Source of the DNA: Cytophagaceae bacterium
GTDB taxonomy: Bacteria > Bacteroidota > Bacteroidia > Cytophagales > Spirosomataceae
Reading direction: 5' to 3'
Assembly: GCA_947450365.1 (NCBI GenBank)
Contig: CANFVE010000007.1
Location: 1-64,000 of the forward strand
DNA: 64,000 bases
Below are positions 1 to 64,000 of this stretch, one piece after another. The notes under the pieces were generated by a model. The model was not told where the DNA came from, ran no database searches, and was given only the letters and a program-made list of their open reading frames with translations. How positions within the stretch are numbered: position 1 is the first letter of the stretch; each line of letters opens with the position of its first letter. The translations under genes and the position numbers were made by a program.

Positions 1-215
1 CACCGGTCGATTCTCATCACGACGATTCGATTAATTAAACCTTTACGGCAATCATCCAATAATTTGGCACCGGCAGGTCTCAGTTTGAAATCCAATCTAC
101 CGGATACTCCTTCATCTTTATATATCTTCCACCCTGGTTCTATTTTGTCCTCCTGGATGCCGATACTTTGAAGGTAGTACGAAGTTCTAAGATAATACGC
201 GGTTTTCTTTTCCAT
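1..215 (-). CDS. Serine recombinase, N-terminal part (cut by window edge)
   Basis: Reading leftward from an ATG at 215-213 gives 71 open codons to the window edge. The start MEKKTAYYLRTS carries the serine recombinase catalytic motif Y-x-R-x-S (Ser12). Further on come a DEGVSGR segment (residues 34-40) and VVMRIDR (65-71), where the conserved arginine stretch of the resolvase fold is expected. The catalytic domain is therefore present as far as visible; the DNA-binding part lies outside. It is transcribed away from the other element genes and may be a second integrase, an invertase or a resolvase. The family call rests on motifs I can see; the specific role is unknown. Confidence 0.8.
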   Translation of the reverse strand, partial: MEKKTAYYLRTSYYLQSIGIQEDKIEPGWKIYKDEGVSGRLDFKLRPAGAKLLDDCRKGLINRIVVMRIDR

Positions 216-327
216 GTTCGTTATTCGTTTAGGATTAAGTAAATGATAACGCTAATATCCTAGACTGGAATGGATTTCCGGAATAAAATCATTTCTATTT
301 TATATTATGGCCTAAATCTTATTCATT

Positions 328-900
328 TTAAAATTCATGGCTATAGAAATCATAAAAAGAACTATTTGATGCGTAAGAGAATACACTGATTGAATCATCC
401 CGGTAGTTTTTATACACAATGGGGTCACTTGACAACAGGTCATGAAAATGTTCCTTAGTTAGTTGGGTTAAGTAAGTGATTACACCATCTGCCGGTATAT
501 ATTCTTCTGATGAGATGTCTTATTCTGTCATTTTATAATAAATGGTCTGAGTTTCACGAATGGGTCAATTCCCACGATGCCACAGTACGGCGAAATCTGT
601 TCTATTTTAGACATATAATTATGGATTCTGATATCAATAACCCGAATCCTTATTTTATCCTCTGTTGAAAGTTCCACCTATGGCCGGTACGGCAAAAACA
701 TCCTTATAAATTACAGGAAGTGAGGTTGTATTTCTTAGCAATTCCTTAGCATTGGAACCTTCCCTTTTGTATTCATTTTCTTTATATTTATTAAAAAGGT
801 AAGAATTAGTTTGTAGTGGAGCTGATTGATACCATAAAGATTTAGAGTACTCCCCCTCATTAAAGTAACCGCCCACTACCGGTGAAATAATGGGGGATTT
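328..900 (-). pseudogene. Decayed gene of unknown function (frameshifts and in-frame stop)
   Basis: Three adjacent minus-strand segments each read like protein but in shifting frames. The first (about 900-655) contains GGYFNEGEYSKSLWYQ and ends FAVPAIGGTFNRG-stop. The next continues in another frame from STEDKIRIRVIDIRIHNYM to SPYCGIVGID. The third, after a further frame change and one in-frame TAA, reads DISSEEYIPADGVITYL and ends in FYDFYSHEF-stop at 328-330. No segment has a good start, and the first is blocked upstream by a stop near 903. The simplest reading is one gene of about 190 codons broken by two frameshifts and a nonsense change. I do not recognise the family. No other gene is visible between 216 and 908. 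Confidence 0.5.
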
Positions 901-908
901 TTAATTAC

Positions 909-2183
909 ATGTTTTCTTATTTCAATGGTGGTATTAAAAACATTAACCCAAAAAGACACATCGACTTACCTACACTGGTAAGGTTGATAAAGAATAATCC
1001 TGAGAAACTTAAAATCGAAAAGATTCGAGAACTAAGAAGGACCGGCAAGAAATATAAGGCACTTAAGGATTCTCTTCCTAATGTAACTCCTAATTGTATG
1101 GTTAGGGTCCGCAAACTTAAAGATGCTGAATACAATCTGATTGCATTATCCTCATACTTCTACTTTGATATTGATGACTATCCAAACTCACAGCAGTTGA
1201 AAGACCGGTTTATTTTGGAATATGGACATCTTGCATCCCTTATTTGTATTTCTCCAAGTAGCGGTGGTATTACAATCATTTTTAAGGTATCTAATCTTTT
1301 AAAAACTGAGAATGACTTTATTGTTGCTCGTCAATTTATAATAGATAATATATTGATTAATGTGAAATATGATACAAATGCAGAAGATATTGCTCGAGCT
1401 ATGTTTATTTCTTCTGACCCTGAATTATTCTATAACTATGAAAATGAATTAGATATTCCGGTTGAATTATTTAAAAAGACAGTAACAACTAAAGAAAAAA
1501 AGTGCCGGTTGAAAGATAAAAATCCCCTTTCTGGTTTAATACCTATCCATTGTGCACCTCAAGAACACTTCATACCCACTCCAATTAAAGAAGTACTGGA
1601 GCAACTTATATTTGAAACTCCTGTTCAAGTTGATAATCCAATCGTAGATTTTAAGGAAGTTAAATTTGTGGAGATACGATTTAAATATCTTATTAAAGAT
1701 GGATTGAAACATAAAACCTTTACAGGGATGATTCATAAGTTAATGTTTCTTAATCCAAATGCTGACAGACAATTGCTCTTATCATACCTATATCATGTAA
1801 ATAATGAATATACCGGTAACAAGAAGATGGAGTTGAAGCAACTAATCAATTTGTTTGATTTTGTTTTTAATAATGCAAAGTTTCTTGGAAACTCAGATGT
1901 TAAACAGTCGTCTAAGTGGATTCATTACAATAAGGATTGTGAAACGATATTCAACAAACGTAAGGTGTCCGGTAAGATACGTGGTTCTATTCAAAAGAAT
2001 CAAACAAAGCTAAAAATTAAAGCAATAATTGAGGAGATGGAAGAAAAGGGTCTGTCATTGTCGAAGTCAAGTATCTCAAGATATTCAGGGATTCACCGTG
2101 GTACATTGGGAGAACATATGGATTCTGAACTTTATGATATTGATAAATTAATAAGAGAAATCAACGATTCAATTGATTGTTAG
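909..2183 (+). CDS. BT4734/BF3469-like protein (VirE N-terminal type domain) with C-terminal helix-turn-helix
   Basis: This 424-residue protein has the features of the BT4734-like N-terminal domain found in Bacteroidota mobile elements. A Y-FDIDDYP segment lies near residues 84-92 and an ISPSSGGITIIFKV segment near 116-129; acidic and glycine-rich motifs of this kind are compared with primase-polymerase folds. The usual downstream VirE helicase or DUF3987 part is absent. The C-terminus (about 365-410) instead looks like a small helix-turn-helix, with LSLSKSSISRYSGIHRGTLG. It may act in element replication or its control. The start is the ATG at 909, just downstream of the decayed gene. The domain call is from memory of the motif pattern; the function is inferred. 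Confidence 0.65.
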   Translation: MFSYFNGGIKNINPKRHIDLPTLVRLIKNNPEKLKIEKIRELRRTGKKYKALKDSLPNVTPNCMVRVRKLKDAEYNLIALSSYFYFDIDDYPNSQQLKDRFILEYGHLASLICISPSSGGITIIFKVSNLLKTENDFIVARQFIIDNILINVKYDTNAEDIARAMFISSDPELFYNYENELDIPVELFKKTVTTKEKKCRLKDKNPLSGLIPIHCAPQEHFIPTPIKEVLEQLIFETPVQVDNPIVDFKEVKFVEIRFKYLIKDGLKHKTFTGMIHKLMFLNPNADRQLLLSYLYHVNNEYTGNKKMELKQLINLFDFVFNNAKFLGNSDVKQSSKWIHYNKDCETIFNKRKVSGKIRGSIQKNQTKLKIKAIIEEMEEKGLSLSKSSISRYSGIHRGTLGEHMDSELYDIDKLIREINDSIDC

Positions 2184-2265
2184 TATCACAAATACAAGAT
2201 GTAATCTTGAATAATTGCAATCTTCAATTTGATTGGCTAAATTTTCACTAATTTAATCTTATTTC

Positions 2266-3018
2266 GTGATTGTTAATATTCAAATGCCAAAGGTTGAAGG
2301 CAATATCGAAGATGGCATTAAAGTCATCAATAATGTAGTTGGTCTCCTAGAAAACAAATGGGAACAGGGTGTTTTGAATGCCGAATTTGACGAAATATGG
2401 TATTTTAATATGATTTCTTTTTATGAATACTTCAAATATGTTGACAGCCAATTGTCTTTTATACTAAATAATCGTTCCATCGTCTCTAATAAGACCAAGG
2501 AGTTTTTCATATTACGAGAGAGGTTGATTCGTGTACTTAATCCTAAAATTCAGTTACTTATTTATACTGATTCTTTAAATCACAATAAGACATGTTTCTA
2601 TGCAATTATTTCTCACCTTAATGATTTAGGGGAAGAATTATTTTCAGAAATCGAACTTGATGAATTATTGCCAGAAGATTGTAATGAATTTAATCTACAT
2701 GATTTTTTAACCGATAGATTTATTAAAAATATAAAGTCTAAGGTATATGGCTATCTTAAAACGACCATTGAAATCCCTAATAATTTGGATTTAGTTTTTG
2801 AAATGCAAAAGATATCGCATCATAACGACTATGAAGGTTATGCCAATGACTTTATGGCGGAATTACATAAATCGATTGAAAACCTTGAAGTAGATGAGTT
2901 AGAAAAATCAGATATTATCCTTTATAAAAAACTTCAAGAAATAAAAAGATTGTCCTCTAGAGTATCCAATATACTTAATAAGTTACAGGTATTAGACCTA
3001 TCAATAAAGAGGCTTTAA
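2266..3018 (+). CDS. Hypothetical protein, first gene of a two-gene cassette
   Basis: This is an uncharacterised protein of 250 residues if translated from the GTG at 2266, or 244 from the ATG at 2284 (MPKVEG...). It looks helical and fairly acidic in its central part (EELFSEIELDELLPED near 125-140), with no signal peptide or membrane segment and no catalytic motif I recognise. The tail (about 205-250) is rich in Leu, Lys and Glu and may form coiled coil. Only 11 bases separate its stop from the next gene, so the two are almost certainly co-transcribed. I considered an RteC-type regulator of element excision because of length and context, but could not find motifs to support it. Confidence 0.6.
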   Translation: MIVNIQMPKVEGNIEDGIKVINNVVGLLENKWEQGVLNAEFDEIWYFNMISFYEYFKYVDSQLSFILNNRSIVSNKTKEFFILRERLIRVLNPKIQLLIYTDSLNHNKTCFYAIISHLNDLGEELFSEIELDELLPEDCNEFNLHDFLTDRFIKNIKSKVYGYLKTTIEIPNNLDLVFEMQKISHHNDYEGYANDFMAELHKSIENLEVDELEKSDIILYKKLQEIKRLSSRVSNILNKLQVLDLSIKRL

Positions 3019-3029
3019 ATTCAAAAAAT

Positions 3030-4100
3030 ATGAAAGTTTATCTATCATCAACCCCAGAGGTTGAATCCTCGGAAGTGAAAGAAGTTTTTGATTTGTTAAC
3101 ACAAGTTGTTGGTCCAATAGAGTTTAAACAATTGCCATCGCTTTCTACCAATGAAATTGAGGCATTTGTTGAAATGGATGATTCTTTTGAAAATGTACGC
3201 TTATTATCCTTTGATGGATTATTTAATTTATGTACCGCATATCGCAGATACTACTATCAATCTCAAGGAATATCTAAAGAAGATTTCGTGGTTGTTTTAA
3301 CTGCCATTCCTAATGAGAATAAATGGTTTAGTGCATTCCGTGGTAAAAATATTTTTATAGATATAAATGATTGGGAGACCTATACCGGCAAAAACCAAAA
3401 GTACGGCATTGCTTACCAAGTAATGGAAAATATTTTCCAATCTTTTATAAACTTAAATATAGAATTGGGAGAAGTAGAATCTGAGCCCAATGTCCATTGG
3501 CATCCAATCGGTTGTATTAATGATATGTGTCAAAATAAAAGAGATATTATATTAAAGCTTAGAACCGCCGATATTTGCGAATCTTGTCAAGAGCGATTCA
3601 TCAACTCCGGAAACAGTATTGAATTAGGTTTACATATTCAAGGGGAAATTGAAAATATTAGAAAAGGAATTGTAAGGAAGTTTTTAGAGAAAGGAGAGAT
3701 AACTCCTAAAAAGGTAGAAGTTAGAAAAACCGGAAAAATTTATAAAGTATTTATTGAAGGCTTTAACAATCATGTTGATTTTGAAGCAATTGCTAGAACA
3801 TTATATGTTTTTTATTTGAAAAATCTGGAAGGAGTTAATCAATTTGATTTAGAAAAAAATTATAATGAATTAAGGGATTTGTATTTTAAAATGAGAAGAG
3901 GAGGTGATGAAAAAACACTTAAAAATTTAACTGATATAAGAGAGGGAAATTCTTTTTATTCAACAGTATGGGATATCAACAAGGCCTTAAATTCCCTTCT
4001 TGGAGAAGGATTAGTTAGTTTTTACTTGCTTAAAAAGGTTGATGATGTTTATAAAATTTCAATTGATGAAAAGTATATTTCAATAGACAAGGAGTTATAG
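3030..4100 (+). CDS. Uncharacterised protein with an archaemetzincin-like Cys cluster but no HExxH
   Basis: This 356-residue protein has three visible parts. Residues about 70-160 include VVVLTAIPNENKWFSAFRGK followed by NIFIDINDWE. Residues about 165-195 hold a likely zinc site: a C-x4-C pair (CINDMC), then 15 residues, then C-x2-C (CESC). This spacing recalls the C-x4-C...C-x2-C site that follows the HExxH helix in archaemetzincin peptidases. The catalytic HExxH is absent; AYQVMENIF stands where such a helix might be. Residues about 245-356 contain LYVFYLKNLEGVNQFDL, a pattern I associate with a helical domain in many unstudied Bacteroidota proteins. A terminator follows the gene. The fold link is an inference; no function is assigned. 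Confidence 0.6.
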   Translation: MKVYLSSTPEVESSEVKEVFDLLTQVVGPIEFKQLPSLSTNEIEAFVEMDDSFENVRLLSFDGLFNLCTAYRRYYYQSQGISKEDFVVVLTAIPNENKWFSAFRGKNIFIDINDWETYTGKNQKYGIAYQVMENIFQSFINLNIELGEVESEPNVHWHPIGCINDMCQNKRDIILKLRTADICESCQERFINSGNSIELGLHIQGEIENIRKGIVRKFLEKGEITPKKVEVRKTGKIYKVFIEGFNNHVDFEAIARTLYVFYLKNLEGVNQFDLEKNYNELRDLYFKMRRGGDEKTLKNLTDIREGNSFYSTVWDINKALNSLLGEGLVSFYLLKKVDDVYKISIDEKYISIDKEL

Positions 4101-4128
4101 TTTCCGAAAGGTTGCGGTTATTTTAAAG

Positions 4129-4167
4129 GAAGGTTCTGATGTAGTTTTCAGGACCTTTTTTGTTTTA
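4129..4167 (+). terminator. Intrinsic terminator after the two-gene cassette
   Basis: AAGGTTCTGA at 4130-4139 pairs with TCAGGACCTT at 4148-4157 (one G-T pair), with a short loop and then a T-rich run TTTTTGTTTT. It closes the 2266-4100 transcription unit and separates it from the methyltransferase gene. Confidence 0.8.
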
Positions 4168-4170
4168 CGT

Positions 4171-5895
4171 ATGGGATTTTATGTGTGGAACTTCGAGCAT
4201 CGTTTCACGCTAAACCCCACAAAAATGGAAAGCAAAACACAAATCACAGTTACCGGAACCGTTCAAAAATTGGACATTTCCCAAGTTGTCATCCCGCAAG
4301 AGATGAAAAATTTATACGACTATGAAAGTCGTTCAATGGAGGTCGATACACTTAAGACAAGTATCAAAGAGTTTGGTCAGTTAGAGCCAATCACAGTTGT
4401 AAAAGTTAACGGACAGTTTTTTATTGTCAATGGGGTGCTACGTTATCAAGCAATCCTTCGTTCTGAAAAAAATGATGTCGAAGTTAATGTATTAGAAATT
4501 GACACAGAGTCTGAGGATTTCTCACTAGCCGATTTAATTGTTCATACGCAAATCCAAAAGGTAAAAACTCCTAAAGAGAAAATGCGGGAATTCATTTCTA
4601 TTTTGAGACTTGATACCGGTGATTCAAATCCATTACGAGACCGAAACAAGAGATACGACTTTTTGTCATCTACAATGGGAAAAGGTTGGTCAAGAAGTAA
4701 TGTAATCTTAATGATGAATGTCATTAATTGGACAATGAAGAACGGGGATGAGTTGAACTTAGTTGAGCAAGTTTTTGAGGATAAAATTCGTGTTTCTGAA
4801 GCCGCATTTGCTGTGGAAACATTAGCAAGAGAAGATTATGGATATGGGAAGGAAAAAGAATCTCAAATCCTTGACAAGTTTCTAAAGGGTGAGTTCAAGA
4901 AAGATAAGGTGGAGCAATTAGTTGATACATTCAACTATAAAAGAAATGAAGGTTTTACTGAAATTGAAGTTTATCCAATCAAGACAGAGGATTATGAGGT
5001 AATTCACGGAAGCATTGAGGATGTAGAATTGCCAGTGAATATGGAAATCGACGTTGTATTTACATCACCGATATATTATAAATTACGTAAATACGGTGAT
5101 GACCCAAATGAAATGGGTTGGGAGGCAACACCACAGTTATACGCCGAGAGATTAGTTGATAGTTTGATGAAACCATACAACAGATTGAAAGATTCGGGAA
5201 GTATGTTTGTTAATCTTGGTGAAACATACGATAAGGGTCAATGCCTTGGGGTCATTGAAAATGTTGTGGTTGAAATGATTAAAAGAGGTGCGTTTTATGT
5301 GGACCGCATTATTTGGAGAAAGGATTCAAATAAACCAATATCAAATCAGAACCATAGATTCCAACCAAGTTATGAAGTTGTTCTACATTTTGCCAAATCA
5401 AGAAATTATTACTTCAATAGATTTAAGGTTAAGAAAGATGTTTCTGATTTTAAGATTTCTCGTGGATGTAAGGATTATGGTTGGGATGGCGTTAACTATT
5501 ATGTGCCAAACTTCTACAAGCAATTGCGTACAATTATGAGTGAGAACGAGCTACATGATATTGTAACGGTTCAGACCAATACGGCGAGAATCAAACATGT
5601 GGAAGGTGAAGAATATCACCCAGCAACTTTCTCTCAGATGTTACCGGCAATATTTTTGTCTACATTTTCTCCAAAGCCGACAGAGGATTATAAACCACTT
5701 GTTTTTGACCCGTTCCTAGGTGGGGCAAGTTGTGGTCGGACAGCTTTAATGATGGGCTACAGATTTTGTGGAGTCGAGCTTTATGAACAAAACGTTGAAA
5801 CATCAAAACGTATTTTAGCTGAAAGTTTACGGGAATTCGAACCTCGTGCATTGAATCAACTTGAAGCAGACAAGGTATATGAACTGGTCGCATAA
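4171..5895 (+). CDS. ParB-like nuclease domain fused to a DNA methyltransferase
   Basis: This 574-residue protein combines two domains. The N-terminal part (about 30-115) is ParB/Srx-like, with a typical segment SIKEFGQLEPITVVKVNGQ followed by VNGVLRYQA. The C-terminal half (about 270-560) is a DNA N4-cytosine or N6-adenine methyltransferase. Motif IV appears as TSPIYY (the second Pro of the usual SPPY is Ile) and the SAM-binding motif I as FDPFLGGASCGRTA followed by FCGVELYEQ. Motif IV precedes motif I, the beta-type order. Such fusions are typical of phages and integrative elements and usually lack a partner restriction enzyme; none is seen here. The ATG at 4171 lies four bases past a terminator, so the internal ATG at 4225 (MESKTQ) may be the true start. 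Confidence 0.85.
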   Translation: MGFYVWNFEHRFTLNPTKMESKTQITVTGTVQKLDISQVVIPQEMKNLYDYESRSMEVDTLKTSIKEFGQLEPITVVKVNGQFFIVNGVLRYQAILRSEKNDVEVNVLEIDTESEDFSLADLIVHTQIQKVKTPKEKMREFISILRLDTGDSNPLRDRNKRYDFLSSTMGKGWSRSNVILMMNVINWTMKNGDELNLVEQVFEDKIRVSEAAFAVETLAREDYGYGKEKESQILDKFLKGEFKKDKVEQLVDTFNYKRNEGFTEIEVYPIKTEDYEVIHGSIEDVELPVNMEIDVVFTSPIYYKLRKYGDDPNEMGWEATPQLYAERLVDSLMKPYNRLKDSGSMFVNLGETYDKGQCLGVIENVVVEMIKRGAFYVDRIIWRKDSNKPISNQNHRFQPSYEVVLHFAKSRNYYFNRFKVKKDVSDFKISRGCKDYGWDGVNYYVPNFYKQLRTIMSENELHDIVTVQTNTARIKHVEGEEYHPATFSQMLPAIFLSTFSPKPTEDYKPLVFDPFLGGASCGRTALMMGYRFCGVELYEQNVETSKRILAESLREFEPRALNQLEADKVYELVA

Positions 5896-6058
5896 AAATC
5901 GCAATATCACCGTGATTTAGATATTCTTCAAAAACATGTTGAATAATGAAATCCTCATCGAAAAGATGGGTAGGGGGATTTGTGTGTCAAATAAGTAAAA
6001 AAACATGTGGATTTAACGGTTAGGTCCACTTTTAACTAACAATTTAATTTTAAATAAA

Positions 6059-6346
6059 ATGAAAAATTATAACACAAAAGAGATTTTAGTAGATGTAGTA
6101 ATGGAAGTATTGGTAACTCAACGATTTGAGGTTCCAGTGGATTATTCTTTTGATGAAAATGACTACGATGCCGCATACCTTAAACTTATGAATGAATACG
6201 GTTCGGATATGCCAAACCTAACAGGAAGAGTTGATTTTGATGACATTGATGCTGATGAAGTTATTGATGTATATTTTCAAGGTATTGCTGATGTAACTGT
6301 GGAAGAGTGGGACGACAATAATGTTGATGACCATTCATTTTCATAA
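6059..6346 (+). CDS. Small acidic hypothetical protein
   Basis: This is a 95-residue, strongly acidic protein (many Asp and Glu, for example FDDIDADEVIDVYF near 59-72 and VEEWDDNNVDDH near the end). It has no signal peptide and no Cys. It stands alone with its own upstream A+T-rich region and a following hairpin. I do not recognise it; acidic small proteins of this size are common in mobile elements, where some act as DNA mimics, but nothing here shows that. Confidence 0.5.
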   Translation: MKNYNTKEILVDVVMEVLVTQRFEVPVDYSFDENDYDAAYLKLMNEYGSDMPNLTGRVDFDDIDADEVIDVYFQGIADVTVEEWDDNNVDDHSFS

Positions 6347-6382
6347 TAGCTCAAATTGCTCGTTTGTTTTTGTTTATATGAT

Positions 6383-6410
6383 TAGTGGCGGGGCAATGCT
6401 CCGCCTACTA
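6383..6410 (+). terminator. Hairpin, probable terminator
   Basis: TAGTGGCGGGGC and GCTCCGCCTACTA form a near-perfect inverted repeat around an AAT loop, followed only by a weak pyrimidine run (ACTTCTTTC). It lies 37 bases after the 95-residue gene and is the only strong structure in the 203-base gap to the next gene. Confidence 0.5.
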
Positions 6411-6549
6411 ACTTCTTTCAATAACAACAAATCATCGAAAAGTCAAAAGGCCACATCTTGATGTAATGATTCTGAAAATAAATAAAAGGCTTATCGTTGC
6501 ATCAAAGGTCAGGCGCCATAAAAAATACAACTTTTAAATATAGACAATC

Positions 6550-6936
6550 ATGAAAAAAGTAATCATCTATTCTAGGATTGCAGTTCTTGATGACATAGAA
6601 GGCCTAAATCCCCTTAATCGACAAGAGGAAGAATTGATAGCTCATTGCCGGGCAAATAATTATCAAATCATTGGAGCATACCGTGAGATATATTCTGGGA
6701 GCACAATAGAAAGGCCAGAGTGGTCAAAAATTAAATCATATATTAAAAACACCCCAGGTGAAATCGATACGGTCCTATCTACAGATTTCAACAGAATTGC
6801 TAGAAGCCAATTTCTTTTAATGAATGAGATAGAGGTATTTAAGGGATTTGGGGTAGAAATACAAACTACATTAGAAATAGGCCAACTGGATTATTCTGAA
6901 ATATTAAAATATTGCCCAATCATTGAAGAAGAATAA
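6550..6936 (+). CDS. Resolvase-like protein lacking the catalytic serine
   Basis: This 128-residue protein consists only of a resolvase-type catalytic domain. It begins MKKVIIYSRIAVLDD: where active serine recombinases have Y-x-R-x-S, this one has Y-S-R-I-A, so the nucleophile position (residue 11) is Ala. Other conserved features remain, including NRQEEEL (22-28), EIYSGSTIERPEW (46-58) and the paired arginines in NRIARS (about 81-86). It has no recombinase or zinc-ribbon domain and cannot be expected to cut DNA by the usual chemistry. It lies 217 bases upstream of an active-looking large serine recombinase. A regulatory partner for that enzyme or a decaying duplicate are the two readings; the ORF is intact, which slightly favours function. 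Confidence 0.75.
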   Translation: MKKVIIYSRIAVLDDIEGLNPLNRQEEELIAHCRANNYQIIGAYREIYSGSTIERPEWSKIKSYIKNTPGEIDTVLSTDFNRIARSQFLLMNEIEVFKGFGVEIQTTLEIGQLDYSEILKYCPIIEEE

Positions 6937-7002
6937 TTTCCATATCTAACAAAAAATGCAGCATAATCCATATTATCGCCATATTTTTAAACACTTCATA
7001 CC

Positions 7003-7203
7003 ATGGTAAATCAAAAAGATGCAACCAAAATCCTGAATGCCGGTAAAACCAAGTTTACCACAGAACAGGTCCTAATGATAAGAGACTTCCTTTTTTCATT
7101 AGCAGAAATAGAGTACAACAACTATATAAATGAAAATTTAAAAGAAGAAGAGCATGACGAATGTTATACATTATATCCGAGTGAGTACAGACGAGCAAGC
7201 TGA
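7003..7203 (+). CDS. Small conserved-type protein overlapping the recombinase start
   Basis: This 66-residue protein (MVNQKDATKILNAGKTKFTT...) overlaps the recombinase start by 50 bases in another frame. The segment TEQVLMIRDFLFSLAEIEY resembles short proteins that I remember encoded just upstream of serine recombinases in Bacteroidota elements. The overlap suggests coupled translation. No function is known to me; a recombination directionality or accessory role is plausible only from position. Confidence 0.6.
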   Translation: MVNQKDATKILNAGKTKFTTEQVLMIRDFLFSLAEIEYNNYINENLKEEEHDECYTLYPSEYRRAS

Positions 7204-8704
7204 AAAAGGATATTCACTTGCTCATCAAGAAAGTGTACTTTCAAAGTATTCTGAAGTAAAGGATTTTAAGGTTTTAAGAACATTTACCGAAGACTACTCG
7301 GCGAAGACTTTTGAAAGACCGCAATGGAACAAAATTCTTGCGTTCATAAAGGCGAACAAGGGACTGGTTCAAAAAATTGTTTTTTTACGGTGGGACAGAT
7401 TTAGCAGAAATCAGTTAGACGCCCTAACAATGATTAAGTACCTCGATAAATTGGGTATTAAAGTTGAATCTGTTGAACAGCCATTAGACTTGTCAATACC
7501 AGACAATAAAATGTTGTTGGCTTTGTATCTAACGGCTCCAGAGATTGAAAACGACAAGAACTCTATTCGAACCACAGAAGCTTCAAGACGTGCAAAATTA
7601 GAGGGTTGTTGGATGGGTACTGCACCCAAAGGTTATAATAACTTTAGAGATGGGAAGAACTCGACATTAATCCGAAACGAGAAGGCTCCATTAATTATTG
7701 AATCATTTGAAAGAATGGCCTCAGGAGCATATTCGGCAGATGAGGTTCGTAAATGGTTATACTCTAAGGGAGTCAAAATGACCAAAAATAACTTCCCAAT
7801 CATTATTAGAAACCAAGTTTATATTGGGAAAATTCATGTTAAAGAATACAAAGACAACCCTGAAGTATATGCAAAAGGACTACATGAACCATTAATATCA
7901 GAAGAACTCTTTTATAAAGCTAATGATGTTTTAGATGGCCGGAGAAGAAATATGAAGTTTGGATTAGATAAAACTGATTTATATCCTCTCAAGGGTTTGT
8001 TAAAATGTCCTGTTCATTCACAACGGTCATTAACTGCATATGCCTCAACAGGTAGAAGTGGCTCAAAACATCATTACTATTTGTGTCCAAAATGTGATAA
8101 AACCCAAAGACATCGAATTGGAGATGTTCATGATAGCATTGAGGACATATTAAAATCGATTCAGTTTTCTGCAGAATCAGTTAAGTTATACCACTCAATT
8201 CTTGAGAAAGTAATGAGCCGTGAAGAAGTCAATAAGGCTAATGATTTATCCAAATTACAGAAGGATATAGAACGTATTCAGACAAGACAGACAAACCTTT
8301 TAAATACATTCTTAGATGGAGAGTTAGGCTCTAAGGCATACAACGAAATAAAGTTCAAATTAGACGTTGAATTAGTGTCGTTAAATGACAAAGTTGCAAA
8401 CATTAAAGAGAATGGTAGTTTATTTAGAAGCTATGTTAAAAAACACATTCCTATGTTAGAGAACCTCGTTTCCTACTACAGAAGCGCTAATGGTACTACA
8501 AAATTTAAGATATTGAGTTGCATCTTTGATGAAAAACTGATAGTTGAAAATGGAAGAGTTGCAACCACCCCATTCACTGAACCAATTCGTGTCCTATTTG
8601 ATTTAAATGAAGTTTTGAAAGAGTCTAAAAACAAAAAAGAGGTCGATTATGACCTCTTTTTGATTACCGCTCCCTCTCTTGGGCTTGAACCAAGGACCCC
8701 ATGA
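7154..8704 (+). CDS. Large serine recombinase, probable integrase of the element
   Basis: This 516-residue protein has the full large serine recombinase layout. The catalytic domain starts MTNVIHYIRVSTDEQ with Ser11 as nucleophile and includes WDRFSRN (about 80-86). A recombinase domain follows (about 160-265). A zinc-ribbon type segment runs from about 285 to 325 with LLKCPVHSQ and YYLCPKC. A coiled-coil-like stretch lies at about 365-430. The last residues APSLGLEPRTP are encoded by the tRNA-Asn T-arm region, and the stop lies inside the tRNA. The C-terminus is therefore made from the target site, consistent with integration at the tRNA 3' end. After excision the reading frame would end differently. 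Confidence 0.9.
   Translation: MTNVIHYIRVSTDEQAEKGYSLAHQESVLSKYSEVKDFKVLRTFTEDYSAKTFERPQWNKILAFIKANKGLVQKIVFLRWDRFSRNQLDALTMIKYLDKLGIKVESVEQPLDLSIPDNKMLLALYLTAPEIENDKNSIRTTEASRRAKLEGCWMGTAPKGYNNFRDGKNSTLIRNEKAPLIIESFERMASGAYSADEVRKWLYSKGVKMTKNNFPIIIRNQVYIGKIHVKEYKDNPEVYAKGLHEPLISEELFYKANDVLDGRRRNMKFGLDKTDLYPLKGLLKCPVHSQRSLTAYASTGRSGSKHHYYLCPKCDKTQRHRIGDVHDSIEDILKSIQFSAESVKLYHSILEKVMSREEVNKANDLSKLQKDIERIQTRQTNLLNTFLDGELGSKAYNEIKFKLDVELVSLNDKVANIKENGSLFRSYVKKHIPMLENLVSYYRSANGTTKFKILSCIFDEKLIVENGRVATTPFTEPIRVLFDLNEVLKESKNKKEVDYDLFLITAPSLGLEPRTP
8634..8661. terminator. Bidirectional-looking hairpin between recombinase body and tRNA-Asn
   Basis: AAAAAGAGGTC at 8634-8644 and GACCTCTTTTT at 8651-8661 form a perfect 11-bp stem around GATTAT. 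On the minus strand it starts 8 bases past the tRNA 3' end and is followed by T-rich DNA, so it can terminate the tRNA-Asn transcript. It lies inside the recombinase reading frame (codons for KEVDYDLFL). Confidence 0.75.
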
Positions 8705-8743
8705 TTAACAGTCATGTGCTCTAACCAACTGAGCTAAGAAGGA
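8670..8743 (-). tRNA. tRNA-Asn (anticodon GTT)
   Basis: The minus strand folds as a 74-base tRNA. The acceptor stem pairs TCCTTCT with AGAGGGA, with discriminator G. The D arm reads GCTCAGTTGGTTAGAGC. The anticodon stem is CATGA/TCATG around CTGTTAA, giving anticodon GTT. The T arm pairs CTTGG with CCAAG around TTCAAGC. No CCA is encoded. The 3' 35 bases are shared with the recombinase reading frame, making this the likely chromosomal target of the element. Confidence 0.95.
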
Positions 8744-8765
8744 GTTTCTCCCATAACGGGAATGC

Positions 8766-8816
8766 AAAAATAGGGGGCTATTTCATTAAATGCAAGATAG
8801 CCCCCTTATTTTTTTG
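8766..8816. terminator. Intrinsic terminator, probably bidirectional
   Basis: TAGGGGGCTA at 8771-8780 pairs with TAGCCCCCTTA at 8798-8808 (one bulge). A run TTATTTTTTTG follows on the plus strand and TATTTTTG on the minus strand. It sits directly after the 3' end of the adaptor gene (stop at 8820) and closes the TolC-adaptor operon. Confidence 0.85.
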
Positions 8817-8819
8817 ATT

Positions 8820-10229
8820 TTATTTCTTCTCAGACGCCTTTTCGTCCTTCTTTATTTCTTTTTTCTTGACTAAGTCTCCGGCCTTCAACTTCTTAGCCAC
8901 CGTCGCATATGGCCCCGAAATAATCTCTTGACCCTCCGACAAGCCCGACACGATCTCAATATTTTCAAAATCCGAAATCCCCGTCTTTACCTCGATCTGC
9001 TTCACCTTGCCACCCTTCTCCATCACAAACACCACTTCCTTCGTATTTTCCTTCCGCTTCTTCGCCGCATTCGCATCTTCTTGCGTCACTACCGCCGGCC
9101 CATCTTCCTTCTTCTCTCCACCCATCGGCGCCGAAACCTCCACAGCACCAATCTCCCGCGTCGTCACAGCCGCCAATGGCACCGTTAATACCTTTTCCTT
9201 CCGATTCGTCAATACCTCCACGGAAGCCGTCATACCTGGCTTGAGCGGATACGACAATTTTCCCTTGATCAAATCCTGATACGAACTCCGCAACACCCGA
9301 ATCTTCACCTCAAACTCCGTCACCGCATCCGTCGTCACCGACGCCACGCCCGTCGAATTCGCCGAACTCGCAATCTCATACACAATCCCCTTAAATTTCC
9401 GCTCTGACGTCGAAAAAGCATCCACATCAATCATCACCGAATCCCCCAAACTCACCCGCGTAATATCATTCTCATTCACATTCACCCGCACCTCCATATT
9501 ATTCAAATTCGCAATCCGCAACATCTCCGTTCCCGCCATCTGTGACGTCCCCACTACACGTTCCCCTAATTCCACATTCAACTTCGAAATAATCCCACTC
9601 TGTGGCGCATAAATCGTCGTCTTCGTCAAATTCGTCCGCGCCTCCTTCAGTCCCGCCTCCGAACTCTTCACATTAAAATTCGCCGCCTTCACATTCGCCT
9701 TCGCCGCCTCTAAATCTTGTTTAGCTACCATATAAGCCGACGAAAACTGATCAAAATCCGAATCCGATATCACCTTATCCGCATGCAATTTCACATTTCG
9801 ATCGTAATCCATCTTCGTCTTGCTCAACCGCGCCTCACTCTGCGCCAACACCGCCTTACTCTGCTCCATACTCGCCTTCATCGCATTCACCTGTGCCTCC
9901 GCTCGAGCCAATAAACTCACATAATTATCCGGACGAATCTTCAATAATTCCTGACCCGCCACCACCGAATCCCCCTCCGCGACCTTCAAGGAAACAATCT
10001 CCCCAGACACATCCGGCGACACCTTCACTTCCACCTCCGGCTGAATCTTCCCAGACGCACTGACTTTTTCAATAATCGTCGCGCGGGAAACCTTCGTGAA
10101 TTCCACCTCCGTCGGCTCCACCTTCCCAATCCACTCCATCTTCTTTGCCAAAAATAATCCTCCCAATATCACCACAATCACCCCTCCGATGATCATCCAT
10201 GTCCGCTTCGTATTCGTTGCTTTTGCCAT
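8820..10229 (-). CDS. Periplasmic adaptor subunit of a tripartite efflux system (HlyD/MacA/AcrA type)
   Basis: This 469-residue membrane fusion protein links an inner-membrane transporter to an outer-membrane TolC channel. One membrane anchor lies at about 12-27 (IIGGVIVVILGG). A lipoyl/barrel-sandwich half follows near 58-98 (VSASGKIQPEVEVKVSPDVS), then a long alpha-helical hairpin (about 105-205), the second lipoyl half (TTIYAPQSGIISKLNVELGE), a beta-barrel region, and a Lys/Glu-rich tail after about 375. The insert around 372-400 (GGEKKEDGPAVV) and the charged C-terminus are low-complexity. It is 55 bases downstream of the TolC gene. No inner-membrane pump gene follows; the next features are a terminator and tRNA-Asn. 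Confidence 0.9.
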   Translation of the reverse strand: MAKATNTKRTWMIIGGVIVVILGGLFLAKKMEWIGKVEPTEVEFTKVSRATIIEKVSASGKIQPEVEVKVSPDVSGEIVSLKVAEGDSVVAGQELLKIRPDNYVSLLARAEAQVNAMKASMEQSKAVLAQSEARLSKTKMDYDRNVKLHADKVISDSDFDQFSSAYMVAKQDLEAAKANVKAANFNVKSSEAGLKEARTNLTKTTIYAPQSGIISKLNVELGERVVGTSQMAGTEMLRIANLNNMEVRVNVNENDITRVSLGDSVMIDVDAFSTSERKFKGIVYEIASSANSTGVASVTTDAVTEFEVKIRVLRSSYQDLIKGKLSYPLKPGMTASVEVLTNRKEKVLTVPLAAVTTREIGAVEVSAPMGGEKKEDGPAVVTQEDANAAKKRKENTKEVVFVMEKGGKVKQIEVKTGISDFENIEIVSGLSEGQEIISGPYATVAKKLKAGDLVKKKEIKKDEKASEKK

Positions 10230-10284
10230 AATCGTACCTGTTAACCAGAGACCCTCCAGCCCCCTCGTTTGTTTTATTTACTAA

Positions 10285-11757
10285 TTAAAATGTTAAACTC
10301 TTTCCTTGATAATAATCTAAAATCTTCGTCCGAAACACATAATCGTATTTCGCCTGTACCAATCCCAACCGCGCCTTATCCAAATTCGTTTTCTGTAAAT
10401 TATAACTCACAAAATCAATCGTACCCGCATTAAAACGACTCTCCGAGGCCCGAAACGACTCCTCTAACGCCGACACCTGCACCGTACCCGCCTCATATTT
10501 CTTGGCCGCATTCAACATATTCACATAGGCCTGCTCAATATTCTGCCGCAAAGTCAACCTTGCTTGCTCCGCCGCAATCTCGGCATTCTGGCGCTGCAAA
10601 TTCGCCTGCGAAACCCGCGTCTTATTCACATATTTCGTGAAAATCGGAATACTCAAATTCATCGAAATGACTTTGTTTTGCGTATTGTTCAACTGATCAA
10701 AATAATCCACCGTCGAACCCTCTACCACATTCGCCTGCGTCGTCGTAATCGGATAATTTTGTCCTCCAATCGCCACATTCCCTAAATTAACTGTCTTCGT
10801 TCCCAAAATCTCATAGGACTTTAACGCGTTGGATTGATTGGCGGACCAACTTCCATTTAAACTCAAACTCGGCAAACGAAATGCCTTCGCCACCTCCACA
10901 CTCTTCGCCGCACTTTGTACCCGAAAATCAGCTGCACGCACCAAAGGCTGCGCCGCAATCGCCTTCGCATATATATCTGAAATTCCCGTTTCATATGCCT
11001 TCGCACTCGGCACCGGCACCTGAATCCGCTCTAAATCAAAGACGCTCATGTTCACATCATTCAACAATTGAACCAACGTCAAGCGATTCAAATCCAAGGT
11101 ACTTTGAAACGAAACCACATTCGACTCTTCATTGGCCAATTGCGCCTTTAAATCCAATAAACTCGAATTCGCTAAGGTACCCGCCCGCACCAATTTCTCC
11201 GTCCGATCAATCTGTAATTTGGTGATTTGAGTTTGGTTTTTGGCAATGGTCAATTGATCCTCCGCATTCAGAATCGCCACATAGGATAAAACCACTTGCA
11301 AGGATATATTGTCCCGAATCGATAATAAATCTTCCCGCGAAGCCTTTAAACTGAAATCCGTTTGCGCGATGTTATTCTTCAACTGTCCTCCATTAAATAT
11401 CAACACACTGGCATTCAAGCCCACATTGTTGTAATTAATATTCCGAGAATCATAGCCATTGGTATAGGGGTTAATCGATCGGCCAAAACTAGCCGCCTGA
11501 TTAATATTTCCGTTCAAAGAGGGTAATTGATTGTATTTCGCTTGTTGATACGTAAGCTCCGCATTCTTCAAACTCACCTCGTAGGACTTTACATTCAAAT
11601 TATGCTGCAAAGCCGTTTCCACTGCCTGAGCGAGGGTTAAGGTCGGCACGCGCCCGTTGCCCTGAATCGCCGTCGTTTGGCCTAATGCCAATAAAGTCCC
11701 CGCTGAAAAAAGAGCGGAGAAAAGAGTTGTTCGTATACCTTGTGTGAATGCCATCAT
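10285..11757 (-). CDS. TolC family outer membrane efflux protein
   Basis: This 490-residue protein has a signal peptide (about 1-27, ending in LALGQT) and two outer-membrane efflux (OEP) repeats, about 40-240 and 270-480. Each is made of long amphipathic helices plus strands, as in TolC. Typical segments are LTLAQAVETALQHNLNVKSYEVSL at the start of repeat one (given here only as landmark, residues about 40-63) and LRQNIEQAYVNML in repeat two. It forms the outer-membrane duct for the adaptor gene that follows. The start has two in-frame ATGs (11757 and 11754). Confidence 0.9.
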   Translation of the reverse strand: MMAFTQGIRTTLFSALFSAGTLLALGQTTAIQGNGRVPTLTLAQAVETALQHNLNVKSYEVSLKNAELTYQQAKYNQLPSLNGNINQAASFGRSINPYTNGYDSRNINYNNVGLNASVLIFNGGQLKNNIAQTDFSLKASREDLLSIRDNISLQVVLSYVAILNAEDQLTIAKNQTQITKLQIDRTEKLVRAGTLANSSLLDLKAQLANEESNVVSFQSTLDLNRLTLVQLLNDVNMSVFDLERIQVPVPSAKAYETGISDIYAKAIAAQPLVRAADFRVQSAAKSVEVAKAFRLPSLSLNGSWSANQSNALKSYEILGTKTVNLGNVAIGGQNYPITTTQANVVEGSTVDYFDQLNNTQNKVISMNLSIPIFTKYVNKTRVSQANLQRQNAEIAAEQARLTLRQNIEQAYVNMLNAAKKYEAGTVQVSALEESFRASESRFNAGTIDFVSYNLQKTNLDKARLGLVQAKYDYVFRTKILDYYQGKSLTF

Positions 11758-11851
11758 GCCTCAAAAAAATTTGCCTGCAAGTTTACGCATTTTCGACGGC
11801 CTGCTGGGTGATTTTTGGATAAACGGCAAGCAATCAGGATAAAACCCATAT

Positions 11852-12514
11852 TTACTTTAGCACCGCGAACCTCCGTTTCGCCTCCGCCCGAGAAAATGCA
11901 TTGAAATGCCACCATTCATATTGAATGGGCATAAAGCCGCCATGAACCATGGCCTGACGTAAAATAAGCCGATTTTGATAGGCTTCTTTGCTTAATTTTC
12001 CGGAGGCCAACAAAGCCTTTTCCCGCGACGGATACGCCATTTCACCAAAATAATCAAAGGGGGTTCCCATCTCCAAAGGCCGCCCTTGTTCATCTGCCAC
12101 CGTCAAATCCACCGCACTTCCATAATTGTGAATGGAGTGTTCCACCGGATTTGCGACATAATTACTCCGCAGCTTCGGAGGGTATTGCGGCAAAGCATTC
12201 CATAAATCCCATTGCTTGGCCAACGGCCGCGTCGCATCATAAATCAGGAAATGGTAGCCAGGATGATTTGCCGATAAATAGTCCTGTGCCTTTTTTAGTC
12301 GCGCGACAACCTCCTTTTGTAAATAGGCCTTTTGCAAACATCCATAAACGTTTTTATGCATGAAATTGTCCGGGGTGGCGTATTTAAGTTGGACAAGGAT
12401 GCCGGGAATGGCTTGTTGGACTTCAAAAAGGCCTTGTTCGGCCATCGTTTTTTCATATACACATCCTGGTTCTGAAAGAGTTCGGAGGAAAAAAACAAGG
12501 AAGAGGAGAGGCAT
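11852..12514 (-). CDS. M15 family D-Ala-D-Ala dipeptidase (VanX/DdpX-like)
   Basis: This 220-residue protein carries the M15D zinc peptidase signature: IYDATRP (about 104-110), the zinc-binding SIHNYGSAVDLT (about 142-153) and the EWWHF motif near residue 203. The family hydrolyses D-Ala-D-Ala released from peptidoglycan. The N-terminus MPLLFLVFFLRTL looks like a signal sequence, so the enzyme probably acts in the periplasm. No vancomycin resistance genes are nearby, so a cell-wall recycling role is more likely than resistance. It is read divergently from the next gene, whose start is 53 bases away. Confidence 0.88.
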   Translation of the reverse strand: MPLLFLVFFLRTLSEPGCVYEKTMAEQGLFEVQQAIPGILVQLKYATPDNFMHKNVYGCLQKAYLQKEVVARLKKAQDYLSANHPGYHFLIYDATRPLAKQWDLWNALPQYPPKLRSNYVANPVEHSIHNYGSAVDLTVADEQGRPLEMGTPFDYFGEMAYPSREKALLASGKLSKEAYQNRLILRQAMVHGGFMPIQYEWWHFNAFSRAEAKRRFAVLK

Positions 12515-12567
12515 GTTTCAAAAAGAATTTCCCTAAATTTAGCCAAAATTTATTTCTCGAAACGGCT

Positions 12568-13803
12568 ATGGCATTAAATTGGATTTGGTTTTTGTTTTTT
12601 GGGGTGGCTTTTGTGGTGGCGTGTATCCAGTTTATCTTTTTCGGCAATGCTGATATCTTTAAACTCCTAGTCGACGGCATGTTCGAATCCGCCGAACTCG
12701 CCGTGATGAAAATCGCCTTACCGCTTGCAGGTGTTATGACCTTTTTCATGGGCATTTTGCAAGTGGGCGAGAAGGCCGGTGCCATTCACTTTTTAGCACG
12801 TCGCATCCGTCCCTTTTTTACACGATTATTTCCTGAAATTCCACAAGATCATCCCGTCCATGGGCAAATGATCATGAATTTTTCGGCCAATTTACTTGGC
12901 CTCGACAATGCCGCCACGCCCTTCGGCCTCAAGGCGATGCAGGGCCTTCAAGAATTAAATCCAAGTAAAGATACCGCCTCGAATGCTCAAATTATGTTTT
13001 TAGTTCTGCATAGCGCCGGCCCCGTCTTAATTCCCTTAAGCATCATGGGCCAACGCGCCATTTATGGGGCCCAGGACGCCTCCGACGTATTCATTCCTTG
13101 CCTCATGGCGACCTATGCGACGACGATGACGGGGCTTATTTGGGTATCCATCAAACAAAAAATACGTCTTTTCGAACCCGTCCTATTTGCTTGGATTTCA
13201 GGCTTAACCTTACTTTTGGGGGGAATTTTATGGTATTTCAGCAGCTTGTCAAAAGAGCAAATCGAGCTTCAATCCAAAGTCCTAAGCAATGGTCTTTTGT
13301 TCAGCTTGATCTTATCTTTCATCGTCGCAGCGTTTTGGAAAAAGATCGACATCTTCTCGACCTTCGTGGAGGGTGCCAAAGGCGGTTTCGAAACATCCGT
13401 GCGGATCATTCCGTATTTAGTGGGGATGCTAGTCGCCATTTCATGCCTCCGAAATTCCGGCGTCCTTGGTTTTATGGTGGATGGAATGAAATATGTGGTG
13501 GATCTGGCGGGGATCGATAATCGCTTTACGGATGCGATGCCGACGGCCTTGTTGCATCCCATCTCCGGCAGCGGTTCACGCGCCATGATGATCGATACGA
13601 TGAAAACGCATGGGCCCGATTCGTTTGTGGGCCGACTTGCATGTGTTTTCCAAGGTTCTGCTGAAACGATTTTATATGTGGTCGCCCTCTATTTTGGCTC
13701 CGTTCACATCAAAAACATCCGCTATACGCTTTGGGCGGGATTATTCGCAGATGCGGTGGGGATTATTACGGCAATCGGGGTGAGTTATTTGTTCTTTGGT
13801 TAA
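12568..13803 (+). CDS. Nucleoside-recognition (Gate) membrane protein, SpmA-SpmB fusion type
   Basis: This 411-residue protein is almost entirely membrane segments. The first half resembles SpmA, with MNFSANLLGLDNAATPFGLK at about 108-127. The second half resembles SpmB, with PYLVGMLVAI and HPISGSGSRAMM around 335-346. In spore formers the two parts are separate proteins; in Bacteroidota they commonly occur as one. The substrate is not established. The stop overlaps by four bases with the end of the convergent Wzi gene. Confidence 0.88.
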   Translation: MALNWIWFLFFGVAFVVACIQFIFFGNADIFKLLVDGMFESAELAVMKIALPLAGVMTFFMGILQVGEKAGAIHFLARRIRPFFTRLFPEIPQDHPVHGQMIMNFSANLLGLDNAATPFGLKAMQGLQELNPSKDTASNAQIMFLVLHSAGPVLIPLSIMGQRAIYGAQDASDVFIPCLMATYATTMTGLIWVSIKQKIRLFEPVLFAWISGLTLLLGGILWYFSSLSKEQIELQSKVLSNGLLFSLILSFIVAAFWKKIDIFSTFVEGAKGGFETSVRIIPYLVGMLVAISCLRNSGVLGFMVDGMKYVVDLAGIDNRFTDAMPTALLHPISGSGSRAMMIDTMKTHGPDSFVGRLACVFQGSAETILYVVALYFGSVHIKNIRYTLWAGLFADAVGIITAIGVSYLFFG

Positions 13804-15251
13804 AGCAACGGAATCGAAAGACTTAGATTCCCTCCAAATACATCTTTTTTCCAATCCCCTGTATCGAAACCGATATTGGCTTTTAATTGTGCGCCTTCGC
13901 TAATCCAAGGCATGGGCCGTTGCCATTGTAAGCCTGCGGAAATTTGACGCTTTACGGGTACATATTCATTGCCATAAAACCCAATCGCATTCGACAAGCT
14001 TCCGCGGAATGTGAGATGATTTTCGCCTAAAAGCGCCTCCGCTCCCACGTAAAATGCTTCCACTCGGTTATTGTCAAAATAGGTGTTAAACGTCGGATTT
14101 AATCCTGTTTCTGAATCTAAGGTCATCAAAGGCGAGCCAAGCCCCTTGCCCATGTACGTCCAGCCTTCGGGAAATTCACCATTGTTGAAATAATTATCCT
14201 GTCCCCTTAATTCCGCCACTGTATTTTCAGAGCCTCCCGCACCCCCTTGCGAAGTCGTGTTAAAATATTCTACTACGATTTTCAAAAGACCCTGTTCTGC
14301 GTGTCTCGTAAAAGAAATACCATGCAAGCCATCTGTAATATTATTGCCATGAAACAAGGATCCGTCTTCATACACGCTTTGGCGATAGAAAAACAATTTA
14401 CCAGCTTTCAATTCAATCTCCATCCCCACATCCACGGATCCTAAATGATTTCCTAGTCGGTTAAACCCGTCATTCGCACCATAGGTAGCCGTATCGCCCC
14501 CGGCAGCAGCCAATGATTTTCCAGTAATTACGTAAAAATAATCGGATAGCAAACTTGTTTTTGAGCCGCTTGCATTCGTAATGGACGCGGGTAAATAGCG
14601 CTTCGTTCCTCCCCATTGTACCTGGTGATTAAAGCCCCCATAAAACTTAACGGGCCATGAGGATTTTCCGAGCCGACCATAAAACGATTTTTGATGTAAA
14701 AATACCTGGGTGACATTCGACCGATCCTTATCGAACCAACCGTGTACAAAATTCCCTTTAAACGCCGCAATACCCCCTAAAAATCCGGGAGCCCAAAAGT
14801 CATTCACGACAATTTCGATTTTGGGCATCGGCAAGGCGTTCCCTGATAAGATGTAAGAACCTGAACTCAAGGTCGTATCCGCGAGGCCTTGGATGTATTT
14901 CTTGCGGCCGACCGACAGCTCAAAAATGCCGAATTTCCCTTTGATATACGCCTCTTGAAAAAAGAAATCAGATCTCGTCTCGGTTAAATTCACGCGCGCC
15001 GTGGCACCCATGGCCCAGTCGGCCCGACGACCCTTCCGGTATTCCATCTTCGCCGACATCCCCGCATGATAATAACTCTCCCACGTAGGTACCTCCCCAA
15101 ACTGATTCGCCCGCAACCAAAATGGCGTATAGGCACCCGACGTATATCCTCCCCCCATCGAAAACACAGGTTCATAGGTACGCTCTTGTGCCTGAACGCC
15201 TACTGCCGCCAGCATCAACAAACCCATCAAAAACGCCGCTTTTATTTTCAT
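13800..15251 (-). CDS. Capsule assembly Wzi-like outer membrane protein
   Basis: This 483-residue protein has a signal peptide (1-21, ending VGVQAQ) and a beta-strand-rich body typical of an outer-membrane barrel. It opens with YEPVFSMGGGYTSGAYTPFW and ends in alternating hydrophobic strands (LSLSIPLL). The segments FELSVGRKKY and MPKIEIVVNDFW fit the Wzi capsule-assembly family (PF14052), which binds surface polysaccharide at the cell surface. It follows the UpxY, nucleotide-sugar dehydrogenase and gmd genes on the same strand with almost no gaps and is last in that operon. Confidence 0.8.
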   Translation of the reverse strand: MKIKAAFLMGLLMLAAVGVQAQERTYEPVFSMGGGYTSGAYTPFWLRANQFGEVPTWESYYHAGMSAKMEYRKGRRADWAMGATARVNLTETRSDFFFQEAYIKGKFGIFELSVGRKKYIQGLADTTLSSGSYILSGNALPMPKIEIVVNDFWAPGFLGGIAAFKGNFVHGWFDKDRSNVTQVFLHQKSFYGRLGKSSWPVKFYGGFNHQVQWGGTKRYLPASITNASGSKTSLLSDYFYVITGKSLAAAGGDTATYGANDGFNRLGNHLGSVDVGMEIELKAGKLFFYRQSVYEDGSLFHGNNITDGLHGISFTRHAEQGLLKIVVEYFNTTSQGGAGGSENTVAELRGQDNYFNNGEFPEGWTYMGKGLGSPLMTLDSETGLNPTFNTYFDNNRVEAFYVGAEALLGENHLTFRGSLSNAIGFYGNEYVPVKRQISAGLQWQRPMPWISEGAQLKANIGFDTGDWKKDVFGGNLSLSIPLL

Positions 15252-15728
15252 TTATCCATGGGCCAATTTGGCCACTAGTTCAAATCCTAAACTATCAATC
15301 CGCAAACGAACCTCGTTTTTGTTTTTCAATCCCATCACTTCCGCCGTTTTCCCTTTCAGTGGGCCGGTGTCGATGGTGATAAAATCGCCCACTTGGACCG
15401 TTGCGCCCAACACCTCCACCTCTACGTGATCCGACAAAAACTGTTGGATCGCCAAAATCTCCCCATCCTGAATCACCGCCGGCTTACTCAACCAATACAC
15501 AAAATTCACCACCCCAAACGTCTTTCGAACAACCTCGCTTTGTTTTGGCAAATCAATATTCACAAAAACATAGGACCGAAACAAGACTTCGTCCACGATT
15601 TTTTTACGATCCGACCACTGTTTATTCCGCTTCGTCACCGGACAATAACAATCTATCCCAGCCTCCTGCAAGCGCAGCGCCACTTTTTTCTCCATCCGAG
15701 ACTTTGTATAAATCGCGTACCAAGCCAT
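15252..15728 (-). CDS. UpxY-type NusG-like transcription antiterminator
   Basis: This 158-residue protein is a specialised NusG paralogue. The NGN domain (about 1-95) starts MAWYAIYTKSRMEKKVALRL and has LFRSYVFVNID. A KOW-like part follows (about 110-135: VGDFITIDTGPLKGKTAEV). UpxY proteins load onto RNA polymerase at the start of a capsule or exopolysaccharide operon and prevent early termination. Unusually this gene is third of four rather than first in its operon, with a start 2 bases past the upstream gene and an end directly next to Wzi. Confidence 0.88.
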   Translation of the reverse strand: MAWYAIYTKSRMEKKVALRLQEAGIDCYCPVTKRNKQWSDRKKIVDEVLFRSYVFVNIDLPKQSEVVRKTFGVVNFVYWLSKPAVIQDGEILAIQQFLSDHVEVEVLGATVQVGDFITIDTGPLKGKTAEVMGLKNKNEVRLRIDSLGFELVAKLAHG

Positions 15729-15730
15729 AT

Positions 15731-16984
15731 TTATAATCGAGCATCTACCAAAGCCTTATCTAATACAGACTTAATATCAAAAATAATCCCATCTTTTGCC
15801 TTTAAACGAGCAAAAGGCAAGCCCAAAAATTCCCCATGCGCCACCGTCAATACAATCGCATCATAGGTCTCCCCAAGCTTTGTCACCAAGGAAATACCAT
15901 GTTCTTTCTCAACCTCTTCTGCATTCGCCCACGGATCATACACGTCCACCACCATGCCAAAATCAATCAATTCCTTATAAATATCAACCACACGCGAATT
16001 GCGAATATCTGGACAATTTTCTTTAAAGGTAATCCCCAACATTAATGTCCGGGCACCACCTATTTTCTTGCCTTTTTGAATCATTAATTTGACCAGTTTA
16101 TTGGCCACAAAAATACCCATGTTGTCATTTACGCGCCGACCCGACAAAATCACCTGCGGGTAATAGCCCAAACTCTCCGATTTGTGTAACAAATAATACG
16201 GATCCACACCTATGCAATGGCCGCCCACCAAACCTGGTTTAAAATTCAAAAAATTCCATTTCGTTCCGGCCGCTTCCAATACCTCCGTCGTATCGATGCC
16301 CATTCGATCAAAAATCAGGGCCAACTCATTCACAAACGAAATATTCACATCCCGCTGCGCATTCTCGATCGCCTTGCTCGCTTCCGCTACTTTAATCGAA
16401 CTCGCCTTATGCGTTCCCGCTTGAATGATGGACCGATACAAAGCATCTACCTGTTCTGCCACCTCCGGCGTAGAACCTGAAGTTACTTTTTTGATTTTCG
16501 TTAAGGTATTCACCTTGTCGCCTGGGTTAATCCGTTCCGGCGAATAGCCACAGAAAAAGTCTTGGTTAAAGACCAATCCAGAGTTTTTTTCCAAGACCGG
16601 CACACAATCCTCCTCGGTACACCCCGGATAGACCGTCGATTCATAAATCACGATATCCCCTTTTTTTAACACCCGACCGATCATCTCCGAAGCCTTTATC
16701 AGCGGGCTTAAATCCGGTTTTTTAAAATGGTCAATGGGCGTAGGAACCGTGACAATAAACGTATTACATGATCGTAAATCTTCCGCCTGCGAAGAAAATC
16801 GCAGAGAAACAGTCGCGGCTAATTGCGCCTCCGACACTTCTTGCGTCCGGTCGAAGCCTCTTTGCAATTCAGCAATGCGCGCCTGATCGATATCAAAACC
16901 GAGCGTTGGATATAATTTTCCAAATTCCACCGCCAAGGGAAATCCCACATAACCTAAACCGATTACCGCGATGCTTGCTTGCAT
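15731..16984 (-). CDS. Nucleotide sugar dehydrogenase (TviB/WbpO-type, UDP-HexNAc dehydrogenase)
   Basis: This 417-residue enzyme of the UDP-glucose/GDP-mannose dehydrogenase family oxidises a nucleotide sugar C6 alcohol to the acid using NAD. The Rossmann motif is IGLGYVGFPLA at 8-18 and the catalytic cysteine lies in GGHCIGVDPYYL at about 258-269. The opening and the FDRTQEV segment resemble TviB/WbpO enzymes that make UDP-GalNAcA or UDP-GlcNAcA. The exact sugar is inferred. It lies between gmd (1-base gap) and UpxY. Confidence 0.88.
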   Translation of the reverse strand: MQASIAVIGLGYVGFPLAVEFGKLYPTLGFDIDQARIAELQRGFDRTQEVSEAQLAATVSLRFSSQAEDLRSCNTFIVTVPTPIDHFKKPDLSPLIKASEMIGRVLKKGDIVIYESTVYPGCTEEDCVPVLEKNSGLVFNQDFFCGYSPERINPGDKVNTLTKIKKVTSGSTPEVAEQVDALYRSIIQAGTHKASSIKVAEASKAIENAQRDVNISFVNELALIFDRMGIDTTEVLEAAGTKWNFLNFKPGLVGGHCIGVDPYYLLHKSESLGYYPQVILSGRRVNDNMGIFVANKLVKLMIQKGKKIGGARTLMLGITFKENCPDIRNSRVVDIYKELIDFGMVVDVYDPWANAEEVEKEHGISLVTKLGETYDAIVLTVAHGEFLGLPFARLKAKDGIIFDIKSVLDKALVDARL

Positions 16985-16985
16985 A

Positions 16986-18065
16986 TTATTTTTTTGAGAA
17001 TAGCGCCACGTCCGAACTCATCATATCTTTGACCAATGCAGGTAAATCAAATTCAAGCGTCCAGCCTAATTTTTCTTTGGCTTTCGTCGGATCGCCGATT
17101 AATAATTCCACTTCCGTCGGACGGAAATAACGCGGATCCACGGCTACGACTTCTTGGCCAACCGGCACTTGGTACAAAGGATTCGAGCACGAAACAACTG
17201 TAGCCACTTCGTTTTCGCCTTCGCCTGTAAACGCTAATTCGATTCCCACTTCGGCAAAAGCCATCCGAATAAAATCACGCACGGTCGTAGTAATTCCTGT
17301 TGCGATGACAAAATCCTCTGGTTTTTCTTGTTGTAAAATTAACCACATCGCTACCACATAATCCTTCGCGTGACCCCAATCACGTTTGGCATCAAGGTTT
17401 CCGAGGAATAATTTTTGTTGCTGACCCAGCGCAATCTGCGCCACGCCTCGCGTAATCTTGCGTGTCACAAATGTCTCCCCACGTAAGGGCGATTCGTGAT
17501 TAAACAGAATCCCGTTGACCGCAAACATATCATAGGCCTCCCGATAATTCACCGTGATCCAGTAGCCATACAATTTAGCCACCGCATAAGGTGAGCGCGG
17601 GTAAAAAGGCGTTTTTTCAGATTGGGGAACTTCTTGGACTAAGCCATATAATTCAGACGTAGATGCCTGGTAAATCTTGGTTTTGTGTGTCATACCTAAG
17701 AGGCGAACGGCTTCTAAAATACGTAGCGTTCCGATGCCATCGACCTGCGCGGTATATTCTGGCTCATCGAAAGACACCTTTACGTGTGACATCGCACCTA
17801 AATTGTAAATCTCATCCGGTTGTACGTCCTGAATGATCCGGATGATATTCGTAGAATCACTTAAATCGCCATAATGCAAATGAAAGTTCGACGAATCCAC
17901 ATGAGGATCTTCGTAAATGTGGTCAATACGACCCGTGTTAATTAAGGAGCTTCTCCGCTTAATTCCATGAACCGTGTATCCTTTGGAAAGCAATAATTCC
18001 GCTAAATAAGCGCCATCTTGGCCCGTAACACCGGTAATTAACGCAACCTTTTTTGAATGAGACAT
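16986..18065 (-). CDS. gmd: GDP-mannose 4,6-dehydratase
   Basis: This 359-residue enzyme converts GDP-D-mannose to GDP-4-keto-6-deoxy-D-mannose, precursor of GDP-fucose and related sugars. The NADP-binding motif is [13 protein letters not shown] near 11-23. The catalytic region contains STSELYG and the YxxxK pair in [12 protein letters not shown] (about 151-162). [20 protein letters not shown] is a near-diagnostic Gmd segment. The length matches the family. It is first in the four-gene polysaccharide operon; no GDP-fucose synthase (fcl) is in the window. Confidence 0.95.
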
Positions 18066-18142
18066 AACGTTTGAAAAGATAATTGGCTACGAAATTACAA
18101 AAATTTTAGCGCTCAGCGCATGCCTATTTACTAAAAGGCAAA

Positions 18143-19918
18143 TTATTCGTAAAGTGCCAAAATCGCCGCCTCATGTTTCGCATAGATTTGCTTGCGTTTT
18201 AATTTAAGGGTTGGCGTTATCTCGCCATCCGCGATCGTGAACAAACGAGGCAATAGGACAAAGCGTTTCACCTGTTCATATTTCGCCACAGCCGCCATGG
18301 TCATCCGAACTTCTTCTTCCATTTTAGCGAATACCTTTTTGTTGGCAATCATGTCCTCCGTACTCGTCACCTCGATGTCATTTTGCTTACACCAAGCCGC
18401 CAAGGCCGCAAATTCTGGAATGATTAAGGCCGATGGGAATTTCTGGCCTTCGCCGGTCACCATGCATTGTTCGATGAAAGAAGATTCCTTCAACTTATTT
18501 TCGACCAATTGTGGCGCCACATATTTTCCGCCCGACGTTTTAAATATTTCTTTCTTCCGATCCGTGATCTTCAAATATTTCCCTTGGACCATTTCGCCGA
18601 TGTCTCCCGTATGAAACCAACCATCCTTGTCAATCGCCTCCGCCGTCGCTTCTGGATTTTTATAATACCCCGGCATGATGGAATCACCTTTGACACAAAT
18701 TTCTCCGTCTTCGGCAATTTTTAATTCTAAACAATCCAAGACCGAGCCGACACACCCCACTTGGAAATCAATCGGCTCTACCCGTGAAACCGAAATGACT
18801 GGCGAGGTTTCTGTCAAGCCATAACCTTCCGAAATCGGTATTCCGGCCGCCCAAAACACGCGAGAAAGACGCGGTTGCAAAGCCGCAGACCCTGACGTGA
18901 TCAAACGAATCTTTCCACCCAAAGCCTCGCGCCATTTGCTAAAAATCAACTTTCGATAAATACTTAATTTTAATGAATCAAGGAAACCCAATTTTTTCAT
19001 TGGATCATATTGCAAACCAAAATCAATCGCTGCAAAAAATAAGGTGCGTTTGAAACCGGTTAACTCATTTCCTTTGGCCATGATTTTATCATATACTTTT
19101 TCAAGTAAACGGGGTACGGTAGCAAACATCGTCGGCTGAACTTCCCGGATATTATCCGCAATCGTCTCCATATTTTCCGCATAATAGGTAGAAACCCCAT
19201 AAAACATATAGAGGTAAATGTCGGTACGCTCATAAATATGACAAAGGGGTAAAAAACTAAGCGCTTTATCACCCGCTTTTAAATTAAAAAACTTGCCCCG
19301 CTCAAGCGACTTTACGTTGCTAACAATGTTGTGGTGGGTTAACATGACCCCTTTCGGCCGGCCCGTCGTTCCCGAGGTATAAATTAAAGTCAATAAATCC
19401 TCCGGCTTCACCGCGTCTTGCAAGGTTTGCAAAACAGACCTGTCTTTCCCTTGGCCCGCATCCCGCACATCTGTCCAGATGGGCGCGCCTTCAACAGGGT
19501 CAAAGGAATAAATCGCTTGAATATTTTTATTTCCTTTTGCGGCTTCTTTGGCTTTTAAATATAAATCTTCTCCTTCCACAAACACGAGCTTAACTTCCGC
19601 GTTTTCGAAAATAAACGCATAATCTTCTACGGTAATTGTTGGGTACATAGGAACTGTCACGCCTCCGATGATTTGCGTAGCAAAATCAACAAAATTCCAT
19701 GCGGGTCGATTTCCCGAAATGATAGCCACTTTTTCACCAGGCTTGATACCCAATTCAATCAGACCCATCGCCATATTTTGAATAACATCTAAAGATTCGC
19801 TGGACGAATATTTTGACCAAACACCGTCACGCTTTTTGCAAAACAAATCGGGTTTTTCAAGTGTCTCAAGGGGTTTTAATAAATCGAATACACGGGTGAA
19901 AGCGGAGGATTCTAACAT
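18143..19918 (-). CDS. Long-chain fatty acid-CoA ligase (AMP-binding)
   Basis: This 591-residue ANL-superfamily enzyme activates fatty acids to acyl-CoA through an acyl-adenylate. The ATP-binding loop LIYTSGTTGRPKGVMLTH lies at about 179-196, GYGLTETSPV in the middle, and GWFHTGDIGEM with LKITDRKKEIFKTSGGKYVAP near 430-465. It belongs to the FadD15/ACSBG-like long form. The start is set at the ATG at 19918 (MLESSAF); a TTG three codons upstream is less likely. Confidence 0.93.
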   Translation of the reverse strand: MLESSAFTRVFDLLKPLETLEKPDLFCKKRDGVWSKYSSSESLDVIQNMAMGLIELGIKPGEKVAIISGNRPAWNFVDFATQIIGGVTVPMYPTITVEDYAFIFENAEVKLVFVEGEDLYLKAKEAAKGNKNIQAIYSFDPVEGAPIWTDVRDAGQGKDRSVLQTLQDAVKPEDLLTLIYTSGTTGRPKGVMLTHHNIVSNVKSLERGKFFNLKAGDKALSFLPLCHIYERTDIYLYMFYGVSTYYAENMETIADNIREVQPTMFATVPRLLEKVYDKIMAKGNELTGFKRTLFFAAIDFGLQYDPMKKLGFLDSLKLSIYRKLIFSKWREALGGKIRLITSGSAALQPRLSRVFWAAGIPISEGYGLTETSPVISVSRVEPIDFQVGCVGSVLDCLELKIAEDGEICVKGDSIMPGYYKNPEATAEAIDKDGWFHTGDIGEMVQGKYLKITDRKKEIFKTSGGKYVAPQLVENKLKESSFIEQCMVTGEGQKFPSALIIPEFAALAAWCKQNDIEVTSTEDMIANKKVFAKMEEEVRMTMAAVAKYEQVKRFVLLPRLFTIADGEITPTLKLKRKQIYAKHEAAILALYE

Positions 19919-19984
19919 AGTTGACAAAGGTTTTTAATCGTTCAAAGTTAGTTATTTACCCGATACCCGATTAGAACTTTAAAA

Positions 19985-20926
19985 TTATTTTTTTGGATTC
20001 AGCAAATGGCTTCGAACGGCATCAACAAATAAACTACTGGGAAATTGCTGAATAAATTGAAAACCAAGCTTTTCGTCTTGAAACTGATCTAGCTGAAGAT
20101 ATTGATATAGCGCATCGTCCGCATAAATATCCAACGGGAATTTTTGATAACATTCTAAAAAGAGAGATTTCGCTCCTGAGAAATCCTTTTTTTGAAAAGC
20201 GCGTTGGGCCCGCAGATAGATGATATCATCGAGTAGATTTTCTTGAGGAGGCGAATTTAAAAATTTATCCAAGGCCTCATCGGCAGCTTTCCATTTCTGA
20301 AAATTTTGCAGTTTTTGAATTTGAACCCATTGACGAACATCTTTCTCTAAGGAATCGATTCCCAAATGATCATCCAAAAACATTCTCAGATTCAAGGCAT
20401 CATTCGCAATTTCACGATCAGTTCCTTGTTTTAAAATATCCAACAACTCTTTAGCCAAATCAAAATCTCCTGCATAATAATAGGCCTTCGCCGTCCGCCA
20501 CTTGGACTCATATGCCAAAGGCGAGTCTTTTACTTTCTTTTCTGCTTTTGCATAGGACAATAAGGCTTCGTAATGTTGACCCATCGAACTCTGTGCATCG
20601 CCCATGAGCAAAAGAACGCGAGCCTGAGCACGTGGATTTAAGTTATCCACATTTTTTCCACACACATTGATTAAATATGATTCTAAATTATCTTCATAAA
20701 TTTTATTTAACACATCATTAATCAATATTGCACCAGAATGAAAGGATTTTGTGAATAATTGGGCTATTAATTCTTCTTTTTGCTTTGAATAGGCAGGTGT
20801 TTGAATGAATGAGAGGCTCTGGCTAAATTCTAATGCCACCAAACTATCAGTCGGGGCAGTCTGAAATTGAAACGCAAACAAATAGTTTGGAAAACAGAAA
20901 AGCAAAATGAATAAAGTTTTCCACAT
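19985..20926 (-). CDS. Secreted tetratricopeptide-repeat protein
   Basis: This 313-residue protein has a signal peptide (about 1-19, LFILLFCFPNYLFAF) and helical repeats. ARVLLLMGDAQSSMGQHYEA, KWRTAKAYYYAGDFDLAKEL and AQRAFQKKDFSGAKSLFLEC look like TPR units. It probably acts as a protein-interaction scaffold in the periplasm. It is the gene immediately left of the putative origin and is transcribed away from it. Specific function is unknown. Confidence 0.75.
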   Translation of the reverse strand: MWKTLFILLFCFPNYLFAFQFQTAPTDSLVALEFSQSLSFIQTPAYSKQKEELIAQLFTKSFHSGAILINDVLNKIYEDNLESYLINVCGKNVDNLNPRAQARVLLLMGDAQSSMGQHYEALLSYAKAEKKVKDSPLAYESKWRTAKAYYYAGDFDLAKELLDILKQGTDREIANDALNLRMFLDDHLGIDSLEKDVRQWVQIQKLQNFQKWKAADEALDKFLNSPPQENLLDDIIYLRAQRAFQKKDFSGAKSLFLECYQKFPLDIYADDALYQYLQLDQFQDEKLGFQFIQQFPSSLFVDAVRSHLLNPKK

Positions 20927-21199
20927 GGTATATTAAAAAAAATTAAATTTTTAAATATCTCTTTTTTGTTTTTAATTATTGTTCTCTGTGGATAAGTGGA
21001 TAAGTACAAATTTACTTTATAAACGATTGGTTATTAATTAATTATCACTTTTACTAGCCCTAGGTTGATGTGGATAAGTTTGCACATTTATGTGGATAAG
21101 TGTTGGTTTATCCACAGGAGTCCTATACGTAAATTTATTATCCACAGTCATCTTTCTTAATTGTGGATAAATTGTGGGTTTATTCGGGACTTATCCACA
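20927..21199. other. oriC: Chromosomal replication origin (oriC): DnaA-box cluster
   Basis: Seven perfect 9-mers TTATCCACA lie within 213 bases. Four are in the minus orientation (20987-20995, 21069-21077, 21091-21099, 21162-21170) and three in the plus orientation (21108-21116, 21138-21146, 21191-21199). An overlapping variant AGTGGATAA is at 20995-21003. To the left lies an A/T-only-like stretch (about 20930-20980) suited to unwinding, with another A+T-rich stretch at 21001-21056. The last box is inside the 3' end of the next gene. mnmG, three parS sites and the strand-composition change nearby all fit an origin. dnaA itself is not in the window. Confidence 0.92.
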
Positions 21200-22814
21200 G
21201 GTCTGTCAACTGAAAATTAGCCTTTAATTTTATTTTACCAGGTAAATAGTAAATCGGTTCTGGCTTTGTTTTGGTCATAAAATTACCAATATCCCAATAT
21301 CCATTTTCATTCTTATCGTGTATGACACGAACCGTATAGGTACCCGGTTCCACGTGTGGAAACGAAAAGCGACCGGTGCTCGCTTGTTCATAAGCGATTT
21401 GGCCGTTGGTCGTTAGAATTAACTGGAATATAAAACGCCCTGTGGCGCCTTTAATTCCGCCTTCCATGATTCCGTATTGTTCAAGATCTTGGAATTGATA
21501 ATTCTGTTTATAGGCCTCACTTGTGTCGCTTTCGATGCCGACAAATGCACCTTTGGCGATGGATAGATCAAATTTTTCCCGCATAGGCAAATACGCTTTA
21601 TTGATACGCAGTGTATTGGAAACGTTGTTCCACGCATAGGCTTCGTCGGGCAACAAAATAAATTCATCTGGGCCTGTCACGAATTGGATTCGTTTCGAAT
21701 CCCATCCGATTACTGGTTTGGGCAAAAGGATTAGCAAAGAATCTTCCGGGGATAAATATTTTCCAGCGGCAGGCAATACCGTAACGGGCAAGGTGCTTTT
21801 ACTTGCTTTTTCTTTGGTGGCTAATTCTCGGAATTTAATTTTCAGTGGAATTTTGTAAGGCCTATTGAGTGAATCTTTTAGAATAGCTGTAACAAAGAGG
21901 GTGTCTTTCTTTTCTAATTGTTGTGCGTAAAATCGTAAGCTTCGGTTATTTTCTATTTGGAACGCGAGATTTAATTTTGGATCTTTTTCGAGTGAAAATT
22001 CTTTAATTCCCCGGCTAAAATCATACAAAACGGTTTTGGCCGTAGAGGTGGTTTTCGAAATTTTTAACGGATCTTGGTTTTGTAAGGCAATCGCGAAATC
22101 TTGCTTTGTGCTTTTTGTCAAGTTCAAAAAGGATTCCGTGATGAAATCAACGGGCTCTTTGCTCGAGTTATACAATAAATTATTATTCAGGTCCTGAAAC
22201 GCCGCCATGTAATATTTTCCTGCCGCGATATTTTCCAAAACGTATAGGCCTGACGTGTCCGTTTTGGTGAAATAATAGGGTTTGGTTTTGTCGATGCGCA
22301 AGGTATCTGTATAGGGATATAGGCCAACTAACACGTTTTCTACGGCCTTATTCAGTTGAAGGCTCTTCACTTTTCCTTGAATGCTTAGTGAATCGATATT
22401 TTCGGAAGTGCTGAAAACGAGCTTGATGTTTTTACCTATGTTTCGCTCCGACATATCCTCAATCGCATTTCTGAAATTAAACGTATAGGTCGTGTTTTCT
22501 TTTAATGCGCTATCTAAAAGTAGGCTTAGTCCTGTGGGGCGCAATTTCGTTTCATAGGTTCCTACATTCGGGGTAATCAAAAGTTCTTGATTTAGATTAC
22601 GAACTGTAATGTATTCGTTAAAGCTAAGTTCAATTTTCTTGCCCTTGAAATTTTTGCTTTTGTGCAATGGACTTGAGCTAACTATTTTGGGAGCGAGCGT
22701 GTCTTTTTTCCCGCCGGGTGGGCTTGCCATTTGGGCGCAACTTTGTAGAAGTAAGTTGGACGCGATTAGCCCAACAAACAATATAGCCAACGCTCTTTTC
22801 AAGGAATTAAACAT
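21180..22814 (-). CDS. Ig-like domain lipoprotein
   Basis: This 544-residue lipoprotein has a signal sequence ending in the lipobox LLQSC (Cys26). An N-terminal bacterial Ig-like domain (Big_5 type, about 40-135) opens with DTLAPKIVSSSPLH and includes ELSFNEYITVRN. Carboxypeptidase-regulatory-like strands follow (SGLYVLENIAAGKYYMAAF, about 188-206). The C-terminus ends with YTVRVIHDKNENGYWDIGNF. This architecture is common and conserved in Bacteroidota, with no established function. It is probably on the outer membrane. The stop codon lies within the origin region. Confidence 0.8.
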   Translation of the reverse strand: MFNSLKRALAILFVGLIASNLLLQSCAQMASPPGGKKDTLAPKIVSSSPLHKSKNFKGKKIELSFNEYITVRNLNQELLITPNVGTYETKLRPTGLSLLLDSALKENTTYTFNFRNAIEDMSERNIGKNIKLVFSTSENIDSLSIQGKVKSLQLNKAVENVLVGLYPYTDTLRIDKTKPYYFTKTDTSGLYVLENIAAGKYYMAAFQDLNNNLLYNSSKEPVDFITESFLNLTKSTKQDFAIALQNQDPLKISKTTSTAKTVLYDFSRGIKEFSLEKDPKLNLAFQIENNRSLRFYAQQLEKKDTLFVTAILKDSLNRPYKIPLKIKFRELATKEKASKSTLPVTVLPAAGKYLSPEDSLLILLPKPVIGWDSKRIQFVTGPDEFILLPDEAYAWNNVSNTLRINKAYLPMREKFDLSIAKGAFVGIESDTSEAYKQNYQFQDLEQYGIMEGGIKGATGRFIFQLILTTNGQIAYEQASTGRFSFPHVEPGTYTVRVIHDKNENGYWDIGNFMTKTKPEPIYYLPGKIKLKANFQLTDLWISPE

Positions 22815-23691
22815 GTTCGAAAATATACAAATTACTTGAATAATTCCCGGTCTTTTTCCACGCTAAGAGGTTTGACCAAAGACCTATGACAAATGACAGG
22901 AACATTTTTTTGCTTCCTGTTTTGTATTGATGGCTCAGCAAGGCAATGTAAAAGCTATCAAAAATTTGGCCGCGTTGTTTGGCTAATCGGAAGCCATAGC
23001 GCACTGCGAGCGAATGAATCGTTGCCGGATCAAAATGATAGATATGTCGTGGAACATCGTAGGCTGCCCAATATTCACCAAAAAATGCTGCATCAAAGCT
23101 TTTTGAATTAGGCAATGCGAAAAGTAATTTACCGCCGGGTTGAATACGTGCTTTAAAAAATGCAAAATATTCCTCGAGTTCGTATACGTGTTCTAATACG
23201 TGCCATAGGCTGATCAGTTGAAATTTTTTGTCGGCGGGAATTTCATGTAGGTTGGCATAAACCGGTTGTTGGATTAGCTTGCTGGCTCGTTGGGCCGTTG
23301 CAGGATCTAATTCCATGCCGGAGATGTTCCAGCCGGCTTGTTGGCATGCGTGTAAAAAATGTCCGTTGCCACAACCGATATCCAAAAGTTCTTTCGTTCC
23401 ATGTTGATATTCACCTATCCAATTTGTTTTTTGGCGCAGGGTAATATTGCGGACACGGTGATAGAGCGCATTGATGAAACCTTTTTGGGTATTGCTATGC
23501 GAGATGTAATCGTCGGACTGGTAATAGGGTCCGGCCTCATTGGCGCGAGGTCTGGGATTTGTGAATAACAGTTCGCAGCTTTCACAGCGAACGATGGAAA
23601 ACCGCTCCCTTGAAACCGTATAATCCTTGGCTGCTAAGAATAGTTTTTGGTGGGCGTGTCCACAGGCGGGACATTGTTGTAATGTTTCCAT
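22807..23691 (-). CDS. Class I SAM-dependent methyltransferase with N-terminal zinc-ribbon motif
   Basis: This 294-residue protein begins METLQQCPACGH, with a second CESC pair near residue 37, so a small zinc ribbon precedes the methyltransferase fold. SAM-binding motif I is ELLDIGCGNGHFLHAC (about 99-114), followed by ISLWHVLEHVYEL. Such proteins are often involved in surface glycan or small-molecule methylation, but the substrate is unknown. I chose the ATG at 23691, one base after the mnmG stop; an ATG at 23727 would add 12 residues overlapping mnmG. Its 3' end overlaps the lipoprotein start by 8 bases. Confidence 0.85.
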   Translation of the reverse strand: METLQQCPACGHAHQKLFLAAKDYTVSRERFSIVRCESCELLFTNPRPRANEAGPYYQSDDYISHSNTQKGFINALYHRVRNITLRQKTNWIGEYQHGTKELLDIGCGNGHFLHACQQAGWNISGMELDPATAQRASKLIQQPVYANLHEIPADKKFQLISLWHVLEHVYELEEYFAFFKARIQPGGKLLFALPNSKSFDAAFFGEYWAAYDVPRHIYHFDPATIHSLAVRYGFRLAKQRGQIFDSFYIALLSHQYKTGSKKMFLSFVIGLWSNLLAWKKTGNYSSNLYIFEHV

Positions 23692-23692
23692 A

Positions 23693-25552
23693 TTATCGAC
23701 CCATGAATAAAAGTAAAATGGATACATCGGAAGCGGATACGCCAGAAATGCGGCTTGCTTGTCCGATGGTTTGAGGACGAATGGATTTTAATTTGATTCG
23801 GGATTCCGTGGACAAGGTTTTGATTTTATCATAATCAAAATGTTCGGGGATACCCAAGTCCTCCATGTTCTTCATTTTGTTCACCATCAGCCGCTCTTTC
23901 TCAATATAGCTTTCGTATTTCACAACGATTTCCACTTGTTCGATCACCTCTTGTGAATATCGGGATTTAATTTCTTTTCCAGATTCGTGTGTGAGCAATT
24001 GCTCAAAACTTAGGTCCGAACGTTTGAGCAAATTCAACAATGGAGTGCCTTCCCGGATTTGTGATGTGCCTTGATGTTCGAGCCAGGAATTAATTTCTTC
24101 TGGTTTTATTTTTAAGTTTTTTATTTCAGCGGTTAGATTGGCTACCGCAGATTTTTTTTCATGGTATTTATCCACTCGATCTTGTTTGGCCATTCCGATA
24201 GCAGCACCTTTTTCAGTAAGGCGTTCGTCGGCATTATCTTGGCGAAGGAGCGTTCTAAATTCTGCACGCGATGTAAACATGCGATAGGGCTCGTCTGTTC
24301 CTTTGTTGATCAAATCATCGATCAGCACGCCTATGTATGCATCCGACCGAGATAGAGTAAACGGGTCTAATTGATGTGTTTTCTGGTGAGCATTGATGCC
24401 GGCCATTAAGCCTTGGCATGCGGCTTCTTCGTAACCAGTTGTGCCGTTGATTTGTCCTGCGAAAAATAAGCCGGATACGCGTTTTGTTTCTAGGGTGGAA
24501 AGCAATTGTGTTGGTGGGAAATAATCGTATTCGATGGCATATCCCGGTCGGAACATTTTGGCTTTTTCAAAACCTGGAATTAATCGGATGGCTTCAAACT
24601 GTATATCTTCTGGCAAAGACGTAGAGAATCCATTGACATAGATTTCAACGGTTTTCCAGCCCTCCGGCTCCACAAATATTTGATGACTATCTTTATCCGC
24701 AAATCGATTGATTTTATCTTCGACGGATGGACAATAGCGGGGACCTAAACCTTTGATTCTTCCGGCGAACATGGGCGAACGGTCAAACCCTTTGCGAAGA
24801 ATCTCGTGCACTTTTTCGTTGGTATGTGTAATCCAGCAAGATCTTTGTTCCGTCAAAGATCCCGTGCTCATGTAAGAAAAATGGCTCGGATTTTCGTCTC
24901 CTTTTTGTTCTTCCATGGAAGCGAAATCTAAACTTCGCCCATCCACTCGTGGAGGTGTTCCGGTTTTCATTCGTCCAGATTCAAAACCCAGGCCGATTAA
25001 TTGTTCCGTTAATCCCATCGCCATCGGTTCCGCCATGCGCCCTCCCCCGAAATTTTTTTCACCGATGTGGATAAGTCCGTTTAAAAAGGTTCCGTTGGTT
25101 AACACAACTGATTTTGCCTCAAACGTCATTCCCATGCGGGTGATGACGCCTTGGACTTCGCCTTTTTCGACGAGTAATTGCTGCACAGAATCCTGCCAAA
25201 AATCGACCAACGGGGTTTCCTCTAATGCCCATCTCCATTCCTCTGCAAAACGCATACGATCGGATTGGCATCTTGGTGACCACATGGCAGGCCCCTTTGA
25301 CCGATTCAGCATTCTAAACTGAATCATCGTTTTGTCCGAAATAATCCCTGACATCCCCCCGAGTGCATCAATCTCCCGAACGATTTGTCCTTTGGCCACC
25401 CCTCCCATGGCTGGATTACACGACATTTGTGCAATAGTCTGCATGTTCATCGTAATCAACAACACACGGGAACCCATTTGTGCCGCCGCGTGTGCCGCTT
25501 CACATCCTGCGTGTCCCGCTCCTACTACAATGACGTCGTATGTATGTTGCAT
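23693..25552 (-). CDS. mnmG: tRNA uridine-5-carboxymethylaminomethyl modification enzyme MnmG (GidA)
   Basis: This 619-residue FAD enzyme forms, with MnmE, the cmnm5 modification at the wobble uridine of several tRNAs. The FAD motif is [12 protein letters not shown] near 9-20, followed by [19 protein letters not shown] (about 44-62) and later [17 protein letters not shown] use the ATG at 25552 (MQHTYDV); an upstream frame start at 25579 would add MFHVEHPKN, which is only the translation of a parS palindrome. mnmG is a classical neighbour of bacterial replication origins, and here lies about 2.5 kb from the DnaA boxes. Confidence 0.96.
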
Positions 25553-25562
25553 GTTTTTGGGG

Positions 25563-25578
25563 TGTTCCACGTGGAACA
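25563..25578. other. parS: parS site 1 (ParB-binding palindrome)
   Basis: TGTTCCACGTGGAACA is a perfect 16-bp palindrome matching the bacterial parS consensus TGTTNCACGTGNAACA. It lies in the 27-base gap between the ybeY stop and the chosen mnmG start. Confidence 0.9.
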
Positions 25579-25579
25579 A

Positions 25580-25996
25580 CTAAGTATGAATTAATTCTAA
25601 ATACATATTTTCTTTTTCAGTCATGAGAGCTTTATCTGTTTTTGTTTTGTCTTTATACCCCAACAAATGCAGTAAACCATGAACCATTACCCGCTTTAAT
25701 TCGGTAGCTTGTGTGCCAAATTTTTCTCCATTTTCGCTAACTCGATCAATCGAAATAAAAATATCCCCTTCTATTTTTTGGGGATCTTCAGATTGGTCGA
25801 ACGTAACTATGTCGGTCAGCGTATCATGGTTTAGATATGTCTGGTTTATGGACAACAAATAGGCGTCCGAACAAAAAACATAGGATAACTCAACAATGGA
25901 TTTCCCCTCTGTTTTCGCGACTTCTTTAAGCCATTGCTTGTGTTTTAGTTTTTCCTTTAAGTCAAAAACTAAGTCTTCAGACTGAAATGTGATCAT
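25580..25996 (-). CDS. ybeY: Endoribonuclease YbeY (16S rRNA maturation)
   Basis: This 138-residue protein contains the UPF0054 metal site as VMVHGLLHLLGYKDKT (about 107-122). The first two histidines of H-x3-H are present; the third ligand of the usual HxxxHxxGxDH form is not His here but KDK, the form I recall for Bacteroidota YbeY. INQTYLNHDTLTDIVTFD (51-68) is typical. It acts in 16S rRNA 3'-end processing and ribosome quality control. It lies between yraN and mnmG on the same strand. Confidence 0.92.
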   Translation of the reverse strand: MITFQSEDLVFDLKEKLKHKQWLKEVAKTEGKSIVELSYVFCSDAYLLSINQTYLNHDTLTDIVTFDQSEDPQKIEGDIFISIDRVSENGEKFGTQATELKRVMVHGLLHLLGYKDKTKTDKALMTEKENMYLELIHT

Positions 25997-26019
25997 GACA
26001 ATAATTTCAAACCACGAAT

Positions 26020-26373
26020 TTACGAAAAAGCATCCTTGAAATGCTCAATTTTAATCGCTTGTGGGAAAAAAGTAAGCAAAATCGTATCAAAGCGAATGTC
26101 TTTTTCCCAGTTTGTCATTACTTGAAAAGCTTCTGCTGCTGTTTTTATTCGTTTTATTTGCGCGGGTCGTATGTTTTTTTCGGGTTCCCCATGGCGGAGG
26201 GTGCTTTTAGATTTTACTTCGACAAAGACGAGTAATTCGTTTTTTTGAACAATTAAATCGATCTCGGATGACCCATGTTTGAAGTTTCGATGGATTATTT
26301 GATAGCAATTATTGATAAAATATTGTGTGGCAATGTTTTCTGCTTGTCGCCCCCGCATCAAATGTTTGGCCAT
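26020..26373 (-). CDS. yraN: YraN family (UPF0102) nuclease-like protein
   Basis: This 117-residue protein has the Holliday-junction-resolvase-like PD-(D/E)xK core. SEIDLIVQKNELLVFVEVKS at about 35-54 supplies the acidic residues and lysine, and GRQAENIATQYF at 8-19 is the usual opening. The biochemical role of the family is not settled. It is co-directional with ybeY, with a 23-base gap. Confidence 0.9.
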   Translation of the reverse strand: MAKHLMRGRQAENIATQYFINNCYQIIHRNFKHGSSEIDLIVQKNELLVFVEVKSKSTLRHGEPEKNIRPAQIKRIKTAAEAFQVMTNWEKDIRFDTILLTFFPQAIKIEHFKDAFS

Positions 26374-26438
26374 TCTTGTATATTTGTGATTCCCTAAATT
26401 AGCTGTTCATTGTTGTGTTTGGGGACAAAAAACTGATT

Positions 26439-27173
26439 ATGTCGGAGCAAAATAAAAATGTCCAATTTGTTGATCTAGGGCTTATTCCCTACCGCGAGGC
26501 ATGGGACATCCAAGAGGCGATTTTAGCTAAAACGGTAGCGCTTAAATTAGCGAATCGCGGACTTTCTGAAGGGCTCCAACATGTGACCGAAAATTTACTG
26601 TTGTTTTGCGAACACCCGCATGTGTATACCTTAGGCAAAAGCGGAGACGCCTCACATTTGCTTATGCAGGAGGAATTTTTGCACACCATTGGCGCGACTT
26701 TTTTTAAAACCAATCGGGGTGGCGACATTACCTACCACGGACCGGGCCAATTGGTCGGTTACCCAATTTTTGACCTCGAGAACTTCTTTACAGACATTCA
26801 TTTATACCTGCGCATGTTAGAGGAAGCGATTATTCGAACCTGCGCGGAATATGGCTTGCGGGCGGGGAGAATCGAAGGCCTGACAGGCGTTTGGATAGAG
26901 CCAGAATCAGTGCATAGTCGAAAGATTTGTGCCTTCGGCGTAAAAGCATCCCGCTGGATCAGTATGCACGGCTTTGCATTTAATGTGTCCACGGATCTTG
27001 GATATTTTTCTCACATTGTACCTTGTGGCATCAGTGAACGCGGAGTAACGTCCTTGAGCCATGAATTAGGACGTGATATTGATTTAAATGAAGTTAAGAC
27101 CATAGTATTGCGCCAATTAGCCGAATTGTTTCTGTTTTCATTTACACATGTTTCACGTGAAACACTCCTGTAA
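26439..27173 (+). CDS. lipB: Octanoyl-[acyl-carrier-protein]:protein octanoyltransferase LipB
   Basis: This 244-residue enzyme transfers octanoate from ACP to lipoyl domains, the first step of lipoate synthesis. Motifs are RGGDITYHGPGQLVGYP (about 88-104), the catalytic lysine in FGVKASRWISMHGFAFNV (about 172-189) and the catalytic cysteine in HIVPCGI (about 198-204). I use the ATG at 26439 (MSEQNK) rather than the GTG at 26415. The last codons (THVSRETLL) are written by parS site 2, so the protein end and a centromere site share sequence. Confidence 0.95.
   Translation: MSEQNKNVQFVDLGLIPYREAWDIQEAILAKTVALKLANRGLSEGLQHVTENLLLFCEHPHVYTLGKSGDASHLLMQEEFLHTIGATFFKTNRGGDITYHGPGQLVGYPIFDLENFFTDIHLYLRMLEEAIIRTCAEYGLRAGRIEGLTGVWIEPESVHSRKICAFGVKASRWISMHGFAFNVSTDLGYFSHIVPCGISERGVTSLSHELGRDIDLNEVKTIVLRQLAELFLFSFTHVSRETLL
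27149..27164. other. parS: parS site 2 (canonical, inside lipB 3' end)
   Basis: TGTTTCACGTGAAACA is a perfect 16-bp palindrome and matches the canonical parS sequence. It lies within the last codons of lipB. Confidence 0.93.
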
Positions 27174-27192
27174 ACTAATCATCACGAATAAG

Positions 27193-27208
27193 CGTTCCAC
27201 GTGGAACA
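27193..27208. other. parS: parS site 3
   Basis: CGTTCCACGTGGAACA contains a perfect 14-bp palindrome (27194-27207) and differs from the parS consensus only at the outermost left base. It lies 28 bases after site 2, between lipB and the exonuclease gene. Confidence 0.87.
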
Positions 27209-27226
27209 AGACAAACCTACACAGCC

Positions 27227-27955
27227 ATGGATACGTTGAAAAATTTCAAAAACACCCTTTTTATTGATATTGAAACGGCTTCAGGTTGTTCTGATTTTTC
27301 CCAAATGACCGAAAAGATGCAGGATTTCTGGGTAAAAAAGGCGAAGAATATGCCAAATGTATCGAATGTGGAGCCGCGCGAATTGTATTTTGAACGTGCC
27401 GCCCTGTATCCAGAATTTGGTAAAATTATCGTGATTGGGATGGGATTTTTATTTGCGAACAAGGAAGGCGAAATGTCGTTGAAGGTAAAGACCATTTCGA
27501 ATTCGGACGAAAAAGAGTTGCTGAAGGAGTTTATTCAATTCATCAATAAAACCTATAAATCGAGGGAATTAACCTTAGTGGCACACAATGGAAAGGAGTT
27601 TGATTTTCCTTATTTGTGTCGAAGGATGTTGATTCAAGGCTTGGAAATTCCCAAATCTTTGCAATTACAAGGCAAAAAACCGTGGGAAATTATTCATCAA
27701 GACACGATGGAAATGTGGAAATTTGGTGATCGACGATCATTTGCGTCTCTAGAGCTGCTAGCTGAGTTACTAGGAATTCCGGGTGCGAAGGCGGATTTAT
27801 CCGGAGATCGCGTGAATGAAACGTTCTACAAAGAAAACGATTTGGCTAGAATAACAGCCTATTGTTTGGAGGATGTGATTGTGGTGGCTCAACTCTATTT
27901 GAAGTTTCATTTTCTCATGCTCGTTGAGCCACACAATATCGAAAAGCTCAAATAA
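27227..27955 (+). CDS. PolB-like 3'-5' exonuclease (DEDD superfamily)
   Basis: This 242-residue protein has the three exonuclease motifs of the predicted PolB-like family. They are FIDIETASG (8-16, Asp/Glu), VAHNGKEFDFPYLCRRM (about 117-133) and ITAYCLEDVIVVAQLY (about 210-225). It has only the nuclease domain, without a polymerase. It probably acts on DNA or RNA ends; the substrate is not known. The start follows 18 bases after parS site 3. Confidence 0.88.
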   Translation: MDTLKNFKNTLFIDIETASGCSDFSQMTEKMQDFWVKKAKNMPNVSNVEPRELYFERAALYPEFGKIIVIGMGFLFANKEGEMSLKVKTISNSDEKELLKEFIQFINKTYKSRELTLVAHNGKEFDFPYLCRRMLIQGLEIPKSLQLQGKKPWEIIHQDTMEMWKFGDRRSFASLELLAELLGIPGAKADLSGDRVNETFYKENDLARITAYCLEDVIVVAQLYLKFHFLMLVEPHNIEKLK

Positions 27956-27956
27956 C

Positions 27957-28592
27957 CTATAGTATTTTAGCTGGATTTCCGAAAACTCGCTTGCTTGAAG
28001 GTACATTTTCTATGACAACGCTCCCGGCGCCAATTGTGCTACTTTTCCCAAGAACCACACTTCCCACTACCGTACAATGAATACCCACAAAGGAATTTTT
28101 GTCTAATTTCGCCTCTTTTCCGATTGTACTACCGGCGCCGATTTGAACGTATTCTTCGACTTTCACGCCAGTTTCTAAAATAACACCAGGCCCAATCATG
28201 GCATGGTCTCCTATTTTGACTTCGGGAGATAGGATGGCCCCTGCCCCGATGTATATTCCATAGGATAAACTTTTGACATGGGCGATTTGCGCGGAAGGAT
28301 GAATGGCATTGACGGGCTTTGTCTTACGCTCCTCCTCGATTAATTCGATCATATTTTTTCGTTCTACGGGATTCTCCAAGGCTACAAATACGCCGCAAGA
28401 TTTTCCAATTAGGTTCCAATAATCTGAATTGTCAGTTGTGCCAAGTACAGGAATTTCACCAATTTCTGTTCCCTGTTTTTTAGGATCATCAACTAAAAAG
28501 CCATAAACGACAACTTCGTTTTGTTGAAAAATATGAGCAATTTCTAAGGCAAATGGGTTGACTCCTATAATAAGTACGGGTAGTGATGTCAT
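27957..28592 (-). CDS. NeuD/PglD-family acetyltransferase (left-handed beta-helix)
   Basis: This 211-residue protein has an N-terminal nucleotide-sugar-binding half (LPVLIIGVNPFALEIAHIF) and a C-terminal hexapeptide-repeat helix from about 100 onward (SYGIYIGAGAILSPEVKIGD, then GAGSTIGKEAKL). It likely O- or N-acetylates a sugar or UDP-sugar in surface polysaccharide synthesis. It is convergent with the exonuclease gene and 2 bases downstream of the M14 peptidase gene, so the two are probably co-transcribed. Confidence 0.87.
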   Translation of the reverse strand: MTSLPVLIIGVNPFALEIAHIFQQNEVVVYGFLVDDPKKQGTEIGEIPVLGTTDNSDYWNLIGKSCGVFVALENPVERKNMIELIEEERKTKPVNAIHPSAQIAHVKSLSYGIYIGAGAILSPEVKIGDHAMIGPGVILETGVKVEEYVQIGAGSTIGKEAKLDKNSFVGIHCTVVGSVVLGKSSTIGAGSVVIENVPSSKRVFGNPAKIL

Positions 28593-28594
28593 GG

Positions 28595-29788
28595 TTATGG
28601 CTGAATTTTAGCGGTATAATCGCTGAGTTGAAATACTATATTTTCTCCTTCGTGGAACTGTAATTGTGTATAAATTTTTTCTTTTTCAATTTTTTGGCCC
28701 TTGACTGATTCAAATGTCGTGGCATCGATTTCGGTTAATCCATGGTAAATGGACATGTCTCCTAGGTCTTCAATAATCCAAGAATAGGCTATTTCCCCGT
28801 GTTCGTCAATCTGTTCTTTAAGGTTGATGGCAATATCTGCGCGTACGGAATTGTCGCATTGTAAGGGCGCGTTTTTTAGTTTGATGTCTACGATGCAGCG
28901 TTCATTGGTTTGTAATTGTTGGTATAATTCCAAGGATTCTGTTTTCCAAGAATCCGTGGCGATACTATAAAGCGCATCCAGTAGTAAACAGGCATTAATT
29001 TTCCTCAACGAATGTTTTTCTAAGTCCCAACCTGCGCCCCCCGATTCTAGTAATAGTAGACCATAACCTCGTGATTGAAAGGTATCGCCAAAGGCCCTTG
29101 GATTGTATTCATCTGACCATTTTGCTATTTGATTGGGCAATTCGCCAGTGATATTTTTGTACATGCGATTGGCTATTTTCCCGGCCCGAATGCGGGATGG
29201 CGTCCAGGTTCCATGTGCATCTCCGGTGGTGGCCAATAGCGCAATGTGGGATTGATGAGGGGAAGTACCTACTGAATAAAGGCGATTTTGGTCGTGTAAA
29301 TTGAAGGCAAAAGTAGGCTTAATCTCATCCGCCCAATCGCTGAGAATCTTCGCTTCGGGGCTATATTGCGTTTGTGCATCGCGATTCATATCGATACCCA
29401 ATGCCGTTTCGCGAGTCCAACGGGCAGCGCCATCGGCATTTAAACGTGGAATGACAAAAAAGCTGATGTTTTGATGCAATATTTCCCTAAACGAATCAAA
29501 TTGATCCTTTTTTTGGGTTAAAAAATGATAAATATCGGCTAATGCTTTTGTGGCAGTTGCTTCATCTCCATGCATCTGGGACCAGGCACAAATATGCATG
29601 GGGCCTATGCCAAAACGGACTTGGTTAATTACCCTACCTTCGAATGTTTGGCCAATTTCGCGGACTTCAAATAGTGGATGTTCGGCCCATTCTTGAATTA
29701 ATTCGTTCCACAAGGATTCGCTGAATCGACGCTTTTTAATGCGCGATTCTTTGAAAGCTTCATAATATTCAGACAGTCTTTGGTACAT
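28595..29788 (-). CDS. M14 family zinc carboxypeptidase
   Basis: This 397-residue peptidase has the M14 sites in order. HxxE appears in WSQMHGDEATATKAL (about 80-94), the substrate arginine in LGIDMNRDAQ, the third zinc ligand in FNLHDQNRL (about 175-183) and the catalytic glutamate in LLLLESGG. No signal peptide is visible, which is unusual for the family. The ATG at 29788 overlaps the stop of the upstream antiporter gene as TGATG, giving translational coupling. A TTG eight codons upstream is unlikely. Confidence 0.88.
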   Translation of the reverse strand: MYQRLSEYYEAFKESRIKKRRFSESLWNELIQEWAEHPLFEVREIGQTFEGRVINQVRFGIGPMHICAWSQMHGDEATATKALADIYHFLTQKKDQFDSFREILHQNISFFVIPRLNADGAARWTRETALGIDMNRDAQTQYSPEAKILSDWADEIKPTFAFNLHDQNRLYSVGTSPHQSHIALLATTGDAHGTWTPSRIRAGKIANRMYKNITGELPNQIAKWSDEYNPRAFGDTFQSRGYGLLLLESGGAGWDLEKHSLRKINACLLLDALYSIATDSWKTESLELYQQLQTNERCIVDIKLKNAPLQCDNSVRADIAINLKEQIDEHGEIAYSWIIEDLGDMSIYHGLTEIDATTFESVKGQKIEKEKIYTQLQFHEGENIVFQLSDYTAKIQP

Positions 29789-30972
29789 CAATATAAGGGT
29801 TTTGGGGTCCAATCCGCCCAGGTTTGTTTTGTAAATATGCCGGTTTTTCCACTGCTATACATAACGACGAGGGTTACAAACAAATAACAAAACATCGCCG
29901 AAGGCCCGAATAACTCATATCCCATGGCCATACCCGTTAGCGGTGTTTTCGTTAAACCCGTGTATAGGCTGGTAAATCCTAGGGCGGCTAAAAATCCAAC
30001 GGGCAAAGATACGACATCCGCTAAATTTGCCGCGGCTTGTGAGCCGATTAAAAATAAAGGGGTCGCTTCTCCTCCTTTAAATCCAAGGCCCAAACTGAGG
30101 GAGGTTGCGATTAATTTTAGATAGGCAAAGGAATTATCGCTTTCGGTAAAGGGCCTAAGCAAAAAGGCGGATCCCAAACCTCGACTTTCGGAAAAGAGGG
30201 AAACAGATAGTAAGGTGGCTAAAAATAAGCCCGCGAGAATCGCTTTGAGAGAACCCTGTACGGGTAATTTGTCGAGCGATTTTGAAATAATCGATTGTGA
30301 ACGCAAATAAAGTAAACCTAAAACACCCAAAAATAGGCCAATACAAGCTAATTTGGCACAAAATAGGAGCGAAAATGCGGGCATAAAAATCGGGGGAAAT
30401 GAAACGTGATTTGTGCTCCACACGTGCCGACTCACCCAATCCGCAAAAAATGCTGCGCCTATGCAGGGTAAAATGGATTTAAAATGAATTTTGCCAACGA
30501 CTCCAATTTCCAACGCAAATAAACATCCTGCCAGCGGAGTTCCGAAAACAGAAGCGAAGCCCGCGCTCATGCCCATTCGTATCCAGATGCCTTTGTGTTG
30601 TTTCCATTTTTCGGCGAGCCCCTCCCCGACGCTCGCGCCCATCAGGACAGCAGTTCCCTCTCGGCCCACGGATGCGCCTGCGAAATGGCTGATCCAAGTA
30701 CTTAGTAATACATAGGGTATACCCATGGGTCCATAGCTCGGGAAATTTGAATTATTTTTCGAATCTAATTTTTCCAGATAGGTATTGATCCCTTTTTTGG
30801 CAAAATCAAAACCCGAAACCTTATATAGAAGAAAGGCCACGAAGGGAAGCGCCCAAAGAGATGCGGGGATTTGTTGGAGCCGCTCCAATCCCCATAAAAA
30901 TAAGGAAGAAAGGCTACCCACAAAAAAGGAAAGTAAGATAAAAAGCCAAAGCTGTAAAAGCCACGTCTTCAT
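29788..30972 (-). CDS. CLC family antiporter of the CLC-F (fluoride) type
   Basis: This 394-residue, multi-pass membrane protein belongs to the CLC family. Conserved helices show SVGREGTAVLMGAS (about 102-115) and GLGFKGGEATPLFLIGS (about 297-313). The GREGT form, and the second loop reading GGEATP instead of GxFxP, are what I associate with CLC-F fluoride/proton antiporters rather than chloride channels. The start is the ATG at 30972 (MKTWLLQ); the frame opens with a TTG at 31002. It is coupled to the downstream peptidase gene. Confidence 0.8.
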   Translation of the reverse strand: MKTWLLQLWLFILLSFFVGSLSSLFLWGLERLQQIPASLWALPFVAFLLYKVSGFDFAKKGINTYLEKLDSKNNSNFPSYGPMGIPYVLLSTWISHFAGASVGREGTAVLMGASVGEGLAEKWKQHKGIWIRMGMSAGFASVFGTPLAGCLFALEIGVVGKIHFKSILPCIGAAFFADWVSRHVWSTNHVSFPPIFMPAFSLLFCAKLACIGLFLGVLGLLYLRSQSIISKSLDKLPVQGSLKAILAGLFLATLLSVSLFSESRGLGSAFLLRPFTESDNSFAYLKLIATSLSLGLGFKGGEATPLFLIGSQAAANLADVVSLPVGFLAALGFTSLYTGLTKTPLTGMAMGYELFGPSAMFCYLFVTLVVMYSSGKTGIFTKQTWADWTPKPLY

Positions 30973-30999
30973 TTTCTTCAAGGCGATCAAATTTTGTTT

Positions 31000-31031
31000 C
31001 AAAGGTAAGAATATTATTTTCCCTACCTTTG
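31000..31031. promoter_or_regulatory. Divergent Bacteroidota-type -7 boxes
   Basis: TACCTTTG at 31024-31031 (plus) and TACCTTTG on the minus strand (31007-31000) both match the Bacteroidota -7 consensus TAnnTTTG. They are suitably placed 26 bases before the helicase start and 28 bases before the CLC-F start, so this gap probably drives both genes. Confidence 0.65.
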
Positions 31032-31056
31032 TAAATCAAAGACAAAGCAAAATCCG

Positions 31057-32514
31057 ATGAGTGAATTTTTACGTTTGGGATTGAATCCTCAGTTGCAACG
31101 CGCCTGCGAGGCTGTGGGATATCAATTACCGACTCCCATTCAGGAGAAGGCAATCCCCTTACTTTTGCAAGGGCATGATGTCTTAGGCATCGCACAGACA
31201 GGAACCGGCAAAACGGCCGCCTATGCTCTGCCCATATTAATGCGTTGCAAATATGCCCAAGGAATGATACCAAGGGCACTTATTCTCGCTCCAACGCGGG
31301 AATTGGTTATGCAAATCCACGAAGTCATGGTGGGCTTGGCCCAGTTTACCGACCTTCGAACTCTCGCTTTATACGGAGGCCTAGGCCCTAAAACGCAAAT
31401 TCAGACCTTGGATGCAGGGGTTGATATTTTGGTTTCGACGCCCGGCCGATTTTTAGAATTGTACCGAAAAGAGGCCATCGGGGTAAAGGATTTAAAATAT
31501 CTAATTCTCGACGAGGCCGACAAAATGATGGACATGGGCTTCATGCCCCAAATCCGCCAAATTTTAGAAAAGATTCCCTATAAAAAACGCCAAAATGGGC
31601 TTTTTTCGGCCACTTTCCCGGAGAAAGTAGAGAATTTGTCCCACGAGTTTTTAGAATTTCCGCATAAAATCGAAGTGACACCCCAAGCGACGCCGGCAAG
31701 CCAAGTAAGTCAGTTCGTTTTCGAAGCCCAAAATGTAAAAACCAAGCTTAATGCATTGGCATATTTTTTACAAAAGACTGAATTTGAGCGGGTTATGATT
31801 TTTTGTCGGAGTAAGGATATCGTGAATCAGGTGGAACAAGAGCTCATTCGGAATGTGATGCCGGTGGATCAGGTCCGGGTAATTCATTCCAATAAAGGGC
31901 AGAATACGCGGATTAATGCGATGCAGCAATTTAGAGAGGGGAAAATCCGGGTTTTGGTTACTACCGATGTGGCGTCTCGAGGCATTGATATTCCGAAGGT
32001 TTCGCACGTGATAAATTTTGATGTGCCTTTAATTTATGAAGATTATGTTCATCGGATTGGTCGGACGGGCCGGGCGGAACAAGTAGGTGAATCTATTACG
32101 TTTATTACGTTGGCAGAGATGTACCATTGGCATAAAATTGAGGAGATCATCCAACAAAAAATAGATCCACAGCCTTTGCCAGCAGGGGTTTTGATTGAAG
32201 AGACGCCGTTTTTTGAGCAGCAGGATATGTTGAGGTCCGTGGACGAACAACGAAAACGCGAAGATCCGGATTTCAAAGGGGCCTTTCACGAGAAAAAATG
32301 GGTAATTAAAGCGCGCGCGAATGGCAATAAAGCAGCGTTAAAAACGCTCGGAAAAAATGGAATTACGCGAAGTGGGGCCGTGGCCCAAGGGGTCAAAAAA
32401 GATCCTGCAAAAGCCGCGAAAAAAGCCGCGCCCAAGGGCCCAGATCGAAATAATCGACCCGGGAAAAATGCAAAATATAGAGGGGGTGCTCCATCATCCA
32501 AAAAGAAACGATAG
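31057..32514 (+). CDS. DEAD-box RNA helicase (RhlE-like)
   Basis: This 485-residue ATP-dependent RNA helicase has all core motifs: Q motif region TPIQEKAIPLLL, Walker A AQTGTGKTAAYALP (about 44-57), PTRELVMQ, LILDEADKMMDMGF (about 149-162), LFSATFPE, and HRIGRTGRAEQ (about 332-342). After about 400 the protein becomes very basic and Ala/Lys/Gly-rich, as in RhlE-type proteins, and probably binds RNA. It would act in ribosome assembly or cold adaptation. Confidence 0.93.
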   Translation: MSEFLRLGLNPQLQRACEAVGYQLPTPIQEKAIPLLLQGHDVLGIAQTGTGKTAAYALPILMRCKYAQGMIPRALILAPTRELVMQIHEVMVGLAQFTDLRTLALYGGLGPKTQIQTLDAGVDILVSTPGRFLELYRKEAIGVKDLKYLILDEADKMMDMGFMPQIRQILEKIPYKKRQNGLFSATFPEKVENLSHEFLEFPHKIEVTPQATPASQVSQFVFEAQNVKTKLNALAYFLQKTEFERVMIFCRSKDIVNQVEQELIRNVMPVDQVRVIHSNKGQNTRINAMQQFREGKIRVLVTTDVASRGIDIPKVSHVINFDVPLIYEDYVHRIGRTGRAEQVGESITFITLAEMYHWHKIEEIIQQKIDPQPLPAGVLIEETPFFEQQDMLRSVDEQRKREDPDFKGAFHEKKWVIKARANGNKAALKTLGKNGITRSGAVAQGVKKDPAKAAKKAAPKGPDRNNRPGKNAKYRGGAPSSKKKR

Positions 32515-32524
32515 ATTTGTGCTT

Positions 32525-33196
32525 ATGAAAAAATATGTGCTATTAACTTTATTTGTCAGCTTGGCTTTTGCAGGCCTTGCCCAAAAACCTGTAAAATACC
32601 AAGTTTTTTTTGGCGGGAAAACGCTTCCAGCGAAAGATAAAGCTGAATTAACAACTTTTTTAGAAGGCTGTGATGCGAGTTTTCCAACTCGAAAAGAAGC
32701 CGCTACGTTTTTCGCCGAGCGTGCTTGGGAATTTGTAGCGTCAGGAAAATTAGATACAGCGACCTATCGGTTTAATTTAGTCAATGCCTTGGATACTGCG
32801 AACATTGATGCGTATTGGGGTTTGGGGGTGATTTCGTTTCAGCGTCAGGATTTTCCGATTGCGAAACAATTGTTGACCAAAGGCCTCATCTCCGATCCGA
32901 CGCAAGCACTCATGCGGGTGGATTACGCGATTGTATTGTTAAGTTGTTATTTAAAAGGGATGGATTGCGGGACCTTGGCGGAAGCGGATGCGGAATTAGC
33001 ACAGTCCTTGGCCGACGAGCCCAAGAACGCGAACGCCTGGATGAAGCGAAGTCAAGTGGCGTTTTATCAAGGAAATTATGAAAAGTCATGGGAATATTTC
33101 CATGCCTGTCGGTCCTTGGATATTTTGCAAATGGATTTAAATTTCGGGAGTTTATTGGCCGAAAAAATGCCAGATCCCAAGGGAATCTTTAAATAA
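32525..33196 (+). CDS. Secreted TPR-like protein
   Basis: This 223-residue protein has a signal peptide (MKKYVLLTLFVSLAFAGLAQ). The start is the ATG at 32525, 11 bases after the helicase stop; a longer frame opening at 32357 overlaps the helicase and is not used. The mature part holds tetratricopeptide-like helices (NIDAYWGLGVISFQRQDFPI and NAWMKRSQVAFYQGNYEKSW). No further function can be seen. Confidence 0.78.
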   Translation: MKKYVLLTLFVSLAFAGLAQKPVKYQVFFGGKTLPAKDKAELTTFLEGCDASFPTRKEAATFFAERAWEFVASGKLDTATYRFNLVNALDTANIDAYWGLGVISFQRQDFPIAKQLLTKGLISDPTQALMRVDYAIVLLSCYLKGMDCGTLAEADAELAQSLADEPKNANAWMKRSQVAFYQGNYEKSWEYFHACRSLDILQMDLNFGSLLAEKMPDPKGIFK

Positions 33197-33202
33197 ACGC
33201 GT

Positions 33203-34690
33203 ATGGGTATTCGTTCCTTTTTTGCCACACCCTTTGCAAAATACATCGTCAACAAACACCGGAAGGCGCAGCAAGAAGCCATCGAGCGACAGGAATTTTG
33301 GCTGACGAATAATTTAAAAAAGGCGGAGAAAACGATATTTGGGCAGGCCTTTACCTTTCATAAAATTCGAAATTATTTAGAATTTAAATCGCTCGTGCCT
33401 ATTTCAGAATACGAGGACCTAAGGCCTTATATCGAAGAAGCGGTTCATGGAAGTGCTGATATTTTATGGCCAGGGAAACCGGCTTATTTTGCCAAAACAT
33501 CTGGCACGACCTCTGGGGCAAAATACATTCCTATTTCAAAAGAATCCATGCCCTTTCATATTCAGGGCGCCCGTGATGCCCTTTTGCATTATGTATTTCA
33601 TAGCGGGAATGCGGCATTTTTAGATCAAAAATTGATTTTCCTTTCGGGATCACCGGAATTGGAATCACCGAATGGAATTCCGACGGGCCGACTTTCCGGC
33701 ATCGTCAATCACCATGTGCCCGGGTATTTGCGGAGCAATCAATTGCCCTCTTATGCCACAAATTGCATCGATGATTGGGAGGAAAAATTAGCGGCCATTG
33801 TCCAAGAAACGCATCAAGAACGCATGGGTTTGATATCTGGGATTCCTCCTTGGGTTCAAATGTATTTTGATCGATTGGAGACCTTAACAGGTAAAAAAAT
33901 CGGGGAATTATTTCCCGATTTCCAGGTTTTTGTGACCGGTGGGGTGAATTTTGAGCCTTACCGACAAAAACTCATGGAGTCCATCGACCGCCCCATCGAT
34001 GTCGTGGAAACCTATCCAGCTTCGGAAGGATTTATTGCGTTTCAAGATTCGAGCGGGGAGGAAGGGCTTTTGTTGCTCGTCGACGGCGGTATTTTTTATG
34101 AATTTGTCCCTACTGACACGTATTTTTCGGCAGCACCCAAACGCCTGTGTTTAGCGGAAGTGGAAATCGGAGTTAATTATGCTTTATTAATGACCACCAA
34201 TGCCGGCTTGTGGGCCTATTCGATAGGTGATACGGTTAAATTTGTGTCATTGAACCCCTATCGAATCGTGGTGACGGGACGTATTAAACACTTTATTTCT
34301 GCTTTTGGGGAACATGTGATTGCGGAGGAAGTAGAACGTGCGATGGGTGCGGCCTTAGACGCACACCCGGAAGCCCAGGTTGTCGAATTTACATTGGCGC
34401 CGCAGGTGAATCCTTCGGTGGGGGAATTGCCTTATCACGAATGGTTGGTGGAATTTGATAAACAGCCGAAAGATTTGAATGCGTTTAAGCAGGCCTTAGA
34501 CGATTCCATGCAAAAGCAAAACATGTATTACAAGGATTTAATTGAGGGGAAGATCTTGCAACCCTTAGTTCTTAGGTCGCTGAAGAAAAATGCGTTTATT
34601 GAATATATGAAATCGCAAGGAAAATTAGGGGGACAAAATAAGGTACCTCGGTTGGCAAATGACCGTTCGATCGCAGATCAATTGGCCTAA
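33203..34690 (+). CDS. GH3 auxin-responsive promoter family protein (acyl-adenylate/amide synthetase fold)
   Basis: This 495-residue protein matches the GH3 family, first known from plants, which joins carboxylic acids to amines through an adenylate. The ATP-binding motif is KTSGTTSGAKYIPIS (about 96-110). Middle and C-terminal segments are FVTGGVNFEPY and GLWAYSIGDTVKFVS. Bacterial members, frequent in Bacteroidota, have unknown substrates. It begins 6 bases after the TPR gene. Confidence 0.9.
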   Translation: MGIRSFFATPFAKYIVNKHRKAQQEAIERQEFWLTNNLKKAEKTIFGQAFTFHKIRNYLEFKSLVPISEYEDLRPYIEEAVHGSADILWPGKPAYFAKTSGTTSGAKYIPISKESMPFHIQGARDALLHYVFHSGNAAFLDQKLIFLSGSPELESPNGIPTGRLSGIVNHHVPGYLRSNQLPSYATNCIDDWEEKLAAIVQETHQERMGLISGIPPWVQMYFDRLETLTGKKIGELFPDFQVFVTGGVNFEPYRQKLMESIDRPIDVVETYPASEGFIAFQDSSGEEGLLLLVDGGIFYEFVPTDTYFSAAPKRLCLAEVEIGVNYALLMTTNAGLWAYSIGDTVKFVSLNPYRIVVTGRIKHFISAFGEHVIAEEVERAMGAALDAHPEAQVVEFTLAPQVNPSVGELPYHEWLVEFDKQPKDLNAFKQALDDSMQKQNMYYKDLIEGKILQPLVLRSLKKNAFIEYMKSQGKLGGQNKVPRLANDRSIADQLA

Positions 34691-35563
34691 TTACTTCAAA
34701 CTCAATCGTGCGGAAATGGGCAGCCATACAAGGACAAGCCCAATCACCGGGGCCGGAAGATTAAAATAAGCCATTAAGCCGCCTAATAGAATTAAATAAA
34801 TCGGATAGGTAAATAATAGCACCGCGAAAAGGACGGAATCATAAAACACGCTGCCTTTCGTTTTTTGGTGTACAAATTGCCGAATAGGCCAATAAAATGG
34901 CCAGTGAACCGCATACGAAATCCCTTTAAAAATGCGTGTTTTTTCTGTGGGAACTTCCAGGATTCGCCTCATGTGAGACATAATGCGGTCATTAAAGGCG
35001 ACAAAATCTTTGGGACTACTGATGGCTTGGGTTTGTTCCAATTCGGCGATGTGCAAGATGACTTTTTTGCCAAAAAGGGCGAAGTCATTATAGCCAATTC
35101 CGATGACATGTAGCGTAGGAAATACCCCTAGCGCCTGCGTTTGTGCTAAAATGCGGGCAGCACCTTTTTTAAAGGGTTGGATTTCATGGGTATGTAAGCA
35201 GATGCCCTCAATGAAAATTAGCACGGCGCCCCCTTGGGAGAGGATATTTACGGATTCTTGAAAGGTATCTTGGTTTCGATGCAAATGTTGTTTTCCTTCC
35301 CTGGCTCGAAAGATGGGAATCATCCCGATGGAGCGCAATAAAAAGCCAAATATGGGATGTTCAAAAACATCTCCTCGGGCTAAAAAATGTATTTTTCGCT
35401 GATAAGTGGCTCCGATAATGACGGCATCCAAAAAGGAGTTCGGGTGGTTTGCGAGCAACAAAACCGGCCCCTTGGGATTCAAAAACCATTTTTCGTGTAT
35501 TATGATCTGCGGGCAAAAGATGCGCAGGGCTAAACGAACCACGATTTTTAATAGGTAAACCAA
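34691..35563 (-). CDS. Glycerol-3-phosphate/1-acylglycerol-3-phosphate acyltransferase-like protein
   Basis: This 290-residue protein has the PlsC-type motif as LLANHPNSFLDAVIIGA, with five residues between His and Asp instead of the usual four, the form I recall for Bacteroidota GPAT-like members. The second block is IFIEGICLHTHEIQPFKKGA. Two hydrophobic segments near the C-terminus (about 240-285) anchor it in the membrane. The frame has no ATG near its beginning; TTG at 35563 is the likely start. It begins right where the GH3 gene ends. Confidence 0.85.
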   Translation of the reverse strand: MVYLLKIVVRLALRIFCPQIIIHEKWFLNPKGPVLLLANHPNSFLDAVIIGATYQRKIHFLARGDVFEHPIFGFLLRSIGMIPIFRAREGKQHLHRNQDTFQESVNILSQGGAVLIFIEGICLHTHEIQPFKKGAARILAQTQALGVFPTLHVIGIGYNDFALFGKKVILHIAELEQTQAISSPKDFVAFNDRIMSHMRRILEVPTEKTRIFKGISYAVHWPFYWPIRQFVHQKTKGSVFYDSVLFAVLLFTYPIYLILLGGLMAYFNLPAPVIGLVLVWLPISARLSLK

Positions 35564-35601
35564 AGGGCTAAAATTTTTTAAAGCTACATTTTTTTTCTTT
35601 G

Positions 35602-36168
35602 CTAGGCTTCGTCGATCAGAATATCCAAATGAGAAATGAGCCCGTGTATATTATTGCTGGCAAATTTTGCCTTTTTCATGCGGTTGATCGAAGGATTTAT
35701 CTGGAACGATTCCGCTAGCCGAAAATCTGCTTTTTCTAAAATGCTTTGATCAAAAATGGCACCTTGTAAATCGCAATGGTCGAATATCGCTAAGGTAAAA
35801 TCGGCTTCTGAAAAATCTACTTCTCGGAGATAGCAGTGGCTAAATCGAGTTCCTTTGGTCTTGATTTTATAAAAAGAGGACAGGTTTAATTGGCAGGCCT
35901 CAAAAGAGACTTCAAATAAAAAGGGATTGCAGTATTCAAAGTGCAAGCCTTGTAATTTGCAGTTTTTGAAATGGACTTTTTGGAAAGAGGTATTTTTAAG
36001 CGTAGCCAAGCTTAGGTTCGAATCTTCAAACACACAATCCACAAACTTAAATCCGGTTAAATCTTGGCTTTCTAGTTCCGCTTTTTGAAATACGCAATCC
36101 TCATATTCGCCCGATTGGAGGCTTTGGGGCTTTGAAAAAGATTCGCCAACGAAATATGTTTTTTCCAT
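35602..36168 (-). CDS. Pentapeptide-repeat protein
   Basis: This 188-residue protein is built of A(D/N)LxX-type repeats forming a right-handed quadrilateral helix. Examples are CVFEDSNLSLATLKNTSF, KNCKLQGLHFEYC and YLREVDFSEADFTLAIFDHC. It shares the overall size of Qnr-like gyrase-protecting proteins, but most such chromosomal proteins have unknown roles. The start is ATG 36168. Confidence 0.88.
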   Translation of the reverse strand: MEKTYFVGESFSKPQSLQSGEYEDCVFQKAELESQDLTGFKFVDCVFEDSNLSLATLKNTSFQKVHFKNCKLQGLHFEYCNPFLFEVSFEACQLNLSSFYKIKTKGTRFSHCYLREVDFSEADFTLAIFDHCDLQGAIFDQSILEKADFRLAESFQINPSINRMKKAKFASNNIHGLISHLDILIDEA

Positions 36169-36219
36169 CAATCTTCTAAAATTTTTCAGTAAATTTCACA
36201 AATATAAACCTATTCTAGC

Positions 36220-37068
36220 ATGAAACTAAAGTCACAATTACTTCTTTTGCTTGCCCTTTTTGTCTCCTTTGGGGCTATTTCGCAAAAATTGTTTACCTAT
36301 CCATTGGGCGTTCAGGCCTATACGTTTCGGAAACATTTTCCTGTCAATGCTGAAAAAACACTCGATATCATCAAGGATATGGGCATTACGGAATTGGAAG
36401 GGGGAGGTGCGAAGGGAATGACCTTAGAAGAATTTAAAAAGCAATGTGATGTGCGTGGTATTTCGATACCTTCGACGGGGGCTGATTTTCAGGAATTAGC
36501 CAAAGATCCATTGGAAGTCGTTCGGAAGGCGAAGATTTTAGGTTCTACCTTTGTGATGTGTGCTTGGATTCCGCATAAGCGCGGGGAGTTTTCGTTAGAT
36601 AATGCAAAAAATGCGGTGGAGGTTTTTAATAAGGCGGGTCAGGTGTTAAAAGAAAACGGAATTACGCTTTGTTACCATGACCACGGATTCGAATTTCAGC
36701 CTTTTGGTGACGGGACCTTGTTGGACTACATGATTCAAAATACAAATCCGGCCTATGTGTCATTTGAGATGGATGTTTTATGGACGATGCATGGGGGTGG
36801 CGCGGAGATGCCGATGAAGCTGTTGAAAAAATACCCAGGTCGTTGGAAATTAATGCACGTCAAAGACCTTAAGAAAGGGGTAAAAGGAGATTTGACTGGT
36901 GGGACTCCTGCGGAAAATGATGTGCCGGTGGGACAGGGACAGGGCAATTGGAAACAGATTATTAAATTAGGCAAAAAAGCGGGCGTGGAACATTGCTTTA
37001 TCGAAGATGAAAGCGAGCATGAATTGGAGAATGTGCCGATCAGTTTGGCTTATTTGAAAAGTTTATAA
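36220..37068 (+). CDS. Secreted sugar phosphate isomerase/epimerase-like TIM-barrel protein
   Basis: This 282-residue protein has a signal peptide (MKLKSQLLLLLALFVSFGAI...) and an AP-endonuclease-2/xylose-isomerase-like barrel. It starts YPLGVQAYTFRKHF. Metal-ligand candidates are in LCYHDHGFEF (about 149-158), EMDVLWTMHGG and KLMHVKDLKKG, with the last acid in FIEDESEH. It may act on periplasmic sugars. The last 6 bases overlap the convergent antiporter gene. Confidence 0.87.
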   Translation: MKLKSQLLLLLALFVSFGAISQKLFTYPLGVQAYTFRKHFPVNAEKTLDIIKDMGITELEGGGAKGMTLEEFKKQCDVRGISIPSTGADFQELAKDPLEVVRKAKILGSTFVMCAWIPHKRGEFSLDNAKNAVEVFNKAGQVLKENGITLCYHDHGFEFQPFGDGTLLDYMIQNTNPAYVSFEMDVLWTMHGGGAEMPMKLLKKYPGRWKLMHVKDLKKGVKGDLTGGTPAENDVPVGQGQGNWKQIIKLGKKAGVEHCFIEDESEHELENVPISLAYLKSL

Positions 37069-38100
37069 AATAAACCCTAATCCAAGGAGCCCGAGAATGT
37101 AGACAATGAGGACGATGAATGAATCGATGCCCATTCGTAGGATTTGTTTTTTGGAATGCAAAACCATCCCGATGATGTAAATGCCTGTCAGGAATATGCC
37201 TAGGGCGGTTAAATAGGCGTCTGTCGGGTTTAAATTGGGGATAATGGCATCTCCTCCGATGAGCGAAGCAAATAAAAATAGGACCGGAAGAAAGGCGTTG
37301 CCGCCGAAAATATCGGAGACGGCCATGTTGTAATTGCGCAATTTTGCCGATGCGATTCCCGTCGAAATTTCAGGCAAGGCCGTACACAGCGCGAGCAACG
37401 TTCCCCCAAACAATGCCCCACTCATATCAAAACGGGAAATCATTGTTTCTCCCGCGACCTCAAGCACATATCCAGCAAATAAAGTTACAATCGCCCCAAT
37501 GATGAGCGTCCAAATCGCCAGAGAGGGGCCTCCTCTCAGGGGCGCCTTGGGATGTCTCATTTCTTCCAATTTTTGTGCTTGTTTTTTTTCGTCACTGGCA
37601 CTTCGCGTTCGTTTGGCCACCACAAAAATGGAACCTAACCAAATGAATAAAATCAGCCATTCAAAGGGCGTGGTTCGGAAAAAAATGAAGGAACTGGGAA
37701 ATTCTTTGGCCATCAAAACCAAGGTCAAAATGAGAATCAGCGCCACGCCTTCTAATACCAAAATACTCGAATGGCCTTTATGCGTTAATGGGGCGGATCG
37801 GCCTACCCCGAAGACATCAATGAGGACCAATACCACTGTTTGAATGGCCACACCCCCCAATAAATTACTGACGGCGAGGTCATAGGCATGGTGCTTCGCG
37901 GCCATGAACGTGATGGCGATTTCGGGGAGATTGGTAACAATGGCTAAAAAAACCATGCCGCCAAAAGCCTCTCCTAAGTCAAAGTGAATGGTAATCACGT
38001 CGATCGCCTTGGTTAATCGAATTCCTGCGACCCAAATCGCTGCGGTAGCTGCGGCGAAAAGGAGGAAAAGAAAAGGGTTAGCGATCGACGAGAAATCCAT
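37063..38100 (-). CDS. Sodium/calcium exchanger (CaCA family)
   Basis: This 345-residue membrane protein has two inverted alpha repeats. The first holds VTNLPEIAITFMAAKHHAYD (about 57-76) and the second CTALPEISTGIASAKLRNYN (about 239-258), each with the ion-binding Glu. A charged loop with KKQAQKLEEM lies between. It exchanges Na or H for Ca or a similar cation at the inner membrane. Its ATG overlaps the stop of the upstream porin as TAATG, so the two are translationally coupled. Confidence 0.88.
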   Translation of the reverse strand: MDFSSIANPFLFLLFAAATAAIWVAGIRLTKAIDVITIHFDLGEAFGGMVFLAIVTNLPEIAITFMAAKHHAYDLAVSNLLGGVAIQTVVLVLIDVFGVGRSAPLTHKGHSSILVLEGVALILILTLVLMAKEFPSSFIFFRTTPFEWLILFIWLGSIFVVAKRTRSASDEKKQAQKLEEMRHPKAPLRGGPSLAIWTLIIGAIVTLFAGYVLEVAGETMISRFDMSGALFGGTLLALCTALPEISTGIASAKLRNYNMAVSDIFGGNAFLPVLFLFASLIGGDAIIPNLNPTDAYLTALGIFLTGIYIIGMVLHSKKQILRMGIDSFIVLIVYILGLLGLGFIL

Positions 38101-39428
38101 TAAATGAACAATTGAAATTGTAAGGTAAGCGAATTTAATCGATTTCCAGATACAATTTCCCCTTGTTTTACCTCATAAGTTGGCCGGTTTTGAAGATCCA
38201 AACTCAGTTTGGCTTTGTTGCCCTGTAAATAATAATTCAGGCCAAAATTATAAGTTGCCGTACTCGAATTCCCCAATCGATCGTATTTCGCGAGGGTTGC
38301 GGCCGCATATGGCATGAAGCGAGCCGCATTCAAATAGCCGATTTGCGCATAAACTACGTGGCCTGTACCGAACATCGGATAGGCATTTCCATAGGTCGGG
38401 CCTTGACCGGTAATCGAATTGGCGGCGGTCAAGTTTGTTCCATTGGCCGGATTCATAATGCCATTGTAGCGCAGGTAATTTTGGCCGTAATTGGTATTAA
38501 AATATCCCAAATAGGCGGAAATCGCCGTATGCTTTGCCGCATTGATGGGCATATCTACAAAACTTTCAACGGCAAAATGCTTCATGTCCTGGTAAGTCGT
38601 ATCCCCTTGAATTCCTTTGGCCCACATGGCATTTGCTTGATAAATTCCACCAACGGCGATGTTTACGATTTTCTTGCTTCCCAAATAACTACCTGTCATA
38701 TAGGGTGTCGTATGGTTTTCGTGATCAAAAAACTGATAAATCAAATAACCTTGTTGCTGGAGCGAATGCCCCTTTTGTGCAAAATTGGCTACGGAGGCTA
38801 AAGCAGGGGGTGTTTGTCCGTTAGATGTAATTGGGAATGGGTCACTAAGGATTAGTCGGTAGTCGAAATGCCCGATTTGCCCTCGTGCATAAATGCTTAA
38901 TTTTCGGGAAAATTGGTCAGTTTGATCCACGGTTGTTTGAGCAAAAACGGGGACATCGAGGGTGGTGATGGTCCCGATGCTTGGTTGGGAAAACCGCGAA
39001 AGGCCTGAAATAATGCTTAAGCCACCGCCTATTTTTAATTGGTTTGCGCTTGACACTCGGTATTCGCCGAGGGCGTCATGAAAAAAGGGTGCGATTTTCC
39101 GATTGGAGGTGGAATTGTATTGGGCATTGAAATTATTTTGTCCAAACTGAAAGTAGATAAAGGCCCGATCGGTGATTTGTCCCATCATTTGCATGCGGGT
39201 TCTGCGCAGACCGATGTCGAAGGATTGATTTTCGGAGACCCCTTCGACGAGCGTTCCGGGATTATTTTCGTTGCCCCGCACCCAAACCTGATTTAAAAAA
39301 GTGATTTGGAAATAGCGCGATCCGCTTTCGTTGAGTTTTAATTTTAGTAATTCGGTATCGGGCGTTTTTTGAGCAAAAGCAGTAAAAACACATAAGGTGA
39401 AAATACCAAGAAGTGTGAAATTTTTCAT
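38100..39428 (-). CDS. Outer membrane porin-like beta-barrel
   Basis: This 442-residue protein has a signal peptide (about 1-19, LGIFTLCVFTAFAQ) and alternating hydrophobic strands through to a terminal LTLQFQLFI, typical of outer-membrane barrels. FDIGLRRTRMQMMGQITDRA near 72-91 is the usual opening of OprO/P-like porins. It is the first gene of a two-gene unit with the cation exchanger, suggesting delivery of the exchanged ion or its counter-ion. Confidence 0.75.
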   Translation of the reverse strand: MKNFTLLGIFTLCVFTAFAQKTPDTELLKLKLNESGSRYFQITFLNQVWVRGNENNPGTLVEGVSENQSFDIGLRRTRMQMMGQITDRAFIYFQFGQNNFNAQYNSTSNRKIAPFFHDALGEYRVSSANQLKIGGGLSIISGLSRFSQPSIGTITTLDVPVFAQTTVDQTDQFSRKLSIYARGQIGHFDYRLILSDPFPITSNGQTPPALASVANFAQKGHSLQQQGYLIYQFFDHENHTTPYMTGSYLGSKKIVNIAVGGIYQANAMWAKGIQGDTTYQDMKHFAVESFVDMPINAAKHTAISAYLGYFNTNYGQNYLRYNGIMNPANGTNLTAANSITGQGPTYGNAYPMFGTGHVVYAQIGYLNAARFMPYAAATLAKYDRLGNSSTATYNFGLNYYLQGNKAKLSLDLQNRPTYEVKQGEIVSGNRLNSLTLQFQLFI

Positions 39429-39493
39429 AAGAATGTTGGGTTATTAGGCGCATTGCCTATGGAAGTACAAAAAATAAGCGAAGGGATTTCGGC

Positions 39494-39829
39494 TTAAATT
39501 CGGTAATTACAGAATCGCTTATAGCGCGATGGGCCAACAATATTCGTTGAAACTGATCTTTTCGAAGCCTCATGTTGCTTGAAAAAATAACCGATTTTTT
39601 GTGAATGTCGAGTACGATTCGGTGTCCAAGGGGAGTCTTGATTTTCGTCATCTACATCTTCTTGAAATTCCCAAACAAGGAGGCTTGGATCATCCCTTAG
39701 TTGATGTGTTTTTTGCGTACGAACATGCGAAATCGTTTTTTCTAGCGATGCGCCATGGGCAACGTTCCCATCTGGCAAAGGAGATAAAGCCCAAAGGAAA
39801 ATAAAAAAAATATGTAGAATGGCGGACAT
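39494..39829 (-). CDS. Small secreted hypothetical protein
   Basis: This is a 111-residue protein with a probable signal sequence (MSAILHIFFIFLWALSPLP). The mature part has an acidic patch (EFQEDVDDENQDS) and a basic, polar C-terminus. It is the only plausible gene in the 481-base gap between the porin and symporter genes. I do not recognise a family; the coding call rests on the signal peptide and the intact frame. Confidence 0.5.
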   Translation of the reverse strand: MSAILHIFFIFLWALSPLPDGNVAHGASLEKTISHVRTQKTHQLRDDPSLLVWEFQEDVDDENQDSPWTPNRTRHSQKIGYFFKQHEASKRSVSTNIVGPSRYKRFCNYRI

Positions 39830-39909
39830 GGCGGTACAAATGTGCATGAAGATTTTTTAATACCGGGCTTTTCGGTTCTTTTTTTTATCTTGGAGCACGA
39901 AATTTTCCT

Positions 39910-40764
39910 ATGCAAGCCAACTTTTTTTCCGTCATACTCATGCCACTCGCCCTTTCTGTCATTATGACGGGCCTCGGCTTATCGTTGACGATTGGAGATT
40001 TTAAGCGAATTTTTCTATTTCCAAAGGCCATGTTGGTGGGACTGGTTTGTCAAATGCTTCTGTTGCCTATCGTTTGTTTTTACATTGCCAAAGGAATGAA
40101 CCTTCCCCCTGAAATGGCGGTAGGGCTTATGTTATTGGCTGCCGCACCAGGTGGGCCTTCGGCCAATTTATATAGTCATATGGCCAAGGGTGACGTCGCC
40201 TTGAATGTTTCCCTAACGGCCTTGAATAGTTTATTTTCTGTTTTATCAATTGCCTTTTGGGTGAATTTTTCCATGGTCCAATTTTTGGCGGTGGATACCT
40301 ATGTGCCCATGCAATTTGGGAAAGTGCTGGAAGTCTGTTACATCGTTATCTTGCCAGTGGGCGCCGGAATGATCGTTCGAGCGTATTTTCCGCAAATTTC
40401 ATCCCGCTTAGAAAAGCCATTTAAAATGGCCTCAGGCCTATTTTTAGCAGCCATTATTTTGCTTGCCGGCTGGAAGGAACGTTCCCATTTATGGCAGGAT
40501 GCCGAAATTGTGGGATTCGCTGCCCTTTTGTTTAATGTTGCTTGTTTAAGTTTGGGTTATTTTATTCCGCGAATGTTTCACTTGTCGAAAAAACAAGCCA
40601 TTGCGATTGGGATGGAAATCGGGATACACAATGGTTCCTTGGCGATTTATTTAGCGCTAAATGTGATAGGAAACGCCACGATGACAATTCCTGCCGTGGT
40701 CTATAGCATTATTATGTTTCTGACGGCGGCGCTGTTTGGCTATTTGGTGAATCTTCGACCGTAG
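39910..40764 (+). CDS. Bile acid:sodium symporter family (BASS) transporter
   Basis: This 284-residue membrane protein has about nine hydrophobic segments. [20 protein letters not shown] (about 77-96) and [14 protein letters not shown] (about 238-251) correspond to the two crossover motifs of the BASS fold. Bacterial members import organic anions, such as keto acids or vitamin precursors, with Na. The substrate is not predictable here. The 3' end overlaps the next convergent gene by 53 bases. Confidence 0.88.
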
Positions 40765-40999
40765 GGGCTTTCATCCGGTCGATTTTTTTGATGGACCAGA
40801 TATAAAGGGTTTCCACTTTCTGGCGCGCCCAAGGTGTTTTTCTCAAAAATGTCAAACTGGATTTTATGCTGGGTTCAAACGAAAAACAATTGATTCGAAT
40901 ACGCCTCGCTAGTTCATCCCAGCCATATAAGGCGACCAAATCCGTTAGGATCATTTCCAGCGTTTTCCCATGTAGGGGATCATTTGATTTTTCAGCCAT
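40712..40999 (-). CDS. VF530/DUF2132 family protein
   Basis: This 95-residue protein shows the family signature [20 protein letters not shown] at the start and [20 protein letters not shown] next, with [10 protein letters not shown] after it. The family is proposed to bind DNA (VF530), but its role is unproven. The Pro/Ser-rich tail extends beyond the usual family end and overlaps the symporter gene. The start is the ATG at 40999. Confidence 0.88.
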
Positions 41000-41007
41000 G
41001 TACAAAA

Positions 41008-42309
41008 TTAAGGTAATTTTTGGAAATCAATCTGCGGCTTTTGTTGTTGGGCCGGCCTCGAACTCATGCTATTCAAGACGGCCGGGGAATTAAAAAAGCC
41101 ACCATTTTGAAGGAAAAATACATTGTTTGAGACACCCCCATCGTAGTCTTGTCGGTAAGCGCGGCGGGCGATGTCGTCGCCGGTCAACTTCACCTCTTGT
41201 AATTCCACCCATTCGCCTGCAGCATCTACCATCCAAGGATTTATATAGCTTGCTTTTCGAGTTATATGGCCAAATAACGGATCAAAATTTTCTACAAAGG
41301 AATGTGGCCTTTTGTACCAAGTCGTGGTTTTAGGACGCAAAAATTGGGCGATTAGGATCCATTCCGCCGCCGATTTTTCCTTAAAATAAGCTGTATAAAT
41401 CGTATTCCCTTGTGAATCGGGTTCTACAGAATTTAAAAATTGGTACGTTTTTCCCGCGACCCAGGGATAACGCAAATAACTTTGGCCACCGGCACCTTCA
41501 TTGCCAAATTCCCCCGTATATACCTGAGGGCCCTTCTTTATTAATTTGATTTTTTGATCTTCGGGAATACTCGCGGGATTATCGGTGACATAGGGGCTCC
41601 AAACGGAAAATAAAATACGTCGTTCTGTTTCAGAATTTACCTGCATACCAAAATACCCTTCACCAAACCCATTGGCCATAAAATAAGAACCTATGGGGTC
41701 CATTTGGAGAGGAATGGAGACTTCATTGTACATCCATTTGAAGTTGGGCCCCGCAGGTACCGTATAGGTTAAATGGACGGAAGGTCCTCGCCGACCCCAA
41801 TAAAAGCGATTGTCGACATTATCCTTCACGAATGAAATGCCTGACAAATCTTCATTGATTTCAATCCGCAGGTCTGTCAGGTCAGCATAATTCGTCAATT
41901 TTTTACGTATTCCCTGAAGGCTTACTTCCTGATAGCCTGCGGAAATAGAAAACTCACCCGCGTCGATTTCGCCCTTTGCATCTGGGCTAATCGTTCGAAC
42001 GAGGGCACCTATTTTGAGCCGAATGGCATGGCTGGGGTCCATCGTGCCGATTAATTTAATGCGGCAACGAAGCGCCTTATCGGTTTTAAAAAACAAGGAA
42101 TATTGGGTATTTGCTTGAGTCCAATCGGTGATTCCTTTGGTGGAGATGGCGTCAGTGGAGGGCCCTGCGGTTTGAAAGGCGTTGCCCGCAAAAGGAATGT
42201 TGATCGCGTTTATATAGGCATTTGGGCCTTCTTGGCTCGGGCCAACTGGCGAACCACAAGCATTCAGCGTGCCGCTTAAGATGAGGAAAAATAAGATATA
42301 CTTTTTCAA
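41008..42309 (-). CDS. DUF3472/DUF5077 lipoprotein
   Basis: This 433-residue lipoprotein has a signal peptide ending in TLNAC (Cys18). The N-terminal half (about 30-165) fits the DUF5077 type and the second half (about 175-425) the DUF3472 type, with [20 protein letters not shown] and [20 protein letters not shown]. Such proteins are found with polysaccharide utilisation genes and are probably carbohydrate-binding, without known activity. No ATG precedes the signal sequence; TTG at 42309 is the likely start. It is read divergently from the 42350 gene. Confidence 0.78.
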
Positions 42310-42349
42310 AAAAATGCTATGTTTGTTTCAAATATACCTATTAAAACCT

Positions 42350-43645
42350 ATGAAAATCAAATCCTTGTACTTGAACATGCTCCTCGTGGGCATGTCATTG
42401 GGAACGGCCTGGGCCATTCGGGGCCAATTTGGCCATGAACACGGCGCGGCCTTTGCGGGCGCCCTTGGATCCTTAAGTGTGTTGTTGCTTGTGAATCGGA
42501 AAGATTGGCTAGCGCAGGCGTTTTCGATTACGTTAGCGGGTGCATTCGGATGGGGTTTAGGCGGGATGATGAGCTATGGGCTGGTTGTGGGCTATGGGCG
42601 CGCAGATGATTGGGGGAATGTATTCTATGGGCTTTCGATGTTGTTTGTGATTGGAGGTTTGTATGGTTTTTTGGGAGGGGGTTTATTTGGATTGGCGATA
42701 AGTAAAGGGGAAAGGGAATTAATGGGCTGGGCCCAGGTAATCGTTGAAATGGTCGTAGGGGGCGCAATTCTCTATTTTTTCTTAATTGAGCAATTTGGCT
42801 GGTATATGACCCCGCCTCGGTCGGAAGTATGGGCGATTTGTTTGGGAATGGCCTTAGCCTTATGTTGGATTTTCTTGCGGCTCAAATTACATGCAGCGCT
42901 TCGAGTAGCTGCTTTTGCGGGACTAGGGGGAGGTTTTGGATTCGCGTTTGGAAATTTTCTGCAGGTTTTAGGTCGAGTTTCGGAGATCGATTTCAATTTT
43001 TGGAATGTGATGGAATATTCCTTAGGCTTTTTTGGTGGCTTGGGCTTGGCCTATGGGACGCTGACGAGCGCATGGGCGGAGGAAAAAGAAGCGCGGTCGA
43101 CTCAACAGGCGTTTCCTATTTTCATGCTTGTCTTAATCATTCCGTTTGTGATGTGGCAACAAAATTTCGAATGGGAGCGCATCCAAGAAACCTATGTTAA
43201 ATTAATCCCTTTCGACGTTCCGAGGATCTACGCCTGGGTTCAATGGGGCTCTTTGGGCCTCATTGCCTGCGTTGCCATGTATTGGATCAAGCGTCTTTTG
43301 AGTTCTAAACAGCCGAATGCCTATGCCACCACCTGGGCCTTCTTTTTTAGTATGTGGGCCTTGTACATCACCCTAAGTTATCTGATTACGGGTGCGATCA
43401 TCAGCGGCTATCGGTCGGAACAGTATTTATATGCACTGAATTTTGTGGTTGTTTTTGCCGTGCTGTCTAAGGCGTCACCTTCGTTTGCTCCAAAGGAAAT
43501 TTCGTATGCTGCGTGGGGAAAGAACTTGCTTTTTGTTTTGCTTTTTATCGGATTATTGGCCTACATCTTGCCGCAAACTCACGGAGAATTGAAAGGGGCA
43601 CATAAGCGATTTGGAGAAGCTGTGGAGGATACGCTAAAAAAATAG
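42350..43645 (+). CDS. Multi-pass membrane protein of unknown function
   Basis: This 431-residue protein has roughly eleven or twelve hydrophobic segments and Gly-rich helices (for example GGLYGFLGGGLFGLA near 103-117). The N-terminus includes AWAIRGQFGHEHGAAFAGAL, with conserved-looking charged and His residues inside a membrane region, suggestive of a transporter or membrane enzyme. I do not recognise the family. The ATG at 42350 follows the leader TATACCTATTAAAACCT. It is followed after 2 bases by an SGNH hydrolase gene and then a deacetylase gene. Confidence 0.7.
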   Translation: MKIKSLYLNMLLVGMSLGTAWAIRGQFGHEHGAAFAGALGSLSVLLLVNRKDWLAQAFSITLAGAFGWGLGGMMSYGLVVGYGRADDWGNVFYGLSMLFVIGGLYGFLGGGLFGLAISKGERELMGWAQVIVEMVVGGAILYFFLIEQFGWYMTPPRSEVWAICLGMALALCWIFLRLKLHAALRVAAFAGLGGGFGFAFGNFLQVLGRVSEIDFNFWNVMEYSLGFFGGLGLAYGTLTSAWAEEKEARSTQQAFPIFMLVLIIPFVMWQQNFEWERIQETYVKLIPFDVPRIYAWVQWGSLGLIACVAMYWIKRLLSSKQPNAYATTWAFFFSMWALYITLSYLITGAIISGYRSEQYLYALNFVVVFAVLSKASPSFAPKEISYAAWGKNLLFVLLFIGLLAYILPQTHGELKGAHKRFGEAVEDTLKK

Positions 43646-43647
43646 CC

Positions 43648-44532
43648 ATGAGGGGGATTGTATTTATTCTGTTTTTTAGTTTTTCATTTTTCGCGAAGGG
43701 CCAATTATTTGGCCCCCATGTTCAGCGCGTACTTTTTCTTGGAAATAGCATCACCTATGCGGGAGGGTATGTTCTACGTGTGGATGCGTATGCGCGGATG
43801 CATGGTTCTGGGGAGCCTTTGGAAATCATGAATTTAGGTCTTCCAAGTGAGACGGTTTCGGGTTTATCCGAAGAGGGACATGCTGGAGGGCGATTTCCTC
43901 GGCCGGACTTGCATGAACGGCTAGCGCGCGTATTAGATGCGACAAAGCCCGACTTGGTTATCGCTTGTTATGGAATGAATGATGGAATTTATCAGCCCTT
44001 GGATGCGAATCGATTTCAAAAATTTAAAGACGGGATCCAGTGGTTGCACGAACAAGTGGCCTCGCGGGGCATACGAATTGTGCATTTGACCCCCACGGTA
44101 TATGAGGACAAAAAAGGCCAAAGTCCTGAATATGCGAAGGTGCTGGACGTATATTCCAAATGGCTAAAAAGACAATCGGCCTGGGAGGTGATTGACTCCC
44201 ATTTTCCGATGAAAAAGTTCCTTGAAAAAAACAAACGGAAGGATCCGTCATTCTCCTTGGCTTCGGATGGAGTTCATATTGGATCCATCGGCCATGGCTT
44301 GGTGGCACGTGAAATCATTCAGTATTTTACGAGGCAAAAATGTACAGATTGTGAGCAAATCCCAGTATCCAAATGGTTTGAGATTTTGGGGCAGGAACAT
44401 AGTCTGATGAAGGATGCCTGGCTGCGTGCTACGGGGCATTTACGGCCTGATATGAAGCTGGGTTTGCCCATGGAGGAGGCGATGAAACAAAAAGAAGTAT
44501 TCGAAAAACAAATTAATGCAGTAAGACAATGA
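43648..44532 (+). CDS. SGNH/GDSL hydrolase, secreted esterase
   Basis: This 294-residue protein has a signal peptide (about 1-18, LFFSFSFFAKG) and the SGNH blocks. Block I is VLFLGNSITYAGGY with the catalytic Ser (about residue 33), block III is ACYGMNDGIYQ (about 107-117), and block V is SLASDGVHIGSIGH with Asp and His (about 203-216). Such enzymes remove acetyl or other acyl groups from glycans. It overlaps the deacetylase gene by 4 bases (ATGA). Confidence 0.9.
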   Translation: MRGIVFILFFSFSFFAKGQLFGPHVQRVLFLGNSITYAGGYVLRVDAYARMHGSGEPLEIMNLGLPSETVSGLSEEGHAGGRFPRPDLHERLARVLDATKPDLVIACYGMNDGIYQPLDANRFQKFKDGIQWLHEQVASRGIRIVHLTPTVYEDKKGQSPEYAKVLDVYSKWLKRQSAWEVIDSHFPMKKFLEKNKRKDPSFSLASDGVHIGSIGHGLVAREIIQYFTRQKCTDCEQIPVSKWFEILGQEHSLMKDAWLRATGHLRPDMKLGLPMEEAMKQKEVFEKQINAVRQ

Positions 44533-45311
44533 GGTATTTGATGATGATGTTGAGTTTTTGGTCAATTAGTGCGGTCGCGCAGTCGCAGAAAAGTGCTGTT
44601 TGGCCTGCAGGGAAAAAAATGGCTTTGAGTTTGACCTTTGATGATGGTCGGGGTAGCCAGGTGCAGGCGGGCATGAAATTATTGAATCAATATGGCGCAA
44701 AAGCCACGTTTTACGTGATGCCAAATGCCATTGAAAAGACGGCTTCCCTGTGGCGGGAATTAGTGAAATCGGGGCATGAGATAGGAAATCATACGTCTTT
44801 ACATCCTTGTTCGGGTAATTTTGCTTGGTCGAGGACAAAGGCCTTGGAGGAATATTCGTTGGAAAAAATGGCGATGGAATTATGGGAGAGTAATCGGCAA
44901 ATTTCGGAGATGTTGGGCGTCGTTCCAGAGTCTTTTGCATATCCTTGTGGCCAGACCTTTGTTGGAAATAATGAAAAGACACAGAGTTATGTGCCCTTGG
45001 TCTATCGTCAATTTTCGTCAGGTCGGGGCTGGCGAGACGAGGCGCCGAATGATCCGGCATATTTGAATATGGCGCAATTGACCGGCATGGAAATGGACGG
45101 GAAAGAGTTTGAAGATATTTTACCTTTGATTCAAGATGCGGCGAAACAAGGGTATTGGCTTATCCTCGCGGGTCACGAAATGGGAACGGGGGGTAATCAA
45201 ACCACGCGGCTGGCCATGCTAGAAAAACTAATTCAGTATGCGCAAAAGCCTGAAAATGGGATATGGTTAGCTCCTGTGAAGGATGTGACACATTATTTGA
45301 AGGCTAAATAA
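44529..45311 (+). CDS. Polysaccharide deacetylase (NodB/CE4 type)
   Basis: This 260-residue protein has a signal peptide (MRYLMMMLSFWSISAVAQ) and the NodB motifs: LSLTFDDGRGS (33-43, metal Asp) and the metal histidines in GHEIGNHTSLHP (about 83-94). A later ILAGHEMG supplies a probable catalytic His. It removes acetyl groups from N- or O-acetylated glycans. It is translationally coupled to the SGNH esterase; its 3' end overlaps the convergent AraC gene by 8 bases. Confidence 0.92.
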   Translation: MRYLMMMLSFWSISAVAQSQKSAVWPAGKKMALSLTFDDGRGSQVQAGMKLLNQYGAKATFYVMPNAIEKTASLWRELVKSGHEIGNHTSLHPCSGNFAWSRTKALEEYSLEKMAMELWESNRQISEMLGVVPESFAYPCGQTFVGNNEKTQSYVPLVYRQFSSGRGWRDEAPNDPAYLNMAQLTGMEMDGKEFEDILPLIQDAAKQGYWLILAGHEMGTGGNQTTRLAMLEKLIQYAQKPENGIWLAPVKDVTHYLKAK

Positions 45312-46167
45312 ATTCTTTGGAATACTGCAAAGGTGTTTTTCCGGTAATTTTTTTGAAGGCATTATTGAAGTTTGGGAAATTATTAAATCCTGATTCATAA
45401 CAGACTTGGGTTACTTGAAACTGATTTTCCTTGATGAGTTTGCAGGCGTATTCGACGCGGATTTCGTTCAGAAAGTGCGAGAAATGTTTCCGTGTTCGGT
45501 TTTTGAAATAGCGGCAAAAGGAATTGGAGGAAAGATTCGCCACTTCGGCAATTTCTTCGATGCTAATTTTGCGTTTAAAGTGTTTAGCGGAATAATTATA
45601 AATTTGATTGAGACGCGCGGTTTCCTTGTCGTTTGGATTATTTTCGATGATTCGGGAGGCCAAAGGTTCCAATTCGGAACTTTGGGACAAGAAGTCGAGC
45701 AATTTAAATAATTCCAGCATTTGATTTTGATCGGAATTTGTCAACATCGCCCTCATTTGCTTCACTACCGTTTCCTTTGTTTTCCCACGAATGCGAAGTC
45801 CCTTCTTTGATTTTTCGAGCAATTGCTGGATAAATCGGTTTTCCACTAAATTTAAAAAAGACTCCCCTAAAATTTCCGGATTAAAATGGATGACAAGTGC
45901 GGCCGCTTGTAGGTTTTCGTCACCTTGGAAATACATGTTGTCGCTACGAAGGTAGTGCGGGCAGTCGGAACCGATTAACAACAAATCCCCATCCTGAAAT
46001 CGCTGAATACTATCCCCGACAAACTGCGTCCCCGTCCCTTTTTCAATAAATAACAATTCGATCTCAGGATGGTAATGATATTGGTTATAAAAATAGCTAA
46101 CTATGTCTTTGCGAATACTGAATGAACGAAGGGATTGATTGGATACTTTTAATAAATGGGCTTTCAT
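45304..46167 (-). CDS. AraC family transcriptional regulator with cupin sensor domain
   Basis: This 287-residue regulator has an N-terminal cupin-like sensor (about 20-100: YHYHPEIELLFIEKGTGTQF) and the C-terminal double helix-turn-helix (about 190-285). The latter includes ISIEEIAEVANLSSNSFCRY and VTQVCYESGFNNFPNFNNAF. It is read divergently from susC across 188 bases, so it probably controls the SusCD region and perhaps the esterase-deacetylase genes. Confidence 0.92.
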   Translation of the reverse strand: MKAHLLKVSNQSLRSFSIRKDIVSYFYNQYHYHPEIELLFIEKGTGTQFVGDSIQRFQDGDLLLIGSDCPHYLRSDNMYFQGDENLQAAALVIHFNPEILGESFLNLVENRFIQQLLEKSKKGLRIRGKTKETVVKQMRAMLTNSDQNQMLELFKLLDFLSQSSELEPLASRIIENNPNDKETARLNQIYNYSAKHFKRKISIEEIAEVANLSSNSFCRYFKNRTRKHFSHFLNEIRVEYACKLIKENQFQVTQVCYESGFNNFPNFNNAFKKITGKTPLQYSKEFI

Positions 46168-46335
46168 AAATTTAGAATATTGTCGTATTTGTAAGTGTTT
46201 TAACGCACATTACTTATTTTATGCCAAAATAATTTATTTATTTGATTTTTCTATTTAATTCTAACGTTTATTAAATCCATTTTTTTGTTGGGTAAATACC
46301 AAAGCTGTTAACCAAACTAATTTTTACATCTTTCT

Positions 46336-46351
46336 ATACCTCTAAACCTAT
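46336..46351 (+). promoter_or_regulatory. Leader/promoter motif ATACCTCTAAACCTAT before susC
   Basis: This 16-base sequence ends 4 bases before the susC ATG and recurs exactly before the ChbG/YdjC gene at 52775-52790. TATACCTC resembles a -7 box; transcripts would then have very short leaders. Confidence 0.45.
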
Positions 46352-46355
46352 TACT

Positions 46356-49300
46356 ATGAAGTTACATTCTACGTTACGAATGCTTCGGCGTTCGGTCATT
46401 ATGTTGGCTGTATTTGCTTTTGGCATCTCGACGGCCATGGCGCAGACCCGAACGGTTACCGGTAAAATTACCGCTAGCTCAGACGGCTCGGGAATACCTG
46501 GAGTTAATGTCCAGTTGAAAGGCTCGACCAAAGGAACTAGTAGCAATGCTGCGGGATCTTATTCGATTGAAGTATCGGGGCCAAATGCCGTGTTAAGCTT
46601 TTCATTTGTGGGCTTTGAGCCCCAAGATGTGAAAGTCGGTTCACGGAATGTGATTGATGTTTCTATGGCGTCAAGCTCACAAGAATTAAATGAAGTAGTT
46701 GTTACCGCCTTAGGAATTAAACGGGAGGAAAAATCTCTTGGATATTCAGTGGGAAAAGTGGATGGCAAAAATTTGAACCGTGTCATCACTGAAAACGTAT
46801 TAAATGGCTTATCCGGTAAATTAGCTGGGGTTAGTATTAATGCGACAGGAACAACGGGTTCTTCCGTAAGTATGATTATTCGGGGTGCGAAATCCTTAAG
46901 TAATGATAACCAGCCTTTATTTGTAATCGATGGGGTTCCAGTCATTAACACCTTGAACAACATTGGCCAGGTAGGAAATGATAACCGGGTCGATTATGGA
47001 AATGCGATTTCAGATATTAATCCAGATAACATCGAAAGCGTTTCTGTCTTAAAGGGACCAAGTGCTGCGGCCCTATATGGGTCTCGGGCAGGGAATGGTG
47101 TGGTTTTGATTACAACAAAATCGGGGTCCAAATCGAAAAAAATGACGATTCAAGTTACATCAAATACCGTATTTGATAAGCCTTTTAAATTCTTGAATAT
47201 GCACTCGAAATTTGCAACGGGTGTTTTGCCATTTACGCCGGATAACAATCCCTATCCAGGCGGAGTTCTGGAGATCGACGAAGGTTCTTCAGGGGGCGTA
47301 GGTCCAGAATTAGACAAGGGATATAAAGCGATTCAGTGGAATAGCCCGTTGGATGCCTCAGGAAATCAAATCGCTACCGAGCTAAAATCCTATCCAGACA
47401 ATGTGAAAAACTTTGTTCAAACAGGAATTACCACGACTAATGGATTTTCGATTGCGAATAGCAACGACGCTATTTCCTATCGCGTGTCCTATTCGAATAT
47501 GACAAGTCGCGGAATCGTTCCAGGATCAGATTTGTTTAAAAATTCATTGGATGTGAGTACGTCGATGAATTTATCGAAGAAATTGAAGTTGAGCACCAAC
47601 TTTGACTTCTCGCGCAACAATTCCAACAACCGTCCCGCCTCCGAGCGCGGTTCAAATCCTCTACAATGGGCCTATGCGGTTTCTCCTCATATCAATATCA
47701 TGGATTTAAAAAATTATTGGGTTCCAGGAAAAGAGGGTTTGCAACAAAATTCGCAAGCCATCGGCGATTACAATAACCCATGGTTTTTAGCTTATGAAGT
47801 GAAAAATGCATTTGAGCGGAATCGCTTCTTTGGAAATGCAAAATTAGATTATCAACTCACCAAAGAAATTAGCTTAATGGCTCGTTATTCACTTGATACC
47901 TACGGCGAAACCCGCGAAACGAAAATCGCACCGAGTTATACAGGAGAGAAAAACGGAGCCTATGGTTTAACTACATTATCACCAAACGAGCGGAACATCG
48001 ATTTCTTAGCGACCTATGCAAAATCATTGAAAGATTTTTCATTGTCCTTCTCCTTAGGGGGTAACGCACGGAAATCGACGAATGCCGTGATTAGTGAATC
48101 AAGTAAAGGGGGAACCGGATTAGTTATTCCAGGCTTATATACCTTACAAAATATCGCTACCGCCAATATCCAATATTCAAGCACGCATTCTAACAAAGTC
48201 GTATACAGCGCATACGGAATGGCGAACATTGGTTACAAGGATATGGTTTATTTGGATTTAACGGCACGTAATGACTGGTCGAGTACTTTGCCAGTAGATA
48301 ACCGCTCGTATTTCTATCCTTCGGCATCTGTAAGTGTATTGCTGAACGAAATGTTCCAAATCCCGAATAACCGCATTGACTTATTGAAAGTTCGCGCCGG
48401 TGTCGCGCAGGCGGGTAATGACACGAACCCATATGCATTGTTTAATACCTTAGGGTTGGCAGAATCATGGGGTGGGGTTACGCGCTTAGGAAAACCAGGC
48501 TCAATTTTATTGCCTGATTTGAAGCCAGAAATTACGACCTCGATGGACTTAGGTTTAGATTTGACGATGTACAAAAATCGCCTGCGTTTCTCAGGAACGT
48601 ATTACACCGTGGAAAACAGAAACCAGATTATTCCAACCACCCTTCCTCCATCCACCGGTTTTACGTCTAAAAACATCAATGCCGGTTTGTTAGAAAGTAA
48701 GGGTATTGAATTAACCTTGGGTGGCACGCCAATCGACCGGAATGGGTGGAGATTAGATGTGACGACCAACTTCTACAAGAATGCAACAACCATCAAGGAA
48801 TTATCCGAAGGATTAAACTTCTACACCTTATGGACGGATGCCAAAGGGGGCGCCTGGACTTATGTCGGAGATAAAATCGGCGATATTTATGATGCGGAAA
48901 TTGTAACTGTTACGGACAAGGCCTCTAAATATTATGGCTACCCTATTTTAGATTCGGATGGTTCATGGCAATCCATCAGTGCGTCGAAGTCGAAAACGAA
49001 GATCGGGAATTTTAATCCGGATTTTATCTTAGGCTTACAGACGTCATTGACCTACAAAAATTGGAGTTTGAACATGACCTTCGACTGGAGAAATGGAGGG
49101 AACTTTGTTTCGCAAACGTACCGTTACAGCGAATCGGATTTGAAATCTCAACGCTTCTTGGATAACTTAATAAATCCAGGTTCCATGACTCCAGATCAAT
49201 TGCGTAATTATTTAGTGGCCAACCAAGAGACGATGATTAAAATCAACGGAAATAACTTCCCGATTGTAGGGGGACCTACCAAAGAATATGGCGGTTATCC

Positions 49301-49748
49301 ATTTGAATATGGCGGGAAAGTATATCCTAACGGGGTATTTAATCCTGGGGTTATCGCGATTTACGATAGCAAAGGAGCCATTACGGGCTATGAAGAAAAC
49401 TTAGGCGGTCCGAATACGCGCATCATTCCATTTGGAGATAACTATCCATGGAGTTTTACACGTGCAGCCACATTCGATGCCTCTTTTGTCAAATTGCGTG
49501 AGGTTTCATTGGGATATGAATTTCCTAAAGAATTTGTTAAACGATTGGGTTTAGAGGCGGCGAACTTCTCTGTATATAGCCGGAACATTATTTTATGGAC
49601 AGCCGCGAAAATCGGCATCGATCCAGAAACAGCGTTCCAACCGCAAGCGGGTGCTCAAGCCGGAACACAATTTAAACAAGGTATCGAACGATACAATGTT
49701 ACCCCATGGGTCATTCCAGTTGGATTTAAACTTGGTTTAACATTTTAA
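46356..49748 (+). CDS. SusC/RagA-type TonB-dependent outer membrane transporter
   Basis: This 1130-residue transporter has a signal peptide (to about 29, ISTAMAQ), a carboxypeptidase-regulatory-like domain (about 32-112, with GIPGVNVQLKGSTKGTSS), the SusC signature ELNEVVVTALGIKREEKSLG and a plug (about 120-250, with GVVLITTKSG). The barrel ends VIPVGFKLGLTF. It imports oligosaccharides or other large ligands with its SusD partner, encoded 29 bases downstream. No STN domain is present, so there is no sign of anti-sigma-coupled signalling. Confidence 0.96.
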   Translation: MKLHSTLRMLRRSVIMLAVFAFGISTAMAQTRTVTGKITASSDGSGIPGVNVQLKGSTKGTSSNAAGSYSIEVSGPNAVLSFSFVGFEPQDVKVGSRNVIDVSMASSSQELNEVVVTALGIKREEKSLGYSVGKVDGKNLNRVITENVLNGLSGKLAGVSINATGTTGSSVSMIIRGAKSLSNDNQPLFVIDGVPVINTLNNIGQVGNDNRVDYGNAISDINPDNIESVSVLKGPSAAALYGSRAGNGVVLITTKSGSKSKKMTIQVTSNTVFDKPFKFLNMHSKFATGVLPFTPDNNPYPGGVLEIDEGSSGGVGPELDKGYKAIQWNSPLDASGNQIATELKSYPDNVKNFVQTGITTTNGFSIANSNDAISYRVSYSNMTSRGIVPGSDLFKNSLDVSTSMNLSKKLKLSTNFDFSRNNSNNRPASERGSNPLQWAYAVSPHINIMDLKNYWVPGKEGLQQNSQAIGDYNNPWFLAYEVKNAFERNRFFGNAKLDYQLTKEISLMARYSLDTYGETRETKIAPSYTGEKNGAYGLTTLSPNERNIDFLATYAKSLKDFSLSFSLGGNARKSTNAVISESSKGGTGLVIPGLYTLQNIATANIQYSSTHSNKVVYSAYGMANIGYKDMVYLDLTARNDWSSTLPVDNRSYFYPSASVSVLLNEMFQIPNNRIDLLKVRAGVAQAGNDTNPYALFNTLGLAESWGGVTRLGKPGSILLPDLKPEITTSMDLGLDLTMYKNRLRFSGTYYTVENRNQIIPTTLPPSTGFTSKNINAGLLESKGIELTLGGTPIDRNGWRLDVTTNFYKNATTIKELSEGLNFYTLWTDAKGGAWTYVGDKIGDIYDAEIVTVTDKASKYYGYPILDSDGSWQSISASKSKTKIGNFNPDFILGLQTSLTYKNWSLNMTFDWRNGGNFVSQTYRYSESDLKSQRFLDNLINPGSMTPDQLRNYLVANQETMIKINGNNFPIVGGPTKEYGGYPFEYGGKVYPNGVFNPGVIAIYDSKGAITGYEENLGGPNTRIIPFGDNYPWSFTRAATFDASFVKLREVSLGYEFPKEFVKRLGLEAANFSVYSRNIILWTAAKIGIDPETAFQPQAGAQAGTQFKQGIERYNVTPWVIPVGFKLGLTF

Positions 49749-49777
49749 TCACGCAAAAACCTTAACATTTAGACATC

Positions 49778-51421
49778 ATGAAAATGAATAAATATATCAA
49801 AATCGCAGCTTTCACCCTTGTTACAGGAGCTTTCTTCTCATGCGAAGATTTAACCTCGGTGAATACAAACCCGAATGGCGTTCAACCCGATGTGGTGAAT
49901 CCGAATTTGGTTATGCCAACGGTCTTAACAGAAATGTCAAAACTATATGTAAACCTTGGCTATCAAGACATCGCCGGCGTTGTGCAACACACGCAAAAAG
50001 ATGCTTGGTCCTCGGGTCATAATGATTATGATTGGGGCGGAAATCAAAGTTGGTCCGGCTATTACGACATCCTTCGTAATAATGATTTGTTGTACCAACG
50101 GTCCGTTGCCCAAAACCTCGAATTCCACCAAGGTGTTTCCCTCGTTACGAAAGCCTTTATGTTTGGTTTAATTACCGATTTATGGGGGGACGCTCCTTAC
50201 ACAAATGCCCTAAAAGGCGAATTAGGCGGAACCGCCAATATTTTGCCTTCGTATGATAGCCAAGAGGTTATTTACACAGGTATTTTGGCGGATTTAGATA
50301 AGGCAAATAAATTATTGTCGAAACAAAAATCAGAGTATTCCAGCATTGTCGACAACGTAGACGTGATTTATGGCGGTGATCCAACCAAATGGAGAAAATT
50401 AGCCAACTCCCTCGCGCTACGCTATTACATGCGTATTTCTGCGAAAAAAGCAGATGTGGCAAAAGCCGGTATCGAAAACATCGTTAAAAATCCTGCAAAT
50501 TACCCGATTATTACGTCGAATTCGGACGATGCAACGATGGGTTTCCCCGGAACCTCAGATGGAACCTCTTGGCCTGCGAATGCCGTATATGACGTGTCAG
50601 GAAGTAATTACCGTCGCCTAAAAATGGCCAATACGTTTGTGGAATATCTTCAAGCGGTGAATGATCCTCGCTTAGGTATTTGGGCCGCTAAGGTAGAAAT
50701 TCCGTTAGTTGTGGACGCTACGCTGCCCGCGGGAACGGATAAAATCATTGGTGGTAAGCGCTATTTGTCACCGGACAAAGTGGGAAATACGAAGATTGAT
50801 ACGGATCCTGAATACGTAGGTTTACCAACCTCTTTCTCAGCCCTTCCTTCTGCCTATAACTTAAATCCAACGCCGGGTCAAACGTCCTTTAACCCACACG
50901 TCTCTTTCTTAGCACCGATGTACAAAAATGCAACGGGAGCATTGTTAAGGGCGCGCTTGGTTTCTGCGGCGGAAGTTAACTTCATTTTAGCGGAGGCCGC
51001 TCAAAAAGGTTGGGCTGTCGGAGACGCTAAATCCTTTTATGAAGCAGGTGTGAAGGCATCATTAGGTACTTGGGGCGTGGGTTCAAATGCATCTGCCTAT
51101 TTAGCCACCAAAGGAGTGAGCTATGATGGAACCCTAAAGCAAATCATCGAGCAAAAATGGATTGCCTCGTGGACGGCTGCTACCGAAGCATGGTTTGATT
51201 ATCGCAGAACGGGATTCCCTGCATTAGCGGCTGGACCTGCGGCGAAACGCCAGGCCTTGCCAGTTCGCTTCTATTACATGCAAGATGAAATTCGCATTAA
51301 TGCGGTAAATGCAACAGCTGCGATGGATAAGTTAGAAGTGTCTAATTATTCACAGGCGGATGGTAAAAATAGCGCTTGGTCGAAACCTTGGTTGATGCAA
51401 GGAACGAATAAGCCTTGGTAA
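49778..51421 (+). CDS. SusD/RagB-like nutrient-binding lipoprotein
   Basis: This 547-residue lipoprotein has a signal sequence ending FFSC (Cys22) followed by EDLTSVNTNPNG, the typical opening of the SusD-like_2 group. TPR-like helices follow (FGLITDLWGDAPYTNALKGE; LANSLALRYYMRISAKKADV) and a C-terminal EAWFDYRRTGFPAL. It forms the lid on the SusC barrel and captures ligand. A strong terminator follows at once, so downstream enzyme genes need their own promoter or read-through. Confidence 0.95.
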   Translation: MKMNKYIKIAAFTLVTGAFFSCEDLTSVNTNPNGVQPDVVNPNLVMPTVLTEMSKLYVNLGYQDIAGVVQHTQKDAWSSGHNDYDWGGNQSWSGYYDILRNNDLLYQRSVAQNLEFHQGVSLVTKAFMFGLITDLWGDAPYTNALKGELGGTANILPSYDSQEVIYTGILADLDKANKLLSKQKSEYSSIVDNVDVIYGGDPTKWRKLANSLALRYYMRISAKKADVAKAGIENIVKNPANYPIITSNSDDATMGFPGTSDGTSWPANAVYDVSGSNYRRLKMANTFVEYLQAVNDPRLGIWAAKVEIPLVVDATLPAGTDKIIGGKRYLSPDKVGNTKIDTDPEYVGLPTSFSALPSAYNLNPTPGQTSFNPHVSFLAPMYKNATGALLRARLVSAAEVNFILAEAAQKGWAVGDAKSFYEAGVKASLGTWGVGSNASAYLATKGVSYDGTLKQIIEQKWIASWTAATEAWFDYRRTGFPALAAGPAAKRQALPVRFYYMQDEIRINAVNATAAMDKLEVSNYSQADGKNSAWSKPWLMQGTNKPW

Positions 51422-51439
51422 TTTCCATGTTTTAAATTT

Positions 51440-51473
51440 GGCCACAGGTGTTATGCCTGTGGTCTTTTTTTTT
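51440..51473 (+). terminator. Intrinsic terminator after susCD
   Basis: CCACAGG and CCTGTGG form a perfect stem around TGTTATG, followed by TC and nine T residues. It ends the susCD transcript 14 bases before the next gene. Confidence 0.88.
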
Positions 51474-51487
51474 AATTTAGATTTCAG

Positions 51488-52765
51488 ATGGCAAAAATTT
51501 TATTCGTTTTCTTTTTTTTGTTGACCCAGCTGACCCTTGTAGGTCAGGAAATACAAGTCGGCGCAGCCCTACGAATCATTACCCCAAACCCCCTGTTGCC
51601 CGTTTCTGGAGGCATAGGCGTTCCGAAACCCACGAAAGAGAAAAAGGGGGATTTGTTTGCGCGGGCGATGGTATTCCAACAGGGGAAGACCCGTTTCGCC
51701 ATCGTCAACGTCGATAATCTTGGGTGGACATCCATCCTCGGAAATAAATCTCGTGCCTTAATCAAAGGTATCGCCCCAGAAAATGTACTGATCGGCGCTA
51801 CGCATACACACAGCGCGCCGGATGCCTATGGATTTCCAGATATGTCGGGGAAATCCTATGCGGACTTGACATATTTGGACTGGTGCGTCCAACAAATCGC
51901 CGATGCGGTCAATGAAGCTACTTCTAAACTCCAACCGGCCTCCCTCAAGGTCGCTATGGACGAGGCGAAAGGAAAAATTGCTTATAATTATTATGCGCCG
52001 GCGCTATACGATCCGCGTTGCGGCATCATCCAAGCCATCGCCACCACTGGCACACAGGCCGGGAAACCGATCGCCACGCTCGTTAATTATGCCGTTCACC
52101 CAGAAGTGCTTGGTAGCGAACGAGGAATCCTGAGTCCTGACATGATTGGGCCTTTATATCAGCGCATCGAATCCACGATTGGTGGCGTTGCGCTTTTTAT
52201 GAATGGCGCGCAAGGGGGCATGGTGACGGCAGATACGCGGCTGGAATATGGCAAAGAAGGCCAAGGCCAAAAAGAAGCCAATACCTGGGAAGAATGTATT
52301 CGAATCGGAGAATTGCTGGCGGATGAAGCGATGCGCATCGTTGCCAAAGCACCTGTGTTAGACAAGCCACTTTTGTATTGTACCTCGCGTGAAATAGAAT
52401 TCCCGATCGAATCCGAAATCATGCGGTATATTTTAAGTCATTCGCCTTTAAAATACGAAGGCAAGCGGGAGAATTTTATCTCGACACGCTTGAATTTATT
52501 GAACATCGGACCGGCACAAATTTTGACGGTTCCTGGAGAAGCGTTGCCGAATGTGGGCTATTACGTGAAACGAAATATGGCGACGAAAATGCCATTTTTG
52601 TTCGGCTTGACGAATGATGCCTTCGGGTATATGTTGGCCAAAGTTGACTATAACTCCTTCAAGCGCTACGAATATGTTTCTAGGACGTCCTTAGGTGAAA
52701 TGACCGCTGAGATCTACATGGATCAGGCGATTAAATTAGTCAAAGACAGCCCGAAACCGCAATAA
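51488..52765 (+). CDS. Neutral/alkaline non-lysosomal ceramidase-like secreted protein
   Basis: This 425-residue protein has a signal peptide (MAKILFVFFFLLTQLTLVGQ) and the N-terminal ceramidase-type domain. IGATHTHSAPDAYG (about 97-110) carries the zinc His pair, and NYAVHPEVLG (about 197-206) another ligand. FMNGAQGGMVT is also typical. True neutral ceramidases are longer (about 650-750 residues), so this short form may act on another amide, or on a different lipid- or sugar-linked substrate. It is first of the enzyme run after susCD. Confidence 0.82.
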   Translation: MAKILFVFFFLLTQLTLVGQEIQVGAALRIITPNPLLPVSGGIGVPKPTKEKKGDLFARAMVFQQGKTRFAIVNVDNLGWTSILGNKSRALIKGIAPENVLIGATHTHSAPDAYGFPDMSGKSYADLTYLDWCVQQIADAVNEATSKLQPASLKVAMDEAKGKIAYNYYAPALYDPRCGIIQAIATTGTQAGKPIATLVNYAVHPEVLGSERGILSPDMIGPLYQRIESTIGGVALFMNGAQGGMVTADTRLEYGKEGQGQKEANTWEECIRIGELLADEAMRIVAKAPVLDKPLLYCTSREIEFPIESEIMRYILSHSPLKYEGKRENFISTRLNLLNIGPAQILTVPGEALPNVGYYVKRNMATKMPFLFGLTNDAFGYMLAKVDYNSFKRYEYVSRTSLGEMTAEIYMDQAIKLVKDSPKPQ

Positions 52766-52774
52766 GATTTTTTA

Positions 52775-52790
52775 ATACCTCTAAACCTAT
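52775..52790 (+). promoter_or_regulatory. Leader/promoter motif ATACCTCTAAACCTAT before the ChbG/YdjC gene
   Basis: This is an exact 16-base copy of the sequence before susC, here ending 9 bases before the start codon. It suggests a second promoter inside the enzyme cluster, under the same control as susCD. Confidence 0.45.
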
Positions 52791-52799
52791 ATAAAACGA

Positions 52800-53864
52800 A
52801 TGAAACGCCTATTCATCATGCTTGCCCTGTTGGTTTCGATGACTACTTTTGGCCAGTCGGACAAAACCTACGCCGAACGCCTCGGTTTTCCTAAGGGGAA
52901 AAAGGTACTCATTTTTCACGTGGATGATTGCGGGATGTCGTATTCCTCGAACCAAGGGGCCTATAAATCCATGGAACAAGGGGTAGCCACCTCTTGTTCC
53001 ATCATGATGCCTTGTCCTTGGGCCGCGAGCTTCATCCATTACTTGCAAAAAAATAATCCCAAAGCTGATGCTGGATTGCATTTGACCCTGACCTCTGAAT
53101 GGAAGGATTACCGCTGGCCTGCGCTTTCTGGGTTCCAACAAGTTCCCACTATTTCAGATGGGGACGGCTGTTTATACCACAGCGTGGAACAAGTTATCAA
53201 AAACGGTAGTCCGGATGAAGTAGAACGCGAAATACGCGCGCAAATTGAACGCGCTAAGCGCTTAGGCTGGGCTCCTTCCCACATCGATTCTCACATGGGA
53301 ACGCTATTTGCCTATCCTCCCTTTTTGGAACGCTATGTGAAAGTAGGCATCGAATTGGGAATTCCCGTGATGTTTCCGGGGGGAAAAAATAAAATGATGA
53401 TCGAATCCATGAATTTGCCTTTGATCAAAAAAATGAAAGCCGAAGGGACGTGGAAGGAAGGAACTAAGTTAGAAGCAAAGCGCTACGGATTGACCGACCT
53501 CTTCGGCGAAGCGAGCAAATTAGGCGAAAAATTATGGAACGCCGGGCTGCCCGTTTTGGATGATTTACACACCTTTAGTGGGGACTGGAAACCAGAGGGA
53601 AATCCTAGCGCTCAGGAATGGGGAAAATATAAAGCCCAACAATGGATCGAAACCATCAAAAACATGAATCCTGGCGTAGCCATGATGATTGTTCATTCCA
53701 GCGACATCACAGAAGAATTTAAGTATGTGAGTGGTTCAGGCGGTTCTCGATTGGCTGACATGAACTCCATGATGGATCCCGTCTTAAAAGCCTACATCGA
53801 AAAAGAAGGGATTATTTTGACCACCTTCCGGGAACTGTTAGAGCGCCGTAAAAAGGTTAAATAA
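52800..53864 (+). CDS. ChbG/YdjC-type carbohydrate deacetylase
   Basis: This 354-residue protein has a signal peptide (to about 18, SMTTFGQ) and the YdjC motifs: FHVDDCGMS (about 38-46, metal Asp), AGLHLTLTSEW (about 94-104) and PSHIDSHMGTLF (about 159-170, metal His). Family members deacetylate N-acetylated sugars such as chitooligosaccharides or act on related amides. A one-base gap separates it from the sialidase-like gene. Confidence 0.9.
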   Translation: MKRLFIMLALLVSMTTFGQSDKTYAERLGFPKGKKVLIFHVDDCGMSYSSNQGAYKSMEQGVATSCSIMMPCPWAASFIHYLQKNNPKADAGLHLTLTSEWKDYRWPALSGFQQVPTISDGDGCLYHSVEQVIKNGSPDEVEREIRAQIERAKRLGWAPSHIDSHMGTLFAYPPFLERYVKVGIELGIPVMFPGGKNKMMIESMNLPLIKKMKAEGTWKEGTKLEAKRYGLTDLFGEASKLGEKLWNAGLPVLDDLHTFSGDWKPEGNPSAQEWGKYKAQQWIETIKNMNPGVAMMIVHSSDITEEFKYVSGSGGSRLADMNSMMDPVLKAYIEKEGIILTTFRELLERRKKVK

Positions 53865-53865
53865 G

Positions 53866-55023
53866 ATGCGAATCCTGCTGCTTTTGTGCCTGATTTCGGG
53901 ATCCTTGTGGGCCCAAAATCCTAAAATTGTATCGTCTATGCTCATCTTTCCGGGCCAAGAAAAACATGTGCACGGAAGTAGTTTGGTCGCACTGCCTAAT
54001 GGCGATTTCCTTTCCGTCTGGTTTTATGGTTCCGGGGAGCGATCTGCTGACGATGTAAAACTCATGGGCGCCCGCCTACGCAAAGGCGAAAAAAAATGGT
54101 CTGAACCTTTTTTGATGGCAGACACGCCGAACTTGCCCGATTGCAACCCTGTTCTATTTTTAAATCAATCGAACAAATTATTTCTCGTGTGGATCGCCGT
54201 TCAGGCAAATCAGTGGGAACAGTCCATCTTGCGGGTCCGCACCTCCCTGAATTATAATGGCCCTGGTGCGCCTGTGTGGGATTGGCAAGACAATATCTTG
54301 TTGAAACCCTCCGATGCTTTCGCCAAAGAGGTGGCGAGTAAATTAGGGCAATTGCCTGCGCATGGAATCGGTTGGGCCGGTTATGCCCCCAAATACGATC
54401 AAATGATTCGCAATGCGGCGACAGATTTAGTGAAACGATCGACCGGGTGGATGACCCGCATTAAGCCCTTGGTTTTACCTGATCGCATTATTTTGCCTTT
54501 GTATTCTGACGGCTTTAATTTATCCTTGATGGCGATATCAGAGGATCAAGGGAATTCCTGGCGGCCAAGTTTGCCCGTGGTAGGTCGCGGTCCGATCCAA
54601 CCGGCCTTGGCCTTAAAAAAAGACAGAACAATCGTCGCCTTGATGCGAGATAGTGGAGATGATCCACCGCGTGTGCATCGCAGTGAATCGAAGGACCGGG
54701 GAGAATCCTGGAGCGCTACGCAAAAAACGGAAATACCGAATACGGCGAGTGTTGAATTGTTGGTCTTGCAAGATGGCCGCTGGGCCTTTTTAGGCAATGA
54801 CATCAGCGATGGGCGCTATCGATTCCAATTGTACATTTCCTCCGACGAAGGAGCCACTTGGCCCATTAAAATCCCAATTGAACAAGTAGAGCCCGGCAAA
54901 GGCAGCTTTTCTTACCCATCCCTTATTCAAACGAAAGATGGTCTTTTGCACATGACCTATTCTTCCCATGTAGGGGATACCCAAAAATCTATTAAATACG
55001 TGATTGTTAATCCAAATCTATGA
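53866..55023 (+). CDS. Sialidase/BNR-repeat family secreted protein
   Basis: This 385-residue protein has a signal peptide (MRILLLLCLISGSLWAQ) and a six-bladed propeller with Asp boxes: SEDQGNSW (about 225-232), SKDRGESW (about 275-282) and SSDEGATW (about 324-331). HVHGSSLVALPNGDFLSVWF is the usual start of the BNR_2 type. The exact activity cannot be read from motifs: the group includes exo-sialidases but also lyases and uncharacterised glycan-binding proteins. It overlaps the next gene by 4 bases (ATGA). Confidence 0.85.
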   Translation: MRILLLLCLISGSLWAQNPKIVSSMLIFPGQEKHVHGSSLVALPNGDFLSVWFYGSGERSADDVKLMGARLRKGEKKWSEPFLMADTPNLPDCNPVLFLNQSNKLFLVWIAVQANQWEQSILRVRTSLNYNGPGAPVWDWQDNILLKPSDAFAKEVASKLGQLPAHGIGWAGYAPKYDQMIRNAATDLVKRSTGWMTRIKPLVLPDRIILPLYSDGFNLSLMAISEDQGNSWRPSLPVVGRGPIQPALALKKDRTIVALMRDSGDDPPRVHRSESKDRGESWSATQKTEIPNTASVELLVLQDGRWAFLGNDISDGRYRFQLYISSDEGATWPIKIPIEQVEPGKGSFSYPSLIQTKDGLLHMTYSSHVGDTQKSIKYVIVNPNL

Positions 55024-57245
55024 AAAATTTTGCCCTGATTTCGCTATTCCTATTGGCTACTCTTTCCTTGTTTGCACAAAAAAAAGAGGCCCAACCCGTA
55101 TACCAGGATAAGGCCTTTATACAGGAGTATAGCATCAAATATTATTTTCCGAAAGGAAGCCAAACCACAATTATTGCGGCCCATTCCGATCGGAATAAGG
55201 ATATAAAATTATTGTCCAACGAGGGCTTGTTTCTTCCCCGAGACGGTCAATTTTTGCACCCAGGGTCTCTCGTTGCCGACAAACGCTATCGCACACAAGC
55301 ACCCAAAAAAGTGCGGGTTTTATCAACGTTCGAAAATCAATTTGTATTCGCGGATGACAAAGCCGTTTTTTCGCAAGCTTGGGCGGGAAGTGTGTATGCA
55401 AAGCATGAATTGGCGGGGATAACATTGTTGGCGGCGAGTGGGACGTCTACTTTTTTGATGAGCGATGGGAATAATCTTCATCTAGTGGAAGGAGGAAAAA
55501 CCAGCTTCAAAACCAGTCTCGGTTCCGACCAGATTTTAGACATCCGATTTCATGCACCTACTGGCTCATTTTTTGTCTTATGTATGGGCTCACTGTCTCA
55601 AATGAACACTGTCACAAAATCGTTGGTTACGCTGGTGAAAGGGAGTAATTTTCAATCCTTTGATGTGTCGGGGAATCAAGTGTTGATCGGTTCCTCGGAC
55701 GGATATCGTGAATTTGACCTTACGACAAAATCCTGGAAAGGGGACCTGCAAAGTAAGTTGCCTGTTTCGGACATTCAGGTGCTTCGGCATGTAGGGGGGA
55801 AATGGTGGTTTGGGACGAAAAATGGGGCTTTTTCGTTGCGAAAAGATGGCAAATATGATTATTACCAAGGGGAGCGCTGGCTGCCCGGAAACGATGTCAA
55901 ACACATTGCGGCAGGCCCTCAAAACTCCGTGTTGATTTCCACGAATGCGGGCTTGAGTCAAATTTGTTTCAAGGCTATGAGCCTACATGAAAAGGCGATG
56001 TTTTTTGAGGAACAGGTGCGCGCACGACATATTCGTAATGGGTTTAATGCAAGCCTTTCGGGCATGGATCATGGGGATATTTCCACAGGGTATTTATCGG
56101 ATTCGGACAATGATGGCTTGTGGACTTCGATGTATTTAGGCGGGGAAATTTTCCGCTATGCGGTGACTAAAGAAAAGGATGCCTTGGAGAATATTCGGGA
56201 GTGTTTGGACGGCATGGAACGCTTGTATACGATCAATCAAATACCGGGATTCCCTTCGCGTTCTTTTGAGCGGAGCGGGTTTATCAATCAATTGTCTGAC
56301 CCGGAACGCTGGCAACATGCTTCTGATCCGGAGTGGGATTGGAAGGCTACCACCTCCTCAGATGAGGTTATAGGCCATATATTTGCATTTGGGGCCTTGG
56401 CGGAATTGGTGGATGAGCCGAATTTGCGCAAGCGCTCGATTGTCTTGATTGATACCTTAATGTCTCATATCATCAAGAATAATTGGTATTTGATTGATTA
56501 CAATGGCAAGCCTACCATGTGGGGACGTTGGAATCCGGAATATGTCAATGGTTTTCCAACCAACATCGGGGATCGAAAATTAAATTCGTCTAATATCATG
56601 GCGATGCTACAAACCGCCTATCGATTCACTAAGAAGCCGATTTACAAACAAAAGGCCTTTGAATTAATGGAAAAACACGGCTATTTCACGAATCTGATGC
56701 GGCCGATTAAGCAGATTGGGATGGCGAATCCAGATGGAGATCCATTGGCGAAAAATCTTTCCGATGGCTGGAATCATTCCGATGATGAAATGTATTTTGT
56801 CGGCTATTGGGGCCTATATCGATATGCCTTTAATGATACGCTGAAGGCTTCCTATAAAAAGGCGATCATCGATCACTGGGAAGCAGAGCGGCCGGAAAAA
56901 GAGGGCGCTTGGAATATTTTTACGGCCTTGACAGGAACGAAACAATTTGATTTGGACGAGGCGGCTTGGTATTTACGTGAACATCCCTTAGATTTAGTGG
57001 ATTGGGCGATCCAAAATAGCCACCGAAAAGATATCGAATTACTGCCGGCCAATTTCAGGGACCAAACAACGAATGAAGTTTTGCCCCCAGATGAGCGACC
57101 GATTCAGCGGCACAATGGGAACATGTTTCACTTAGACCGTAATGGAGGAAATGGAACATCAGAACATAGTGCTGGGGATATTTGGCTATTGCCGTATTGG
57201 CTTGGACGCTATTTAGGGGTCATAAGTGCTCCTGTAGGAAAATGA
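55020..57245 (+). CDS. Secreted two-domain protein: propeller plus alpha/alpha-toroid
   Basis: This 741-residue protein has a signal peptide (to about 19, LLATLSLFAQ). Residues about 50-325 show repeated W-GTKNG and SSDGYREFD-type strands like a regulator-type beta-propeller (GKWWFGTKNGAFSLRKDGKY). Residues about 335-735 are helical with HGDISTGYLSDSDNDGLWTS, YINQIPGFPSRSFE-like and GWNHSDDEMYFVGYWGLYRY segments, resembling the (alpha/alpha)6 barrels of glycoside hydrolases and lyases. I cannot assign it to a numbered family. It sits between the sialidase-like gene and the GntP permease in one operon. Confidence 0.7.
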   Translation: MKNFALISLFLLATLSLFAQKKEAQPVYQDKAFIQEYSIKYYFPKGSQTTIIAAHSDRNKDIKLLSNEGLFLPRDGQFLHPGSLVADKRYRTQAPKKVRVLSTFENQFVFADDKAVFSQAWAGSVYAKHELAGITLLAASGTSTFLMSDGNNLHLVEGGKTSFKTSLGSDQILDIRFHAPTGSFFVLCMGSLSQMNTVTKSLVTLVKGSNFQSFDVSGNQVLIGSSDGYREFDLTTKSWKGDLQSKLPVSDIQVLRHVGGKWWFGTKNGAFSLRKDGKYDYYQGERWLPGNDVKHIAAGPQNSVLISTNAGLSQICFKAMSLHEKAMFFEEQVRARHIRNGFNASLSGMDHGDISTGYLSDSDNDGLWTSMYLGGEIFRYAVTKEKDALENIRECLDGMERLYTINQIPGFPSRSFERSGFINQLSDPERWQHASDPEWDWKATTSSDEVIGHIFAFGALAELVDEPNLRKRSIVLIDTLMSHIIKNNWYLIDYNGKPTMWGRWNPEYVNGFPTNIGDRKLNSSNIMAMLQTAYRFTKKPIYKQKAFELMEKHGYFTNLMRPIKQIGMANPDGDPLAKNLSDGWNHSDDEMYFVGYWGLYRYAFNDTLKASYKKAIIDHWEAERPEKEGAWNIFTALTGTKQFDLDEAAWYLREHPLDLVDWAIQNSHRKDIELLPANFRDQTTNEVLPPDERPIQRHNGNMFHLDRNGGNGTSEHSAGDIWLLPYWLGRYLGVISAPVGK

Positions 57246-57249
57246 AATA

Positions 57250-58560
57250 ATGAGTATTTGGGTATTGATTAGCTTGGCGATTTTGGTATTGGTGCTGTTC
57301 ATTTCAGTGCTGAAACTCCAACCCTTCATTGCGTTTCTATTCGTTTCCTTAGGCCTTGGCATATCCCAATTAAGTACGGAAGAAACTGTCGCTGCGATCC
57401 AAAAAGGAATCGGCGGGACGCTGGGGTCCATCATTCCCATCATTATTTTGGGGGCGATGATCGGAAAAATGGTTGCGAAAAGTAAGGCTACACTGGTTTT
57501 ATCCGAAAGTTTTGTCGGTTTTTTTGGGCCAAAACATCTGCCTTTTGCCTTTATGGTGATTGGTTTTATCGTAGGCCTTCCTTTATTCTATTCGGTGGCA
57601 TTTTTGTTGCTCGCGCCTTTGGTTTTGTCGACTGCGCAGCGGTATCAAATCCCTGCCGTGTATTTGGGAATCCCCATGCTCGCTTCTTTGTCCATCACAC
57701 AAGGGTTTTTACCACCTCATCCGGCGCCGTATTATTTAGTTACGCATTTACCTGGCGCGGACATGGGGATAACTTTGGGTTATGGAATCTTGATTTCGAT
57801 TCCGGCGATGCTGGCCTCGGGCTGGCTTTTTGGGAAAACACTGAAAAATATTCCAGCGAATCCGATGTCCTTCGTGGAGGAATCTCAAGCCGGGAATCTA
57901 CCTGGGCTTGGGGTGAGCTTGTTGGTGTTATTGTTGCCCGTGGGGTTAATCGCGATTCAATCGTTAGCCAAAGGCCTATTGCCGCCGGATCATGTGTTGA
58001 GCACTTTGATTGCATTTGCGGGCGAACCGATGGTGGCTTTATTGATTTCATTGATCGTGGCGGTGTACCTATTAGGTTTTCGTCGAGGGATTTTATGGGA
58101 AGAGATGCGCAGTTGGTTGTTGGACTCGATGAAGGAAATTTCGCCCTTGATGTTGACTTTTGGAGGGGCTGGGGCATTTAAGGAAATTTTGCAGGCGATG
58201 CATGTAGGGGATGCGTTGTTGGGTTTGGTGCAGGGATCTGCGATAAATCCGCTGGTGATTTCTTGGTTGATCGCGGCCGTGTTGCGCATTGTGACGGGTT
58301 CGTCTACGGTGTCGGGAATTACCACGGCGGGATTGATTTTGCCTTTATTGGTGGAATCGGGGGTGAATCCGAACTTACTAGCCTTAAGCATCGGCGCCGG
58401 ATCGATGGTATTGTCTCATGTGAACGATGCGGGATTTTGGTTATATAAGGAATATTTTGGGGTTTCTGTTCAAAATTCCTTACGTTCGTGGACCATTATG
58501 GAAACAATTCTTGCGGTGGTAGGTTTGATAGGAGTATTGGTTTTAGAACAAATAATTTAA
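57250..58560 (+). CDS. GntP family permease (gluconate/sugar-acid:H+ symporter)
   Basis: This 436-residue inner-membrane protein has about twelve hydrophobic segments and GntP landmarks: QGFLPPHPAPYYLVTHLPGA (about 156-175) and VTGSSTVSGITTAGLILPLL with SHVNDAGFWLYKEYFG in the C-terminal half. The family imports gluconate, other aldonates and related acids. Its presence as the only inner-membrane importer in this enzyme cluster suggests the end product is a sugar acid. It starts 4 bases after the previous gene. Confidence 0.93.
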   Translation: MSIWVLISLAILVLVLFISVLKLQPFIAFLFVSLGLGISQLSTEETVAAIQKGIGGTLGSIIPIIILGAMIGKMVAKSKATLVLSESFVGFFGPKHLPFAFMVIGFIVGLPLFYSVAFLLLAPLVLSTAQRYQIPAVYLGIPMLASLSITQGFLPPHPAPYYLVTHLPGADMGITLGYGILISIPAMLASGWLFGKTLKNIPANPMSFVEESQAGNLPGLGVSLLVLLLPVGLIAIQSLAKGLLPPDHVLSTLIAFAGEPMVALLISLIVAVYLLGFRRGILWEEMRSWLLDSMKEISPLMLTFGGAGAFKEILQAMHVGDALLGLVQGSAINPLVISWLIAAVLRIVTGSSTVSGITTAGLILPLLVESGVNPNLLALSIGAGSMVLSHVNDAGFWLYKEYFGVSVQNSLRSWTIMETILAVVGLIGVLVLEQII

Positions 58561-58571
58561 ATAGATTACAG

Positions 58572-59606
58572 ATGATTCAAGTTGCCGGCTACGGAGCCAT
58601 TGATGCCCAGGCGCCCATTGCGCCTATTTCGTTTGAACGCAGAGACATAGGTCCTAAAGATATTTTAATTGATATTCTATATTGTGGCGTGTGCCATTCA
58701 GATATTCACATGGCACGTTCCGAATGGGGCCCTTCGGTTTATCCGATTGTCCCAGGCCACGAGATTGTGGGGAAAATTACACAAATTGGTTCTGCCGTTT
58801 CCCAGTTTAAAGTGGGTGAAATTGCCGGCGTAGGTGTTTTTGTGGATTCGTGCCGGGAATGTCCTTCGTGTAAAAAGGGTCAGGAGCAATATTGTGATGA
58901 AGGATTTACTCCTACCTACAATGGCTATTATCGAGATGGGAAAACGCCAACTTTCGGCGGGTATTCGAATCAATATGTGGTGGACGAGGATTATGCCTTA
59001 CATATTCCTTTTACGTCGGAATTAGAACGCGTCGCGCCTTTATTGTGTGCGGGGATTACGACGTATTCCCCCTTGCGTTATGCGGGCGTGGGTCCGGGTC
59101 ACAAAGTGGCCGTGTTGGGATTAGGAGGCTTAGGTCATATGGCCGTTAAATTTGCGGCGTCCTTTGGGGCGGAAGTAACGATGTTAAGCACCTCGCCTTC
59201 TAAAGAAGCAGATGCTAAGCGCTTAGGCGCCCATCATTTTGCTTTGTCGACGGATAAGGAACAAATGAAGGCTCTGCGAGGCCAATTTGATTTTATTTTA
59301 AATACCGTCGCAGCTAAATATGACTTGAACAAGTTCTTGGATTTATTGACTGTGGAGGGGAAAATGTTATTGGTTGGTATTCCTCCAGAAGACAATGAAT
59401 TAGGTTCAGCCAAATTAATTTCGCGCCGAAGAAGTATCATTGGATCGAATATTGGGGGGATTGCTGAGACCCAGGAGATGTTGGATTATTGTGCCAAACA
59501 CAACATTTTATCGGATGTGGAAGAGATTCAAATGTCGGAAATCAACGGGGCCTATGACCGTATTTTGAAATCGGACGTTAAATATCGCTTCGTGATTAAA
59601 ATGTAG
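58572..59606 (+). CDS. Zinc-dependent NAD(P) alcohol dehydrogenase (cinnamyl-alcohol-dehydrogenase type)
   Basis: This 344-residue enzyme has the catalytic zinc site residues in YCGVCHSDIH (about 35-44) and PGHEIVG (about 61-67), the structural zinc cysteines CRECPSCKKGQEQYC (about 93-107) and the cofactor loop LGLGGLGHMAVK (about 175-186). It resembles YahK/CAD enzymes that reduce aldehydes with NADPH. I use the ATG at 58572 (MIQVAGYG); a longer frame opening at 58488 overlaps the permease. It is last of the enzyme run and could reduce or oxidise a product of the pathway. Confidence 0.93.
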   Translation: MIQVAGYGAIDAQAPIAPISFERRDIGPKDILIDILYCGVCHSDIHMARSEWGPSVYPIVPGHEIVGKITQIGSAVSQFKVGEIAGVGVFVDSCRECPSCKKGQEQYCDEGFTPTYNGYYRDGKTPTFGGYSNQYVVDEDYALHIPFTSELERVAPLLCAGITTYSPLRYAGVGPGHKVAVLGLGGLGHMAVKFAASFGAEVTMLSTSPSKEADAKRLGAHHFALSTDKEQMKALRGQFDFILNTVAAKYDLNKFLDLLTVEGKMLLVGIPPEDNELGSAKLISRRRSIIGSNIGGIAETQEMLDYCAKHNILSDVEEIQMSEINGAYDRILKSDVKYRFVIKM

Positions 59607-59691
59607 ACACATTCGGAAAGTTGGTCTATAAAAAGGCAAATCAATTTTAGGAAATTTATACCTTTCGAAAAATTGAATTAAACCCCTTTTT

Positions 59692-61182
59692 ATGAACCCT
59701 ATCCAAGCGGGTCTTGCTGCTTTTATCAGTGCAACGCCCTCTCCATCCGCCCAAGCACCCCAAGGAATCTTATTGTCTCAATTAGACAATATCTTAGGAA
59801 CATCCTTAGATCTCAAAATTATTGCGTCGAGCTTCGAAGCCGCACAAAAAGCAGAGGCTTCGATTGTTTCAGAAATACAGCGGTTAAATCAAATATTAGG
59901 TAGCTTTAACCCGAATTCTGAGTTTAGTCTTTGGTCCAAAACTTCCGGGGAAGCGGTTCGCGTCTCCGACGAATTATTTTCTGTATTAACCAAATTTGAA
60001 TCTTGGCGCGAAGCAACTGGCGGTGTTATCCAAGCGGCCTCCGAACACATCACCGAATTGTGGCAAGCGGCCTCCGAAGGCGGTCAAGTTCCTCAGACAG
60101 CAGATGTAACCCGCGTGGTTACAGAGGCGAATCAAACACATTATATCTTACATCACGAATCGCAAAGTGCTACGAAATTGACGAATGTGTCCATGCGCTT
60201 ACATTCCTTGGCAAAAAGTTTTGTCATGAATCAAGCGGCTCAAAAGGGCATGCAAGAAACAGGCGTTTCTGGAATGGTTTTGAATCTCGGGGGCGATATG
60301 GTCGTGAAGGGACAATGGACGGAAAAAGTCGCGATAGCGAATCCTCGGAACGCATCGGAAAATGCAGAGGCATTGCAAATTGTGCAAATAAATAATAAAT
60401 CCATCGCAACCAGTGGGGATTACCGCCGGGGATTTGACGTGGGAGGCCAGTGGTATTCACACATCATCGACCCACGCAGCGGCGAGCCGGCGAAAGATAT
60501 CATTAGCGCGACGGTCATTCATCCAGACGCGAGTACTGCCGGGGCTTTGGCCACCGCTTTTACCGTGTTGTCTATAGATGAAATCAAGCAAGTGGCGGAT
60601 GAAAATCCGGGCACTGAATTTTTGTTGGTTACGAAGGTAGGGGAACAAATCCCAAGTGAAAATTGGTCCGGTAGCCCGATCGTGGCATCGAATTCCCCGG
60701 CCAATTCCGCGATTTCCTACGTGAACTTGAAGGAGAAATTATGGAACGAGAAACAGGAATTGGTCATCAATTTGGAGTTAGCCAAATTCGAAGGACGCTT
60801 CCGCCGCCCATTTGTTGCCGTGTGGATTGAGGATGAGGAAGGCCAACCGGTACGCCGCTTGGCGGTTTGGTACAACAAACCTCGCTGGCTACCCGATTTA
60901 CGCTATTTCTATGCCGCTCAGCGCAAAAGTGAAATCGACATGACTTCCTTTACCGGTGCCACGCGTTCGGCAGGGAATTATTCATTGAATTGGGATGGGA
61001 AAAATGACCAAGGCCAACTCGTCAAACAAGGAAAATATACCGTGTTCATCGAAGCGGCTCGCGAACATGGAACCTATCAATTAATCAAGCAAGAGATGAA
61101 TTTTAATGGAAAGGCGCAGGATAAACCTTTGCCGGGCAACGAAGAAATTACCTCTGCATCCTTATCGTATCGCGACAAATAA
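59692..61182 (+). CDS. ApbE-like FAD:protein FMN transferase fused to DUF2271
   Basis: This 496-residue protein has an ApbE domain (about 28-320) and a C-terminal DUF2271 domain (about 350-480). ApbE landmarks are LNLGGDMVVKGQW (about 202-214) and TSGDYRRGFDV with SHIIDPRSGEP (about 242-268). The second part contains FVAVWIEDEEGQPVRRLAVW and NYSLNWDGKNDQG. ApbE enzymes attach FMN to secreted or membrane redox proteins. The N-terminus (FISATPSPSAQA) is only a weak signal peptide. The membrane protein gene follows with no gap, a pairing seen in iron-reduction and flavin-based electron-transfer modules. Confidence 0.88.
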   Translation: MNPIQAGLAAFISATPSPSAQAPQGILLSQLDNILGTSLDLKIIASSFEAAQKAEASIVSEIQRLNQILGSFNPNSEFSLWSKTSGEAVRVSDELFSVLTKFESWREATGGVIQAASEHITELWQAASEGGQVPQTADVTRVVTEANQTHYILHHESQSATKLTNVSMRLHSLAKSFVMNQAAQKGMQETGVSGMVLNLGGDMVVKGQWTEKVAIANPRNASENAEALQIVQINNKSIATSGDYRRGFDVGGQWYSHIIDPRSGEPAKDIISATVIHPDASTAGALATAFTVLSIDEIKQVADENPGTEFLLVTKVGEQIPSENWSGSPIVASNSPANSAISYVNLKEKLWNEKQELVINLELAKFEGRFRRPFVAVWIEDEEGQPVRRLAVWYNKPRWLPDLRYFYAAQRKSEIDMTSFTGATRSAGNYSLNWDGKNDQGQLVKQGKYTVFIEAAREHGTYQLIKQEMNFNGKAQDKPLPGNEEITSASLSYRDK

Positions 61183-61788
61183 ATGAAAACACCCGCACCT
61201 AAGTGGAAAGCTCCGGTGGCGAATTGGACCCGCTGGCTTCACATTTATCTGTCTATGTTCAGTTTCATCATCGTATTGTTTTTCGCGGTGACGGGCTTGA
61301 CCTTAAATCACGTGGATTGGTTTCCGGAATCTGTTCGTAATTCGGAATTAGACGATCGCTTAAATCCGGCTTGGGTCAATGTTGCGGATACGGCGAAGAT
61401 TAATAAATTGACCATCGTCGAGCATTTGCGAGAAAAGCATAAGGTCCATGGGCAAATCAATGATTTCCGGCTCGAGGAAGAAGAAGTATCTATTTCCTTT
61501 CAAGGCCCTGGATATACCGCGGACGTATTTATTGATCGTCAAAAGGGCAGTTATCACCTCGCCGAAACGCAGATGGGGATTTTTGCCATTATGAATGATT
61601 TACACAAAGGTCGGGATACCGGAAAAGCCTGGTCCTGGGTGATCGATTTTTCAGCGATTTTTATGACGCTAATTTCGGTGACAGGATTGATTTTATTGTT
61701 GTTTTTGAAAAAGCGCCGCAACAATGGCCTCTTATGGGCCGTAATTGGCGGTATTATTTCCTTAATCCTCGTCTTCTACTGTATGTAA
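61183..61788 (+). CDS. PepSY-associated membrane protein
   Basis: This 201-residue protein has one N-terminal membrane helix (about 22-42, with FAVTGLTLNHVDWF), a periplasmic PepSY-like part (about 60-140) and two C-terminal membrane helices (about 150-170, 180-200). HKGRDTGKAWSWVID after the periplasmic domain is typical of PepSY_TM proteins, whose histidines may bind haem. It is directly coupled to the ApbE-DUF2271 gene and may be its flavinylated or electron-carrying partner, although no clear FMN-attachment threonine motif is visible. The 3' end overlaps the convergent gene by 27 bases. Confidence 0.85.
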   Translation: MKTPAPKWKAPVANWTRWLHIYLSMFSFIIVLFFAVTGLTLNHVDWFPESVRNSELDDRLNPAWVNVADTAKINKLTIVEHLREKHKVHGQINDFRLEEEEVSISFQGPGYTADVFIDRQKGSYHLAETQMGIFAIMNDLHKGRDTGKAWSWVIDFSAIFMTLISVTGLILLLFLKKRRNNGLLWAVIGGIISLILVFYCM

Positions 61789-64000
61789 AATGGCGGCTCT
61801 TCGAGGAGCAGGCATTTCTGAATCCTCTCCTCGAACAGCCTTCCAAATCACCTGATTTAATTCCAAATCCGGTGCGGAATCTTCCTTTGAGAAATCAAAT
61901 TTTTCACTCAAACGAGAACTCGCGGTTTCTTTCGTGTTTTTCTCAAACAAATTTACCTTAGGCACTATGTGGGTAAAGGGTCTTGTATCCGCAGTTGTAG
62001 AAAAACTTCTAAACATGGGTGTCGCGGAGGCATCATATTGGCTCATTGGAGGTAAACCGAGGATTAATTCCATGGTACGCAACATGGAAGATGTGGAATA
62101 GGGCGTATGATCCACAAAGCCCCGCTTCACAAATCCCCCGGCTACATAGGCCGTTGTCCGATGCGCGTCTACATGGTCAGAGCCATTTTGGGCATCGTCT
62201 TCGACGATAAAAATCGCAGTTTCTTTCCAAATCGGAGATTTTGATAAATGCTCGACGAATAAGCCAATCGCATAATCATTATCCGCGATGTAGGCAAAAG
62301 GGGTTTTAGACCCGATTCGTTGGCCTTCGGTATGGTCATTCGGAAAACGAAGGGAATTGAAGCGAGGTACTTGTTTTTTCACGAGCAAGGAATCGAAATC
62401 CCGGCGCCAGCGGTTGAAGCGCAAGGTGTCCATGATATTTTGATCGAAGGACGGGAAATAAGTACAAAAGTGATTCGCAATCACGGGAATATTGGGTTTA
62501 AAATCATCCGCAAATTCCCCATAGGTACGGTAGCTTACGCCAGCACGTTTGCAATAATCCCAGATAAATCCGTTTTTGGGATTCGCGATTTCCCGATTGC
62601 CTTCGCCATCGTATTTCCCGCCGCGGCCCCCATAGGAAGTAGGCCAAGTTTTTTCTAAATAATCAGTGGCATGCGCAGACGTGGACCAATTATGCCCGTC
62701 CGAACTCACTTCCCCGTCTACATAAAAATTATCTAATAAGACAAAATCCTTCACGAGTTTATGCTGATTCGGCGTGTATTTTTCACCAAAAAGCAAGAGT
62801 GTCGTATCGCCATTACCCCCTTTGACATCGGCCAATACTTGGTCATAGGTCCGGTTTTCTTTCAGGATATAAAACACGTATTTGATAGGCGATTTTCCAC
62901 CAACTTTCATCGGAATTGGATTCCCGACCTCTCCTTTGGCCGATAATTCACCGGCCTTCGTATAGGGCGTGTTTTGATAAACCGCTTGTGACAAAGCCGC
63001 CATTTGTGCGCTTTTAGGTTCTGGGAAAAAGGACATGGTTCCTTTCATCAGGCCACCGATGTATTCGTTGCGCACCGCCCGATTATTATCCGATTTTTGA
63101 TAGGTAACGGTCTGAACTTTTGCGATGGGATTAGGGCCTTTTGGATTTGCAAAGGAAGAGAAACCCTTGCCATTGGCCACATAGACCATGCCTTTCACGA
63201 CCTTAACTTGCGTTGGATACCAGCCGACAGGGATAAATCCTAAGGATTTTGAGTGACCGAATTCCTCCACTTCAAATACGGCGAGGCAATTATTATCTGC
63301 GTTTGCAACATATAATTTTTCCTCGTCTTCGGAAAGTGCAATGCCGTTTGTCGAAGAACCCTCCAAGGAATTTGGATACAGCGCGGCGTTTAATACCTCG
63401 ATTTCCTTGCCTTTCGCGGTTTCGATTACGGAAACGGAATTGTCATTTGCGTTGGCCACAAATAAGTACTTTCCGTTTTTGGTAAGGACCATTTCGTTGG
63501 GATGGTCGCCGACAGAAATGGCCTTCAGGAATTTTTTTGTTGGTATATGAAAGGGCAAAACTTTCCGACCGCCCCAAATGGAGATGTACAAAATGTTTTT
63601 TTGCTTGTCCAATAAACAGGTATATCCTTCTGCAGGAAGGGGAAAGCTTTCTTTGACTTTTTGGCTAACTAAGTCGATGGCATACAGCGTATTGTTGTCT
63701 TTTGTGACGACATAAAGGGTTTTATTGGCATCATCGATTTCCAAACCAGCCGGACTGATGATGGCTTTTGGCGTGGCGCTCAGGGATATTTTGCTTGTTG
63801 GAACCAGTTTGTCCTGTTCGATGGTATACACCAATATCACATTGTCGTTTCCTCCGGAGGCGTATACGGTTTTGTTGTCACTCGCAATTTTAAGTCCGTA
63901 CCAAGATTTTGGGATTTCTTTGCTATCAACGACCTCTTTTTTGGCCACATTGAATAATTGAAGACTTTGGATGCTTTGGCCATTGTTGGTCGCCACGATA
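61762..64000 (-). CDS. YncE-like propeller plus phosphoesterase protein (5' end beyond window)
   Basis: About 745 residues are visible. The N-terminal two fifths form a seven-bladed YncE-type propeller with NGIALSEDEEKLYVANADNN and KYLFVANANDNSVSVIETAK repeats. The C-terminal half is a phosphoesterase of the acid phosphatase/phospholipase C type (PF04185-like): VFYILKENRTYDQVLADVKG, DNFYVDGEVSSDGHNWSTSA, and FIVEDDAQNGSDHVDAHRTT with likely metal ligands. The frame is still open at the right edge (...IVATNNG), so the true start and signal peptide lie outside. It probably hydrolyses phosphate esters in the periplasm. Confidence 0.85.
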   Translation of the reverse strand, partial: IVATNNGQSIQSLQLFNVAKKEVVDSKEIPKSWYGLKIASDNKTVYASGGNDNVILVYTIEQDKLVPTSKISLSATPKAIISPAGLEIDDANKTLYVVTKDNNTLYAIDLVSQKVKESFPLPAEGYTCLLDKQKNILYISIWGGRKVLPFHIPTKKFLKAISVGDHPNEMVLTKNGKYLFVANANDNSVSVIETAKGKEIEVLNAALYPNSLEGSSTNGIALSEDEEKLYVANADNNCLAVFEVEEFGHSKSLGFIPVGWYPTQVKVVKGMVYVANGKGFSSFANPKGPNPIAKVQTVTYQKSDNNRAVRNEYIGGLMKGTMSFFPEPKSAQMAALSQAVYQNTPYTKAGELSAKGEVGNPIPMKVGGKSPIKYVFYILKENRTYDQVLADVKGGNGDTTLLLFGEKYTPNQHKLVKDFVLLDNFYVDGEVSSDGHNWSTSAHATDYLEKTWPTSYGGRGGKYDGEGNREIANPKNGFIWDYCKRAGVSYRTYGEFADDFKPNIPVIANHFCTYFPSFDQNIMDTLRFNRWRRDFDSLLVKKQVPRFNSLRFPNDHTEGQRIGSKTPFAYIADNDYAIGLFVEHLSKSPIWKETAIFIVEDDAQNGSDHVDAHRTTAYVAGGFVKRGFVDHTPYSTSSMLRTMELILGLPPMSQYDASATPMFRSFSTTADTRPFTHIVPKVNLFEKNTKETASSRLSEKFDFSKEDSAPDLELNQVIWKAVRGEDSEMPAPRRAAILHTVEDED

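Follow-up and report, generated by a model that had tools for sequence, protein, structure and literature searches.

A putative chromosomal origin of replication at the 3' end of an Ig-like gene in an Aquirufa-like Cytophagales bacterium

The window analysed here comprises bases 1-64000 of contig C7 (95,835 bases) from a genome of 2.66 Mb in 61 contigs that is 93.6% complete. It contains a dense group of DnaA boxes beside A+T-rich DNA, which raises the question whether replication of the chromosome starts at this place. The initial annotation had proposed a putative chromosomal origin, and this proposal is supported by the box cluster, the low stability of the adjoining DNA, conservation in relatives and a local switch of GC skew. 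We are highly confident that positions 20917-21199 form the oriC of an Aquirufa-like Cytophagales bacterium. Boxes, duplex stability, conservation, skew switch and orientation of the parts were all computed here. The parts of the putative origin and four neighbouring genes are given below; counts in brackets refer to 32 aligned loci of the genus.

20917 to 21199, no strand: putative oriC, with a left inward-facing box, an unwinding element, tandem boxes and a box array
20917 to 20925, plus strand: left DnaA box, degenerate TTTTCCACA, overlapping the TPR start codon (exact TTATCCACA in 23/32, one mismatch in 9/32)
20926 to 20986, no strand: DNA unwinding element (DUE) by duplex stability, 61 bp, 87% A+T
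20966 to 20970, plus strand: TTGTT, on the R1-side strand (TTGTT in 31/32, TTATT in 1/32)
20976 to 20980, plus strand: TTATT (TTATT in 13/32, TTGTT in 19/32)
20979 to 20982, plus strand: TTGT overlapping the preceding TTATT (TTGT in 21/32, TTAT in 6/32, TTGA in 5/32)
20987 to 20995, minus strand: DnaA box adjoining the DUE, with side and orientation as in E. coli R1 (exact in 29/32, one mismatch in 3/32)
20995 to 21003, minus strand: overlapping tandem DnaA box TTATCCACT (no mismatch in 2/32, one in 24/32, two in 6/32)
21069 to 21077, minus strand: DnaA box (exact in 18/32, one mismatch in 13/32, two in 1/32)
21091 to 21099, minus strand: DnaA box (exact in 20/32, one mismatch in 10/32)
21108 to 21116, plus strand: DnaA box (exact in 21/32, one mismatch in 9/32)
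21138 to 21146, plus strand: DnaA box (exact in 9/32, one mismatch in 17/32, two in 6/32)
21162 to 21170, minus strand: DnaA box (exact in 18/32, one mismatch in 8/32, at least three in 6/32)
21191 to 21199, plus strand: DnaA box within the 3' end of the Ig-like gene (exact in 11/32, one mismatch in 18/32, two in 3/32)
19985 to 20926, minus strand: TPR-like gene, by Pfam TPR matches
21180 to 22814, minus strand: Ig-like (Big_5/DUF2141) gene, whose 3' end is the conserved position of the box cluster
22807 to 23727, minus strand: SAM methyltransferase-like gene, between the Ig-like gene and mnmG
23693 to 25579, minus strand: mnmG (gidA), about 2.5 kb from the origin and also a neighbour of oriC in E. 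coli

All seven exact TTATCCACA boxes named in the initial annotation were recovered at their positions, four on the minus strand (20987, 21069, 21091 and 21162) and three on the plus strand (21108, 21138 and 21191), as was the overlapping variant TTATCCACT at 20995-21003, which has one base in common with the box at 20987. Together they form a cluster of 213 bases (20987-21199). The whole 64-kb window holds nine exact boxes against 0.60 expected, a number that was reached in none of 100 shuffles; the remaining two lie at 20643 (plus strand) within the TPR gene and at 25066 (minus strand) within mnmG. A crude Poisson estimate puts the probability that a given box has six more within 205 bp at about 3e-18. 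The cluster is far above chance, as had been judged earlier. The 2.66-Mb genome has 53 exact boxes in total and 36 copies of the reversed control word. Within the TPR-like gene, some 270 bp to the left of the origin, 20643-20662 also contains an exact box and a TTTTCCACA box whose starts are 11 bases apart; an exact box to the left of the main cluster is likewise present at several other loci of the genus.

A second, better cluster elsewhere would speak against an origin at this locus, but none was found in the two genomes that were scanned whole, the window's own (93.6% complete) and that of the single-contig relative G007; in both, the cluster at this locus is the largest. Eight of the 53 exact boxes of the window's genome are located in C7:20643-21199 and the next tight group consists of three at C9:55895-55958. 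G007 has 10 of its 42 exact boxes at 1241620-1242044, beside the same Ig-like gene, and its runner-up group also has three.

The gene neighbourhood agrees with what had been described. The dnaA gene is not adjacent but on another contig (C21), where no exact box was found in the 4.4-kb dnaA locus. The flanks were said to be genes for a TPR protein and an Ig-like lipoprotein, and TPR-like and Big_5/DUF2141 genes are indeed present, with all Pfam TPR matches of the former below the gathering score. Since the box at 20917 overlaps the TPR start and the last box (21191-21199) lies, as had been noted, inside the 3' end of the Ig-like gene (ORF 21180-22814), the origin region touches coding sequence at both ends. 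In Aquirufa antheringensis (L073), where ORF translations were inspected by eye to name the genes, mnmG is followed by the methyltransferase gene, the Ig-like gene, the origin and the gene for an AMP-binding enzyme, and no TPR-like ORF of at least 150 aa is present beside this origin. The origin is kept where the TPR gene is missing. At the left end of the window, positions 1-8800 have a low GC content (0.337) and encode two serine recombinases (6550-6936 and 7154-8704) as well as a DNA methylase (4171-5895) whose N-terminus is ParB-like. This stretch is a probable integrated mobile island and lies some 12 kb away from the origin.

In named genomes, 15 loci with a relative of the Ig-like gene were collected: Aquirufa rosea, A. 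aurantiipilula and A. antheringensis at 59-60% identity, eleven Cytophagales MAGs at 61-89%, among them one with the title Spirosoma fluviale, and a remote match of 28% in Flavobacterium. The 13.5 kb around the Flavobacterium relative (L075) contain no exact box and two boxes with one mismatch. For the genus, 32 loci (the window's own genome and 31 relatives) from 37 genomes were aligned over 581 bases. Two genomes gave no match to the Ig-like gene (G012 and G015) and three are outside the alignment because the gene is cut or in pieces (G003, G026 and G019, the last with its 3' piece on C34); a locus with eight exact boxes (L072) is probably the origin of G026. In 32/32 aligned loci the Ig-like gene has the cluster at its 3' end, with at least seven boxes at no more than one mismatch in each locus. 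Exact boxes range from 2 to 11 per locus, with only two in six of the loci. The Ig protein of the 31 relatives is merely 58-67% identical to that of the window.

Conservation extends beyond the genus. The Ig-like gene was found in 22 outside genomes from 20 families, and 10 of these 22 have a cluster near its 3' end (boxes with at most one mismatch) that was unmatched by 200 random sequences, these being first-order resamples and not exact dinucleotide shuffles. The largest of these significant clusters has 12 boxes in 300 bp (G040), the smallest ones three boxes (G048, G050 and G054). Three further genomes are borderline, as they were matched by 1, 5 and 6 of the 200 random sequences, and nine are at background. 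The latter include G042, where the match to the Ig-like gene covers residues 1-254, so the stretch tested may just miss the end of the gene.

GC skew was sampled in eight genomes of the genus (G000, G005, G007, G013, G016, G020, G021 and G034), the window's own genome, which is in 61 contigs, being sampled locally. The nearest samples have negative raw skew on the left and positive raw skew on the right in all eight, so that the negative-to-positive switch is present at the locus, in two genomes across hundreds of kilobases. On the 779-kb contig of G021, raw skew is negative in 9/9 left samples and positive in 4/5 right samples, the remaining one being slightly negative. When fourfold sites are taken and genes of the two strands averaged, 8/9 left samples are negative and 5/5 right samples positive; the ninth left sample consists of genes on one strand. 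On the 766-kb contig of G034, both raw and fourfold skew are negative in 5/6 left samples and positive in 7/7 right samples, with the leftmost sample positive. Farther away, one left sample of G013 has a raw skew of 0.000 and is positive at fourfold sites, and one right sample of G020 is negative at fourfold sites. The first 8.8 kb of the window, the mobile island, also have positive skew.

Whether the skew minimum lies elsewhere had been named as a check on the origin. The switch lies at the locus in G021 and G034 and locally in the six other genomes, but G007, the only genus genome in a single contig, gives no clean V. Among 20 places over this whole chromosome, 4/10 left samples are negative and 7/9 right samples positive, and a correction to fourfold sites still yielded no clean V; the five samples within about 70 kb of the locus fit in raw skew. 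Two places in G007 (C1 1350001-1495000; L087 and L088), +118 and +243 kb away, have clearly negative skew (-0.084 and -0.071), against the expected sign, possibly through an inversion or faulty assembly. For the chromosome as a whole, a rearrangement or misassembly is possible. The 9-Mb single contig of the order-level relative G040, sampled at 15 places, has no readable skew despite its box cluster at the locus. At the runner-up cluster no negative-to-positive switch was seen in the three genomes examined (G034, G005 and G007): fourfold skew in G034 is negative on both sides (5/5 samples; raw skew mixed), the nearest samples in G005 go from about zero to negative, and the samples in G007 are positive on both sides.

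The A+T-rich flank that had been reported corresponds to the DUE at 20926-20986. Both the least stable 50 bp and the least stable 100 bp of the 64-kb window begin at 20929, the latter extending into the boxes, and a low-stability element for unwinding thus adjoins the cluster. The DUE occurs as 29 distinct sequences over the 32 genus loci, yet positions 20976-20980 read TTGTT or TTATT in 32/32. In E. coli, DnaA holds TTGT and TTATT motifs of the melted strand (PMC10316083). At the genus loci, the upper strand has two to five of them per locus and the lower strand none or one, and their strand polarity is that at R1 in the oriC of E. coli MG1655. The motifs therefore lie on the DUE strand of R1 polarity, though their count is above that of shuffles at p<=0.05 in only 6/32 loci, since this strand is T-rich anyway.

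We also looked for the DnaA-trios of the BUS type, by the rule that three or more NAN, read 3' to 5' away from a DnaA box, lie within 16 nt of it (PMC8287927). Beside the conserved box at 20987, on the strand of proper polarity, runs of at least three occur in 0/32 loci; the runs are 0, 1 and 2 long in 13, 7 and 12 loci, respectively. Other boxes of the window have runs of up to six (at 20750 and 20917) and three other inspected loci have runs of three or four that adjoin different boxes, to be set against random positions, about a third of which give runs of at least three and 5% runs of six. The A-rich lower strand at the DUE was considered as a trio array and rejected, as its polarity is wrong for a BUS. 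Because the TTGTT/TTATT motifs are conserved and trios are absent at the box at 20987, melting is more likely E. coli-like than trio-like.

For the putative oriC we infer the following course of events up to bidirectional replication. DnaA would bind the TTATCCACA array (21069-21199) and the tandem pair at 20987-21003 beside the A+T-rich element 20926-20986. The resulting DnaA oligomer would melt this element and could hold its T-rich upper strand via the TTGTT/TTATT motifs, as in ssDUE recruitment in E. coli. Helicase would be loaded next, and two forks would depart in opposite directions.

Clusters of DnaA boxes do not only occur at origins; E. coli has the datA/DARS-like ones. The locus could accordingly be a regulatory or titration cluster that binds DnaA without being an origin, and the presence of another conserved box cluster elsewhere in the genus fits such a role. 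We nevertheless consider this very unlikely, as the cluster adjoins the least stable DNA of the window and a skew switch, a switch of this kind is missing at the other cluster in G034 and G005, and it is the present locus that has the most boxes in both genomes scanned whole. A DnaA-controlled promoter region of the flanking TPR gene would explain why a box overlaps the start of this gene, but it leaves the skew switch unexplained and agrees poorly with the position of most boxes, which lie towards the 3' end of the Ig-like gene; moreover, the cluster persists without the TPR gene in L073, and we hold this explanation to be highly improbable.

The serine recombinase genes and the low-GC island at 1-8.8 kb, about 12 kb leftward, could point to a remnant origin of a plasmid or integrated element. 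Such a remnant would hardly be expected to keep its position at this gene end throughout the genus and in 10 further families, nor to have the mnmG and methyltransferase genes nearby, as the cluster does in A. antheringensis, and we give it next to no credence.

Read as a chromosomal origin, the locus resembles E. coli oriC in several respects. An exact box with the orientation found in E. coli (TGTGGATAA right of the DUE) immediately adjoins the DUE, the T-rich strand on the box side carries TTGT/TTATT (motifs and box names as in PMC10316083), and mnmG is near while dnaA is distant, as it is from oriC in E. coli (PMC6669920). It differs in that its boxes are mostly exact consensus and of mixed orientation, that an overlapping tandem pair flanks the DUE and that the gene neighbours are Ig-like and TPR-like. 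With the BUS of Bacillus subtilis it shares a tandem box pair that borders the element to be melted, but not the runs of at least three trios within 16 nt of the box at 20987 (0/32 loci).

The initial annotation stated that origins are rarely mapped in this lineage. This is fair in part, but predicted origins of Bacteroidota have been published (PMC4755523, PMC11278836, PMC12843772). In Bacteroidetes, origins are stated to be commonly distant from dnaA, and the one predicted for Prevotella intermedia is, like the present one, a group of DnaA boxes where the skew switches, remote from dnaA (PMC4755523). Those of Mariniflexile and Algorimicrobium (Flavobacteriaceae) are also mnmG-linked (PMC11278836, PMC12843772); the oriC and ter labels are swapped in a figure legend of PMC11278836 relative to its text. 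In contrast to these predicted origins, mnmG is here 2.5 kb away, the direct neighbour is the Ig-like gene, and the evidence includes a 32-locus footprint. Plasmids used in Cytophaga hutchinsonii are listed as carrying oriC (PMC5288383). A search of the literature, with predicted-origin databases such as DoriC outside its reach, found no paper that mentions both Aquirufa and oriC; matches to a search for DARS2/datA in Bacteroidetes appear unrelated, and the part of PMC3025954 that was available gives no Bacteroidetes dif consensus. With its familiar parts, conserved in relatives, the putative oriC is very probably a well-supported new example of such a site and not a surprise.

With this locus, a freshwater genus gains a well-supported origin as well as a portable marker, namely a box cluster at the 3' end of a Big_5/DUF2141 gene near mnmG, which was present in 10/20 further families of the order. 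Such a marker would permit the orientation of draft genomes, peak-to-trough growth rates from metagenomes and the design of oriC vectors. In addition, E. coli-like and trio-like melting in Bacteroidota could be tested against each other on this natural footprint.

The second conserved cluster, which is not an origin, is a more novel lead than oriC itself. In the window's genome (C9:55895-55958, L004 1501-1564) it has an HTH_3 gene on one side and a PRA-PH (MazG-like) gene on the other, and a gene for an OmpR-type response regulator then follows the PRA-PH gene. A sample of 30 of the 34 genus matches (L157-L186) was inspected, and in 29/30 loci at least three exact boxes lie within 150 bp, shortly before the PRA-PH gene; the exception, L169, was set aside because its contig begins at the gene start. 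The group in G007, about 0.89 Mb from the origin, has its three boxes in tandem, and that in the window's genome has two plus one convergent. Tentatively, Aquirufa might possess a two-site DnaA circuit, in which oriC is joined by the second cluster; the latter would either control DnaA in a datA/DARS-like manner or be a DnaA-timed promoter. We regard this circuit as possible but rather doubtful. If the second cluster were a DnaA-timed promoter, it would couple replication to nucleotide metabolism. A repeated TTGTGCACAATTGT-like motif adjoins the boxes of the second cluster in L159-L162, L164-L168, L170, L171, L174, L176, L179, L181, L182 and L184, and is possibly the site of another regulator or a degenerate DnaA box.
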